DNA of 64,000 bases from Arthonia radiata (Eukaryota; Ascomycota; Arthoniomycetes; Arthoniales; Arthoniaceae), in the NCBI GenBank assembly GCA_002989075.1, contig PSQN01000011.1:587131-651130 (forward strand), read 5' to 3'. The first letter of the stretch is position 1. Every line of letters begins with the position of its first letter. The notes under the pieces are model-generated. The model saw only the letters and a list, made by a program, of their open reading frames with translations, had not been told where the DNA came from and did not search any database. Shown here one piece after another: positions 1 to 64,000 of the stretch. The translations under genes and the position numbers were made by a program.

Positions 1-133
1 GGCGCAAGACGCCGGTGCAGTACAGCGTTTACCAGAGGAGCCGATGCGCGAATAGGAGTGTCTTGCCAGCATTGCGGCCACCAAACTTGAAGATACACGA
101 TTGTTGTCTTACATACCAGGTCCAATGAGCGTG

Positions 134-1101
134 CTAAAACTCGAGCCTGCTGTCCGGGATGTATCCACCACGTCAGAGCCAGGGTTTGCCGTGCTCACCG
201 TTTGTGCCCCGTGGGTTTCTTGGACCGTTGTTGCTCGCGATTCTTCTTCTTCTCCTCGGCCAGGTATTCCTCAGCCTTCTCGTCACTTTTCTTTGCCTCA
301 TCCGCTCTTTCCTCCTTCTTCTTCTTGTTCACGGCCGTGAACACGGCACATGCCAGTGGGAAAAACTGAACACGTGATATCAGCGGTTTTAAGTATCTCA
401 TATATGGTACGCTGGTTTCACATAGAAGTGATGACGGTGCTGACAGATCAGAAAACGTACTTGTGACATGTCTTTTCGGTTTCCCAGCTGGAATTCCAGC
501 TGTTCCGCCCATTTGATACCTTGCCCTTTTCGCTTGCGAGGAAGACGATATGCAAATCTGCGCGGCTCCCGAGCCCGAAATCGAAATGCTCCCTCTTGCC
601 ACCTGCTTTGATCGATATTCACAGAGACGTGAGTGTGAGTGGAGTTGTCCTTTATGCCGTTGACGACCAGCTCTTTGCCATTCCATTTAGGTCGCATTTC
701 ATATGACGTCTCTGAGTCGTGATGTAAATATGTAAGTACCTCCTTGCCATCGTGGTCAAATTCGGGCAGGATCTGTCCGATTTCCCTGCCATTGGAGCAA
801 ATCGCTGATAGTAGTACGGTGTCAGTCGTGACGACTCAAGGGTCCTGAGCGAATGCGCCTGCAATGCTTGGGGACACTTACCTGTCCAAGTGCCTTCTTG
901 CTTCGTAGAGAATGTCCTGTCGGAAAATAGCTCGTCCAGGTACAACGGCGACCGACCATGAAAGGTCAGTCGGGACCGTCCGTAGACGTGCATCCTTATA
1001 CGCCTTTCGTCATCTCGACCCATGAGTTTCTCTGTGAGCAGCACGCGGACATCTCCACTGACGTTATCGTCGGATTTTGGGGGGCTTCCGGACCACCACA
1101 T
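134..1101 (-). CDS. Conserved-looking protein of unknown function, basic charged C-terminus
   Basis: I do not recognise the family. Three exons join cleanly in frame: 1101-882, 804-461 and 365-195, with GTAAGT and GTACGT donors and CAG acceptors, giving about 244 residues. Residues ~25-190 read as a folded domain rich in W, F, H and R. The last ~45 residues are a lysine/glutamate-rich helix (AEEYLAEEKKKNREQQRSKK), probably coiled and nuclear or RNA-associated; that role is inference. The end is ambiguous. Exon 3 reaches a TGA at 195-197, but a GTGAGC donor overlaps it; using that 49-nt intron (198-150) gives a different tail ending RRLEF with the stop at 134-136. The ATG at 1101 is the first available, but an acceptor-like ACGTCAG lies just inside it, so an upstream exon is possible. 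Confidence 0.6.
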
Positions 1102-2372
1102 GACCGCCCAAGGCTGTTAACGGATCTCAATTTGATATTGCGCTATGCGCTGCACACGTGCTGGACCCCACAGTGATCGCAAGCAAGCGAATATCAATGC
1201 CTCCCGCGATAGCCTTGTTTTCGAATACGCCTTGGGCTTTAGTCTGACATGGCGGCAGTAAGAAAGTAGCCCAGTGTACCTCGATTCTTGGGGAAAGTTG
1301 AAACCGGACAAATTTTCTCAGGCTGTTCGAAACACGCAGAAGTCGGTTCAGAATCATGCGGAGAATTAAGTCAGATTCACTGAGAGCAGAAGGTGTCCTC
1401 AAACTTCGACGGGTGTGACGAGTTCCTCACCCAATGATCCGAGGGCAGGCTTACGCAGCTTACAGCGAACATTCGTTTGAGGCAGCATGTTGCGAAGTCC
1501 ACGTTTTAGAATTTCCGGCCTGGCATGTCCTATGGCCTAGATCACGGTGGCTGTGTGACAGTCGCTCTTGACGAACGTAGTTGACGAGCCTCTGGTAGTA
1601 CGAAATAGACACATTTGTTGATCGTCTGCGCATCGATGACATGAACTACACCCTTGTACAAGGATTGTTGCAGCTGCAAAATAATAAGGCATAATGCACG
1701 ATATGTTCCTTCTTGATGGAGATCATGGCGTTGCGAGAATGCGCCGTGTCGTGGTAGTCAAAGAAAAGCAACGGTGGAATGATGCAGTGGACTGCATTGT
1801 CCTCCAAAAAAGGGCGCTAGGCTCGAAATGCTACTAGCGACGTCTGCCGTCGAAATCGACAGATCGCTTGCCACTCCTTTCACGTCAACACCACATTGAT
1901 GCATGTTAAATTTTTGGATTCAGCGGAGAAAGTTGACCTTGACCATGTCCCCCGGTGGATTCAGCAAAATTGGTGCAGGTTTGGCGGAGTGGTAAAGAAA
2001 GGTTTGGGGAAAGGGCGCTTGTCTAGATTGGTCGTTAGCGTTGTGGACGTCTTGTTTGGTACAACGCTCCTGCAAATATTACAGTTCAGTGCAAGTATGC
2101 TATGCTATATCCAAATTGCGAGTACGTGATAAGCGTGAAGATATGTAATCATCATTATTGTACGCTTCGGTGCACATCGACAGCGTGTTATCGTCGCATT
2201 AATGAGTAGGAGAAGCTAGTCTACTTCAGGATCATGGATAGCGTCTCACGCTAAACACGTCGACATTGGTCCCGTCGCAAGAGGGGATGCACTTACACCT
2301 TCACACGTCGCGCCCACGCTCGCGACCTCAGTTCAAACTCCTCAGCCAGCGCCGCTGCCAGCCCAGTCCAAC
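1102..2372. other. Divergent intergenic region
   Basis: This lies between the starts of the leftmost minus-strand gene and the EBP-like gene, so it should hold both promoters. Reading frames to about 90 codons exist on both strands around 1117-1402 and 1896-2129, but none shows a family motif or a clean splice join. I see no RNA gene. Confidence 0.5.
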
Positions 2373-3255
2373 ATGGCATCTCCAGTCACCCAACCCACCC
2401 TCGCCGACCTCGTCACCCCCACGACCGTCTACTCCCTCCTCGGTGAGCTCCCCTCCCCTCCATCCACCCTCCCCCTCCACCCTCCAAACACCCAACCGCA
2501 AACACACATCACATAACTAACACCACCCAGCAATGACAACAATAATAGCCACCTCCTTCCTCTCCGCGCGCCTCCTCCCCGCCTCCTCCACCACCAGTAC
2601 CCGAACATTATTCATCTGGTCCTTCTTCTCCCTATCCACGCACTTCTGCATCGAAGTCCCCTTCCTCTACAACGTCTTCTTCGTCTCCTTACCGCTCACC
2701 TCCCTGCACACCCTCTCCCGCCACTTCCCCACAGCAAACATAAACCAACCCATGACCCCGCCAGGCGTCTACTTCCTCAACCAGCCCTCAAAACTCTACG
2801 GCGCGTTCTACGGCGACGGCCTCGCCGCGAAACTGTGGCAGGAGTACGCGCGCGCGGATAGGCGGTGGGGTGGGAGTGACCTCACCGTGGTCTCCCTGGA
2901 AATATTAACATGTTTCGTCATGGCTCCCTTAGGCGTTCTGGTGTGTGCAAGTCTGCTCAGGGGGGAGTTTAGGCAAGGCTGGTTCTGGGCGAGCGTGGTG
3001 GCGACCGGGGAGCTGTACGGCGGGTTCATGACGTTTGCGCCGGAGTGGCTGGCGGGGAGCCCGAATCTGGACACGAGCAATTGGATTTTTTTGTGGTTGT
3101 ATTTGGCGTTTTTTAATACGCTGTGGGTGTGGGTGCCGGGGTGGGTTTTGTGGGCTGGGTATGGGAAGTTGGTGGCGGGGGTAGGGGTGGATGGGAAGGG
3201 GGTGGGGGGGACTGATGGGAAGGGGGGGGAGAAGAGGGGGAAGAAGGTGCAGTAG
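2373..3255 (+). CDS. EXPERA/EBP-family sterol delta8-delta7 isomerase-like membrane protein
   Basis: Two exons, 2373-2442 and 2531-3255 (GTGAGC donor, CAG acceptor), encode 264 residues. The protein has several hydrophobic segments and matches the emopamil-binding-protein fold. Three EBP signatures are visible: H-x3-E near residues 61-65 (HFCIE), E-x2-T near 147-150 (LEILT) and N-x2-W near 219-222 (NTLW). In EBP these side chains bind the substrate amine or shift the sterol double bond in the ER membrane. Yeasts and moulds usually perform this step with the unrelated ERG2 enzyme, so this may be a paralogue for another sterol or isoprenoid, or a sterol-binding protein. The last ~35 residues are a Gly/Lys-rich tail. 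The coding strand is C-rich in the first half and G-rich in the second. Confidence 0.85.
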
Positions 3256-4906
3256 ATTTGAGGGCTCGTGGGAGGCGCGTGATGCGGTGGTGAGGGTCGG
3301 CGGAAATGGGGAGTAGGAAGGTTTATGGGGGTGCAAAGGGCTACTGACGGATCGTTACGAGCGTGGGAAGCCGAGCGTGATATGCGGCGAGTTTGTTAAT
3401 ATGTTGATACCCCGTCTATACAGTGAAGGCACGAGCAATGTACATGGCAGCGACCACGCATCTATCTAAACCTCAGGCCCTTCCACGATGCAGAAGCGCG
3501 CCCATCACCCCCTCCAACAACGTACTTCAGAGGCGGCAACAACCTCCCAAGTGTCCATTGCATCGAGGGTGCCTTCCCCCATCTCATCCACGCACCAGCC
3601 CGATCACAACACACGACACACGCCTCCAAGATAGCCGCCCATGCGCATAACATCCTGCAGTGACCCGACGGCCCCCTGCCTCACCAACATCCTCTCACGT
3701 TGCGGCCTTCCCCATGCACTCCCGCGGACGACCGTGACTTCGCAGCGTAATATCGGGTGCACGGGTAGCTGCCTACCACTCACCACACTCACGCATCCAG
3801 CAAGCTAGCGAGACTCAAGCGGTGAGGCAGGCAGGCAGACAATAATCGTAGTTGCCAGAGTTTCGCTAAACCGATGGATCTACAACATCAGCACGTGGCG
3901 AACGCAATATGCGATGGCGTTGATGTCACTATAGGCGTCAGCAGTGTAGCGAAGCTGATGCAGTGGTTACTGTGAAGTGGTGACGGTGCGAAGAAGGTTC
4001 AAAAGGAATATTCCAGTGCAGCCGGAAGAGGAAGGACGCTGCCGAAATGGGACGCGACAGGGGTGCGGCGGGAAGCGGACGACCGGACACGACCCAACGA
4101 CGGGGTTCAAGGATCGCGCTGTTGGATGCGCTTGGCTTTGTGCATTGCTGTCAGTGTTAGCGTTGTTGCGGTGGCTGGTGGTATTGCGTGAATTATGGGG
4201 GGAAGGGTGGGAAGGAAAGCTGATGGGTAGGGTAAGGAAGGATAGCTGGCGGTTAGTGAGCAATAGTGGAAGCGCGGGTTGGCGGTGACGAAGGAGACGT
4301 GAACAGGTTATATGCCTTAGCAGACTTGGTCGATGAGGAGCCACAGCACGTGTTGAAGGATTGTAGTCATGTACTTGATTTCGTGATTTTCCAAATGCCA
4401 TTTCCGGCGTCTATCGTACAATCGATGTGGGAAGTCTTGATCATGAGGAAACGTTCCGCGGGTCAGCGGAGAATATCGTACAGGGAGCCATTGCTCGTGG
4501 GTATCATAAACAGATCTGCGACGGGCCTGCGCCGCTTCTAGAGACCGTAGAGGCATCATACATTTCTCGTGAATTTGTCGTTCGTGGACACGGTCGCGCC
4601 GGTGGGTTTCGCACATGGGGAGGAGATTGTCCGACGTGCGTTTTGGCGGCTGCTGCGGCTGCGATGTGGTCGTGAAGTGAGCGTGTGTGAACGATCTTCC
4701 TCAATAATTCGTAGAGCTTCCCGTACCGCGCTACGTTCCGAGTCCGCATTGAGCTTCATGTATCAGTTGTCGTCAGGGGTATTCCGTGTTGTTTGGCTAG
4801 ATTTGAGCCAGTAGCAACAGGCGATGCGGTGCACCATGTGTAATGTCATCATCGATGAAAGCTGAGCATGTTTCATCGTCGCGGCTGGTGTTCTCAAGGT
4901 CATGTT
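3256..4906. other. Convergent intergenic region, no supported gene
   Basis: This separates the 3' ends of the EBP-like gene and the next minus-strand gene. Several 80-140 codon frames occur on both strands (for example 3967-4401 minus), but they are proline/arginine-rich low-complexity translations without motifs or convincing introns. I see nothing else. Confidence 0.5.
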
Positions 4907-6236
4907 TCAAGACCCTGGAAATTGGTACGCTTCACCGGTACTGCTATTCGGCCACGAAGCGACCGGTTGCTCGAGCTCGGTTGCGAGCTCCATACAGACT
5001 TCGGAGACTGGAGACAATGAGTCAACTTCTGTTTCCGCCTTTCACAGGTTACATCCGAATCAAACTCACCCTCGGTAATTCGACGCTCGTTGAACCCTTG
5101 CTCATAGTCAATCAATCCGAGATCCTTGATTTTGTCCGCGAGTGACCGCATTTCCAAACCAATCATGGACAAATTTGTGAGAGACATGCGAGCTCGCGGA
5201 GCTTGCGGAGGAAACCCGCTCCGCTCGTGCTGGCACAGATCCATCTGCTTGGTGAGCAAGCCCAACCAGCAAGTATTGAATTGATGCCAGATTTCGCGCC
5301 TTCTATGCCGCCAATCTGGCGCCGGCTCGTTACCATCTAGTTTGTCATAGAAAAGCTCTGAGAAGACGGATCAGCATATCGTACCATCCGAATTGTCTAC
5401 CAAAAGGACTCACTCAGATCGCGTGGGTTGTTCATCAGTAGCCTCGAAGCAGCCATGAGATCATCCGCAGCTGCTGGCAGCATGTGATCTTCCATATATT
5501 CCAGTGTGTTCTCCAGATGCACCTCGAAATCTTCAAGAATTTCCCGCGCTTCCTGTGGATCCACCTGATGCTGCGCCGGTGGCGGCATCGATGTTCTGTT
5601 CGCCATGGAGAGATTTGATCTGAGCACTGGTGCTTCGACGTAGGGCGCAAAACTGCCTTGTGAAGCTTGACACTGTCTCGTAAACGCATCTAAATACTGA
5701 TACTGGGGACCGTTAGGACCTGACGTCATGATGTCCCAACTTGAGGAGCTTGGTGGCTGTGAGACGCCTACATGATGGCGATGTTCATCGCGGCCTGTCA
5801 TGGCGGGCAGCTGAGGTGGTACAGTCTCAGAAAAAGACGACAGCGAGCCTTCGCCATTGCCGAGCTCTTGCCATCCGAGGTCCTGTGTGTGGTAGCTGCC
5901 GAATCTTTCGCTGCCGAACGCGCTGTTAGAATGACCGAATCGGGGAGACGGAGCGTCAGACGACGCTGAAAGATCTGTCTGAAACGAGCTCAAGTTCTCT
6001 TGAGGCTGCGACCAATAGCTGTTGGCGAGCAGCGTGGGATAAGTCGGCGCAGTGGTCTCGGCGGAGCTTTCTGCAGCCACAACGTGCTCAGACACCCATC
6101 CGTATGGAAGTATGGAGCCCAAAGAAGCTGTGCTATCTCGTCCACTGGTTGTGCGTCGGCGCTTGGGAGGAGGTTCACGCTCCATCCCGTAGAAAGTTCT
6201 GTCATGCCAGGGAGTGGGTGTCTGAAAGGCCAGCAT
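4907..6236 (-). CDS. Unknown protein with disordered N-terminus and conserved-looking C-terminal helices
   Basis: Three exons (6236-5414, 5357-5070, 5007-4907) join in frame across two GTGAGT introns to give 403 residues. I do not recognise the family. Residues ~20-30 carry PPPKRRR, a plausible nuclear localisation signal. Residues ~30-215 are Ser/Gln/Pro-rich and probably disordered. From ~220 the chain becomes helical and acidic (EAREILEDFEVHLENTLEY), followed by a W- and L-rich segment near 295-310 and a closing helix containing CMELATELEQPV. This layout suits a nuclear regulatory or scaffold protein, but no DNA-binding motif is visible. The ATG at 6236 is the first in the open frame. Confidence 0.7.
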
Positions 6237-8414
6237 GGCAGTCGAAAAGGAAAAGCAACGGAAAGAAGGAAGCTTCTTTTGGTTTTATGAGGTGGACTGA
6301 AATGAGGTGAGGCTAAGGATTGTTTGAGCAGTTGGTCGAGCTACGAGCGCCGAATCATACACAAAAGGTTGCGACCCAGAAACCGGGTACAAGTCTCTTG
6401 AGCGGCCAAAAGCACGGTGAGGGCAAGCGTAGACGAAGGTGGCTCATGCAGGGCGAGGCTTTGTAGATGTACGACAGTCATACCGCTTTGAATGCAAAAG
6501 TCGGACTTACGGTTGACGGAGGGCACCGACGACATACACGTTGATAGTCGAAACAAGTGACTAGCATCTGGTGACCGGGAAGAACAACGTCGAGAATGGA
6601 CCCAAAGTATGCTTAGCGCAAATCACCTCGGCTCAGAGCACAGACCACAAACAGAGAAGGCTTTGGCAGAGGAGGGATGAGGAGTCGAGGGAATGCAAGC
6701 AGGCTAGTGATGGCTGATCCTGTCGTTGCGATTGGCGGCTGCGCGCGTCACCGCAGCGGTACAGCTCAGATCACTGGTGAGACAGTCTCCTGCGCCCTGA
6801 GTCGAGACGATGACAGTGGAAGAGGTCGGCGGGGGAAAGGCGTGACAGTGGGAGAGGGAGAGGAGAGGAAGCAGGGATGTGTCAGACGGAAAGCGCCAGC
6901 TTGAAGGGGAGCGCGCATGCAGGAACACGACGGCGCCTTGCAGCCAAGATGTGAGGTGATGGGAGGTGCTTCTGCTCGGGCACCGCTTCCGATCTCGAAG
7001 GTGATCCGACTGGAGGCGCGCAGTCGATCATCCGCTTCCTTTGGCAGACGCATTTTGATCGTCCTCATGAATTGTCCTGCTGGGCCATTTAGCAAAGCGA
7101 ATTACCTGCTTTGCGCACACGGCCCCGGTCGACATAGCCACAGCGGAGGGCACGAGACGGTCCCCTCGACCTCCACAATTTCAAGCATCGAGACAAGCAT
7201 ACTCGGGACCACAGTCAGCATCGAGGGAACGCGATAATAATTCCGAACGGGTGGCGGCAACCGAAAGTCGAGCAGTTGGTGTGAGCACTTCCCTGCCTTG
7301 GGGCTGGATTGACTGTGTCCCGTTCTAGAATTTCGGCTTGGAGGTTGCCTGGGCCATTATTGACTTCAACGCTGTAACGCCAGTCTCGTAGGATGTTCTG
7401 CGAGTGTGCGCGCGCGCAATCCTTCTTTGTCTGGGGCGTTTGTCAATGCAAGTCGACTCGTCAGGGCTGGGCCAAGGCTGGCGTTTGACACCGCTGGCGT
7501 GCAGCTGTATCGGCAGATTGAGATGCGAGATGTGGAGCGCAGTCGGTATGATCGTCGAGCGTTAGTTGGCACGCCAAGACCACCACCACCACCGACGGCC
7601 GTTGTTGATCATTGAGGCGCATACTCTCTACAAGCCATGTATCAGGCTCCGAAGACACAATACACTCTGAAAATTGACTTCCGGTGTTTTGCGATCGCGA
7701 ACCCTACTGGCCCTAGACACGGTCGCGGCACGAGCTGGCTGCGCAACATGAGGAGAGGACTATTAAATTCGGTCGGCCATGCGCGTCAATGAGTCGTAGT
7801 AGTGATATAGCCTCGTCAGCGAGATGAGGAGAAAGCTTCGTGAGCTGATAGCAGTAAGACATCTCATCCGCCTGTGTGTGCAAATAGGAGGACTCGCTTT
7901 CACAGCTGCGACGAACTCTATTTCTCTCGCTAGGCCGCTTCCAGGCTTTGGTACCTGCAGCTGCTGCACGCTCCGAGTGCTCTGCTGGGACGAGCATCTG
8001 ACTGTCAACTCGAAATATTCCCACAAAATCGTACATGAACGCCACCGCCACAGTCGCACAACCCAACGCAAGGCCTCATTTGCGGGCGCCGTCAGTCGTA
8101 CCAGATCCAGTGACCCCGGATATCGCCTTGGGAGCCAGAAATATCTTCTGAAACAGGCAACATGTCCAATGGAAAAGTCTATTGCCACGGCGTAAAACTG
8201 CCGTGATGACCCATGAGACGTTGCAGGGCGTGCTGCCTCACCACTGGTTCGTATCCGCTTTCCTCAAACACTGCATTCGCTCGTGCATAACTTGTTTCAC
8301 TTGGGCCCTGACGCATTAAATGTCCGGTCCCCAAACCCGGTACACGATCAAGGTCGCTCAAGGACGAGATTACGATCCTGATTTCAGTCGGATCATAGGA
8401 TCGAAGCCGCAAGA
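6237..8414. other. Long intergenic region
   Basis: It holds the promoter of the minus-strand gene to its left and the 3' flank of mitochondrial uS9. Several 70-140 codon frames lie here (6766-7095 minus, 6917-7237 plus, 7713-8066 minus, 7763-8188 minus, 7824-8195 plus). The 7713-8066 frame has natural-looking composition, but I could not attach a domain or splice model. No tRNA or repeat was found. Confidence 0.45.
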
Positions 8415-9493
8415 TCATCGCTTAACCCAGGTTGGCATCTTGCGGGCCTTGACACGGCCAGGCTTCTTCCTCTCAACGGTCCGCGGATCCCGAGTGACGC
8501 AGCCAGCTAACAAAAGGATAATGTTAGCTTCGGTCGGTCCGCCTTTGAAACTCGGACCATTGCCAACAAGAGGCCAGACTCACCTTTGCGCAGAGTTATC
8601 TTCAATAGGGGCTCGTGGGCTATGAGCGCCTTTGCAATTCCAAGTGTTAGAGCCTCAGCTTGGCCGGTCGTGCCGCCGCCGTGAACGAGAGCCCATACGT
8701 TGTATTTGTCGATCCGGTCCGTGGATTTCAACGCCCAAACAGCGCTCTCCCGGTCATGCACCCGGCCAAATGCCTCGGCCAGCGTTTTGCCATTGATTTT
8801 GACTTCGCCCTCGCCTTCGACAAGGAAGACTTGCGCCGATGAGGCTTTCCGACGACCAATAGCGCGAGCTCTTCCCCACTCATCCAGCAATATCGGCTTC
8901 GGCTTGTTCAGCGAGGGATCGATATCTCGCTGGTATTTGTCGATAGTTTCGACGACCTCCCGAGGGCGCATCTCTGGAAGGATGAGATTCAAATGCCGCA
9001 GCATTTGTATCATTGCCCCGTATCGCCTGCGCTTGACCGTCTCATTGCCTGTTTGTGCCATGTAATCCTCGAATGTCATCCATGCCACGCGCGGAGCCTC
9101 GCTCGGCTTCGTAACGGGCAGTCGTTGCCATCTATGCAGGACTGCCTGTAGGTCTATGAGTTGATCGGTGGAGATGGGTCGTCCGCTGAAGTAGGATGAC
9201 GAAGATGGTACTACGCGAAGCCTGCGCAACTCCTCTTTCGAGACTTGAGGTCCCTTGTCCTCCTCTTTGTCACTGGACCTGTTCCAGGACTCGAAGTCTA
9301 TCGGAGGGGCAGCGTTGACGGGTTTCACTTGCTCGACCTCTGCGCGGGTTGCTGGAGTAGTCGAGAAGTTCGACCGTGCATTTTGGCAATTGTAGATGGC
9401 TCTTCTTTGCACGCGCCAACGACATGACTCTGATCTAAGCGAGAAATTGCTGAGCGCTCTGAGCAAAGGAGCGCTGGGTGTTGCAGCGTTCAT
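8415..9493 (-). CDS. MRPS9: Mitochondrial small-subunit ribosomal protein uS9m
   Basis: Exons 9493-8584 and 8506-8415 join in phase (GTGAGT donor, GTTAG acceptor) to give 333 residues. The first ~45 residues are Arg/Ser-rich and lack acidic residues, as expected of a mitochondrial presequence. Residues ~90-200 are the fungal mitochondrial extension. The uS9 domain follows: [17 protein letters not shown] near 215-232, then [21 protein letters not shown] near 268-289. The chain ends in the basic uS9 tail, [18 protein letters not shown], which in bacterial uS9 reaches the decoding centre. The short second exon carries this whole tail. Assignment is firm. Confidence 0.95.
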
Positions 9494-9712
9494 CCGGCTT
9501 TCGTAGTAGGAGCTGCAGATATGGCTTGGAGCTGTTGAGGAGCGTTATGAAAATGGACGAGATGATCCACACAAGGGTTTAACCCTGATTGCCGTTCCAC
9601 GTTTGCTTTTGAAATTTCTGAGACAGATAGACTCATCTTCTGCGCTCTTTCTTTGCAATAGTCGTTAAGCGTAAACGAGTTCGAGGACATACCACTGCGA
9701 CACGCCTGCATC

Positions 9713-11213
9713 ATGCCTTTCGGCAAGCTCTACGGTTACGAGGTACGCTGGCACAAGCATGCATCTGCACGCACAACGACTGACGCATGAAATCTATCTA
9801 GGACAACACTCGCACACTCGGTCTGCTTACAATTGCGAAGGAGAACAAACTTGACGTCCAGCTCGTCGACACCAAGGCTGGCATTGCGAATGCCTCGGAC
9901 GATTACAAGAAGCTGAACAAGCTTGGCAAGATCCCGACCTTCGAAGGCTCCGACGGCTTCGTCCTTTCGGAGGTGATTGCCATTGCTGTCTACTGTGAGT
10001 CGATCTGCAACATGTTACATAACCCAGCATCCGAAGATGAGACACTATCACAAATGCCAATTATCCCTGGCAGAATCACCCTGTTGATATCATGAAACTC
10101 TGAGCATGACAATACTGTACCAGCTATTTAGCACCCAAGTACCTGAGTGGACATTACTGACTTTAATGTCCAGTCACGTCCCAGAACGAAAAGACTTCTC
10201 TCCTCGGTAAAACGAAGCAGGACTATGCGTCGATCCTGCGATGGCTGTCTTTCGTCAACAGCGAGGTCCTGACCTCCGTTGGTGGGGCCGTTCTTCCTCT
10301 CCTCGGCAACATCCCCTACAACAAGAAGAACGTCGAAGATTCTCAGAAAGCTCTGAACGATAGAATGAAAGTGATGGAGGACCATCTCATGATCAACACC
10401 TATCTGGTTGGTGAGCGTCTGACACTCGCCGACATCATGGCCACTGCTTTGATTTATCGCGCTTTCGCCTTCATCTTCGACAAGCAGTGGCGCGATGAGC
10501 ACCCAAGCGTCGTCCGCTGGTACAACACCATCATCAATCAGTCCATCATGCAGAACCAGCGCAAGGAGTGGCCACAGTGCGACCAGGCCTTGAAGAACCA
10601 GCCGCCCGCCAAGCCGAAGGAAGAGAAGCCAAAGCAAGAGAAGCCGAAACAAGAGAAGAAGGAGAAGCCCAAGGCCCAAGCCCAGGCTGTTGACGAGGAC
10701 GATGAGCCCAAGGAAGCGCCTAAGCCGAAGCATCCGCTCGAGGCCTTGGGCAAGCCAACCCTCGCGATCGATGAGTGGAAGCGCAAGTACAAAAACGAGG
10801 AGACTCGTGAGGTTGCGTTGCCGTGGTTCTGGGAGAACATGAAATTCGACGAGTATTCCATCTGGGCCATGGACTTCAAGTACAACGAGGAGTTGACCAT
10901 GACCTTCATGTCGAACAACCAGATCGGGGGCTTCTTCAACCGCCTGGAGGCCAGCAGGAAGTATCTCATGGGGTGCTGCTCTGTCTACGGTGTCGCAAAC
11001 GATTCCATCATCAAGGGCGCCTTCCTGGTCCGAGGGCAGGAGGGTCTCCCAGCTTTCGACGTCGCACCCGATCACGAGAGCTACGATTTCAAGAAGCTAG
11101 ATCCAAAGAGCGAGAAAGACCGCGAGTTCGTGAATGACATGTGGGCATGGGACAAGCCTATTGAGGTCAATGGCAAGAAGTACGAGTGGGCTGACGGCAA
11201 GATCTTTGTCTGA
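9713..11213 (+). CDS. CAM1: Translation elongation factor 1B gamma subunit
   Basis: Three exons (9713-9742, 9802-9994, 10174-11213) give 420 residues, the normal length for eEF1B gamma. The first exon encodes only ten residues, MPFGKLYGYE. Residues 1-~200 form a GST-like domain (IPTFEGSDGFVLSEVIAIAVY; LVGERLTLADIMATALIY). A Lys/Glu/Pro linker built on a PKQEK repeat runs from ~210 to 250. The C-terminal EF1G domain fills the rest (DEWKRKYKNEETREVALPWF; SVYGVANDSIIKGAFLVRGQ). The protein anchors the GDP/GTP exchange complex that recharges eEF1A in the cytosol. The repetitive linker creates a long antisense frame that is not a gene. Confidence 0.97.
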
Positions 11214-11905
11214 GCCAAGCGGTAAAAGTCAGGCACGAGTAACGAGCAATGGCCAGGGACGAACCACACGGGAGAGATATCCAAGTCGAGAACCGCTCAG
11301 AGATCATTTGAATTCTCATGAGCGCCGAGACGAATACTGTGTAGAGAATTACTTGAAGATAGCACAAAAGGCCGACCAGGGCGACTTTGGCTGGGGCAAC
11401 GAAGGCTAGACCATCATCTCAAGCGCTCTTTTTGCCTCTCCGACCTTACAGGGCCACGGGCTCGCCCACTCATGCTACCTCCGTGACCACGCGACAAAGC
11501 AGCCATACGGTACGCAACTTGTACTGTCTTAAGGCGCTTTCCAATATTCTTATCCAGTCTGTTACTAGCTCAAGGTTTACTTGTGACCATAGGTCGAGAT
11601 CATCGTTACCGCTCTTACGCGACAGAGTAGCGGCCTTAGCCCGCTTCACCCTCCGACTACCTCCAGTCCCATTGATGTTGCACAACATCTCAGCTATCGT
11701 TCACGACTTTCTTTAAGAATTAAACCTAGTATATACCAGTCCAACCCGGCAAAGGACTACGGGCACTTGCGACACGCCGGACGCATCATCCCCTCTTCGT
11801 CGAGTCCTCTTCAAGATCGTCTGAAGTCTAGATGAGACGAAGAGCTTAGACTTCCTGAGCCTGCGCCGAGCTCAATCGGCTTCTCCACAAAGGAGCCTAC
11901 ATTCA
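11214..11905. other. Intergenic region between eEF1B gamma and the phosphodiesterase
   Basis: It should hold the 3' untranslated region of the elongation factor gene and the promoter of the downstream plus-strand gene. The 11387-11716 frame has no recognisable motif. No RNA gene or repeat is visible. Confidence 0.5.
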
Positions 11906-13873
11906 ATGAGGGATCACCAGCAGGAGAGTAAAACTCGTGAGCGGCATGGACACGGACTCGAGCCCAAGCTCCAGGTGATATGCTTGGTGAGTTCCGAGAC
12001 AGCATTCCCAGTGCGTGCACGCACGCACCGCAATGCGCAAGCTGTCCGCCCTTGCCTCAGATCCCTCGTCTGGGGAGGATACTCCTAAAGCTTTGACGAA
12101 GGACTCGTGGCGCAGCAGCAACCTTGGCTGACACCACTTGAATAGGCCTCCGGCGGTGGTCCAGCAGAAGACAATGTGACTGGCTTTCTCGTGCGATCGG
12201 TTGGCGCAGGATGGTCAAAGGGATCAGTGCTCGCTGTTGATGCAGGCTCGCATCTGTCCGCCATCACCAGGCTATTGGAAGCCGAATTCCCTCGAGTCTC
12301 AGGCGTCACGGTCAATGGAGCTTCCCACGGCACCTCTACTCCGCTCTCAGCCAACGTTCGCCACCCGATCAGCAGGGCAGTTTCAGAACATGGCTATGAC
12401 ACATCCGACTCGTCTCGTGCGTCGAGTGTAGAGCCTCCGTCGACAATTTTAGAGTCCGGCCCGTTTGCAGGTCTTGCGTTTCCCTACGAGAGCGCGCGCG
12501 CAAACGCGTTGCACGTGGTGCGGGAGTGCGTTTCCACATACCTGATTACCCACCCGCATCTGGACCATCTCTCTGCGTTTGCCATTAATACTGCAGCGTT
12601 TCACAATACATCGCGACCCAAACGGCTGGCTGCGCTCCCGTCCACTGTCAATGCGATCAAGACTCACATTTTTAACGACGTAATATGGCCCAACCTCACG
12701 GATGAAGACGGTGGTGTAGGATTCGTGACGTTTCAGCGTTTGACGGATGGCGGGAACCTTGCAGTCGGGTCTGGTCCAGGCAAGGGCTACATGGAGGTGT
12801 GTGACGGCCTCTGTATCAAAGGCATGAAGATCAGTCACGGCCATTGCATGCGACGAGCCGCGGATCCGACGCTGCCGAGAGGAGGTGAGGTAGGCCTGTC
12901 CGACATTCCAACGTTCAGGACACACAATACGTCCTCCCAACACCATCATCAAGACAGCCTGAGTATCAGCCCCACGAAGGCACGCCGAACGCCCTCCATC
13001 ACGGGGCTTTCCATGCCCGGCACACCCGGCGCCACTATAAGCGGCACGCACCCCGCTTCATCCAACGATCTCTCGGCGCGCGAAGTTGTTGTCGATAGTA
13101 CCGCTTATTTCATTCGTGACGACGGCTCCGGGCGTGAGATTTTGTTCTTCGGCGATGTTGAACCTGACGTGCTGTCTCTGAATCCGCGCACGGCTGCTGT
13201 CTGGTCCGAAGCCGCCCCAAAAATCGCTTCAGGCCACCTTCGCGCTGTCATGATCGAATGCAGCTATGACGACTCCCAGGGCGATAATGTGCTCTTTGGC
13301 CACCTCGCGCCGCGACACCTCATCAAGGAGCTGCTGACCCTAGCGGACATGACCAAGCGGCGTCGTCGAGAGCACATAGAGCGGCGAAATAGCCGCAAAC
13401 GAAAACGCGGAAGCCATGCTCACAGAGAGTCGGTGCAGAACCTGGATGTTCCTGGTGGGTCACCGACCGCCGATCATTCTGTTGACGCATCAAAGGTGCC
13501 ATCCGAAGACGAAGAGCATGACGGCCATTCTTCAAAGCGTGGTTGGGTCAAGCAAAGGCCTGCAAAGTTGAACACAGCGCCAAAGAACGTGAGCGCCGAC
13601 GGAATTTCCGAGCATCAAATTAGTCCTTTGGCCCGGTATGAGTCCAACTTGTCGAACATGTCAGGGGATACGGACGAAGATACGAAGCCGCCTCTTGCTG
13701 GCGTGACGGTAGTAGTTATACATGTTAAGGATACTATGAAAGATGGTCCTTTAGTTGGGGATACGATACTAAGACAGCTCCAAGAGCATGAAGCTCGGCT
13801 CAAAGAGTCAGATGGTATAGGTCTAGGATGTGAATTTGTGATAAGTAAGGTCGGGGAGAGCTATGGCTTCTAA
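11906..13873 (+). CDS. PDE1: Class II (low-affinity) 3',5'-cyclic-nucleotide phosphodiesterase
   Basis: Exon 1 (11906-11986) encodes 27 residues ending LQVICL. A GTGAGT intron leads to exon 2 (12146-13873), which starts ASGGGPAEDNVTGFLV, rebuilding the family's N-terminal glycine loop. The total is about 602 residues. The metal-binding signature H-x-H-L-D-H is seen as THPHLDHLSAF near residue ~155, followed by KISHGHC (~255) and the FGDVEPD strand (~355) typical of this metallo-beta-lactamase-fold family. The family hydrolyses cAMP in the cytosol and damps PKA signalling. A Ser/Arg/Lys-rich insertion of ~120 residues (about 420-540) splits the C-terminal part and is probably disordered. The start ATG at 11906 is the first in frame. 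Confidence 0.92.
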
Positions 13874-14069
13874 GCCTTTAGATCATGATCTAATGAACAT
13901 TCACGTCTTGGCTCAGCCATATGGCGGGCCCTTTTGCCCTCCATCCTGTCCTTGGACACATAGAGTTTCTCACTTGTTTCTCCCTGTGCCGAGTGGTATT
14001 AGATCTCCACCACCGCAATCGGCGCCAAAACGCCCAACATCATCCAGAACCCGCATGAAATCAAGGAGA

Positions 14070-14748
14070 TCATATCTGATCCAAGGTCATACTCGCGCTC
14101 AAATCCCCACTCCCGCTCTCCACCATTCCTTGAAACTCTTCGAAAGAAATCTTACCATCATGATCTTTATCCGCCTCCATGATCGTCTTGTCCACAATCT
14201 GCTGCAGCTGCCCGTCCTTCAAATTGCTCCCCACCATCATCTTCAGCACCAGAAACAGCTCACCGTTGCTGATATAGCCGTCCCTGTCAATGTCGTACAC
14301 CTTGAACGCAAACCGCAGCTTCTCCTCTTTGTGCCCCTTGGCGGAGAATGCGGAGAGGCCTGAGATGAACTCCTGGAAGTCGACGCTGCCCGAGCCGTCT
14401 TCGTCGAATATGGCGATCATGCGCGCCGCGAGGGGGTTGGAGGAGACCTGGGGGAGGGAGAGGAACTCGGAGGCTTCGAGGGTGCCGGAGCCGTCCTGGC
14501 TGGTGTGTCAATGGATGCCGGATGGGACAGAGCAGCGAGTACAACAGGATCGCAGAGAAGGAATCCAGGACGCAGAAGTATGAGGTACCTTGTCCAGCTT
14601 CAAAAAGCGCTTTCGTAACCGCTCGACCTCGTCTCTATCGACTGGCACGTGTCAGCTCAGCGTCCATTGTGCCCCACCCGGAGAGGTGGACTGTACAATT
14701 TGAGCTCTCTGCGATCTTTTCGAGCATGTTGGATTGTTCGTTGCCCAT
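14070..14748 (-). CDS. CNB1: Calcineurin regulatory subunit B
   Basis: Three exons (14748-14697, 14641-14589, 14495-14070) give 176 residues, close to the family length. The protein begins MGNEQSNM, with the N-myristoylation glycine expected of calcineurin B. Four EF-hands are complete: [13 protein letters not shown] (~36), [13 protein letters not shown] (~66), [13 protein letters not shown] (~103) and [13 protein letters not shown] (~144). It partners the calcineurin catalytic subunit in Ca2+/calmodulin-dependent dephosphorylation, controlling stress and cell-wall responses. Two early introns split the first 35 codons. Its 3' end faces that of the phosphodiesterase gene, 196 bp away. Confidence 0.97.
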
Positions 14749-15242
14749 AGCAAAAGTGTTTCGAGGGCGCCTTTGGATGTCAGCCCTGGAGGAAGGAGCA
14801 AGCAACAATTTAGTCGGTCTTTGAGGGTTCAGATGAAGATCTGCTCAGGAACCTGGGGTGGGGCCAAGGCTGGGGCACAAAAGTCATGGCATAGTCGTAT
14901 GAAGTCACCCTCTCCAGTCACGGCAAAAGCAAGAGGAAGAGCAAAGCTGAGCTTACAGGAATATCGAGCAAAGCCTCGACTACTTTGTCGCGTAAGTTCT
15001 AGAGGTTACAATAAAGATCTTTGCTGTATTCTAGAGATACAGTTCTGCTGTTAGTCTGCCACGACTTATGTTCCCCAGCCTTGGGCCAGTGGCTCGCGTC
15101 TGACAGATGTGGCTAGTGCTGTATGGCAGGTTAGCGTCCTCAAGCTTGGAAGTGCTAACAATCAAGGAACTTTCATCTTTACATTGATCCCACGCGCAAC
15201 GACTACACACATCCCCCTTCGTCTTCCTTCACCGCTATCATC
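14749..15242. other. Divergent promoter region
   Basis: It lies between the start codons of calcineurin B and the DUF1770 gene. Pyrimidine-rich sequence precedes the DUF1770 ATG. I see no other feature. Confidence 0.5.
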
Positions 15243-15809
15243 ATGGCAAGCATAGCCAACGAGCTGGCCTCCACACTGCAAAGCGCATCCATCAAACGGC
15301 ACCCCGACGCTGCACTCGACGTCGACCCCTCGACAAGCGCATCGACTAAACGGCCGGTCCAACTCGAGAGCGTCGAGCCCGTCCGCCCATCCTCCGCAAC
15401 CTACTCAGACCCCTCCGCTCGCCAACCAGCTGCCCACCCCGACGATGACATCCCGCTCTCAGTCCTGCGCCCGGCTCCTCGGCACTCAAACCTCCCTCCG
15501 CTCCCCGACCTGCGCTTCGAGCAGTCTTACCTCGCGCGTATAAAGCACTGCGAGACGCCCTGGAGCGTCGCGTGGGTCACCTTCTTCGACCACTTCTTCA
15601 TGCCGCTGGCGCAGGGCGTGGTGTGGAACCTGGCGCTGTTTGGGTGGCGGCAGTGGAACACTGGGGTGAAATTCAAGGGGCAGAGCGTAGGTGCGAGGGT
15701 TAGGCGGTGGTGGTGGGGCGTGAATGGGTGGAAGATTCCTGAGAGACAGAAGGCGGAGCAGGTAGAGGAGTTCTTTGTGCATCAGTCGGGAAGTGCGGGC
15801 GGCGATTGA
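15243..15809 (+). CDS. DUF1770 family protein
   Basis: A single exon encodes 188 residues. The opening (ASIANELASTLQSASIKRHP), the central PPLPDLRFEQSYLARI and the C-terminal QSVGARVRRWWWGVNGWKIP match the fungal DUF1770 family, whose function is unknown. A weakly hydrophobic stretch near residues 115-140 (FFDHFFMPLAQGVVWNLALF) could be membrane-associated. The N-terminal ~85 residues are Ser/Pro-rich and probably disordered. The ATG at 15243 sits in an ATCATGG context and gives the family-typical start. Confidence 0.88.
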   Translation: MASIANELASTLQSASIKRHPDAALDVDPSTSASTKRPVQLESVEPVRPSSATYSDPSARQPAAHPDDDIPLSVLRPAPRHSNLPPLPDLRFEQSYLARIKHCETPWSVAWVTFFDHFFMPLAQGVVWNLALFGWRQWNTGVKFKGQSVGARVRRWWWGVNGWKIPERQKAEQVEEFFVHQSGSAGGD

Positions 15810-16845
15810 CGTGGCCGAGGACAGTGAGACGAGGTCAGCATTGCACATACGTTTCCTGAGCTCAAGAGCTGAGGCGAGCATCGATGACTGGAAATGCACA
15901 CATTTGGACGACGTAGAGGAAGAATGCAATGGTGCGCACCGACAGAGGCGCGCGTTACGAAACAAGGACTCTAAGAGCTAAACTCAATGTCTGAGAGACG
16001 TGAGATGTGGATTAATGTATACCCTGGAAAACCTTGAACTGGTACTAATTCAATGATACTGATGTACGACGCAGCACGGACGAGCGCATAGCCACACACG
16101 CAGGCGCGTACGACAAGGACGCACTGGACGGCGTCACACAATCTGATCAATATGACCGATGAAGCGAGATCTATCATCCACTCACACTCACTCACGAGAA
16201 TCCGGAAGCCGTCACGTTTCGCGCCTATACACAGGCAGACATTGGTCCGTGGTGGCGACAGCACGTGCATATTAGCCGCCGCCGCCACTTCATCTCATGG
16301 GGCACAGACGCCCCACAAAGATTGGCAGATGCATCAGCATGGAGATTATCACGCCGATAGGCGGATTAATATATGCATGCGAGCAGGAAGCAGTGTGTGA
16401 GGCTCAGGCATTGGAGCAGGAGCGCAGGACGATATCAGCTCGGATCGAGAGATTGGTACAACAGATGCAGCGCGCCAGCTAGGGCTGACGAGAGTTTGGG
16501 GCGATCGAGAGCGTGAGACAGCTGTATCAAAGGCAGAAAATAATCACAGACGAAGAGGGCGGCTGAACGAGCCGACCCTCCGACGAACCCATGGCCGGAA
16601 ACCGTGTACTCGCCCTTGCAATCTATTCTTAACTGAAAGAAGTCCCTCCTTCTGTGACCGCCACCGCAACGACCACCACGGTGTGAGCCTGCGTCTGTGT
16701 CTGATTATGAGACACAAACAATGCGACCGGTGAAAGTACCAACCGTATCGTGCCCGTCAAGGCGCCCCACGTTGATCTGAGCTGTCTCGCACGCCGTCGG
16801 TATCCGCCCTCGTTTCTTCCTCACCCTCCACCTCTCAAAACCTAG
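15810..16845. other. Intergenic region
   Basis: This is about 1 kb between two plus-strand genes. A 61-codon frame at 16297-16482 has a helical C-terminus but no support. The 250 bp before 16846 are pyrimidine-rich, as expected of a promoter and leader. Confidence 0.45.
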
Positions 16846-19517
16846 ATGCCTTCCCTCTTTTCCAGGTCGAAGACCAAGGGCTCTCAAGCCTCCATCTCCG
16901 TACCTTTCGGCTCGTCGCCATACGAGCGCACCGTCGCAGGTATACCCAGTCCCAATCCAGGCTGTGCAACCAAAGCTAGACAAGACCCGCGAAGCTGATA
17001 CCCTCTTTCCCGCACAGGCCCGGCTCCCTACCCTACACAACCCGCCCAATATCCTGCCAACCCCCTCCAGCAACAGCCCACCTATTCACAGGACCCCCGA
17101 CCTCTACAATACAGCAATCCAGATAATTACACCCATCAGCCATACGGCAGTCTTCAGAGGTCCGCCGACAGCGGCACCGCCGATCCTCCCGCATCTGCGT
17201 CTCCCAGTACGGCACATGAAAGTCCAAATATAGATCAACGGGACCCAGAACCAAAACGATCATTCAGAGAGAGATTGGGTCTAACAGGAGTCGGCAATTC
17301 ACGAGAAAACTTGCTGGAATCAGCAGAAGACCAGAGTCCAGGTTCTCGTCTGCGGCGCAAAGCATCCAGCGCACGCAGAAATAATAAGGACCCGTACAAC
17401 ATCTCACCGCAGTCACCGCCCTCAAGCGGTAGCGGACGCGTCACTCCTCAGCTTGGGACCAGAAGACCTGTCCATATTCCTGAAGAATCTGAGGGTGTGA
17501 CTGAGACTGAGAACCTCCGCGACCTCGCACAGTTCTTCCGCTCCACTGCACCGTCGAGCGACCCCAGACGCCGCCCCATCTCGCTCGTTGGTGACCCTAC
17601 AGGCTGGAAGAGGGCCCAAAGACCAGGTGCACTGACAGAAGAAGAATCCGAGCCACGTTCGCGTCCTCGCTCAGGCTCATTGGGAGATTCACTTGAACGT
17701 GGACCCTCCCACACTGACACCGCTACCGAGCCAATCAAGGCCAATCCGCTTCACGCAAACCCTACTGACACGGCCGCATACAAGCACGCTCCTTATCAAG
17801 CTTACCATCCTCAGCCCGGACACGTAATTAGACAGCAGCCCACCTTGCCACCACTGCAGACTCACTCGTCCACAGAAGGCACCGGAACTTTTTCTCAGCC
17901 GCTGTCACCCTCACGCCAACAGACTGGGACACAGCAATCACTCTCACAACATCCTGTGCACGGTGAATTGCCTCCGCACTTCGAAGTTCAAGGTCCGGAT
18001 CAGCAGCGTCAACTGGACTCTTTGGAGCACGGCACAGCCACAGAACTTACTGACCACCTGAGCCAGCGTCGTCCGCAACAAGCCATACTTAGCCCGGCAC
18101 CCCGCAGTGCCGCCGTCTCGCCGGCCCAGGAGAAGGGTCCCGTAATGCCATCGGCGAACGCGAACCTGCAGCTCCCTCCAAGAAGAGGCTCGCCTGGGGA
18201 CGGTAGCAGTGAGCCGCCAACACCGAACGCCGTTCATCAGACCAAGATGTCGCACCCACCCGTGGGGCATGGTGTCCAACGAGCGCAGACCGCAGGTGAA
18301 CAGACCGGTCGCAGCACTCCACCGCCTCAACAGATCACAGCAAAGGACATGACGGAAGAGGAGGTGAACGTGCTTTTACAACAATTCAAGGAGCTAAGTA
18401 AGTTCAGACACGATTACCAAACGTCTGACGATACCCCATGCTAATTCTTCCTGCAGGAGAAAAATACAGCAAAGTCAAACGCTACTATTTTGAGAAGGAC
18501 TCTCAAGTGCAGACGCTGCAAAACGCTCTCGCGCACCAAAAGCTGTCCCAGTCGCGAACATCATTAGACGATGGCGAGTATATGCAGCGACTGCAACGAC
18601 TCGATGGCTTAATATCTCAACTGGCGTTTGGATTCCGCAAAGACTGGAAGAGCATACCACCTTGGCTGCAACCTTGGGTGAACAAAGACTGCATCACGGT
18701 GGGTAAGCAGGAAATGACGGCAGTAGGACGAGCGTTCATCTCTAGATGGCTGGTGGATGAGATCTTCAACAAATACTTCCACCCAGGTCTGGACCAAGAA
18801 GTCTCAACAGAGCTCAAGACTATCCAGAACAACATTCGCGCCTTTGGCACCGCATTGCAGACGGGTGAAGAAGAAGACGCATTGACATCGAAGATCATCA
18901 ACTGGCGGCTGGCGACTATGGACGGCCTACAGCAACAGCTGAACACCATTGAAGCGACTTCCCGGCGCCAGCATCTCATTGAGCTGCTTGACGTGCAGCT
19001 GGTCAGCAGTTTGACCGAGTACATGCTTGAAATGCCGGCAGGTCTCGAAGGAGGCGTGCACATGATTATCGAGCTTGCTGTCACCATTCTACTGCATCTA
19101 CCCTTCGAGAGTCGAGACGTCGCCATTGACTACTATGCCCCTGGCTCAATATTTGACGAGCGCGTCATGAGGGCCGAGACGACGCCGATTGCACCCTTGG
19201 GCACGCCTATGGCAGAGCCAATGGATACTGACCGCTTGTCTGTGAACAGTGGCAATAGCGCGGAAGAGGAAGAGCAAGAGCCAGCCAAGATCGAGAAGCC
19301 AGATCACCGCAAAGGTTTCTTTAAGGATCTGGTATCGAGTAAGAAGTCGCCGCCCCCCAAGGGAGGTCCTGGAGCTTCGTCACAGAACTCGCTACTGCAG
19401 CCTCCTGGGAGCTCTGGAGGGCCGAAGGAGGATCGGGTGCGGCTTTGCGTGTTCCTGGGGCTGGCGATACGGGGGAAGATGGTGCTGTCGCAGGCGCCAG
19501 TGTTCAAGACGATGTGA
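16846..19517 (+). CDS. Large conserved fungal protein: disordered N-half, coiled coil and helical C-domain
   Basis: Three exons (16846-16939, 17018-18397, 18457-19517) join in phase, giving 844 residues. It starts MPSLFSRSKTKGSQ. Residues ~30-470 are Pro/Gln/Ser-rich and disordered. A charged coiled coil begins near 480 (REKYSKVKRYYFEKDSQVQ) across the exon 2/3 junction. Residues ~530-720 are an ordered helical domain containing FGFRKDWKSIPPWLQPWVNK and LPFESRDVAIDYYAPGSIFD. The architecture recalls a filamentous-fungal family sometimes labelled methyltransferase-like, but I see no SAM-binding motif and assign no function. The last ~20 residues follow a G-rich stretch in which another frame is also open, so the exact C-terminus is uncertain. 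Confidence 0.8.
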
Positions 19518-20170
19518 GCATGGCAGGACTATGGCGTGCCTCTGGAAAAAGATTTCCGCAGCCGCAGGTTGCATACAGAGAAGCGGGAGAAGTCTTGCAC
19601 ATAGGATGTCGATGTAGGAGCTTTGTGCGGCGACACCGGACGCTGGACGATTGGATATCCGGGACGTATTGTTGATACCTACATGGCTCCTGGCTAATAC
19701 CCAGCCGACGAATGTCGAGGCGTTTGAGTGAAGTCTGTTCATTTTAGGTACTTGTGTGATGCACACTGAATATGGAGGCACGAGTAATTGGTGGGGATAC
19801 CGAAGGCCTGGACAGGCCGTCCTTAATGGGGTCACGTTAATGCAGCTAGCGCGCGACGCGCCAAGCCTGGCCATGAGGTGTGATGCAAGAGTTGGCGTGT
19901 TGGCGCAAACAGCTCCTCACTCTTTTCGCTCGCACATTTGCGCCTTGCTGAAGCCCACTCCACGTTTCACACAACACCTTCGCCTCCCGCCCTCGTCGAC
20001 TACACACGCCAAAAATGGCGAGCGCGGCAACTTGAAGCACTTTGAGGCCAGCTGTACCAAGTTTCAACTTTGTTGCGATCCGAGACTCGATAAGAAGTCG
20101 CGCGGAAGCACAGAGCTTCCCCATCATAAACCCCATCCTCACGCCACAGACCACCGACAACTGCGTCGCC
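19518..20170. other. Intergenic region with probable long 5' leader of the elongase gene
   Basis: A pyrimidine-rich stretch at about 19915-20020 resembles a fungal core promoter and leader. The elongase frame stays open upstream to 20042 but contains no ATG before 20171. Nothing else is supported. Confidence 0.5.
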
Positions 20171-22159
20171 ATGTACTCTCCCAGCTTCATGCTGTCCGCG
20201 CCGCCGCGCGACCTCTTCCAGTTCCCTCCCAGTACCGAACCTCAAGCTTTACCGCCAAAGACTGACGAGTTCACCTTCGCAAACCCATTCAACATCGACC
20301 CAACCATCTATCAGGCAGTTCTATCGCCTACTGTACCTCTGACTTTCGCCGCAATCTACATCACATCCGTCTTCGCCGCCAATCAGTTGAATCGCAAGCG
20401 AAAGAATCAGGCCTGGCCCATCAGCCAGACCAGCGCGTTCAAGGTCTTCACAGTCGTCCACAATGTCGTCCTCGCGCTGTACTCGGCCGTCACTTGCGCG
20501 GCCATGGTACGCGCAATGTACGTGTCCATGCGCAGCCCAGCCGAAACCTCTGGCATCCCGGGCATGCTCGACTCGCTCTGCAAGATGAGCGGTCCTCGAG
20601 GACTCGGAGACGCGGTGACATACAACCCCAAGACCAGCACGTGGGGCTCCAAGAATGCGGACATCACCCTTGGATTCGATAGCCAGCCCGACACCAGCGA
20701 CCTTGGCCGCCTATGGAACGAAGGCCTCGGCTTCTGGGGCTGGTGGTTCTACCTCAGCAAATTCTACGAGGTCATTGACACCATTGTCATTCTTTTGAAG
20801 GGCAAGCGAAGCGCAACATTGCAGACTTACCACCATGCGGGCGCGATGCTGTGTATGTGGGCTGGCATCCGCTACATGAGCCCGCCCATCTGGATGTTTG
20901 CGCTTGTCAATGCTGGGATCCACACGCTCATGTACACCTACTATACCGTCACTGAATTCCGCGTCAAGGTCCCGAAGCCAATGAAGCAGGCTCTGACGAC
21001 GATGCAAATCATGCAATTTATCGTCGGCACGGTCTTCGCGTCTATTCACCTATTCGTCTACTACTCAGTCCCAGTCACCGTGCCGTATAAGGTTGCGCAA
21101 GCCATCGCGAGCGCCGCTGCATCCGCGTCTTCGGTCGCGTCTTCAGCTTCTGTGGCAGCAGTCGCGGCAGCAAACCCCTCGGTCGCGTCCTCGGTCGCAG
21201 CGTCAGCTACTGACTCCGCGCTCCTTATCTTCAACAAGATTGCGGCTCTCGCAGCCGGCGCACCAGGTGTCGCGAATAACATCTTACAAGACGAGAATGC
21301 CGCGCACTTCGGCATGGGCGACACCAAGCCCCTCGACGAGATCAAGTACACCACTCAGCACACCACCATCCACTGTCTCGACACGTCCGGCCAGGCTTTC
21401 GCCATCTGGCTCAACTGCCTCTATCTTGCGCCGCTGACCGCGCTCTTCGTCCGCTTCTTCATCAAGGCATACATCTTCGGCGAGCCTCGCGCGTCACGCT
21501 CCGACAAGGGCGCGCATACATCGCGCCGGCTGTCCGCGACTACGCTGAGTGCATGGGGCGAGACGTCTCGGTCGCTTGAGGGCCTCGGTCGAGTACTGGA
21601 GCAGCGCATCGGCACTATGGGCGTCGAGGCGAAGGAGGGTGGCGCGAATTTGACCGCCGAGAGTGATCTGCGCAAGATGTTGAAGCAGTTGAACGACGAC
21701 TCTGAGAACGCGAAGGACTCGAGCGCTGCGGTGGAGGACGAGGAGGAAGAACAAGCTGGATCGGGCGTGAATGAGGGTGACGAAGGTTCGGGCGTGAATG
21801 AAGACGAGGCTGCGGAGATGAATGGTGGCGCGGTGGACGTCAAGAAGGAGGACGCGGTGGAGAGTGAAGGTGAGGATGAAGATAGCAACAAGGAGAATGA
21901 GGTCCCGCAGACCAATGGTGTGGAGGAGGAAATCGAGGACGAGGCTGACGATGTTGTGCAGGGTGAGGCTGAGGCCGATGGTGAGGAGGTTGATGCAGGC
22001 GAGGAAGATGGCGAGGAGGAAGAGGGTGAAGATCAGGGAGAGGAGCAAGCAGATGGTGAAGAGGCCGGTGAAGCATCCGGTGAAGAGGAACAACCCGCGG
22101 AGAACAAGGAGAACGAGAAGCCAGCGCCCGAAGACTACGCCTCAGCGGTGAAGTCGTAG
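20171..22159 (+). CDS. ELO-family fatty acid elongase (3-ketoacyl-CoA synthase) with long acidic tail
   Basis: A single exon encodes 662 residues from the first ATG. The ELO condensing-enzyme core of the ER membrane is complete: KFYEVIDTIVILLKGK, the histidine box TYHHAGAM, NAGIHTLMYTYY, and a TTMQIMQF segment in TM helices, all within residues ~180-300. The enzyme condenses malonyl-CoA with acyl-CoA in very-long-chain fatty acid synthesis. Two additions are unusual for a family normally ~300-350 residues long. An Ala/Ser-rich insert occupies ~310-360. A ~140-residue Glu/Asp-rich tail occupies ~520-662 and follows a Ser/Arg stretch. Substrate chain length cannot be read from the sequence. Confidence 0.92.
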   Translation: MYSPSFMLSAPPRDLFQFPPSTEPQALPPKTDEFTFANPFNIDPTIYQAVLSPTVPLTFAAIYITSVFAANQLNRKRKNQAWPISQTSAFKVFTVVHNVVLALYSAVTCAAMVRAMYVSMRSPAETSGIPGMLDSLCKMSGPRGLGDAVTYNPKTSTWGSKNADITLGFDSQPDTSDLGRLWNEGLGFWGWWFYLSKFYEVIDTIVILLKGKRSATLQTYHHAGAMLCMWAGIRYMSPPIWMFALVNAGIHTLMYTYYTVTEFRVKVPKPMKQALTTMQIMQFIVGTVFASIHLFVYYSVPVTVPYKVAQAIASAAASASSVASSASVAAVAAANPSVASSVAASATDSALLIFNKIAALAAGAPGVANNILQDENAAHFGMGDTKPLDEIKYTTQHTTIHCLDTSGQAFAIWLNCLYLAPLTALFVRFFIKAYIFGEPRASRSDKGAHTSRRLSATTLSAWGETSRSLEGLGRVLEQRIGTMGVEAKEGGANLTAESDLRKMLKQLNDDSENAKDSSAAVEDEEEEQAGSGVNEGDEGSGVNEDEAAEMNGGAVDVKKEDAVESEGEDEDSNKENEVPQTNGVEEEIEDEADDVVQGEAEADGEEVDAGEEDGEEEEGEDQGEEQADGEEAGEASGEEEQPAENKENEKPAPEDYASAVKS

Positions 22160-23260
22160 GCGTCATTCCAATTTCATACCCCGTCAGCGTCAGCACGTGT
22201 GAGAGCGAACATGTGTTTTGTGTATCAGCAAGGCGTCAGGCGTCGGGTATACGCGCAAGAAGTCCGTCGCTGAAGCTGAATACCACAGTCCTGTATATAC
22301 ATATGGAGGAGTACAATCGAATCGAGACTGGTTCATTTTCCTGGTATGAAGTTGACGGCGCTTCTGCGTGAGTGTTTGACCCAGCGATCTGACCCTAGTT
22401 CTGATACACCTTCTCGTCTCACAGGCCTGTTCGGAAGAAACGGCGCGCCTTCTGGAACGTCTGCACGCCTTCTTCATGCTTCGGAGATCTGGAGCGGTTG
22501 TGCGACACGGGCGGTGCGGATGCGGATGCCTACAATGTATATTCGCCTTGCGACTTTGTTGTGAATCTGGTACAGTATAGATCTCGGCCCACACGACGGG
22601 AGGAACAGCAGCGTTATCGATTTGCATCTGCCAAGAGCGGGGTCCAAGGCACAGGGGTCTGATGCAGGTACGTACCGACGCCGGTGCAGCTCACTTCCGA
22701 GGTTGGACGCTAACGCACAACATGTGAGGAGATCATGCTGGGGTGCTGTCTCGGGTGGGTCGGGGCTTGAGGAATAGGGGAGATGAGCAAGAATGGAAGG
22801 GGGGAGGTCACGACGAGAGCATGACGGGGTCACTTGCTCGTATTTGACGGATTGAGTGCGGTGGGTCTGGTGAGCGACTTTGCCACGAGCTGTCGCCAAG
22901 ACCCACTTGAGTCGTCAGCGTACCACCTCAACTTGCTCGTTCTCTCTGCTCACCACTCCTGCTCTGTCCATCCTCCTCTACGCACCCTCAAACCTCCCCT
23001 CCCGCTGTCATCGATCTACGCTTGTCTGTGACGAGCGCTGATCGTTCTTTCGTTTCTGTGCTGCTGTGAGAAGTGGAGGTATTGTTGGAGCTCTCCATGT
23101 TGGATTGAGCAATTTACCCTCCACCCATAGCTCGCACTTTGTTGTGCTTGAGCTCCTTGTTTGATCGACCTGTGCGCAACCAGCCTCAATCAACCAGCTC
23201 GCTTGACATATGCGCTGTTGAAGCGACGAGAAATCAGACAATCAGTTGATCTGGGAGCCA
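22160..23260. other. Intergenic region
   Basis: About 1.1 kb separates two plus-strand genes. Minus-strand frames at 22190-22627 and 22474-22899 overlap each other and show no motif. The final ~350 bp contain pyrimidine-rich tracts expected of a promoter. Confidence 0.45.
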
Positions 23261-24637
23261 ATGGCAAGAATGGCGTCGCCACGCCGACTCGCATTAGCAA
23301 CACTCGCTTTCGCAGCTGCGCAACAAGTAGGCGCTCAAATGGCCCCTCAGAGTAACGGTGATGGACCCATCCGCCGGCCCTCATCTACAGAGGACGCGCC
23401 AGCTCCGGCAAGAACCTCCAATACAGAAGGCGGCGGCCTGGGCTCGCCAGCCGATGATGGCGGATCGAGCGTCACTGAAACTATTACAACGAGGAACGTC
23501 ATGGGCGGCCCTCTGACGTTAGTGCGAACGTATCCAGTCGTGATGGGCTCCGAGATGGTTGTCACAACGAACTTGCTGGGCCAACCCACAACACTCTATC
23601 TGGCGCTCGATACCACGCCCACACCCTCTGCTTCTGCGACTAGCAGCAACACCGCAGCACAAACCACATACACAACCACCGACATCTACGGCTACGTGCA
23701 CACAGTCACCGGCGTCGCCAGCTCGACGCCAGCGCCGACAACAGGACCATCATCCCAACCCCTCGACTCCCCTTCTTCCACCTCCGACACATCCAACACA
23801 CAACCGAACGCCGCAGCCCAAACATCGCCTTCAGCAGCCCAGCCGACCTCCACAAGTAGTTCAGGTATATCCTCCGGCGCCATCGCCGCTGCAGTCGTCG
23901 TCCCAATCGTTGTCCTCGCCGCCCTCGCCTTCCTCATCTTCTTCCTCCTCCGTCGACGCCGTCGCTCCCGCTCCGCACCTCCCGCTACCTACTCCCCCGA
24001 GTCCGGCCCCATGCGCGAGCGTAACCCAGCCTACCTCTCAGGCGGTTCAAGCACCAGCGCAACGGCAACCGGTGCTCCTGTACCCGATGCCAGGGATAGC
24101 AGACACACTAACACTAGCACAACAGCGCCAGCCGCTGCAGGCACGCCCGTCATAGCCGGCGGCCCAGGCGCATGGCGAAGTTCCCGTGAACCGGGCGGTG
24201 AAGAGAGCGGTCTCAGCAGCAGCTACAGCAGCGTCGGTAGCGATCCGTTCCGGGATCCTGGGTTGGCTAATGCGATGCCACAGCAGCAGGCGAACGCACC
24301 GCCGAGTAGACCGGAGCCGGCGATGCTGACGAGTCAGGCGTATCAGCCGCCGCCGTCACGGCAGCCTCCGCCACAATCAGTGCAGCCAGTGCAACCAAGA
24401 CACACGGCGGATGCAGCCGGGGACTTGGCGCCTGCACAAACAACGGAATCACGACCACTCTCAGCGGCGTCGACGAACGAGGGGAGTAGGTTGGGGACGA
24501 TGGACCGCACGCTGAGCCCGATGTCAGAGCTCGATGAGAATGAGAGCACCGCGGAACTCGCGCAGTTGGGGACGGCGCAGCGCGCGAGTTTCGTGCTGAT
24601 GAAGGCGGGGCGGCCGAGGAGTGTGGGTGGGTCGTGA
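23261..24637 (+). CDS. Type I single-pass membrane protein, SKG6-like transmembrane domain
   Basis: A single exon encodes 458 residues. A signal peptide is visible (RRLALATLAFAAAQQVGA, residues ~7-24). A Ser/Thr/Pro-rich, probably O-glycosylated ectodomain runs to ~205 and includes ETITTRNVMGGPLTLVRTYP. One transmembrane helix lies near 208-232 (AIAAAVVVPIVVLAALAFLI) and is followed at once by an RRRRRSRS stop-transfer cluster. The cytoplasmic tail is ~225 residues and Pro/Gln/Ser-rich, ending with acidic and hydrophobic patches. This is the layout of fungal SKG6/Mid2-like surface proteins, some of which sense cell-wall stress; that function is inference. The ATG at 23261 is preferred because it leads directly into the signal peptide. 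Confidence 0.8.
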   Translation: MARMASPRRLALATLAFAAAQQVGAQMAPQSNGDGPIRRPSSTEDAPAPARTSNTEGGGLGSPADDGGSSVTETITTRNVMGGPLTLVRTYPVVMGSEMVVTTNLLGQPTTLYLALDTTPTPSASATSSNTAAQTTYTTTDIYGYVHTVTGVASSTPAPTTGPSSQPLDSPSSTSDTSNTQPNAAAQTSPSAAQPTSTSSSGISSGAIAAAVVVPIVVLAALAFLIFFLLRRRRRSRSAPPATYSPESGPMRERNPAYLSGGSSTSATATGAPVPDARDSRHTNTSTTAPAAAGTPVIAGGPGAWRSSREPGGEESGLSSSYSSVGSDPFRDPGLANAMPQQQANAPPSRPEPAMLTSQAYQPPPSRQPPPQSVQPVQPRHTADAAGDLAPAQTTESRPLSAASTNEGSRLGTMDRTLSPMSELDENESTAELAQLGTAQRASFVLMKAGRPRSVGGS

Positions 24638-25217
24638 TGGACGAGTGGGCTGTGCGTTTCGTGAACAGGGGTTGTGCAGACGACCGTAAAGTATGTTGAG
24701 GATATCTCATGAACGACGGAGTGCGAAGAAGGATGATGTAAGGGGAGGTTGTGGGCTGCGTAAGAGAGAAAAGAGAAGGGTGAAATGCCCACAGCGATAG
24801 CAGCGAGTTCTGTAAGATTTATCTCATGTGGATGTGTGGATATGAATACAGCCAGTGGACGCTTTCGATCGAACTATACATGACCATCTCTCCCGTTGCA
24901 GAGAGCGTCTTCAAATCACATTTGAGCGTTAAGCCTTTAAGGACTCGGCATGCTGGTGCACGTCGCAGAACCATCATGCCTGATCTGTGGGGGAAATGTG
25001 CATACTAGATCGCACCAAGTGTGAACATGCTTGCTGGAAATGCAAGAGGCTACGCCAGGCGGGCATTGGGTCGCAAGTCGGGGAGCAGGGAGTAAACAAA
25101 AGGCGAACTACGAGCTAAGCTGGTCTATTCAGTCTGTACTACGAGCTAAGATGGTCTATTCAGTCTGTACAATCACACGTCTTCATCATCTTCCTCATGC
25201 CCAATGGGAAGCAGATC
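24638..25217. other. Convergent 3' intergenic region
   Basis: It separates the 3' ends of the membrane-protein gene and tRNase Z. It contains a two-copy 31-bp tandem repeat at 25107-25168. No gene is supported. Confidence 0.55.
25107..25168. repeat. Two-copy 31-bp tandem repeat
   Basis: The unit starting ACTACGAGCTAAG and ending AGTCTGT occurs at 25107-25137 and again at 25138-25168. The only difference I see is one base (C in the first copy, A in the second). It looks like a recent replication-slippage duplication in noncoding DNA. Confidence 0.9.
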
Positions 25218-28200
25218 TCACTCCTTTCCCGCTCTCTCCTTCATCTCACTATCAGCCATCCCCCCCTCTCCCACACCAGTCTCCGCACCAGGGCTCGGCG
25301 CGCTACTCCTCCCCCCATGCTTCTTCCCCTTATATTTCTTCTTCTCCTTCTTCGCCGGTTGCCCCTTCGCCTCCCTCAAAACCCTCGCCTCCTCCATCAC
25401 CCTCTCCGTCTTCTCAACCCTCACCCGTTCCTTCCTCCCCTTCTCCTCCCTCACCCGTGCCTCATCCTCCCTCTTAGCCGCTAATCGCGCGTCCTCCTTT
25501 TCTCGCTCCGCGAACTCCTCGAGCGCGCGCAGCATACCCTGGACGTTCACCGCTTTATCGATGTTTTTGAGGGAAAGGCGCATGTAGTCGAATGCGGGGA
25601 TCACGGCGATGCCGGCTTCGGAGGCGGCGGTTGCGAGGCCGGCGGGGTGGGTGAGGAGGTGGGTGTATTGGGGGAAGAGGTCGGGGGAGGTTGAGGAGGG
25701 GGTGGGGTGGGGGTGGGTGTTAGAAGAAGAAGGATGGGAGGAGAGGGGCTCAGAGGCTTGCGTGCGGGCCGGGAGGGATTGATTTGTGAGGTCTGATTCG
25801 GGGGTTGGTTCGCTGGGGATGGTGGTGGTCTCGAGGTGCGCGGATGCGGCGTCTTCGTTGGGAATGTCTGGCTCGTTTGATCGGGTGGGCTGTCCGGCTT
25901 CCTTTGCGGCAATGTCATTTGAGGTGGATTGCCCATTGCTGAGGTCGTCAGGTTGTTTCCTCGTTGAAGCCTCGTTAGGCTCGATGCCCATGTCTTTTAG
26001 CTTCCTCGATCCGCCTTGGCCGCCTACGTGGCCTCCGCCCATGCCGCTCATCTTGGGGTAGCGCTGTGAGAAGTGGGTGAGGATGCATAGCTTTGCGCCC
26101 ATTTCTTTGGCTACTGTCAGGGCCTCGCCTGCGGTACTGTGCTTCTTAGCCAGTGCTTCACCACGCATATCGTCGTCGAAGGTAGCTTCGTGAATCAAGA
26201 CATGAGAGTCACGGCCGATAAAGGCAAATGGACGAGACGGTCGCGTGTCGCCTGAGTATGAGAGCTTGAAGGTCTCGTTCAAGGTCGTGGAAGCGGTGTC
26301 TGTGGATGATGAGACAGACCAGGAGCAAGCAATGGCTTGGGCGCCACGACAGTGGGGAACAAGCACCGTTGACAGTGCTGTCAGTCCGATGTAGGAGAGA
26401 TATCTAGAGGTCGGGGTGTCATCTGATGCGATGGCCTCATCTGAGGTGACAAGTCTCAGCTCTGTGGGTGTGGAGCGGTATCGATCGGTAGCGAAGCGTG
26501 TAGGCTCCGTGGCTAGTGGAAGCAGTCGCGAGAAGCCGAAATCCTCAATAGCGCTGAACTCGCGAAGCCAGTGGAGCATGGGAGCGTCTGAGACAACCGC
26601 TAAGCGGCGACCGTCTTCGTCTATCGATTCAGTACCTGTAATAGCTGAGCCAGGCGTTGACTGATGTACCGTCTCGTACCACGCGCGAATGACGGATGCT
26701 GTACCGAGATGATGGTCGGCATGCATGTGAGATATCCATATCATGCGCAAATCTTGCAAGAGACCGTCGAGCTCGGGCTTGCTGTACATTCGCCGAAGCG
26801 ATCCTAGGGTGCCCTCGCCGCAGTCGAAGAGATATGAGCCATGGTCGGGGATGCGAACAAGGGTGGCGGAAACATTGCGATGCTTGGATGGGTGGGAGGA
26901 GCCTGTACCGAGGGTTGTGATTTCGATATTAGAGTAAGCAGATGTCTTGTACCATGGCGAGTCTTGTGTTGATACGGTTGAGATATCGCTGACGGCTGAG
27001 GGCGTGACCAGATCGGCCGCTGTGGTAAGCATCCGATCTCGGTCTTCCTTCACTCTCGAGACCATGTCGGAATCAGTTGCGTACGACTGCACGTCCTCTT
27101 CACTCATGGACAGCTCGGGTTGAACATGAAGTACTAGTCCGCTTTGGGCCACGTGAAGTCGTTCAGGTAGACTTTCTTGAGTCGGAGGATGCTCAACAGT
27201 GAGATGTCGAGAATCAGCGGTGAGCTTGGGGAACACATCGGCTTCTTCGTAGTTGTGGCGCCAGGCAGCTCTTGCAGCAGTTTGCAAAACCAGGCCATCT
27301 TCCTTCGCATCCGGTGAAGAAACGATATGTTTCAGGTGGTCAAATTCCGCCTGAAAGTCTCTCAATCGAGGATCCTGTACGACGCCTGGTCCCAAAGCCC
27401 AGACGATCACACCAACACCGTCCATCAGGCCTTGATCACGCCACTCGGGACGAGAGACAAGAGCTTCGACGTAATCTACCGTGGGCAGCTCGACGACAGC
27501 GAAACCCCTGCCTTGCTTGCCAGGCTCAAGTACCATGTCCGGAGTGATCTCGTCACCATGCTTGTTTAGCACAGTATGGCCCTTCGCCAGCTTACCAAAA
27601 CTAGGCCTATCCTCCACACCAAGATCTTCCGCTTTCTGTCTCATGAATCTTCCACGTTGAGGATGGTTCTTCATGATATAACATAGCGACTCGAGTTCTG
27701 GCTCAGCTGGAGGGAGCTCTTCGGTCAAAGCGCCAGGCCAGGGCTGGCGAACAAGCACATTGATGTCGGGCAGCGTTCCTCCCGAGCCGGGCACAGGTCC
27801 TGTATATTGAGCCAGTTGGCCCGTCGTAGCATCACGCACGAAGAGTGTGGCAGGCATTTGAACATCTTTGAGAGCTTTGGGGAAGAGTTTGTCCATTCGC
27901 CAGTCACTGTCAAACATTTGTTTCACGATGCGCTTCGGTAGTGACTCTTCTCCGTTCTCAATACTTGACCCGCCATCCGTCATCTCTTCGTGGGACCTCT
28001 TCCTACTGTGCGGACGCCCGGGCGAAGCTGTACTCTTAGCACTATGCGAAGCTGCGGGCTTGATGGGCATGGCCCAAACCAACAAATGATCGTCTGTCCA
28101 TGTTGGAGGGATACCAGTGGCTTGAGCCACCACCGAGTCTGATGAGGACTGATGTTCTATTGCATGGATAGGCATCCCGGTTCGAAAAATGAACCTTCTT

Positions 28201-28622
28201 GCTGTCGCAATGGCATAATTCAGGTTTGCCGGGCCGTGTATGCGCAGGAATACATTAGACTGAGGTGCAGTCTCGGCCTTTGAGCCCTTCTTTGATGTAG
28301 TATTATGAACATCTTGTGGACTCTGGTCATGCTTCACAATCTTAGCTTGTTCTTGCTCAGCATGCGCTTCTGCAGCCGCCTTTTTCATGTCTGCGAGACC
28401 CAACATCATGCCCAACATGCCTCCAATGTTAGACCACCTCGTCCTGCCCGTCAACATCACCTCGTCTACCTTCCTCAACGCAAGGCCATGTTGCAGGCAT
28501 GCTCTTGAAGTGCCTTCCGACAGATTGCCTATCAGATATCTTCGGTCATCATAATGAAGAACTAGCAGAGTCCCGGGAGTATCGGACGTGGGCGTAGATA
28601 TCACTTCGAGATAGCTCTTCAT
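25218..28622 (-). CDS. TRZ1: Long-form tRNase Z (tRNA 3'-processing endonuclease)
   Basis: The frame is uninterrupted and gives 1134 residues from the ATG at 28622, which starts MKSYLEVISTPTSDTPGT as fungal orthologues do. The N-terminal half is the degenerate beta-lactamase domain with its exosite region. The C-terminal half is catalytic: TLGTGSSHPSKHRNVSAT, then the metal motif SHMHADHHLG, then SGDTRPSRPF and HEATFDDDM, followed by CILTHFSQRYP. It removes 3' trailers from nuclear and mitochondrial pre-tRNAs. The frame stays open upstream to about 28930 and encodes an Arg/Ser-rich, mitochondrial-presequence-like stretch (FSRSFATSALRLNPPTQHP) but has no ATG there. An upstream exon or non-AUG start could make a mitochondrial form. 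The last ~150 residues are Lys/Glu-rich. Confidence 0.95.
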   Translation of the reverse strand: MKSYLEVISTPTSDTPGTLLVLHYDDRRYLIGNLSEGTSRACLQHGLALRKVDEVMLTGRTRWSNIGGMLGMMLGLADMKKAAAEAHAEQEQAKIVKHDQSPQDVHNTTSKKGSKAETAPQSNVFLRIHGPANLNYAIATARRFIFRTGMPIHAIEHQSSSDSVVAQATGIPPTWTDDHLLVWAMPIKPAASHSAKSTASPGRPHSRKRSHEEMTDGGSSIENGEESLPKRIVKQMFDSDWRMDKLFPKALKDVQMPATLFVRDATTGQLAQYTGPVPGSGGTLPDINVLVRQPWPGALTEELPPAEPELESLCYIMKNHPQRGRFMRQKAEDLGVEDRPSFGKLAKGHTVLNKHGDEITPDMVLEPGKQGRGFAVVELPTVDYVEALVSRPEWRDQGLMDGVGVIVWALGPGVVQDPRLRDFQAEFDHLKHIVSSPDAKEDGLVLQTAARAAWRHNYEEADVFPKLTADSRHLTVEHPPTQESLPERLHVAQSGLVLHVQPELSMSEEDVQSYATDSDMVSRVKEDRDRMLTTAADLVTPSAVSDISTVSTQDSPWYKTSAYSNIEITTLGTGSSHPSKHRNVSATLVRIPDHGSYLFDCGEGTLGSLRRMYSKPELDGLLQDLRMIWISHMHADHHLGTASVIRAWYETVHQSTPGSAITGTESIDEDGRRLAVVSDAPMLHWLREFSAIEDFGFSRLLPLATEPTRFATDRYRSTPTELRLVTSDEAIASDDTPTSRYLSYIGLTALSTVLVPHCRGAQAIACSWSVSSSTDTASTTLNETFKLSYSGDTRPSRPFAFIGRDSHVLIHEATFDDDMRGEALAKKHSTAGEALTVAKEMGAKLCILTHFSQRYPKMSGMGGGHVGGQGGSRKLKDMGIEPNEASTRKQPDDLSNGQSTSNDIAAKEAGQPTRSNEPDIPNEDAASAHLETTTIPSEPTPESDLTNQSLPARTQASEPLSSHPSSSNTHPHPTPSSTSPDLFPQYTHLLTHPAGLATAASEAGIAVIPAFDYMRLSLKNIDKAVNVQGMLRALEEFAEREKEDARLAAKREDEARVREEKGRKERVRVEKTERVMEEARVLREAKGQPAKKEKKKYKGKKHGGRSSAPSPGAETGVGEGGMADSEMKERAGKE

Positions 28623-29074
28623 CCTTAGACCAAAGCCAGCAAGCGCTGGCACGTAAGGATGTTGTGTTGGCGGATTAAGACGTAGAGCGGAGGTCGCGAA
28701 GCTACGGCTGAAAGAATGTCTGTTCGCGATTGAGCGATGAGAGCGGACCTGCCGCTTCGACCGACTTGGGTCTTCTATGCGAAAATTAGATGGCCTTCTA
28801 TTAAAAGCGATTAGGCGAATCGAAACACGCAGCTTCGGTGGGCGGGTCGTGAATCGTGACGACGTGGTAGAGACATGTAGAGAAGAAGCCACAATTATCG
28901 GTATTATAGATTTACGAACTAAGATATGGCCGCCATCGCTGTGAGTCCGACTTCATTGATCATGACTTGCATGAAGTCCGTGGAAGCCATATAGAAGATC
29001 GAACACCGTGATGTGGGTCTCAATTCACACTGCTAAATGCCACAATAGTAGATAGAGACACCCTTGGTCTGCCA
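28623..29074. promoter_or_regulatory. Shared divergent promoter of tRNase Z and PPR genes
   Basis: The start codons are 452 bp apart. The 270 bp next to tRNase Z could be coding if a mitochondrial isoform exists, leaving only about 150-180 bp between the two units. No binding-site consensus was recognised. Confidence 0.5.
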
Positions 29075-32000
29075 ATGTCCGCAGCTTCAGCAGCTTCAGT
29101 GTCAGCTTGCGAAGAACAAGAATCGCGCTTCAACAAGCTCATGAGCGGTAGTTGGATCTGCGCATCATGTCGCCGCACATTACGCCGACAAGCTCGTCGA
29201 TCGGCGTCCGCACAAGCCCTGCGAGGTCTGGCCTATATCCCCTTCCAGCCTCCTACCGAACAGCTCGAAGAAGAGCGCGATAGCTTTGAGAATTACCGTC
29301 GGCCTCGAGCGCGGAGAAGAGCGCCTGGCCACATCGACTGGCAATTTGATAAATCAGTCGAAAATGACTTCATTCAGCGCGTCTCCGAAAGCAGCGCGCG
29401 AAAGGCGGGTCCGTACTCGAGGGTCAAGCCACGACAAGGGGACACTCTCGCTGAGCAGACTTTGCAAGATTTGACATCCACAGCACGGGATACGATCCAC
29501 GCCAAATCTATGCAAGTGCCCCCGAAGGTTTTCAAAAGGAATGGTGCTGTCACTCGTGTACATCCTTTGGATCTTGAGGAGCCAACACGCCAGAGAAGAC
29601 CCTGGTTCGGCATACCCTCTGGCCACACAGCTCTCACGGACTTGGGCTATGCGGTACCCGACCCGAGCAGCCATAAATCCCTCAATGCATCTCTAAGCAT
29701 ATCCCCGCCATTGAATGAAGACGCTGGGGACGCTTCTGCGTTCTACACGTATCAAAGCCCAAAGGATGGCAAGAGGCTTTCCGCAACACAGGCAAAGTCC
29801 ACCTCATTCTTTGATCAGTACTTCGAACAAGCCCGCGGGCACGAACCTCCTTCTTCAGAGCCAACTCCTGTGCAGGAAGCATTGAAGAAACTCTCAACGG
29901 CACATCGACTTGCACTTCCTGCCTTGGACAACGAGCAGGCTGGGCTACCTCTGAATGTCCATGATGCGAATAGCCGCGAATCACACCTCAACCTTGAATC
30001 TGTGAACCACAAAAATGGTGTATACGTGAAGAATAACGCGGCCGATGGAAATTTGCCTTCGGCTGGGCAGAATGACATAGGTCATGCCAAAGACAAGCAC
30101 GAGCAATGCGCAAAATCCGATGACGAAAAGCATCCTGCCGAGGCATGGAAAGAATTAATACAGCTAAGCCCCAATGAAAAGAAAAAATTGGGCCGGACTG
30201 TTGTTCACAATTTGTGCCGCAAGATCGTCAGTGCGTGGTGTGTTAAGGGTAGTGCTTACACACGAGTTCCAAAGCCCACTAAAGTCTTGCAAGCCTTGCA
30301 CCCGGAACGACCCAAGGTCGAGCAAGCTGCGCTCTCTATGGAAGTCCTTTGGACGGTGCTTAGCCACGCAATTTCGAGGGCCTTTGAAGGTGCGGATGAA
30401 GCCAATCTGCAGGATTTTACACTTGTCAACCATGTGTTGGAAGTTTGGGCAAGCATTTTGAGAGACTTTGCTGAGTGTTACGTGAGAGACTCAAACGGCA
30501 TCATTCAGCAACTCAGGGGCAGCGAAGACTGGTCGAGCTTCATTGCGTCGGAACAAATGACGCGAATAGAGCAGACGCCGGATCGCTCGCTGAAGGCACG
30601 ATTGTTCGAAACTTTTCCAAAAGAGTACCAGACATCACTAGCGTCCATTGACAGCGCTGCACTTGCAACTTGGGCGCTTCTAGAGCGGTTTTCTGAGGGT
30701 ACGATGGACAAGGTGAATCAGTCAGAATTGACAGCGATCGCCCCTGCTCTCAGCTTCTTTTCGAAGCTTGCTAGTAGAGTGAAAGACAACATGACAGTCC
30801 ATAGTAGAGCACTGCACAAGCGATGTTTGTCCGAACAGGATAGTACCAGGATCTCTAATGAAATAAAACATCTCGTTCAGTCAGCATGGCCGGAGACCGC
30901 AGCGCCGGAGACCATCACGCCGCTGTCAACAAAGGCAATTGGATCGGAACAAACTGCCAGAGATGCGCAACGACCCCTATCTGACCTTTTCAAGAAGCGC
31001 GTCGCCCGTGCAATTGAAAGCCAGGATTCCCTGCGTCTTGAGAGAGTTTGGCGAAAAATACAGACAGAATACGGCGCAGAGGAGACGGAGGCGAGTTCTT
31101 ACGCAGCAATTCCATCTCAGCTTTACGCTCACCTGCTCACGGGTTTCATGGCCCTTGGCCGCCCTAATAGAGCCATCGACATTTGGAACAGTATGACCAG
31201 TTGTGGGTTGACACCTTCGATGGAGCATTGGGATGCCATGTTGAAAGGCTGTGGTGTGGCACGCAATCCAGATGCTGCTCAAGTCGTATGGCAGAATTTG
31301 ATTGCCGCTGGAGTGACGCCAGATGCACAACTTTGGGCGACCAGGATCTATTCACTTGGTCTGTCTGGTCGAATCGAGGCAGCAGTGCAGGCTTTCGAAA
31401 CTATGGCCATCGAGTGGCTGCAAGCATCTATGTCGAGGCGCGGTGATCGAAAAGCATCAGCGAACGGCTCGTCTCACCCGACTTACCCAAAGCCTAACAC
31501 GCAATGCCTGAATGCATTAGTGGCTGTACTCGCGCGTGCGAATCGACATTCGCAGCTAGTCAATGTCCTTTCGTGGCGCAAGCGTCTCGAAATCAAAGCT
31601 GATAGCTTTACATACAACCCACTCCTCAAAGCAGCCCTTAGAGACGAAAACCTAGACCTAGCGTCGAAGCTCGTACAACAGATGCGCGCCTCTGGCGTCG
31701 ACCCAGATATAGCCACTTTTACCATGATGCTCGATTCTGCCTTCCAAGGCAGCTTGGCTTTGCCTGCAAAGGAGCACAAAGCCTTGCCATCTCACGATTC
31801 TACTGATTTGCTACAGCTTGACGGAACGCCAAGAGATAGCTCTCCCCTTGCGGTACCGGCAATGACGGCATCGCAAGCATCAGCACTAGGTCTGGTGTTT
31901 GAACTCATGGCAAGACAGTCTCTCAAGCCTACTGCACATACTTTTACTGCGCTAGTAACAGGGCTACTGCGCTCGGAGCCCCCAAACACAAAAGCCGCTT

Positions 32001-32473
32001 ACGGTATTCTACAGTACCTGGGCTCTCATGGCTTGCCTCTATCGCCCCAGATCTATACAGCGCTGGTAACGCATCATTTTGAGCGATCTCCAGCGGACGT
32101 GGCTGCTGTTGACGCTCTGTGGCGAGACGCCAATCATCGACGCAAGACTGACCGATCATTGATCCTCGACGCGTTTTTCTACGATAGGTTCATAGCAGGA
32201 TGGTCGCGCAGCGGCCATATTGACCAAGCTTTGCAAGTGAGGAGAGTGGCGAAAGCTAGAGGCAAGCTGCAATCTTGGGAGGCGTTACGTGAGCTACTCC
32301 AGAGCCTCGCTCGTGTTCAAGAATGGGGTGCTGCACAAGCACTTGTGAGAGAGGTCATACTTGAAGAGCAGAACGGTGGAAGTGATCAGACACGCAGCAG
32401 CAAGGGATACGCGAACTTTTGGGAGGCGGTGGAAATGCTGGGCTTGGACAATGAACGAATGGTCGGCCCGTAG
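29075..32473 (+). CDS. Mitochondrial pentatricopeptide-repeat (PPR) protein
   Basis: A single exon encodes 1132 residues from the first ATG; a second ATG at 29141 starts MSGSWICASCRRTLRRQARR, a typical mitochondrial presequence, and may be the true start. Residues ~30-450 are a long, poorly conserved N-region. Helical PPR units are clear from ~685: LYAHLLTGFMALGRPNRAID, then GCGVARNPDAAQVVWQNLIA, then FTYNPLLKAALRDENLDLAS and MRASGVDPDIATFTMMLDSA, and again near 945-1000 and 1030-1110. PPR proteins bind single-stranded organelle RNA and guide its maturation or translation; the target cannot be read here. It is head to head with tRNase Z. Confidence 0.88.
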   Translation: MSAASAASVSACEEQESRFNKLMSGSWICASCRRTLRRQARRSASAQALRGLAYIPFQPPTEQLEEERDSFENYRRPRARRRAPGHIDWQFDKSVENDFIQRVSESSARKAGPYSRVKPRQGDTLAEQTLQDLTSTARDTIHAKSMQVPPKVFKRNGAVTRVHPLDLEEPTRQRRPWFGIPSGHTALTDLGYAVPDPSSHKSLNASLSISPPLNEDAGDASAFYTYQSPKDGKRLSATQAKSTSFFDQYFEQARGHEPPSSEPTPVQEALKKLSTAHRLALPALDNEQAGLPLNVHDANSRESHLNLESVNHKNGVYVKNNAADGNLPSAGQNDIGHAKDKHEQCAKSDDEKHPAEAWKELIQLSPNEKKKLGRTVVHNLCRKIVSAWCVKGSAYTRVPKPTKVLQALHPERPKVEQAALSMEVLWTVLSHAISRAFEGADEANLQDFTLVNHVLEVWASILRDFAECYVRDSNGIIQQLRGSEDWSSFIASEQMTRIEQTPDRSLKARLFETFPKEYQTSLASIDSAALATWALLERFSEGTMDKVNQSELTAIAPALSFFSKLASRVKDNMTVHSRALHKRCLSEQDSTRISNEIKHLVQSAWPETAAPETITPLSTKAIGSEQTARDAQRPLSDLFKKRVARAIESQDSLRLERVWRKIQTEYGAEETEASSYAAIPSQLYAHLLTGFMALGRPNRAIDIWNSMTSCGLTPSMEHWDAMLKGCGVARNPDAAQVVWQNLIAAGVTPDAQLWATRIYSLGLSGRIEAAVQAFETMAIEWLQASMSRRGDRKASANGSSHPTYPKPNTQCLNALVAVLARANRHSQLVNVLSWRKRLEIKADSFTYNPLLKAALRDENLDLASKLVQQMRASGVDPDIATFTMMLDSAFQGSLALPAKEHKALPSHDSTDLLQLDGTPRDSSPLAVPAMTASQASALGLVFELMARQSLKPTAHTFTALVTGLLRSEPPNTKAAYGILQYLGSHGLPLSPQIYTALVTHHFERSPADVAAVDALWRDANHRRKTDRSLILDAFFYDRFIAGWSRSGHIDQALQVRRVAKARGKLQSWEALRELLQSLARVQEWGAAQALVREVILEEQNGGSDQTRSSKGYANFWEAVEMLGLDNERMVGP

Positions 32474-32879
32474 TTGTAGATATGAAGTGCCACAGTGCTA
32501 GTCATTTTTTTGGCAAAAAACTATGCGAATCGCCAACACCCTGCCCGCGCATGTTACCAAGACCCGTCATAAACGTTCCCGATGTATGGTTCACTGGACG
32601 ACGAACACCTCTAGTCCTCATTAGATGTAAATTGCCGAAAGGATGGAATGTGTGCTGTGAAGTAAGACGAGGTGCTTCTACGCCAAGCCAAGCACAGGAC
32701 ACCCAGAACCATCACCAATCCCGAAAAAACACAACAAACACACTTCTGCCTTGTGCCTCTAACTCCGCCGCTCCCTTCAATCGACTTCCAAGGGCGCTGG
32801 TGACCATTTTCAGTTCTCAGTCAATCATTGAAGCCCGCCGATCTGGGCCAGCCTTTCACCGCGCTATTAAGTCTTCACC
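32474..32879. other. Intergenic region upstream of importin beta
   Basis: A 406-bp stretch between two plus-strand genes. The last ~200 bp are CA- and CT-rich and end in TCACC just before the importin beta ATG. No other feature. Confidence 0.5.
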
Positions 32880-35741
32880 ATGGACATCAATCAGGTTCTG
32901 AAAGATACAGTATCTCCAGGTACGTCCCATCCGCTGAATGCGCAGAGCTGGCCCTTGTTGAGCGACGACCGATCACTAACCAGCGCGACGATAGATCCCA
33001 CAACCCGACAAAATGCGGAAGCACAACTCTCACAGGCCGCAGAGGGTGACTTCGTAAGCCTCCTTCCACACGCCCAATTTACAGGATCTATTTGCTAATC
33101 AAGCTAACATAGTCCGGCTATGTGCGAACACTCTCGCAAGAGCTCGCAAATGAGCAAGCTGATGTGCTCCCTCGCATGGCTGCCGCCCTATCCTTGAAGA
33201 ACTCCCTCACCGCTCGAGAATTCGCCCGTTTACGAGAGCGACAAGTGCGGTGGCAGCAGTCGATACCCGCCGACGTCCGAAATGGAAGCAAGTCACTTGC
33301 TCTGCAGGCACTGAAGACCAGTGATTCGAGAGTCAGCGCCCAGGCTGCCCAATACGTCGCTGCCATTGCTGCGATCGAGCTTCCAAAGAGTATGTGGCCT
33401 GAGTTGATGCCTATGCTGGTCGAAAATGTTGGCAGTGGCTCAGACCATCTCAAGCAGTCTTCGTTACAGACGATTGGATACATCTGCGAGAACCAAGATG
33501 CCGATTTGCAGCAGACCCTCTCTCAATACTCTAATAGCATATTGACGGCAGTCGTACAGGGCGCTCGCAGAGAGGAGCCTAACAACGACGTCCGAAATAG
33601 CGCCATCAACGCGCTTAGCGAGTCGCTGGAATTTGTGCGCTCGAATTTTGAAAACGAAGGCGAGCGGAACTACATCATGCAAGTAATCTGTGAAGCTACC
33701 CAGGCCAACGACGCGAGGGTCGTGCAAGGAGCGTATGGTTGCTTGAACCGCATTATGGCTCTCTACTATGAGAAGATGTATTTCTACATGGAGAAAGCGC
33801 TTTTCGGTCTCACGGTGCAGGGTATGAAGCATGAAGATGAAGATGTGGCCAAGCTTGCCGTTGAATTCTGGTGTACCGTTTGCGAAGAGGAGATCTCAAT
33901 TGAGGATGACAACGCTCAAGCCGAAGTCGACGGCAGCATCACGCGTCCTTACTACAACTTTTCAAAAATCGCTACGGCGGAAGTGGTACCAGTTCTTCTC
34001 GATCTTCTCTCGAAACAAGACGAAGATGCGGCGGATGACGAGTACAATCTGCAGCGAGCCGCCTATCAGTGTCTTCAGCTTTGGGCTCAAGCCGTCGGCA
34101 ATGGGGTTGTGCAACCGGTATTGAGCTATGTCGAGGCCAACATTCGATCAGACGATTGGCACATGCGAGACGCTTCCGCTTCGGCATTTGGCGCTATCAT
34201 GGAGGGCCCAGACGAGAAGATGCTTGACAACATTGTCAAACAAGCGCTACCCATCCTGATCGAAATGATGGGGGATGCGTCTGTACTGGTTAAAGACTCC
34301 GTTGCGTTCACGCTTGGCCGAATCAGTGAATGTGTGGCATCTTCTATCGACACAGAAAAGCATTTACCTGGACTCGTTGAATCATTGTTCACCGGCCTTG
34401 CGAGTCACCCACGGATGGCTTCATCTTGCTGCTGGGCTTTGATGAATCTAGCGAACAACTTCGCCGGTGAGCCTGGTGCGGATGAGAATCCAATGACGCG
34501 ATACTTCGAGCCGAGCGTGGGAGCTTTACTGCAAGCTACTGAGCGTAACGAAGGAGACGGCGGTGTGCGCACTGCAGCTTATGAGGTGCTCAATGTATTC
34601 ATCAACAACGCCGCGTCTCGAAGCCTGCCTACGGTCGCAGCCGCCAGTGAGCAGATACTGCAGCGCCTTGACGGGTCCATTCCTCTTCGCCAGCAGGCGC
34701 TGAGTGTGGAAGACCGTTTGACACTCGACGACATCCAGACGAGTCTTTGCACGGTCGTGATGGCTGTCGTTCAGCGATGCGACTCAGAAATTGCACCACA
34801 AGCCGATCGAATTATGCACATACTGCTGAGCCTGCTTGCATCACTGAATAACAAGTCAAGCGTCGCTGATTCGGCATTGGGTCCGATTGGAGCTCTTGCG
34901 ACTGCGCTTGGTTCTGGTTTCAAGAACTATATGGATGCCTTCAAGCCTTACTTGTACAAGGCGCTCAACAATAGGGACGAGCCTGGGTTGTGCGCCATGG
35001 CCATTGGGTTGACTAGTGACATTGTTCGGGCGCTGGAGAGTGACGCTCAGCCGTACTGCGACGACTTCATGAATGCATTGTTGGAGAACCTTCGCAGCAC
35101 ATCGCTCGGTAATCAGTTCAAACCGGCCATCCTTCAGTGTTTTGGAGACATCGCCCAGGCTATTGGTGGAGGCTTCGAAGCCTACTTGAAGGTCGTGGCG
35201 CAGGTTCTCGACCAAGCCGCGAGCATTAGTGCTCATGAGCAGCAGTCATACGAGATACTAGACTACATCGTGTCGCTGCGGGAGGGTATTATGGACGCGT
35301 GGGCGGGTGCGATTATCGCCATGACAGCATCTGGCAAAGGTGAGCTTGGGTGTCATCAGGCGCTGATATCATTTGCTGACTTTCTCCCAGCCGACCGCCT
35401 CAAGGAGCACGTCGATCCGATCTTCCGACTGCTGCACACCGTTGCAAATGATGGCAACCGCAGCGAAGGCTTGCTCCGTTCTTCTATGGGTGTTCTGGGC
35501 GATCTTGCGGACGCTTTCCCGAACGGCGATCTCAAAGATTATTACAGCAACGAATGGGTGACTACAATGGTAAAAGAGGCCAAATCAAACCGCGAGTTCT
35601 CACCGCGTACGATCCACACGGCTAAGTGGGCGCGAGAACAAGTGCGTCGTCAGCAGGGTTAGTCCGTCGCTCAAGAATCGTCGATTTTACACACGTCTAG
35701 CGTCTAACCGCTTCGTAGGTGGCAACAATGCGATGGCATAG
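32880..35741 (+). CDS. KAP95: Importin beta-1 (karyopherin beta)
   Basis: Exons 32880-32919, 32995-33053, 33113-35339, 35391-35657 and 35719-35741 give about 871 residues. The product is a run of HEAT repeats. It starts MDINQVLKDTVSPDPTTRQNAE and includes DDVAKLAVEFWCTVCEEE-like and SDDWHMRDASASAFGAIMEG segments and the conserved end NRSEGLLRSSMGVLGDLADA. The 51-nt stretch 35340-35390 reads through in frame but is a clean GTGAGC...CCCAG intron interrupting a conserved region, so I remove it. A GTTAGT donor straddling the TAG at 35660-35662, with an acceptor at 35716-35718, gives a natural GGNNAMA end; without it the protein stops at 35662. It imports cargo with importin alpha under Ran control. 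Confidence 0.95.
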
Positions 35742-36952
35742 CGTGCCAACAATTTGAGTCCGGCCGTGATCAACTTCACGTCCGACTTCGAGCTCATACC
35801 GTCCGGCCTCAACTTCGAAGATGGAGACTATGAACATCATAGGCCCAGTCATAGACACGAAACCTTCGCTTGCTGCAGGCATTAAGAGATCCCGACACAC
35901 AGCGCTCAGTCTGCTGCGATTTTCTCAAACAGGATTCGCTACTAGCCAGTGGCTTCCACACCGGGACCAAATCCCAGGAGAAGGCGGACCATCAAGAAAC
36001 GTTCGCCTGCAGACAGCGACAGTCAGCCAACTTCCCGGCACCGTCGAGTTATCCCATCCATCCCCACAGGCATCGCAGAACCACACCAGCAACCCGAAAC
36101 AAGGCTGCACCAGCCTCCCCAACCTCCCATCAAATCGCAGACGCCGCTCCGGCATAGCTCACGCAAGCGACACATGTCGGGGTTCCCCATCAGCATATCG
36201 TACGCCTTTATGAACCAGCACGACACAACACGAAGCACCATCTTGTATACCCCAGGAGAGAAAGCAACGGAGGAGCATCACGATATCATTAATATGACAA
36301 GGTATCAAATAGAGATCACAGATCACGAATCAACAATTCTGAGGCTTTCAGTCCTTGCGTTGGAACGATCTAAAGGCGCGTAGCCCGCTGACGCGTGGCA
36401 TGCTTCATTCTTGCGCGTGTAGACGTATTTCTGCTGTACTTGCAATCAGTAGCGAGCGTGACTTTTTGGTGATGGCGACGATGCTTGCGTGTCATGCTCT
36501 GGAATCTCCAATCGTAAAGGGGGCTGTGTCGTCCTCCGACGCGCACCGCGGAGAAGAGATCCTTGGCGGAGGAAGAGCGACAGGTCAGGTTCGTCCAATG
36601 TTGCAACATCTGCGAAATGAACTCGTTCGGTGTCCGAGCCCCCAACATCCCAATGCTTGCGGACATAGGGGCTTCATTGTGAAACACAACATTTGTTGAT
36701 CTGCCGCCATCCCCCATCCTTCCGCCTTGCACACGCTCGCAAAGCGCAAGCATAGGCAGTTCCAGATACTCGCATCCACTGTGAAACAATATGAAGAAGT
36801 TTATGGGCTCGTTGAGACAGCCATCCAGGCGAGGCAGTAGTATGTTGGCCCACAATGCTCGGAGGCGTTCAATAAGCTCATCTCGCATCATGTGCAGGTC
36901 GAACGCCTGTCGCAGCAACCACGCCAGATGAAAGTATCAAGCAGGACATTGT
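35742..36952. other. Intergenic region with two unproven reading frames
   Basis: About 1.2 kb between importin beta and the GAT-domain gene. A plus-strand frame (35949-36383) has no ATG at its start and encodes an Arg/Pro-rich then ordered-looking chain. A minus-strand frame (36370-36891) encodes about 173 residues including NILLPRLDGCLNEPINFFIL. Both have protein-like composition but no family or splice support. Confidence 0.4.
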
Positions 36953-38511
36953 ATGTACGCAAAGGCTCAGGGTAGCCCATCGAAGCTCACAAAGTCGCAG
37001 AAACTTTTTGTCGAGTCCAGCCAGAGTCTCGCATCCGTACGTCTCCCCCGCATCCGGACTGCAGGTCAGGCAACTATTGACACCGATTCAAGGGCGATGA
37101 AGTCTTGCAGCTTCCCAAGATCGTGGAGGCCGCGGAGGCCAGCCCAAAGGCCGCCGCTGCCGCGGTCAAACAGATAAGAAAGACACTCGGGACGGACCAA
37201 TGGAACACGGCGTATAAGCAGTATCACTCGATCATGCTCCTCAGAATAATGATCGACAACCCTGCGAGTTGCAAGAATCTCGCAAAGAACATCGACAATA
37301 AGTTCAGGGAGGCGATGCTCACGCTGCTGCGGAGTCACCGCGACCCCAGCGTGCAGCAGATAGCCCGCGAGACGCTCGACCACTTTGCGCAGGAGAAGGC
37401 ACAGGTCACAGATCTGAAGCCGCTGCTGGATATGTGGGCGAAGGAGAAGAGTACAACGGGCAATAGAAGACAAAGTCGAGCGCCGACGCAGCAACAGGGC
37501 AACTGGCGTGACTGGCAAGGCGCCGGTCAAGCACGGGGTCCACCCGGTGCTCCTGTGGCAGGTCAAGGTCCGCACGCATCGCATAGCAACGGACGGCCAA
37601 AGCATACTCTGCCGAGCCAGGTCGAGCTTGCGGGACGGATTGAGGAGGCAAGAACGAGTGCAAAACTCCTCATACAGCTCACACAGTCAACGCCACCCAC
37701 GGAGTTCGAGGGCAACGAGCTGATAAGAGAGTTCGCCGAGCGGTGTCAGAGTGCTCAACGCAATCTCCACGGGTACATGAACTCAGACCCACCTCCAGAC
37801 GAAGAGACCTTTCAGACGCTAATCGAAACATGCGAGCAACTGAGTCTAGCGAGCAGCAAGCACCAGCGGGCGGCGCTCGCAGCACGCAAGCTGAACAAAG
37901 ACACATTACAACGGCCTGACAACCTGTACAACGGTATTTCCAGAGACGCGTCTCCCAATGCCGCGGCACCTCCGCCGCCACAGATTCGAACAACGATGCC
38001 ATCTGCACCACCAAGCACCTTCTCGCCATCCTCTCGACACACTTCGCCCAAAGACGAGAAAAGCACGCTCGCTGAGCCGTACAACCCCTTCGCCGACGAG
38101 AATCAAAGCTACTACCCGACTGCGCGCCGTGACAGCAGCAAAGTAAGCCCACCGACACCACAGGCGCCGTTTGCTGAGCTGCCGACAACTTCCACACCGC
38201 CCGTGCCGAACGGCGAGGGGTTTGCGGCGCCGCCGGGACCACCGCCTGGCAGGAAGCCGGTGCCTTCACACGAAGAGCGAGATACGTATACGTCGATGGA
38301 TACGCTTGAGCATTCCCAGGAGAGGCGGCCACTGACGGCGGATTCGGATGAGCTGTACAGTGCGCATGAACCGAAGGGGTATGAGAGGGATGAGCATGAA
38401 GTCAATGGGGCGGACGCGACTATGTTGCTGAATAGAGGAAAGGGAAGGGTGAAGGATGACGAGCCGTTTAGTTCGGTTGGGGGCGTGAGCGGGAGTGGGT
38501 GGAATTATTGA
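36953..38511 (+). CDS. VHS/ENTH-like and GAT-domain protein, probable endosomal ubiquitin-sorting adaptor
   Basis: Exon 1 (36953-37036) and exon 2 (37093-38511) join across a 56-nt GTACGT intron with a TTGAC branch site, giving ...ESSQSLAS-GDEVLQLPKIVEA... and about 500 residues. Residues ~30-140 form a VHS-like helical array (KNLAKNIDNKFREAMLTLLR; HRDPSVQQIARETLDHFAQE). A GAT-like three-helix region lies near 205-300 (ELAGRIEEARTSAKLLIQLT; LIETCEQLSLASSKHQRAAL). The remainder is a Pro/Ser-rich tail with an NPF motif (PYNPFADEN) that could bind EH-domain proteins. By family it should act in sorting ubiquitinated cargo at endosome or Golgi; that is inference. The N-terminus is uncertain: an upstream exon may precede 36953. 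Confidence 0.82.
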
Positions 38512-39666
38512 AGGGGTTGTCATGGTGATGGATGGGAAGTTCTGGATATGGGCTACGCGTGTACAATCGAGTGTTGAGACTGTCTGGATATACCCTGGTG
38601 ATGTAGAGAATGCGGATCTGTTTGTTCGCGACTTGGTCTATGTCTATGGGCTTGAGAAGGATCTTGGTTTTGCAGTGAGTGCACCTGGGTGTAAACAAAC
38701 AAGGCTTCACTTCACCGCTTCTTCATTTTCACTAGTCCCGTCTTAGAAATGAATATTTCAACCACCTCAGACCTCACTTTCTGCTCCTCCTCAAGTTTTA
38801 TCTGCTGTTGAGGACTGCTGCGCACCTTCTCAGCCCCGTCGCGCTCCCGACGCGCCTTTGGTCGTACACTCGCCCGCCTACCGCAGGAGCGCCGGTTCTC
38901 CACCCTCAGCTAGCAACTTTGCATCTTGCTGGACCATTTCGCTACTCATCGAGACGCCATTGCATCTGTGAAGGGCATCGCCGGCGTCACAACACGCATA
39001 CCAGTGCGTGACTGCTCGCCTCCTCAGAGCAGTGACGGTTGTTGGAGGCTAGCCGGCTCAAACAGACGCTCCGAAATACCAGCATCTTCGTCCTTACATG
39101 TTAGTCTACATACGTTCTTGCTGACGTCAATACATGTTGGACTGAGACTGCGTGAAAGATTGTTCTATCTCCGGAGTCGTCCGCACGCAAGATTGTGATC
39201 GACGTCGTTCAGGAGGTGCTTTAATATTTTTGTGCTCGAGTGAGATACGTAAATCATGCAGAAACAAAGCCTTTTGCCTGCCAATACATCCCACAGAAGC
39301 AAGAAAGTTGACGTGAGTGGTTAAGCGATGTAAGCTGCTAGGACTCTGTGTACAGGACGATGACGAAAGGAAAGTTAACGCAGCGTAGTTCCCCCAAACT
39401 TGCTCCTGCTACACTTCCTTCTCTGTCTCAATCATAGCCGCAGAATGCGCATGCGAAGACCACCTTGATACTGACTGCTCCACGCGACGAGGATGTGGAG
39501 GATGTTGCATGAGAGAAAGCCAAGCGTTATTGACGGAGCTAACCCTGTTAGGGGATAGCTTTCTGCCCACGAGCTTTGTGCAATACTGTTATATTGTGTA
39601 TCAGTATGCGAAGCCATTGATTTGTCCCAAACGAGGCAAGGAAATCAGCGACAACAACGTCGTACA
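38512..39666. other. Intergenic region upstream of the tRNA gene
   Basis: About 1.15 kb containing only short frames without motifs. The tRNA promoter is internal to the tRNA gene, so no upstream element is required. Nothing else is supported. Confidence 0.5.
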
Positions 39667-39688
39667 GCCTCGTTGGCGCAGTGGCAAC

Positions 39689-39740
39689 GTACGTGCTTGT
39701 CCATTCTGTCTGCTGTAAACAACAAGTTGACTCCATCCAG
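39689..39740 (+). other. Insertion/intron 1 in the D arm of tRNA-Thr
   Basis: 52 nt, GTACGT...CCAG, inserted after tRNA position 23. It contains GTTGACTCCAT at 39726-39736, whose TTGAC could serve as a branch site 10 nt from the 3' end. It looks like a short spliceosomal intron rather than a tRNA-endonuclease intron. Confidence 0.75.
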
Positions 39741-39748
39741 GCGTCGCA

Positions 39749-39800
39749 GTAAGTTTCCCTATACGTCCTCAACGAATATGTTTGTTGACTCCATTACTAG
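39749..39800 (+). other. Insertion/intron 2 at the anticodon stem-loop border of tRNA-Thr
   Basis: 52 nt, GTAAGT...TACTAG, inserted between tRNA positions 31 and 32. It contains the same GTTGACTCCAT 11-mer at 39784-39794, with the candidate branch A 12 nt before the 3' end. It has the same length as insertion 1 and a perfect consensus donor. Confidence 0.75.
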
Positions 39801-39863
39801 CTTGTAATGCGAAGATCACTGGTTCAATTCCAGTACGAGGCAGTCCATTGACAAATCCATTTC

Positions 39864-39868
39864 TTTTT
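39864..39868 (+). terminator. RNA polymerase III T5 terminator
   Basis: Five consecutive T residues, 22 nt after the mature 3' end of tRNA-Thr; the first such run downstream of the gene. Confidence 0.75.
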
Positions 39869-40125
39869 GCTATCTTTACTTGGTCTGTATACGCCTTTAG
39901 CATATGCCAATATCGCACTCAACTTTTTGCGGATTGAAGACATCGAGGATTGATGAATGAGAGGTGCAGTCTGAAGTTGTCAGAATAGGCAGGCGCGCTT
40001 TATTACAGCTTGCAGGCGACTGCCCCAACAGTTCAATCGCGCTTGCCGTCTGCACTGCACGACTGTCCCTTCTTTGAAAAGCATGAGAACAAATCCAGCC
40101 CAGGAACCTCATCAAGACCACCACA

Positions 40126-42649
40126 ATGACGGATCTAATCTTCCGCAAAGACCTTGAAAAGGCAATCGAGCCATGCCTAGTCGCTCTCTGTCCTACGATG
40201 GACATAGCAGCGTTCGCAGCGGGAGGAGACGCTGTTGAGGTCTGCCGCTTCGACGGACAGCGCGTCTTTCGCCACGAGCGAGGGGACTCAGAGGACAGTA
40301 CTGTGACGTCTCTTGCATGGCAATCGAAAGGTGAGTTGAGTTCATCAAGTTGGACCCGTGAAGTGTGGTTACTGAAGCCAGCCAGGAGAAATGCTCTCAG
40401 TCATGTGGAGCGATGGTGTCATGCAATCATTAGAACCTAAACAGGGCAGACTCCTGAGACAAAGTACTACACGTCCTCGAGAGCTAGCAGCAACGCCAGC
40501 AAGCCAGCTAATCACACACACCTACGACTCGCATGACTTTGAGCGGCCGGCCTGGGGCGAGCGTAGTGATGATGGCGTCGATGCGCTCGTCGATGACTGG
40601 GCTTCTTCTCTCAAGCTCGAGGGCAATGACCACCAGACCTCAACAACACATGACGTGAAACCAAGCAAGGAAGTCATCAACGACTTCCTTCCACGAAAAC
40701 TGGCTCTCATGGACCTGCAAACAGACCTGCCACGCCTGAGCGCCTTGCCACACACGCAAGAAGCGGGTAACGTAGCAAAAGCCAAGCCCAATGCCTACAC
40801 CACTCAGGAAGCTGTTGATGGTGCATTTGATTCCAGTGCCATACACACTCCAGGAGTCAACATAATTTGCACTGGATGGACAAGCGGCGCCTGGAACGTC
40901 ACAATCTCCAATTTCTTGTGCGACTGGCCTCCCCCACTTGAGCCTACTCCGGGCTCCACGACCGTCGGACATGCGTCTTCTACTTATAGCAGTGGACATG
41001 CTTTCCTCACCCGCACGGACGATGTCCTGAGATTGCGATTATGTTATTTCAATCCAATCCGCCAAAGCTCGTACTATTTCCCACTCATCACCTGTCTGAC
41101 CCAATACCTGGACAGCGCCGCCCTTTATATTCTCCATACAGTCTTTGCCATACGCGCCGCATATCACAACGCCACAGATGTCCCCAACCGATTCATCTCT
41201 GTTATCCGAGAGCTCCTTCAAGAAGACAACGAACACACAGCCCGTCGTGGTAAAGCAGACCTCGACGCTGCGTTCTACCACACGGCCTCGCTGGGCGACA
41301 TCCATCCGGTTCTCCGCGAATGGCTTGCTGATGTGCTTCAAGAGCGCGGCCACAAGCGCTGGGATGCCGCTGTCACGAACGGTCTGGCGGAAGTTGTCCG
41401 CCTCACAAATGTCTGCCTCCTTCCTGCACTCGATCGGGCCAGCGTGATCACGTCGCGCCTGCGGGGTCTTTCGCGGATGGAACCCCAGCTGCCTGTGTGG
41501 CGCGTCGACCCCGAATTTCTCACCCACATCCTTGCAGACCTTGATATCCTCCGCCTCGTCGGGAACCACATTCTCAGATACGCCGCCGACGAACTTGCGC
41601 GCTTCCGCACCTTTTCCGCCTGGTTAGGCCATCAAATTGTCATTGCTACCGCCGACTCACCCGAGTCGCAATCTGCAATCGACGCCGCTGAGAGAGCCGC
41701 AGCGATCGATCACAACGAGCTTTTCGCCTACATCACGGGCCCGCTGCTCAAAAGTCATCTGCCCTACTTCCTCACACGGGAGACCCGCGAGGTTCAAGAC
41801 GCACCACGGACTAATCAAATGCAGTGGAAGTGGAATATGATGGTCAACGTCCTTGACGGTCACGAGAAACGATGCATTCAACCTCGACCGGGCAAGGAAG
41901 GCATGCCTGGTGGCCGCGTGGAGGTTGTCAACCTTCTCTGGCAAGCGTTAATGGCCAGAGGCAACATGCAAACGGCATCCTCGTTGCCTGCGATAAATTT
42001 CTGGGCAGGCTGTCCATTAACAATGCCTTGGGATGTGGGCAAAGACCATGTTGAAGACATGAAGATGATCGAGATAGACTCCAAGCTAGACCCAAGATTG
42101 GTGGAGGACCCCATGGCAGTGACAATGATCCTCACGACCAACACAGAGAAAACGCAACTGCATCTTACGCGCGTGCGTCATCCGCTGCACTCCGAGCCTG
42201 ACACCGGCGCGAACCAATGGGGTAGAATCGCGACGTCTCAGCTGGGGAGCGTGGACGGCAATGTCATCGTCGGCGCCCGCTTTCTGACCGCGCATACAGT
42301 GCTTGCGCTCATGACCGACGACTTCCTCACGACTGCGGATGTGGGACGCCGGCGATTTGCAGTCTGTGAATTGTCGTCGCCGCCTCCGGAAGGCAGACCA
42401 GGCGACTATACGAGCAGCAATGTCACGATCGAGCATAAGGAATTGCAGTGCTCGTGGAGGTTCCTGAACTCCACCCAGGGTAAGAATCTGGATGTGGGAG
42501 AGGGATGGGAGTGTCGGCTTGATCATGAGAAGGAGAAGAGAGACGGAGGCGAGGGGGAGGCGAGTGCGCTTGTGGTTGGGGTGGCTGGAGAGGGCAGAAC
42601 GGTGAAGGTCTGGAGGCAGGGGTTGATCATGCAGTGGGGAAAAGTGTGA
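40126..42649 (+). CDS. APC4: Anaphase-promoting complex subunit 4
   Basis: Exons 40126-40330 and 40386-42649 join across a GTGAGT intron, giving 822 residues. The N-terminus carries the APC4 WD40-like start (LCPTMDIAAFAAGGDAVEVC, then GQRVFRHERG and SLAWQSKGEMLSVMWSDGV). The APC4 helical domain follows from ~280 (LDSAALYILHTVFAIRAAYH; VLREWLADVLQERGHKRWDA; LRLVGNHILRYAADELARFR). APC4 is a scaffold subunit of the APC/C ubiquitin ligase that drives mitotic exit. The C-terminal ~200 residues are a second beta-rich part with a G/E-rich end. Confidence 0.9.
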
Positions 42650-43123
42650 GCGTGGTAAGTTCTGAGAGAGGGCGCAGTAAAAGACCGCGGTTTGCCAGCA
42701 AGGGCGTATCGGAAAGCTCGAGGATGCATGCACAGCGGAACTGAACACTAGTCCGCTTCATGTCACGACCGCCACGCATGCGAGCATGGCGAATTGATAA
42801 GATGGTATAAACTAGAAGTTATCCGCAAGCATAGTGAGAGGAGCGTTCGCAAAGGACATGAATGTCAGAGATAGCATAGAAAGCACCGCATATCAAGGCT
42901 GCTCGGCTAGGAAGCAAAACAGAAAAGCAAAATGAGCAAAGAAATCTTCACGCAAAGCATGAAACATTGACGTTGTCCAGATGCCTTGGAGCAATCTCCT
43001 GTATGCTGCTCATATTCAGCTACCTCTGAGCCATGTAGGATATCCTGCTCGAAATTGCACCAGCCTCTACTGCACGAAAAGCGGCGAGGATCCGCGGCCA
43101 GACGCAAGCCCAACGCAAGCCAC
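42650..43123. other. Convergent 3' intergenic region
   Basis: It separates the 3' ends of APC4 and the Zn2Cys6 gene. No gene, RNA or repeat is supported. Confidence 0.5.
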
Positions 43124-44960
43124 CTAAGCATGCGTCCTCATGTCCTCACAGTTGACCTGCGCTCCCACACCTGTCTCTATCATACCTGCGTGACCACCCA
43201 GCGTCGCCGCCGTTATCGCAGCTTGCGGCGCCGTTGTAACATGCCCACTCGCAAACACGTTCGCGCTCTCACCTCCTATACTCTGCTGCCCACCCGCACT
43301 CTGCCTCCCGTCACTTCTTTCTCCTTCGAACCTCTCATCCTCCCGCTTCCCCACCTCCTGACCCACCTGCTCAGGCACCTCCACATCCGCATACCCCACC
43401 TCGACACCCATCGGGCCCAGCCCAGTCATAACCCCATTCCCCTGACTGATCAGCCCGCCCCTCGCCACTTCTTCCTCGCTCACATCTCGCCAAGAGCATT
43501 TACAATGCTTCTTCGTGCAGCCGATGCAGGCAGTCAGGTTCTTGCAGCAGTCGATTTGCAAGCGGCGGCAGCGGTCGCACGGCGGGTAGATGCGCCCGCC
43601 TTTTGGGAGCATTTCCATGCGCGTCGTCAGAAGGGGCTTGTAGGGGCCTTCGGGCTGGGGTGGCGGCTGCGGACGGCGGGGTTTGGGGTTCGTGGAGGGG
43701 GTGGTGGAATGTGCTGGTGGTGAGGCGGTGGAGGGTTGGGGTGTATGGTTAGACTGTGAATGGGGTCGAGCGTGCGATGTGGGCGGCGGTGTGGCGGGCT
43801 GAGTGTCATGGGAGAGGTGCCGGCGGTTGGCTGTGAAGAGGCGGGTGAGATCTTGTCGGACCTGCGGGGAGGACGCGGAGTGCAGCAGGCCGTTGGGGGT
43901 GTTGCCGTTGACTTGCCGGCCCTCGACGATGGCGCTTCGGCGCCCTTTCAGACGGTGGTTGAACTGGCGGCCGCGGGCGGCGACTTGGTCTGCCAGTGTG
44001 ATGACGCGGGATACGGTGTCCTCGAGGATGTCTAGCGTGCCCAGTTCGCGGTCTTCGTCTTCTGCGACTGGTTGTGCTGGCATCATCTTTTGTAACAAGC
44101 CGCTGCGAACCATCTGCCATTCTTCCCAGCTGACCTGCACGGTGCAGCCTTTTGCCTCGAATTGGACGACGCGCTTGTTCTCTGAGACGTCATCGAATTC
44201 GCGGACGCCGATGGGGTCGAGGCTCGCGTGGGCGACGTCGAGCCACGACATCGAGGGCTGGCTCCTGTGGCCGTAGGCCGAGATAACCTGCGGCGGACTA
44301 GCAACCAGGTGTCAGCACAACACCTTCTGAAGTTCATTCACTGTTCCAAACAAAGTATTTTGAGACAACGCCGGCGCGTTGGCTGCTTAACAAATTCCCC
44401 AAGGCAATAGAAGGGAATGTGAGGCTCTAAGACGTACCTAAGAAAAAGATATTAGCACAGCTGCTTCTGAGGTTTGTTCAGTATTCAAACAAGGCTCTTT
44501 TGGGCGACGCCAGCGCCCCAGCTGCCTGACAAGGAGCTTTGCGGCAACAGAACGGGATGTGTGGATGCTTGAAGACGTACCCATCGAACATGCGCTCGAA
44601 GCGCTGGAGGTAAATTGAGCTGAGTGGCCTTGCTCCTAGATTGTTCGCTAGGGATTCTGAGCGCTCGAGGACGGAGGTGTATTGGTTGAGTATGCTGACG
44701 CATGTCGGCAGGGAGTCAGTGTTTGGATCGAGGAGAGACACATCGGCCGCTTGCTGTCGTGCTAGATAGTCGATCTGCAGGTGTGATGTGTGGGAGGCTT
44801 GTGGGAAGCCAGCAGTCGTGCTCTGCTGTGTCTGGTCCTCATGCTGTGCGGCATTGAAGAGCATGCCATAGTGCGAGTCTGTACGAGGCGCCTTTGCTGC
44901 AGAAGTGTGTACGTTCTCAGTTCCGTCATGGTGCTTTCTCTTCAGCGACTGGTCGTCCAT
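43124..44960 (-). CDS. Protein with Zn(2)-Cys(6)-type motif near the C-terminus
   Basis: Exon 1 (44960-44581, 126 codons) and exon 2 (44297-43124) flank a 283-nt interval made of two back-to-back introner-like elements. Joining the outer GT and AG gives RMFDG-PPQVISAYG in frame and 517 residues. The zinc cluster lies near residues 365-395: C-DR-C-RRLQID-C-CKNLTA-C-IG-C-TKKHCK-C, matching fungal Zn2Cys6 spacing. Such motifs usually bind DNA near the N-terminus, so its C-terminal place after a long disordered Pro/Ser/Thr linker is unusual. There is a probable NLS-like KRKHH at the start. Residues 130-200 are a compact unit with VQVSWEEWQMVRSGLLQKM. It is likely a nuclear regulator with unknown targets. 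Confidence 0.82.
44298..44437 (-). mobile_element. Introner-like element, downstream copy of tandem pair A
   Basis: 140 nt, GTACGTCTTAGAGCC at the 5' end and TGTGCTGACACC...CTAG at the 3' end, with the CTTTGTTTG family block inside. Its donor G follows directly after the AG of the neighbouring copy. It shares ends and internal blocks with the four other copies in the window. Confidence 0.85.
44438..44580 (-). mobile_element. Introner-like element, upstream copy of tandem pair A
   Basis: 143 nt, GTACGTCTTCAAGC to TTTTTCTTAG. It carries CAGCTGGGGCGCTGGCG and CTTGTTTGAATACTGAAC, diverged forms of the family core. Its branch region reads TGTGCTAATA instead of TGTGCTGACA. Confidence 0.85.
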
Positions 44961-45415
44961 GACAGAGTCGGGATGAAGTATATCGGATGGCGGAGCGTAG
45001 CGGGCTAGCCAGCGGAAAGCGGAGGCGGGGGATATACTGAAGCGGGCGACATGAATTTACAGTTTGAAATCCAGGCATACAGCGGTGATTGTGGAAAGAC
45101 GTTTGAAGTCAGCGCCGAGCTCAACGAGCCTCGCTGGATCTTTATGGACGCGCGTCTACGTTGGCAGGCGGAAGCAGCGCTCGGAGGATGTGCGGGGAAC
45201 GCCGCTGAGAAACATTTTGCCTTAGAGTTCAGGCAAAAATAGTCCTCGTATCAGGTCCCTTCCTTTTTGCGATGCCTTTTCACGAAGACTGCATTACCTC
45301 TCAGACAAAAGTTCAATCTCGAAGCTCTAGAAGAGAACCTTGCCGGCGAAGTCTAGAACACCGCCGAAAGGAGGTAATCATCAGACACACAAGGACTTCA
45401 AGCCCAGGACATTCG
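44961..45415. promoter_or_regulatory. Divergent promoter region of Zn2Cys6 and LSm7 genes
   Basis: 455 bp between two divergent start codons. The LSm7 frame remains open upstream to 45272 without an ATG that gives a family-like protein. No other feature. Confidence 0.5.
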
Positions 45416-45895
45416 ATGTCTGACCGCGCCTCCATTCGTGGCGGCCGAGGAGGTCGCGGTGGTCCCGGCCGAGGCGACGGAGGGGGCTATCGTGGTGGTC
45501 GCGGCGGACGCGATGGAGGCCAAGGTGCTCAGCAGGAAAAGCCGAAGAAGGAGAATATCCTTGACCTAAAGAAATACAGCGACAAGGAGATCACAGTCAA
45601 ATTCAATGGTGGCCGAGAGATCACAGGAGTATTGAAGGGTTATGATCAATTGATGAACTTGGTGTTGGATGATGTGAAGGAGCTCACGAGAGGTATGTGA
45701 CGAAGTCATGCAACATTCAGACCGACCCTACGCTAGACGCTAATGTTCTCATCCGCAGACGAGGAGGGTAACACCTCCTCGAGACCGCTCGGCTTACTGG
45801 TTGCGAGAGGCACGCTTCTAACCAGTATCAGCCCAGTTGATGGTAGCGAGGAGATTGCAAATCCTTTTGCAGAGGGTGCTGAGGACGAGCAATGA
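45416..45895 (+). CDS. LSM7: U6 snRNA-associated Sm-like protein LSm7 with RGG N-terminus
   Basis: Exons 45416-45692 and 45759-45895 join across a GTATGT intron, giving 137 residues. The Sm fold is complete: Sm1 (KEITVKFNGGREITGVLKGY, then LMNLVLDDVKEL) and Sm2 (LGLLVARGTLLTSISP). LSm7 is part of the LSm2-8 ring on U6 snRNA and the LSm1-7 ring that promotes mRNA decapping. The first ~45 residues are an Arg/Gly-rich segment with about seven RGG or GRG units, an RNA-binding and methylation-prone sequence not found in yeast Lsm7. The intron lies between the two Sm motifs. Confidence 0.95.
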
Positions 45896-47036
45896 GCCCA
45901 TCGATGCGATACTTTCAACCTATCATGAGGCCATGTTCGATCCAGAACTGCAACCACAAAGCCTGCGAATTGGTTCAGTAGCTTTCCATGTCAAGCTTCT
46001 TAAAAGACATCCACGAACGGACGAGCGCTGCTCTGTTTGAATGTCAGCAGAGGAGTGAAACGCGATGCAGGTTGATAAGTGTATCTCAGCGGCTCTCACG
46101 CATTTGCTTAGCTTGCAGATCACCAAGATTCTGGACTCAATTTGGGCGCCTGGTAAGCCAGGCTCGATCGACCGGACGCCAACCAGAAGTGAGGATGCGA
46201 TCTGTGCCAGCACGAACAGTCCAGACGCCGCCGGTCACACTCGAGATTTGAGAGCTTAGCCAAACACGCCCCGAACTCCCCCAGGTCACGAAGTACGAGA
46301 ATGACGAGTCTTAAATAGTTACCAGAGGGCGACAATAATTATCTAATTCCAGGGAAGTCGTGATCCTTCATTATACGGCACTCACAGCTCATACGTAAGT
46401 TAACCATGCTGATCGCGACTTCCCCGAATTGCATCTTCGCACTCGCGCCTGGCTCAGGTTCACTCAGAGCTTGAATGCGAGTGCGTGATTGTTCCTTGCC
46501 CATGCTGCATTTCGGGAAATTCTCAGCTTCGCACATACGAGCCCCTCTCTCCAGCAATTATCAGCATAACATCATAGACGGTTGTCACGCTATGGGGACA
46601 TTTGTAGAATAGCTAGTCAGCCAGTGCTTTGTAGCCATGCGTGCACGGGCCAAGCTGTCGATCTTAAGAAGATCTTCTTTTTGTTCTTCTTACTCTCTTC
46701 TCGTATATATCGAAGTCATGTTCAATATGGAACGGTTGTGGTATGAGTCCCTGTCGAATTTTCGCCAAGCTAGGGAAATGAGGCTGTCGGTTGCCTCCAA
46801 CACAAAAGACGCCTGTCCATTGGTGGCCTTCACCGGACGCTGCAGGCGTTGTCACCTGCCCCGCTGCACTCCTCTTGCAGCCCGCAGTAACGGGCAAGAA
46901 GGCTGTGTCAAGATGCAGTGCTCCATAAAAACATGGAACAGGTACGATTAGGGCGTCCAAGGTACAATGATGTACCCGAGCTTGGTTGGCCCTTAAGTGT
47001 CCCATATAATCATCGCATCTGGAAGGACACACTAGG
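45896..47036. other. Intergenic region
   Basis: About 1.1 kb between LSm7 and the HeLo-like gene. It is somewhat AT-richer than the flanking genes and contains only short frames without motifs. Nothing is supported. Confidence 0.45.
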
Positions 47037-49396
47037 ATGGGGGATCCTTTGAGCATTATCACTGGAGTAATCGCTATTACAGGAGCGACCATACAATCCA
47101 TTCAGCTGCTGATCAAGCTTACCGCAAATGCAAGAAGCGCTTCCGAGGACATCAGGTCTGTCGTCGAAGATGCACAAGCTTTCCGGTCAATTTTGGTCTC
47201 ACTGGAAGCTCTGATGAAGCATCAGACCATTCAAGAAGCCATTCGCGAGGACAGATCGATTCTTGAGATGGTAGAGAATTTGATTCAGCCGCTTGGAACA
47301 TGTCGCGCTATACTGGAGGCGTTGACTTCAAAGACACAGAACTTGCTGAAGCCAGAACACGGTGGCTTCGGGAGCCATGCTACGAGTTTCAGATGGAGTA
47401 TGTCAACAAAGAATCAAGTGGCCAAGCTGCAGATGCGCCTGCAAGCTGCCAAGTCTACTTTTGGACGAGCACTCGATGCTATCAATACGCATGTAACGTC
47501 TTTGTTGTCTGGTCCTCAAGCGCTCGCTGACTGTCGTGAAGGCTTTGTGTCTTGCGGTTGCTGGCGGTCAGAAGTTTGACGGCGGCTCAACCATTAGAGC
47601 CGTTTGCTGGCTTGCATCGGGCTGACATAGTTCGCATCGTATCTGAGCCGTCATTGAGGCCACATCAACACCAGAAAACAGTCGGGGCTGAGGATCATGC
47701 GAGCAAAAGCATAAGCAGACATCGTGGACGCTCGTCTTCGCCGGCCGATGGCGATACAGAGCCTTATCATGGCGCTGCCGACATCTTCTATGACTGCACA
47801 TCCACACCACGCTCAAGGTCGCCTCAGTTTGGGGGCGGCGTGCAAGCCTTTTATTATGAGAAGCAATCATCGTACTACCCTGAAAACTATGCAGTGGAGG
47901 GCCTTTTCGATGAGGCAGTGTTCATGGTGGCTGCAATGCGATGCCGAGAAGACGAACAATGTTATCGCTACTTCTTGACTTATGCGCAAACACCACGAAA
48001 ATGGCGTAGAATCGTTCTTGAAGCCACTTATATCGGTGCCATTGGACAAGCACTCGCTTTGCAAGCCTCAATTACAGACATTAATGACAACAGTTGGAAA
48101 CCGTTACCCGTACCGCTTCACAAACTGTTGAGGAGGCTATTGGCTAAGGTGCAATTGTTTGACGCAATCTCGAGGATCACCCTATCGATTGTCGATGATG
48201 GTAGCAAGTACTTGACAGCTCAAGCTTCCCATGTGGAGGTGTCCGAGGATCGTCTGGAAAACGAACTGTGCGATGAGCGCAGCGCTATACTGGATCTGAA
48301 AGACCTGAGTTGTTTGTTGATCCCAGAATCTCAGGTCAGTGTGCGATCGCGCCTGGCTTCTACACGCTACGAAGTCTGGGTCGGAACCCAGATCTATGTG
48401 GAACGAAGAGCACGATTTGCGAGCGCTACGGGAGGAGCTGCGAATGGATTTGGCGAATTCATGAGAGATCTCAAACAGCATCATGCTCTAAGTGCGTTCA
48501 GATCGTTGGTCCAGTTCGCTGGCGTGGTCGTTGACGACTCAAGAAGACACATCAGGGGCTATCTGCACGAGGTCCCGGTCACCAGCCTCATGTTACTGCT
48601 CGCAGAGACAAATGCTAGATCTGAAACGATGCCGTGGTCGACAAGGAAGTCAATCATGGTCCGAGTTGTTGAAGTCATGTCGAGAATTCATCGTGAAGGA
48701 CTTGTGGCGGGGGTCATCGTCCCCTGCACGTTCAATTTCCGGATTGATGGAACAATAGTAATCTCCCAACTCGGGACTTACCCAAAAAGGATTCTCAACC
48801 GTCAGGGGGAAATGCCACCGGAGCTCCGACACACAAAGTCGGGTAGTAAAGTTGCTGTAAACGACCAACTCAATTATCAGACAGACATCTTCCAGCTTGG
48901 CTTGGTCTTGTGGCAGATAGCCGAGCAGAAGCATAAATGTCATGGCATTTTCTGCGCAAGATCAGCGTGCACGAATGTCCCCCGCCATTTGTGCACCGCA
49001 GACCACGTCAACCCTGTCGAGCTGCCGGTTTGCAAAGGGAACGAGTCTGCATTTCTTAACGATCTCATCAACAAATGCAGGTCTCGACATCCTGAAGCAA
49101 GGCCGTCAGCTCTAGAGATCGCCAAAGCTCTACAACAGCAAGGATGGCAGGACGAGGGTACCCCTGAGATTGCTGAGTACCTGGATAAGCATATTACTGG
49201 CAATCCATACGCCGTTTCTGTTTGGTGTGACGAATGTAGCGCGCAAACGACTGAGACTTACCACCACTGCTATGAATGTATCGCTGGCGATCTGGATCTG
49301 TGCCCGAGGCGCTTTGAAAACGGCATTCGCTGCAAGGTTGCTGAACATCAATTGGTGAAGTTGGAAATGAAGAACGGGGTTATGGTCCGCTCGTAG
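47037..49396 (+). CDS. HeLo-like / pseudokinase / ZZ-zinc-finger protein, candidate cell-death or incompatibility factor
   Basis: Exons 47037-47535 and 47598-49396 join across a 62-nt GTGAAG...ATTAG intron in phase 1, giving about 765 residues; the donor is weak, so the junction is likely but not proven. Residues 1-~165 start MGDPLSIITGVIAITGATIQ and resemble the helical N-terminal domains of fungal HeLo/SesA-type death proteins. Residues ~420-650 have a protein-kinase outline but lack catalysis: the HRD region reads HREGLVAGVIVP with no Asp, and the DFG site reads SQLGT, although TDIFQLGLVLWQIAE matches helix F. Residues ~705-755 are a ZZ-like finger (CDECSAQTTETYHHCYEC, then DLC, C and AEHQLV). 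The order parallels MLKL (four-helix bundle plus pseudokinase). Function is inferred from architecture. Confidence 0.72.
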
Positions 49397-49780
49397 GGGA
49401 GGCCTGGGAGTCCTCGTCAAAATCGTTGCTGGAGAGGCCTGGAAACATCAGTGTGAAGCAGACTTGGAGACCCGCTTCTTGAGAATGGACAATATCGTTG
49501 ATAAATAAGATGTGCTCTAATGGAAGGAGAGTATATTAGATAGTTAAGTTGATGTAAAATTGCGGAGTACAGAACACTTCATTCTTTTGAATCCTATAGT
49601 TACAGAGGCCCAGCCACGTCATTGAGGACCTTGCCACTAAGCTATACACACGAGTCCCTCATTGTATATTCCTCTTCTTGATGAAAACCAAAGCAAACTG
49701 TGAAAGACGTTTTTGTTCATTACAAGAGCATTACAATTTACCATACGAGATACTTTACTTACCTCTTATGCTACCACCTC
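49397..49780. other. Convergent 3' intergenic region
   Basis: 384 bp of AT-rich sequence between two convergent genes, containing polyadenylation-like A/T tracts. No gene is supported. Confidence 0.5.
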
Positions 49781-51916
49781 TTAAACATCCTCAGGATCAT
49801 ACGGGATAAAAACAGTCCCAACCTTCTTCTTCGGCTTAGTCTTCGGGCTGCACAGGTCACCATCATGCGAATGCTCCTCCTGAATCGACGCCATCTGCGC
49901 AACAGGCGCCGAGTATCCCGCACTGTGCAGTCTCCGCGCAATGCTCGCATCACTGCTCGTGGACGAATGCCTGCGCTCAGCGCCGGCCGCCTGGTACTCG
50001 TCAGCCTGCTGTGGAACACTGCGCGGAACGTTCAACGTACGTCGTGATTTCTTGGGACGGGGATTGTACTCTTCCTCCGGGTCGCCGTTGTCGGCGCCCT
50101 CGCTCTCATTACCGGTGTACGCGGACTCGTCAGCCTTCTGCTCGTCCTCGTCGACCATCTTGCGCTTGAGCGTGCGGCGGCCTTTTTCTTTCTTGGCTTT
50201 CTCCGCGTTGCGCTCTTGCTGCGTGTCGATTTGTAACTGGAGGTCGCCCATGTTGACGAAGAATTGCGTGGCACTTTGGCCGCGGCTCTGCATCATGCGC
50301 ATCTTCGAGTGGCCGGTGGCGGCGGCTTTGCGGTCGACGAGGCGGTGGACGAGCGTGCGGTTATGCGGGAGTTTGCGTGCTTCCGGGCGGCGCGGGTTGT
50401 GCGCGGGATAGTTCGCCCAGCGCTCTTGGCCGTTGCCGGTTTTGGCGGCCGTGATGAAGTCGCGCGCGACTTTGTACTCGTCGGTGCCTTGGCCGAGACC
50501 GGCGATCCATTCGCCGGTGGGCTCGCCGGGCATCTCGCGGTCGTCGGCGCGGACGTCCATGTCGCGGCAGATGGCTGCCCAGTCGAAGAAGCGCTCCATG
50601 CAGTAGAGGTGGGCGTAGCCGGCGACGTGCATGGGGTTGCGGGCTTCGCCGTGGGTAGCCCATTGCTCGTCGAAGGCGACGCGGTAGTGGCCTGTGTTGA
50701 TGGTGCGGGCCTTGTAGATGCCAGCGGGGCATTCGCGCACACGGCACTTGAGACCGTGCTGGGTGTTGACGCGCTTGGCAGAGTCGCCTGGCATCTTCTG
50801 GATCCACATGACGAGCTTGGGATTGGTCTTGGCGAGGGCTTCTTGCTGCTCGATGGGGAGGGTGGCGCGGGTTGCGGGGCTGTGGAATGGGTGATCGTAC
50901 ATGAAGTGGAACAGGTCATCGGCTTCGAATGGGACTGAGTTGAGTTCGCCCCATTGGTTGTATTTGAAAGTCTTGCCATTGCTGGCGGTCCATTGCGGGT
51001 GCGACAGACCAAGAGGATGGAGAGTGTTACGGTAGGGACCGTCGCCGTAGTTGTTAGTCTTGCCTGTACGTGTATTACCTTTTGTAGCAGAGTTGACACG
51101 AATCCAAGGGCGTGAGTTGTCCGCCTTTGGCGACTCTACTCGGTAGAGTGGCTGACGGCGGTTAATCTTATTAGCTTTGTCACTGGATCTGCGTCGCCGT
51201 GAGGATGCTACTGACTGATTGTCGTCCGCGGGCTCCTCGATCGTAGGGAGCACGTTCGAGGGCGAGAATGATGGCTCAATCGGGGCATACTCGATCGGCG
51301 CGTAGCCAGCTGGGTCCGGGTAGTCAAAGCTAGGCAAAGTGAGCGTAGGATCAAAGGTTGACTGAGGAAGCGCGTAAGTGGCAGGCGCTGCGGTCATTGC
51401 AACATCACCTTCCCAGCGCAGCTCGCGCTCATCGAGAATGCGAAAATTGCGTGGATGCAGCCATTGGCCATTGAGACCGCGGATTGCCGGGAGCTCACTA
51501 CCAGAGTCAGTCCGGTATCTTGGCGGGTTTGACTGTGTGAGATCAGTCTGAAACATCAATGATGGGTCAATATTTTGGGTGAGGGTTTCCTGAGGGTTGA
51601 TGTAGCCATTGGGCACGATAAACTGGCTAAAGCTGTTGATCCCACCTACTGTACCGTCTGCGGGCGCCGTCATAGCGGCATCGCCTTGTTCGAGAAACGC
51701 GGTGAAAGAGTCCTTGGAACCTGGCCGACTGTTTCGTCGCGGTTGCACAAGCTGTGCGGATGTGTCAATGGGCTGAGCGAAATCAAACACGCCATCGAAA
51801 TTAAAGTCATCAGTGTTGGGCAGACCGAACAGCTTGTCGGACACGAAGAGCTTGTCAGCTTCAGAAGTCTGCGACCGATCACTAGATCGCCTCTGATCTT
51901 GGCTAAAGCTGGCCAT
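49781..51916 (-). CDS. Conserved Pezizomycotina protein of unknown function
   Basis: A single exon encodes 711 residues. Residues 1-~270 are disordered, with RRRRSSDKANKINRR near 240-255 as a possible nuclear signal. The conserved core runs from ~290 to 500 and holds GLKCRVRECPAGIYKARTIN, AGYAHLYCMERFFDWAAICR and HYRVAFDEQW. Its four cysteines (C-x4-C, then two single C) could bind a metal. This core recurs in uncharacterised proteins of filamentous ascomycetes; I know no function for it. From ~520 the chain is basic and coiled (QERNAEKAKKEKGRRTLKRK), then acidic and Ser-rich. A nuclear role is plausible only. Confidence 0.85.
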   Translation of the reverse strand: MASFSQDQRRSSDRSQTSEADKLFVSDKLFGLPNTDDFNFDGVFDFAQPIDTSAQLVQPRRNSRPGSKDSFTAFLEQGDAAMTAPADGTVGGINSFSQFIVPNGYINPQETLTQNIDPSLMFQTDLTQSNPPRYRTDSGSELPAIRGLNGQWLHPRNFRILDERELRWEGDVAMTAAPATYALPQSTFDPTLTLPSFDYPDPAGYAPIEYAPIEPSFSPSNVLPTIEEPADDNQSVASSRRRRSSDKANKINRRQPLYRVESPKADNSRPWIRVNSATKGNTRTGKTNNYGDGPYRNTLHPLGLSHPQWTASNGKTFKYNQWGELNSVPFEADDLFHFMYDHPFHSPATRATLPIEQQEALAKTNPKLVMWIQKMPGDSAKRVNTQHGLKCRVRECPAGIYKARTINTGHYRVAFDEQWATHGEARNPMHVAGYAHLYCMERFFDWAAICRDMDVRADDREMPGEPTGEWIAGLGQGTDEYKVARDFITAAKTGNGQERWANYPAHNPRRPEARKLPHNRTLVHRLVDRKAAATGHSKMRMMQSRGQSATQFFVNMGDLQLQIDTQQERNAEKAKKEKGRRTLKRKMVDEDEQKADESAYTGNESEGADNGDPEEEYNPRPKKSRRTLNVPRSVPQQADEYQAAGAERRHSSTSSDASIARRLHSAGYSAPVAQMASIQEEHSHDGDLCSPKTKPKKKVGTVFIPYDPEDV

Positions 51917-53661
51917 GGTGGCTTTACTGGTATTGTTGAATGTGGTGAACGCTTGACTATGCAGAGAGTGTATTGAAGGGATGCAATGTAATATCTATGT
52001 GGAACAGAAAAGAGACCTGCTCAGCAAGAAATGAAAAGTCTTAAACGAGCGACAGTACTGGGACTCGAAACCGAAACGAAGTTAGAACAGAGAGTATGCA
52101 AGACCAGAATGGAAAGAGTATACAGGCGGATGGAGGTTTGGGGCAGCCATAAGCCAGAACTCGGACTGAACAAAGCCACTCGAGTGCATTGTTTGATAAG
52201 GCTGAGTGGCTCAATGGCCAGGCAGTGTGTGCACAATGTACCTCCAGTCGACGTCCTTTCAGGTGCCTTTGTCCATCACAATGTGGATTGTAATGGGTCG
52301 TGTCGACGAGCCTCGAGTCGTGCAACTCTGCCACACGAAAAGCTATAGATGTTGGCTCTGAATGTTGAGTATATCATGAATGAAACATATTCTCATGCCG
52401 CGAGAACACTGAGTGAGCGAGCGTTGTTGCTGCCCTTGACGCCGCGATGGCGGCTTCTGTTCAGTAAAATTAGCGTGAGTGCAGGAGAGTTGTACATCAT
52501 GAGGGTGTTCGTCCCGAGTCGGTGATTTTCAGAAGGTCTCCAAGCAAGGTATCATCAATGAGATCAGAACAGGTCTGTGAATGATTGCAATATTTTCATC
52601 TTTACGACAAGCAAAGTCCGGCGCAAGTTAAAGAGGACTTACCACATCGTCCGTGAAGGACGCAATCGAACACCAGCAAGCTGATCTTAGGTCTCCAGTG
52701 ATCTGGGGTGGAAAGGGAGTAATAAGTGACGGTGCATTTGATCTGAACGTTGAAGAAACAATGTCAAATCACAGGTGACTAGCCCATGGGAGCTTTCAGT
52801 ATCTTTCGAAGGTCTTAGAAGTCTTCCCAGAGTAGACGTAAGTTATGTCAGAAACGAAGTAAAATTTTAGTGGAGGATGGACACACGACGGAACGACAGG
52901 GCTGAGCTATCTTCGCGCTAAGCCCGAAGCAGCTAACTACCCACGAATTGAGCTCCTGAGCCTCCAAGTTCTGCTGTACCACTTCTTCCCCTTCAAACAC
53001 TTACCTATTGACCTTGCGCTCGTGAATGTTGCCAGCAATTGAGATCGTGATCAGCTTGGAGGCATGTTGTGCTAACAGCAATGCCAATGAGAGCGCTCGT
53101 ACAGCATTACAGATTGAAAGCGTAGTGCGTTCTGACGAACCCGAACAGGAGCACTATCCACACTGAAACTATCCTCCTAGAAGCGCTGGTGTTCACCAGC
53201 GCGCCGCTTGTCTTCGCTAAGTTGCGTTGTGTGATTACGATCAAGATAGGGGCCATAGCTAGCCACCACCTACTGCTTTTCACTATCCCATTCAGAGAGC
53301 CAGCATAGGGTGTGGAGGATCTGGGGCCATTAGTGCTAGGTGATGTGCCAAACACAAAAAATCTTACCTGGTGGCTATGAGGTAGCGCTTTCCCCTTGAG
53401 GTACAGTCACCGGCTCGAGTGGCTGCATTCAGTCTAGCTGCCTGTTTCTGCAGGCTGAGGATATCCGCGCGCATTAGGTGAGGCTCTCATATAAGCCCAC
53501 TTGAAGTGAGATCTCTTGTGGTGGGGCGTTTGCAATTGATTACGTTGCCAGAGTGACAGATCGCTTCCTGTTCCCTTAGCTTCTCAACATTTTCCTCCTT
53601 CTTGCTTTCGTGCTCCCACTGATTGTCAGTCTTGTCACATACTACAGGACTCCACCTCAAG
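51917..53661. other. Long divergent intergenic region
   Basis: About 1.75 kb between divergent start codons, the longest gap in the window apart from 6237-8414. It contains no frame above ~105 codons and no motif. Long regulatory leaders, possibly with 5'UTR introns, or an unrecognised noncoding RNA could lie here; I see no direct evidence of either. Confidence 0.45.
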
Positions 53662-55149
53662 ATGGACGGTGAAACCGAAGAAGCCATTCTGAAGCTTCAG
53701 ATTAGCGATCTCAACGACCTTCTGGCAGCGCTGACATCTGGAGATGGATCTGCGTCAACAGGACCCACTGATGACCTCGCAACGCCAGTGCGGATGCAAA
53801 TCGACGAGCTTGAGGAATCTTTGAAATGCCTCAAAGACCGTCGCCTTGCTAAATCGATGGCTCAGGCTGTCACGAGAGACGCCGGCGCTATTCGAAATGC
53901 CGCTGGGGAGGAACACCGGGGGTTCGCTGATCGTAGGCTCGCTCTGCAACTTTCAGGACGCCGAGCGCCCGAGCTTCCGAACTTCGAGCCACCAGAAGAT
54001 AATACTGAAAACAATGAGATGATCGCACGATTCTCAGGCCTCAATGTATCTAGCAAGCCCGGCGAAGGTGCGCTGCCTTCTGTCTCCGCTCATTGATCCC
54101 CAATTTAGGATACTGACGTCTCATCTCGAATAGGCTCCATTATTCCCTACGCGGAGGCCGATGAGGATAACGACGACTTCGAATCTGCGGCCGAAGCATG
54201 GGTGCCCACTGCAGAATGTATTGGGTGTTCGGACTCGAAGCCCCTTGAGGAGGTCTACGAGGCGAAATGCTCGCATCACTATTGCGCAGATTGCTTGCGC
54301 GACCTCTTCGAGCGTGCGCTCAAGGATGAATCACTTCATCCTCCTCGCTGCTGCCGTCAGCAATTCCCTCTCGAAGACGTCAAGCCTATCCTTGGCTCTG
54401 AGCTGACTGACGAATACTCCGCCAAAGCTGTCGAATGGGACACCACGTGAGCGGGAAATGTTCAAACGTTGCGAGTATGGGCTAATGAAAACCCTTCTAG
54501 TGACCGCGTCTATTGCTATGTGCCAGCCTGCTCCGCTTTCTTCGTTCCCAACGAGACTCGTACCACCTACAACGGCGATGTGACTTGTCCAACGTGCAAC
54601 GAGGTCACCTGCAGCGTCTGCAAGCGCAGTGCTCACGAAGGCAACTGCGACGAAGACCGTGATGCTGAGATTCCTTGAGGTCACTGGCGCAGCCGGCTTC
54701 CAGCGTTGCCAGTGCGGCCATGTCGTCGAGCTCACTATGGGCTGCTACCACATGACCTGTCGCTGTCGTCGCTCCTTCTGCTACCTCTGCTCGAGCCGCT
54801 GGAAGACATGTCGGTGCATTCAGTGGGACGAACGTCGGTTGCAAACCCAGGCCGAGGAAATATTCAACCGCAACAATGCAGTCTTGGATGCAGCTAACGG
54901 CGTTCCACGCCGCGAGCGTATTGCTGCTATTGCACGCAATCTGCGAGAGTAAGTGTACTGGCGCTTCACTGCAAGTCATTTCACTGATCACCATATTCTA
55001 GGAGACACAACTGTGGGCATGAACGTTTCAGCAAGCTCGAAGGGCCGCATCGATGTGAGATCTGCACCGATCAGCTGCAGGAGTACATTCTCCAGTGCAA
55101 CCAATGCCAGATGCTGGCTTGCGTGCGATGCAAGCACAACCGTCTGTGA
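53662..55149 (+). CDS. RBR (RING-IBR-RING) E3 ubiquitin ligase with an apparent +1 frameshift
   Basis: Exons 53662-54067, 54134-54446, 54501-54948 and 55002-55149 encode about 500 residues. RING1 starts CIGCSDSKPLEEVYEAKCSH; the IBR contains CYVPACSAFF and CPTCNEVTCSVCKRSAHEGN; RING2 has CQCGHVVELTMGCYHMTC with the catalytic-type Cys in HMTC. A final Cys-rich segment (HRCEICTDQLQEYILQCNQC) follows. The IBR and RING2 are in different frames inside exon 3. The first frame reads GAG-ATT-CCT-TGA at 54667-54678, and the second frame is open from just upstream of it. No intron fits between them. Skipping one base at this point restores a continuous family-like protein. Options are a programmed +1 shift at CCT-TGA, a real disabling mutation, or an assembly error. 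Confidence 0.85.
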
Positions 55150-56039
55150 TACACATACAAGACGTGGGTGTCGTTCACAAGCACTGGCCTTGGAAACATA
55201 GGTCCCCTGACACTTACACCATTAGCGGACGCTAGAGACCCAGAGGATGCGTGGATGGATACGCAGACGGAACAACTTCGAGACCCCGAAGTTTCCATAG
55301 ACACTCGCTTTAAGTGATGGCATACAATTCATTGCCGTCCGAGATAAGAGCAGCCGTGGCAGGTAGATAATTGCAGAATTACTCATCTCATGTCCAGCGA
55401 GCTCTTTCCACTCCAGATCTACCGTGCTAACGATACCACACATTATAGGATGTTCCGTCAAAGCTGATTGGACCGTACATCCTCCGACTAAACCGCGTTG
55501 CATAGAGGGGGCGGTGATTTGCGCAGACTTGACTGACTGCTTCATTCATGACCATGTCCAGAGTAGTTCGATTATGCAGCAAAACTGCTTGACGTTAATA
55601 GCTAGAATGTGTCACTGCATGGAGTAATTAGTAATCCCAGCCAGAGCATATTCTGGGCAAAAGACTTGATTACAATTATTGCTTCTCTGATAGGTCGAGC
55701 CATCTATGACTGCTGGCTGCCAAGTTGCACGCCTGCAAACGTACCTTGCATTCTCCTATCAGATGATGCGCACATCTCGAGCATCTGACGGCTGCATGCT
55801 GGAGCAGCTCCGAGCATGCAGTGAGATGCAGGTTCCGACATCATTGCACCGCATGATTCAGAACAGAAAAAGAGAGCTAATCTATGAATAGTATGACGGC
55901 GGCACGGGCCGTGGATCCGCGATCTCGACCCCTGACAGATCATGATGTCAGTTACTGTCCGCTTCGTGTCTCATGAGATGAGCAAGACCATCGTAGTTGC
56001 AGATAATATTTTCATACAAGAAGTGCATCATTGGACCTC
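55150..56039. other. Intergenic region
   Basis: About 0.9 kb between two plus-strand genes. Small frames on both strands carry no motifs. Nothing is supported. Confidence 0.45.
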
Positions 56040-56731
56040 ATGTTGACTTCGAGAATTTCCACTAGATTTGTTACTCAGCTACCACGCACCTCCAGCTTCA
56101 CTCAGCAAAGCATCAGGCTCCTATCAACAACACCCTCATACAGAGTAAAAGACCCCACGATGCCTTCCACCCCGCCCAAGCACCAGATGGTGCACTTTCC
56201 CGGCCTCACCTCTGAAGTGAGAGCATTTGGCCAGTTCCGAAAGGTACTTCACACCGGCCTCTACAGCCAGCTTGTCTCAATGGAGATTCCTCCTGGAGGT
56301 GACATTGGTGATGAAGTACACACCGTCGACCAAGTCCTCATCTTCACGAGTGGTGAGTGTAAGGCCACTATAGCTGGCAAAGATCAGGTAAGCTCCATCG
56401 CAAGCCTGTGCCGTATGGTCAAGCTCTAATTGCTGTGTAGAACGTCAAGGCCTCAGACGTTGTCATTGTCCCGGCGGGCACACAGCATCAGTTTGTTAAC
56501 ACGTCGAAGACCGAGTTGTTGGAGCTCGTGACGGTTTATAGTCCCGCGGAGCACGACAGCCAGACTGTGCACAAGACCAAGGAACAGGGTGATGAGGAGG
56601 AAGAGAATGGCAAGGACGAGGCGCCGGAGTGGAGCCAGCAGGGCAAGGCCCAGAATGAGAAGCAGGGCTTGGTCAAGACCAGCGGTGGTCCGTATGCGAA
56701 TGGTGATGATGGAAGACATGAGAAGTCATAG
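56040..56731 (+). CDS. Cupin-domain protein with possible mitochondrial presequence
   Basis: Exons 56040-56387 and 56441-56731 give 212 residues. A single cupin barrel lies near residues 48-145. Motif 2 is clear (DVVIVPAGTQHQFVN); motif 1 is degenerate, GDIGDEVHTVDQVLIFTSG, with one His and the second metal position replaced. The first ~40 residues (MLTSRISTRFVTQLPRTSSF...) are Ser/Thr/Arg-rich without acids, as in a mitochondrial presequence. A second ATG at 56160 starts MPSTPPKHQMVHFPG and would yield a cytosolic form. The C-terminal ~50 residues are Glu/Lys-rich. Substrate unknown. Confidence 0.85.
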
Positions 56732-57369
56732 GCAGATGTGCGGTCGGATGCTGTATGCCGGCAGCTGCTTGTCGAAGCGTCTGTCCTCACACCTTGTTAG
56801 TGAACACTGACTGGTCCATACCTTCCGGAACAAAAACCGGCTGGGGCTACAAAAAGCTTTAGTATACGTCCTCCTCATGACGACTATCTCGTAAGAGTCG
56901 TGAATTATTGAGGTGGAATGTCGATGTGATCTTCTTGATCGAATATACAGAGTCGATCTTTGGAAAGCAAATGGTGCAAACGCCTTGTACAGTAATCAAC
57001 GCACTGCTTCCTTGTTGCACTCTCCCCCAAATATCTCCACCACATGAAAGTGGATGCAAACATGTGGGAGACTCTTCCAAGGTGGCCGTAATGCAAGATG
57101 GCACAACTTGTGCTTGCCTAGCTGGACCAGCAAAGCGGTTGGGAAAGGGAAGCGCAAACAGCAGGAACGCGTTGCCGGCTCCTGCCTCGAAACCCCATCG
57201 CGAATCCGTGTATAATAATGAAGATCGTAGAGCATTGCAATTGAAATCTTTCTTGCTTCGACAACCTATTCCCTAGAACTTGTATTCGTGTGCTGGTCAC
57301 TGTATCTCTACATCTGTAAAGGGGCGGCTATTGTATCTGCACTTTAGGCGCCGACGTCACTCATTCAGA
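56732..57369. other. Intergenic region upstream of adenosine kinase
   Basis: 638 bp between two plus-strand genes. The 56908-57276 frame has no motif. The last ~120 bp are pyrimidine-rich. Nothing else is supported. Confidence 0.45.
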
Positions 57370-58817
57370 ATGTTCAAGCCCCACCATCTCTCCATTGGAC
57401 TCTTCAGATCATCCTTTTGCGCACTTTCTGTCCGAACACCAAAGTCACTTCACCTTCAGCACATCAACAGCCTCTTTGGCCGAAGCATCACCCACACTCC
57501 CACCCGAACCCAATCAACCCTCTCCGACCTCATCCCCGCCTCACTCGACCCCTCGCCCTACACACCCAATTACACCCCACCCCCAAACCCTAACTCAACA
57601 ATCCAACGCCGCACCCCCGCCTTTGACCCCCGCAGGCCCTTCACTCCCCTCCAAAAAGCAACCATGACCTCCCCCTCTCAACCCTACAAACTCTTCGTGC
57701 TCGAAAACCCCCTCCTTGACATCCAAGCCCCCGACTCCGGCAGCCTCCTCAAAAAATATAACCTCAAACCCAACGACGCCATCCTAGCCGGCCCCGAGCA
57801 TGCAAACCTCTACGACGACCTCCTCCACATGAACGCCAAGAAGATCGCCGGTGGGGCCGCGCAGAACACCGCGAGAGGCGTGCAGTACATCTCCCCGCCG
57901 CACACGGTATTGTATGTCGGCGCGGTGGGCGCGGACGACGCCGCCAATACGCTGAAGGAAGCGAGCAAAGCCGCGGGTTTGGATACCGAGTATATGGTCG
58001 TGCCGGACGTGCCGACGGGACGGTGCGGCGTGGTGATCACGGGGAAGGATCGCAGTCTGTGCACCGATCTCGGGGCCGCGAACCATTACAAGATCGACCA
58101 TCTGCGGAAGCCGAATATCTGGGCGCACGCGCAGGCCGCTGCGTATTTCTACGTAGGGGGCTACCATTTGACGGTTGCGCCGGACGCGGCAGAGGCGCTG
58201 GGCAAGGAGGCCGCGGAGAAGGGGAAGACGTACGTGTTGAATTTTAGCGCGCCGTTCATACCCGTGGCGTTCGCGGAGCCGTTGAAGAAGGTGCTGGCGT
58301 ATGCGGATATCGTGATGGGGAATGAGACCGAGATGGCGTGTTGGGCGGAGAGCCAGGGTTGGGAAGAGAGTAAGCGGGGAGATTTGAAGGCTGTGGGAAA
58401 AGCGATTGCGGGATTGCATAAGGAGGGACGGCAAGGTCGGACTGTGATAATCACGCAGGGGACGGAGCCGACGCTGGTGGTGAAGGAGGGCGAGGTGAAG
58501 GAGTACCCGGTGAGGAAGATTGGGGCTGAGCAGATTGTGGATACGAATGGCGCCGGGGATGCGTTTGCTGGAGGGTTTATGGCGGGGTTGGTGGAGGGTA
58601 AGGATGTGGGAACTTGTGTTGATATGGGGCAGTGGTTGGCGGCGTTGAGTATTCAGGAGTTGGGTCCTTCGTAAGTGTTCCCTTCTTGTTTGGTGCGCGG
58701 TATGGACGACTGGGAGTTTGCGCCGTGCTGGGCGATTCGACGATGATGGTGAATGCTGTGCTGACTTTTGCCATCAGGTTCCCTAAAGAGAAGCAGACTT
58801 ACACTCCAACTTCTTGA
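57370..58817 (+). CDS. ADO1: Adenosine kinase (PfkB family)
   Basis: Exons 57370-58670 and 58778-58817 join across a GTAAGT intron with a GCTGAC branch site; the last 13 residues come from exon 2. From the internal ATG at 57664 (MTSPSQPYKLFVLENPLLDI) the enzyme is ~348 residues, the usual length. Family motifs are AGGAAQNTARGVQYI near the substrate site and the PfkB signature DTNGAGDAFAGGF with the catalytic Asp. It phosphorylates adenosine to AMP, clearing the by-product of methylation. The in-frame ATG at 57370 adds a 98-residue Ser/Pro/Arg-rich extension starting MFKPHHLSIGLFRSSFCALS, which looks like a mitochondrial presequence. Two start codons could give two locations. Confidence 0.95.
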
Positions 58818-59565
58818 TTACCACGCAGCATCGAATACCACGGTCGCAACGTGCACGCCATCAGCCACTAGAGCTGCTGGCACAGCTCTCTCGCAGGCCC
58901 TTCAACAAGTCAGCTGAGTCGCAGACACCAAGGATCAACACCGAAGCTTCGGGAGGCGGCTTCAAAAACGCATATGAATATTCAATTTGGGCTTGCATAG
59001 CGGCCGCCGTGTAGCATATCCCTCAACGAGATAGATGACCCTCGAAGCACTACAGAAAAAGTACAAGATTTTTCAACTTACAGCAAGATGTTGACTTCCA
59101 GTTCGTTCTTTCTCCCATGACATGCGAGTGACCTAATCTATACGACTTATCGCTCACGTGCGTAGGCTATGTTGACGCGGTTTCAGACGTCTGCTCCTTC
59201 CTTCCGCTTGCCTTGACGGGCGTATTCGAAACCCGTTTCACTCTGACACGATGCAAGGTGACTTGATTGTGTTGCGCTCGTGATGCTTGATGTCCAGTAT
59301 CCTGGCTGGCTCAGTCCTACACAGCCAGAGGCGCGCGTTGGAAGGCATTGACAGACGTACATCAGCTATCCTCAGCCTTCGCAGAGGAAGAACTCGTCAG
59401 CTTGCCCATCAAACGTCGACACCCAGCTTCAACTTAGTGTACAATTAGAGAGAGTTGCGTCGTGCCATACGACAACGATCTTCGATGGGATATATCTAGA
59501 CATGCTCTCTTGCCTGTAGCGAATACTTGCGGTTGTTGATCGACAAGCAGCGAGTATGATTGCGT
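58818..59565. other. Convergent 3' intergenic region
   Basis: 748 bp between the 3' ends of adenosine kinase and the EST1-like gene. No frame of note and no repeat is visible. Confidence 0.5.
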
Positions 59566-62500
59566 TCATTTGAAGGGCTTAGCATGGACATTGAATTTGG
59601 CCTGCGGATTCTTCGAGGCACCAGCACTGTCTGCGGTACCATCCCAAGCGCTCGCACCACATCCATACGATGCAGTGCGTACAGGCGATACCACAGCTCT
59701 CGGCGCGAGTCTCGGGCTTCCGCCGATACGCTCTAGCCCTCCAGAGAAGCGTTTCGATTCCGGCTCAGATGGGGTCCAGGCGCTCTGCCCAGCGCCGAAG
59801 AGGAGGGCATTGCTCGTATCGTTTTTGTCAGCGCTGTTGGGTGCACTGGTCGGCGTCAATGCTGAGCGTCTGAGACCCGTCCCGGACGACAGCGACCCGG
59901 TAGACTCGTTCGATAGCCCCCGTGCGTGACTGGGACGTGAGCGGGGCGGACGGACGGATGAAGGGTGCAGATTCGGCGTGTGTGGTGAGCCACGCGAGGA
60001 CATTACGTCTTTGGCGTTTGGTGAATCTAAGCTCGCTCGTGGGGCTGACGTTGCTGTCAGTCTTGGTGCAGCCGTAGACTGTTCTTTGCGCTGCCAAGAG
60101 ATACGTCGCGCCGCGTCTGACATGAGCTCATTCGTTGATGATCCGACCTAGGGGAGGAGTGTCAGCACAGTATCTTACCAAGGTCGTTCAAGTTTCAAAC
60201 AAAGCGTCTGGGGACAGCGCCAGTGTGCTAGCTGCCTGAGAAAGGCTATGGGGCGAGAGTAGGGAATGCCCAGAGGCCCTAAGACTTACCACATAGGAGC
60301 TGGGAGCCTTCGTGCTAGAAGTTCGTGGTAACACGGTGACGGGAGCTGGAGTGAGGGGTTCGTTTGGTTCAGGAAGATCATCATCCACAAGATCATTCAC
60401 CATCCGCTCAGCTTCTACCTCAGCTGTATCTTCGTCCACAGCCATCTGCTCGTCTACTTCAGCGAGGTTCAGGCCGCCAGGCGCATTATCGATGTGGAAG
60501 CCGTGTTCGTCGTCAAATTGTAGTGGCGTTGCCTAATCACAAGATCAGCTTGTAAGCTTTAGAGCATCCATACATTCTGTTTCGTTGCCTCAAAAGCGTC
60601 GTCAGGCAGCAAAAACACCTGCATGGTCTCTCGAAGCTTTGTCTGAGACCCGCTTAAACTTCAGAAGGGGCTGTTTCGACATCTTGTTTCCATTGTAGCA
60701 AGGTTTGAGCAGGTAATTGCATACCTCGTCCGATGCCAGCACCTAAGGGGAATGGTGTCAGCACAAATGTTCCTAATCAGCATTCACACCAACTACAACA
60801 TTACACCGAACCGCTTGTTCTAGAGCAGCGCCGGCAGGTCGGCCGCTGAAAAGATCATAAAGAGGTACAGAATTAAATGTGTTGCTGCTCTGAGACTTAC
60901 CTAGAGAGAGAATGTCAGCACAGTTTCTACCGAAGTTTGTTCAGGTTTCAAACAAAGCGTCTAGGGGCAGCGCCAGCGCGCTAGCTGTCTAACAAAGGTC
61001 GCGAGGCAACAGGAAGGAATGCCTGCAGGCTCTAAGACTTACCTTACCAAAATCTATGATGTCCGCAAGACGAACCATGATCTCGTTGGATTCACTGAAG
61101 CCTGAATCCATGTCGCGCAGTGGCTTTTTGGGTTCTCCGTCTCGCAAGATCCAGACTCGCTCAGTTGAGTCGCAAAGTAATGGCGTGAAGCCTAAGGTGT
61201 CTTCGTCTTCGTCTAAGAGGCACTCCAATCGAGGAATATGATCAGCTATCACAATTTCCCATGCATAAGACAGACAATCTGCCAGCAGCTTCCAGAGCTC
61301 TGATTGCAGGCGATCAAGATCGACGTGAATGCTATTGATGAGTAAGATCTTGGACTTGAGGACCCAGAGTAAGCTCAAGCGCCATAGTGGGATGGTCGAG
61401 CAAATCGGGCCCTCGAAATGCATCACAAGCTCCGTGACTTCTGGCATGCGTCGAGCGCGCGCGTCGAATTGCTCATTCACAACAGTGAACAAGGTATTGC
61501 ATGAGCGCAACGTTAGCCGCAGAGAGGCGATGAAGGCATCAAAGCTGCCCTCTGCGCCTTGCGTCTTCGTGAAAACATCCTGTGCATGCTGAACCGCTGC
61601 AAAATTCACAAGAAACAGCTTGAGTAACCTGCCGAATGAGGACGACTGCCGAAGCTCGTTTCTCAGGTCTTCCACGAAGCCAAGCTCAAGTTCAGCAATG
61701 TTGAAAGTGTCCTTCATCAACTGAGATCTTGACAGTATGTTGAGTAGGCTTGCGTTGGCGGGCGACACACCCGCCTGAAGCGTGCCATTCTCTGCCGCCT
61801 GGACGACTTTGTTGAACGAGCGTCGTAAGTTCTGGTCAGCTTGAGGATGCGGCTCATCAACAGAGATAGCTCGATAAATCCAGTAAATGGCGCGAAACAA
61901 ATCGCCATCCGAGAGCGTAATGATGGCTGATTGGTTGTATGAAATGCCAGATGACGGTACAAGACGACGGGCTAGATCGTAGAACCCAACAGCAGGCGCC
62001 CAGTTTGGCTTACCTTTGGCGAGTTCAGACTCGCGATAGCGGGATAGATCTCCCAGTTGGATAAGTGATCGAAAGCATGAACGCAAAACTTGGTTGTTAG
62101 GTGGAGAAGTTTGAGAGCGTAGAGAGTTTTCAGTGAAGAGCACATCTGCGAATATTAGTGGTGCTCCAGGGCCGGTCAGGACCTGTTCCTCACCATCGCC
62201 TGAGAACTTGTCCGCGAGTCTCTTTAGAGGCTCGACACCTCCGCAAAGTTCATGCAAGCTCCTGACGTAACTACGATAGAATCTCTGTGATGACTTTATG
62301 AATCGAAGGTACTCTGTACCATATTTGCGACGCTCAACGATCTTGGCGTTTCCACCTTCATTGAGCTATGGCGGATGTCAGGACTGCGTGCTAAATGGGC
62401 ATTATTATTTACGAACCTTTCGAATCGCAGTACGGAAGTGAGTGTTGGCTTGCAGATGCGCATTCCACAGTTGGTCTTCACACCCCTGTTTCGACGCGCC

Positions 62501-62694
62501 TTCGAAATCATTCAAGATAAATTTGGCGCACTCAGAGCGAAAGCTGCATGCTGTTAAAAGTGAGTCCCTCGAAGAACTGTTCGGTCAGCATACCTGTCGA
62601 GTGCCTGCTGTATAGCTTCACATGTCGGGCGATCTTTCTGTATTTCTACGTCAAGTTGTTCTTGGCTGCGAGCTATCCTAGGCTCTATAAGCAT
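59566..62694 (-). CDS. EST1/SMG7-like protein (telomerase or nonsense-mediated decay factor)
   Basis: Seven exons join in phase to 820 residues: 62694-62594, 62543-62417, 62365-61043, 60743-60726, 60642-60574, 60532-60290 and 60147-59566. Residues ~35-160 form the Est1 N-terminal TPR region (HFRTAIRK-LNEGGNAKIVER, then YLRFIKSSQRFYRSYVRSLH). The Est1 DNA/RNA-binding-type helices follow, including SLIQLGDLSRYRESELAKG, AVGFYDLARRLVPSSGISYN and GDLFRAIYWIYRAISVDEP. The C-terminus is acidic then Ser/Pro/Arg-rich. Family members act in telomerase recruitment or mRNA decay; the sequence does not decide which. Introns 3 and 6 are built from introner-like elements; exon 4 is an 18-nt micro-exon (VLASDE). 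The 41-nt intron 60573-60533 is very short. Confidence 0.88.
60148..60289 (-). mobile_element. Introner-like element, single copy in the EST1-like gene
   Basis: 142 nt, GTAAGTCTTAGGGCC at the 5' end and TGTGCTGACACTC...CCTAG at the 3' end. It carries the core blocks CAGCTAGCACACTGGCGCTG and CTTTGTTTGAAAC. It forms a complete phase-0 intron between SSYV and VGSSTNE. Confidence 0.9.
60744..60900 (-). mobile_element. Introner-like element, downstream copy of tandem pair B
   Basis: 157 nt, GTAAGTCTCAGAGC to TGTGCTGACACC...CTTAG. It is the most diverged copy internally, keeping GCCGGCGCTG but lacking the CTTTGTTTG block, and is 14-17 nt longer than the others. It ends directly at the 18-nt micro-exon 60743-60726. 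Confidence 0.85.
60901..61042 (-). mobile_element. Introner-like element, upstream copy of tandem pair B
   Basis: 142 nt, GTAAGTCTTAGAGCC to TGTGCTGACATTC...CTCTAG, with CAGCTAGCGCGCTGGCGCTG and CTTTGTTTGAAACCTGAAC. Its AG is followed directly by the GTAAGT of the next copy, with no exon base between. Confidence 0.9.
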
Positions 62695-63149
62695 TTAGAC
62701 AGACGTAATCTTCTGAAGAAATCCTACTCGACAGCCCCGACTGTGGCATTCATAATGTACGATTGAAACAGAAATATGCATCGCCGAACCTTTAACGCCA
62801 GACCTCAGTAATATAAGCCTGTGCGGTCCGTTCCTTCCACTGGACAGACACAGTCGCCAATGGCTGTCTTTGTCTACAATCTCCCTCAGTCTCGTGATAG
62901 GACAGCTTAACTCCAACGCTTGACGGACGGATCTTCACGTGAATCCTACGGGTGAGATGGAGCGCAAGTCCGCTCGTTTGCTGCAGTGACGGCCTAGCTG
63001 CAGGTGGAGCTGACTCCCGCGCTAGCGATACTATGATACTTCTTTTGGTAATCGTTCCATCCTCAATGTCGAAGAGCTAGCCGTTCCTGGAGCATCGCAA
63101 ACGAGTACGGCGGACGAACACAACCCGCCTACTGAACAAGCACGAGAGC
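62695..63149. promoter_or_regulatory. Divergent promoter region
   Basis: 455 bp between the EST1-like gene and a small plus-strand gene. No motif was recognised. Confidence 0.45.
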
Positions 63150-63649
63150 ATGCCTAAGCGTACTCACGAGGAGTTTCAAGACACTGACGATCTTCAGAGC
63201 ACCGGCGATGGGCCAACCAAAGACTTCACATTAGGAGAAGACCCTCCGGTAATTAGCTGTGCATTGCTGTCACGTCCGCCCTTGCTTGGATTGTCAATCG
63301 AATGTCCGGCGTTGTTCCTTCTGTCCTTTGAGCTTCCCAACCGAGTGATACATGCAGATGCACATGATCGAGCGCCACATTGCCGCGACCCATGCTCTCG
63401 GAATGCAAGGGCTTCCAATAGTGAGTGTCGAACATCACCTCTTTGCTTTTCTTCTGCTCCAGGAGCTAACTGCTTGTAGCGGCGTTGCTTTGTACAGAGT
63501 TGCAATGATGTCTTCTTCAACAGAGGCCTAGAGAGAGGCACTTGATACGGAAGCACGACTTCATCGAGGCGTTTGATTTTATTATCTTGAATCATGGGAT
63601 AGAAGGTTCCGCGTGCTGGCTGTACCACCCTGAGGAGGCGAGCAGCTAG
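63150..63649 (+). CDS. Small protein of unknown function, tentative exon model
   Basis: I do not recognise it. Exon 1 (63150-63248) begins MPKRTHEEFQDTDDLQ and ends at a GTAATT donor. Exon 2 (63358-63420) encodes MHMIERHIAATHALGMQGLP and an I, then a GTGAGT donor. A GCTAAC branch before TTGTAG supports an acceptor at 63479. A 12-nt piece (63480-63491) followed by a GTACAG...CAACAG intron then reaches an open frame 63524-63649 containing LIRKHDFIEAFDFIILNHGI and a stop. All joins keep phase 0, giving about 99 residues. Charged N-terminus and helical C-terminus; no motif. Using only the 63479 acceptor, the protein would stop near 63545. Confidence 0.4.
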
Positions 63650-63757
63650 TGAACATCATAAGGACCTTCAGGGTAAGTCAAATCACTCAACCCGGGATAT
63701 ATTGCACCTTTGCAAGCTCACAGCCTAGCACTCTCCGCTCTGCCAACATCAACCCGA

Positions 63758-64000
63758 TCAAGAAAGGTCGTTAATCGTCTCATACTTCCCGGTGTCCTTC
63801 TTGATCCGTTCCACAGCGCTCTTATACGCTTCGCGCTCCATCAGTCTGTCTCGATACGCCGCCAACTTCGGATACTTCTCTGGTGTCAGCCCCACCTTTG
63901 ACCCCGCCTCCAATGGGAATTGCATTAGAATGTCTGCGCCGGTCAGATGCTTGCCACAGAGGAAGTCCCCATCCGATGTCGCAAGCTGCTCCTCGAGGAA
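63758..64000 (-). CDS. Glutathione S-transferase, C-terminal part (5' end outside window)
   Basis: The last 80 codons are present and open to the right edge. They encode an all-helical GST C-domain with GDFLCGKHLTGADILMQFPL, in which the Asp of TGADI is the usual N-capping residue of the buried helix, followed by the family-like KYPKLAAYRDRLMEREAYKS. The fold and motif resemble fungal Gtt1-type transferases, which conjugate glutathione to electrophiles. The N-terminal thioredoxin-like domain lies outside the window, so class and completeness are unknown. Confidence 0.85.
   Translation of the reverse strand, partial: FLEEQLATSDGDFLCGKHLTGADILMQFPLEAGSKVGLTPEKYPKLAAYRDRLMEREAYKSAVERIKKDTGKYETINDLS

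Follow-up and report, generated by a model that had tools for sequence, protein, structure and literature searches.

The window analysed here, a 64,000-nt stretch of Arthonia radiata DNA, carries at positions 39667-39842 of the plus strand a tRNA-Thr(UGU) gene in three exons (22, 8 and 42 nt) with two 52-nt inserts between them. Exon 1 (39667..39688, tRNA positions 1-23) provides the 5' strand of the acceptor stem, the A box (39674-39684) and the 5' part of the D arm. It is followed by intron 1 (39689..39740), which splits the D stem at 23/24, starts with GTACGT and ends with CAG, and by the 8-nt exon 2 (39741..39748, positions 24-31), comprising the 3' end of the D stem and the 5' strand of the anticodon stem. 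Intron 2 (39749..39800), located at 31/32, runs from GTAAGT to TAG, and exon 3 (39801..39842, positions 32-73) supplies the anticodon loop CTTGTAA with the anticodon at 39803-39805, the T arm with the B box (39821-39831) and the 3' strand of the acceptor stem. Both inserts contain a branch-like TTGAC motif (39727-39731 and 39785-39789), with 10 nt following its A in intron 1 and 12 nt in intron 2. The A box, TGGCGCAGTGG, agrees at 7 of 8 fixed letters and the B box, GGTTCAATTCC, matches the pattern exactly; a TTTTT run on the same strand at 39864..39868, 22-26 nt downstream of the gene, is the likely RNA polymerase III (Pol III) terminator. On the minus strand, 11 kb from this gene, an open frame at 25218-28952 encodes tRNase Z, a tRNA 3'-end processing enzyme, with its nearest named relatives in Coniocarpon cinnabarinum (63%) and Alyxoria varia (53%); Coniocarpon belongs to the Arthoniales, as presumably does Alyxoria, and we take both to be lichen fungi. 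The proximity of the two genes is probably a coincidence.

When both inserts were removed, ARAGORN reported a tRNA-Thr(tgt) of 72 bases with the loop CTTGTAA. The original prediction, made from the letters of the window, had proposed a tRNA-Thr(UGU) gene split at 23/24 and 31/32, and its insert coordinates proved correct to the base, as did the ends of both inserts, the TTGAC motif near each 3' end, the two internal promoters, the anticodon loop of the spliced product and the T5 run. It had also stated that all stems are restored, which held for the acceptor (7/7), anticodon (5/5) and T (5/5) stems but not for the D stem, where 3 of 4 pairs form and C13.A22 is a mismatch. The unspliced window yielded no tRNA by ARAGORN at default settings or by Rfam at gathering cut-offs, and no tRNA was found in the no-intron ARAGORN search when one insert was removed and the other left. 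With an anticodon-loop intron allowed, ARAGORN called the unspliced stretch tRNA-Ser(act), placing a 98-nt insert in it and leaving its anticodon stem mismatched; the version lacking only intron 2 was called Trp(cca). The parse score was 27.25 with both GT-AG introns taken out versus at best 23.2 with none taken out. Among 256 terminal-dinucleotide pairs, GT..AG gave the sole best two-insert parse (27.25, next 25.25), and none of 2000 dinucleotide-preserving shuffles of the middle of the gene, with both ends kept, reached this score (maximum 26.45).

We then find that this architecture is widespread in the assembly (33.5 Mb, 16 contigs). An Rfam tRNA search returned 16 matches at E <= 0.001 and 20 at E <= 10 (63 of 1065 candidates scored), and from these matches together with B-box patterns we recognised 30 tRNA genes; recognition was by parse and not by pattern, the B-box patterns themselves being not enriched over the control (89 rows versus 115, 36 versus 54, 56 versus 66 and 14 versus 31). 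The sequence retrieved for parsing covered a minority of the 56 matches and a part of the 89 and of the 36. GT-AG inserts were present in 16 of the 30 genes, 24 introns in total at one to three per gene, namely in Thr UGU, Arg CCG, Asn GUU, Lys UUU, His GUG, Gln CUG, Thr AGU, Ala UGC, a second Trp-like gene, Leu UAA, Thr CGU, Tyr GUA, Glu CUC, Arg UCU, Leu CAG and Ala CGC. The 14 genes without such an insert were Cys, two elongator Met, initiator Met, Trp, Arg CCU, Arg UCG, Gln UUG, Phe, Pro, Lys CUU, Asp, Leu AAG and Ala AGC. Locus L050, named Trp by both ARAGORN and the solver, has an anticodon-stem mismatch and could be another isotype. Neither the Rfam matches nor the B-box matches examined contained a recognisable tRNA for Gly, Ile, Val or Ser, so the set of 30 is incomplete; the genes for these four may be split within the T arm or acceptor stem. 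Loci L082-L088 gave no parse above 17.6. Locus L081 (C15:1542235-1542500, minus strand) is tRNA-like, with a T arm and a T7 run, and scored 21.4 and 16.9 in two parsing runs, but the parse lacks T33 and gave no clear tRNA either with or without GT-AG introns. Two tandem tRNA pairs lie 3-7 nt apart, Trp-iMet (C3:815151-815302) and Phe-Pro (C7:416249-416544), the latter with unusually long anticodon-loop inserts of 72-76 nt.

The 24 GT-AG introns are 49-61 nt long and are spread from the acceptor stem to the T stem, at 4/5, 9/10, 10/11, 14/15 (twice), 16/18, 17/18, 19/20, 20a/21, 23/24, 24/25, 25/26, 30/31, 31/32 (twice), 33/34, 44/45, 45/46, 47/48, 48/49, 51/52, 52/53, 59/60 and 62/63, as derived by hand from the spliced indices. 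All have GT..AG ends, by the rule of the search itself, and 20 begin with a GTNNGT 5' splice site, the exceptions being GTAAAT, GTGAGC, GTACGC and GTAGCT. A YTRAY branch motif was present in all 24, with 10-15 nt after its A; 18 of these introns were parsed without a branch criterion, and the other six (two in Glu, one each in Arg UCU and Leu CAG, two in Ala CGC) were initially identified by eye, the motif being visible to the reader. A branch-filtered solver, run later, recovered Arg UCU and Leu CAG and missed Ala CGC. Some of the exons between introns are only 6-8 nt long. ARAGORN called all 16 spliced sequences tRNA, with the expected isotype label in 12 of them (Asn, Thr AGU, Leu UAA and Leu CAG were labelled otherwise). 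In the Glu(CUC) gene the reading could have failed. In its first piece, GTTCAATTCC is followed by GTGAGC, the start of a T-stem intron, with no matching acceptor, and pairing in the T stem and acceptor stem required CGG and TATCCGA after a further AG; in the piece retrieved next, a 50-nt intron with ACTAAC and CACAG is followed by CGGTATCCGA and a T9 run, fitting the required pairing. Anticodon-loop inserts are also present in 14 of the 16 genes with GT-AG introns (all but Thr UGU and Arg CCG), where they measure 6-29 nt by parse, the 6-nt insert of Thr CGU being the least certain of them; such inserts occur in 8 of the 14 other genes too.

Several controls bear on whether these parses could arise from chance GT and AG dinucleotides. 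The 256-pair control was applied to 11 of the 16 interrupted genes, leaving out Asn and the four genes found last. GT..AG was the unique best pair for Thr UGU, Arg CCG and Thr CGU and tied for best in His, Thr AGU, Ala UGC, the second Trp-like gene, Leu UAA and Gln; it ranked only 4th for Tyr(GUA) and 26th for Lys(UUU). Junctions in the D loop are not fixed by structure alone, and the controls support loop junctions less sharply. The retrieved loci and the window were also put through an anchored scan, in which 25 of the 31 T-arm candidates in the real sequence scored at least 22.5, interrupted and uninterrupted genes taken together, and the next scored 20.9; the reversed sequence gave 6 candidates, the best at 20.2. 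Chance as the source of the parses was rejected on the basis of the 256-pair, shuffle and reversed-sequence controls.

To place these introns among others in the genome, we compared them with those of U6 snRNA and of predicted mRNAs. The U6 family gave three genes above its cut-off and five weaker matches. Sequence was inspected for the three above the cut-off (C12:477505; C14:1994261, minus strand; C2:1988225), and all of them carry an intron of the form GTRYGT...CTGAC...AG, 51-56 nt long, at one common site between GCCCCTGCA and CTAAGGATGAC. The 5S rRNA genes, with 7 matches on four contigs (47 of 1547 candidates scored), were uninterrupted throughout. A search that itself required GTNNGT and a branch motif predicted 16 mRNA introns with at least 80 codons on each side in the real sequence versus 3 in the reversed one, 6 of the 16 being 50-59 nt long and GTGAGT and GTAAGT being the commonest 5' ends; with the same required motifs, the counts were 34 versus 14 at 60 codons or more and 85 versus 45 at 40 or more. 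This set of candidate mRNA introns resembles the tRNA introns, but the comparison is soft, given the motifs built into the search and the counts in the reversed sequence.

The signals expected of Pol III genes were similar in the interrupted genes and in the uninterrupted ones tested, which were 12 of the 14 in each comparison (the TATA test omits the downstream members of the two tandem pairs and the T-run test the upstream members). A downstream T-run followed 14 of the 16 interrupted genes (within 54 nt) and 11 of the 12 uninterrupted ones (within 50 nt), at a background of 13%, and was missing within 60 nt in the other two interrupted genes. A TATA element at -45..-15 was found in 10 of 16 interrupted and 8 of 12 uninterrupted genes, at a background of 5.8%; none was seen by eye upstream of Thr(UGU). 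No internal TTTTT occurs in any of the 16 interrupted pre-tRNAs. TTTT was found in 2 of the 24 introns versus 4.8 expected, a depletion that is weak and was set aside as a supporting signal. The introns do not spare the internal promoters. Leu UAA, Tyr and Thr CGU each have an intron that leaves the A box, read as an unbroken stretch, with 4, 5 and 6 of its 8 fixed letters, respectively. An acceptor-stem intron shifts the A box downstream in Leu CAG, and an intron lies inside the B box in Arg UCU; the idea that introns are confined between the two boxes was dropped, both boxes being cut. Such broken boxes are awkward for Pol III unless a TATA element or letters of the intron stand in, as the TATA element may do.

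As for the machinery that would remove the inserts, the original prediction proposed that a Pol III tRNA would depend here on mRNA-type splicing or on a relaxed endonuclease. In the latter case, the inserts would be ectopic introns of the bulge-helix-bulge (BHB) type cut by a relaxed Sen complex, and their GT-AG ends would be incidental. The Sen catalytic family is indeed present in the genome (PF01974, 2 matches), and PMC4090602 and PMC3978253 describe ectopic tRNA introns, some having a defined BHB and others not, in Cyanidioschyzon merolae and Guillardia nucleomorphs. The His intron fits a strict BHB (3-4-3, with 4/4 central and at least three outer pairs), and 4/4 central pairs form in 3 of the 24 introns versus 2.0% of random placements, the introns having been given the best of their equivalent registers and the random placements not. 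However, the strict BHB is absent from the other 23 introns (1/24 versus 0.6% of random placements), all 24 combine GT..AG ends with a branch motif at a narrow distance, and the U6 genes carry the same intron type. BHB introns were thus rejected as the explanation, and we regard this reading as very unlikely. The branch motifs, the presence of GT-AG inserts in 16 of 30 genes, the intron-bearing U6 genes and the single strict BHB together favour the first of the two proposed routes, mRNA-type splicing. Spliceosomal introns normally accompany Pol II, and it might be supposed that the tRNA exons come from a longer, spliced Pol II RNA, such as the leader of an APC4-like gene, and are cut out afterwards; an APC4-like open frame indeed begins at 40376 on the same strand, after Thr(UGU), and TATA-like elements stand upstream of many interrupted genes, though not of Thr(UGU) by eye. 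The T-runs after 14 of 16 tRNAs, the lack of internal TTTTT in all 16 and the intact A and B boxes of Thr(UGU) argue against such an origin, as does the sharing of the same TATA and T-run signals by the uninterrupted tRNA genes tested, and we give it very little credence.

It could also be argued that insertions have destroyed or silenced this tRNA gene and that another gene supplies the tRNA, since short insertions in the D or T arm of eukaryotic tRNA genes have usually been taken for pseudogenes, according to PMC4090602, and since the recognised tRNA set is incomplete. The search for other Thr(UGU) genes, run in part, speaks against this. Compared with the assembly, the spliced Thr(UGU) sequence matched its own 3' exon only and spliced His(GUG) matched its own gene only, without an intact second copy of either, and a dead copy beside an intact gene was rejected for both. 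A pattern for the 3' half of Thr(UGU) gave 14 matches, which were Thr(UGU), Glu(CUC) and 12 judged non-tRNA by the matched letters alone. No intact Asn, Tyr, His, Lys(UUU) or Thr gene appeared among the 20 Rfam matches (63 of 1065 candidates scored), and for nine other spliced tRNAs the evidence is that these 20 matches include no intact copy. In all 16 genes, moreover, the exons restore a tRNA, which decay would not be expected to preserve, and we consider it highly improbable that the locus is dead.

The introns themselves gave few indications of where they came from. A DNA search of the genome with intron 1, exon 2 and intron 2 of Thr(UGU) found only that stretch itself, and the longest exact share among 27 introns (24 of tRNA, 3 of U6) was 11 nt. 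The two Thr introns share GTTGACTCCAT, and three other pairs among the 27 introns share 11 nt. With no other copy of the Thr introns and no longer share, an introner or other mobile intron family was rejected for the Thr introns. In Gln(CUG) (L015), the T-stem GT-AG intron has the 7-nt sequence AGGTTCG directly repeated on its two sides and leaves the B box intact, as if it had arisen by duplication. Target-site duplication as a general origin was rejected, the mean flanking repeat being 1.38 nt versus 1.33 nt with introns permuted among sites and only that of Gln(CUG) being long.

Taken together, these results make it very probable that the Thr(UGU) gene, the only one of its kind found, is expressed as one Pol III precursor from which two U2-type introns are removed by the spliceosome, and that it is one of at least 16 such tRNA genes. 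From the sequence features described above, we infer Pol III transcription, spliceosomal removal of the GT-AG introns, removal of the anticodon-loop inserts by the tRNA endonuclease, and the order of these steps. In the mechanism we propose, Thr(UGU) would be transcribed by Pol III as a single precursor, its inserts, as ordinary U2-type spliceosomal introns, would be cut out by the mRNA spliceosome before the tRNA folds, and the ends would then be trimmed to give a standard tRNA. In the 14 genes that have a loop insert too, the Sen tRNA endonuclease and a ligase would act in addition, and these tRNAs would therefore need two unrelated splicing systems. It is likely that the spliceosome is essential for tRNA maturation in this fungus. 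About half or more of its tRNA genes would carry U2-type introns in Pol III transcripts, among them every gene found for Asn, His and Tyr, and most of these precursors would need the tRNA endonuclease as well; such introns would form a further tRNA intron class beside BHB, group I and group II introns. If this is true, protein synthesis depends directly on the spliceosome through tRNAs, in contrast to the textbook view that tRNAs do not use the mRNA-splicing machinery. If the genes work as read, the spliceosome processes tRNAs, is able to join exons of 6-8 nt in a Pol III transcript and shares one molecule with the tRNA endonuclease. Ectopic GT-AG introns might also account for the low number of tRNAs that standard finders detect in such genomes, and the genes would offer a natural system for testing by what route introns get into genes for structured RNAs and what limits splicing to transcripts of Pol II.

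In a literature search by title and by the start of the abstract, with preprints and most subscription journals outside its scope, none of the papers listed describes a spliceosomal intron in a nuclear tRNA gene. Non-coding RNA is a known host of spliceosomal introns, but tRNA genes are a class for which we found none reported. In lichen-forming ascomycetes, spliceosomal introns occur in nuclear rDNA, one of them of 57 bp according to PMC8527467; the likeness is that of spliceosomal introns in a non-coding RNA gene, and the difference is that the hosts there are rRNA genes, the main text never using the word 'tRNA'. For C. merolae and nucleomorphs, PMC4090602 and PMC3978253 describe tRNA genes with more than one intron, placed at non-canonical positions, and these systems resemble the present one in having multiple ectopic tRNA introns in a nuclear-type genome. 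However, the introns of C. merolae are ascribed there to the tRNA endonuclease (BHB) and those of Guillardia measure 3-24 nt, whereas the introns described here measure 49-61 nt, have GT-AG ends and a branch motif, and lack a strict BHB in 23 of 24 cases. The canonical 37/38 introns of nuclear tRNA genes are also present here, in 14 of the 16 GT-AG genes and 8 of the 14 others, and differ in position and in the system that would remove them, none of the 24 GT-AG introns being at 37/38. The mRNA-type introns known in fungal U6 snRNA and U3 snoRNA are alike in placing GT-AG ends and a branch site within a small structured RNA, which in the case of U6 is itself a Pol III product; here, in contrast, the host is tRNA, and the introns are found in many genes and at many positions, with up to three in one gene beside an anticodon-loop insert.
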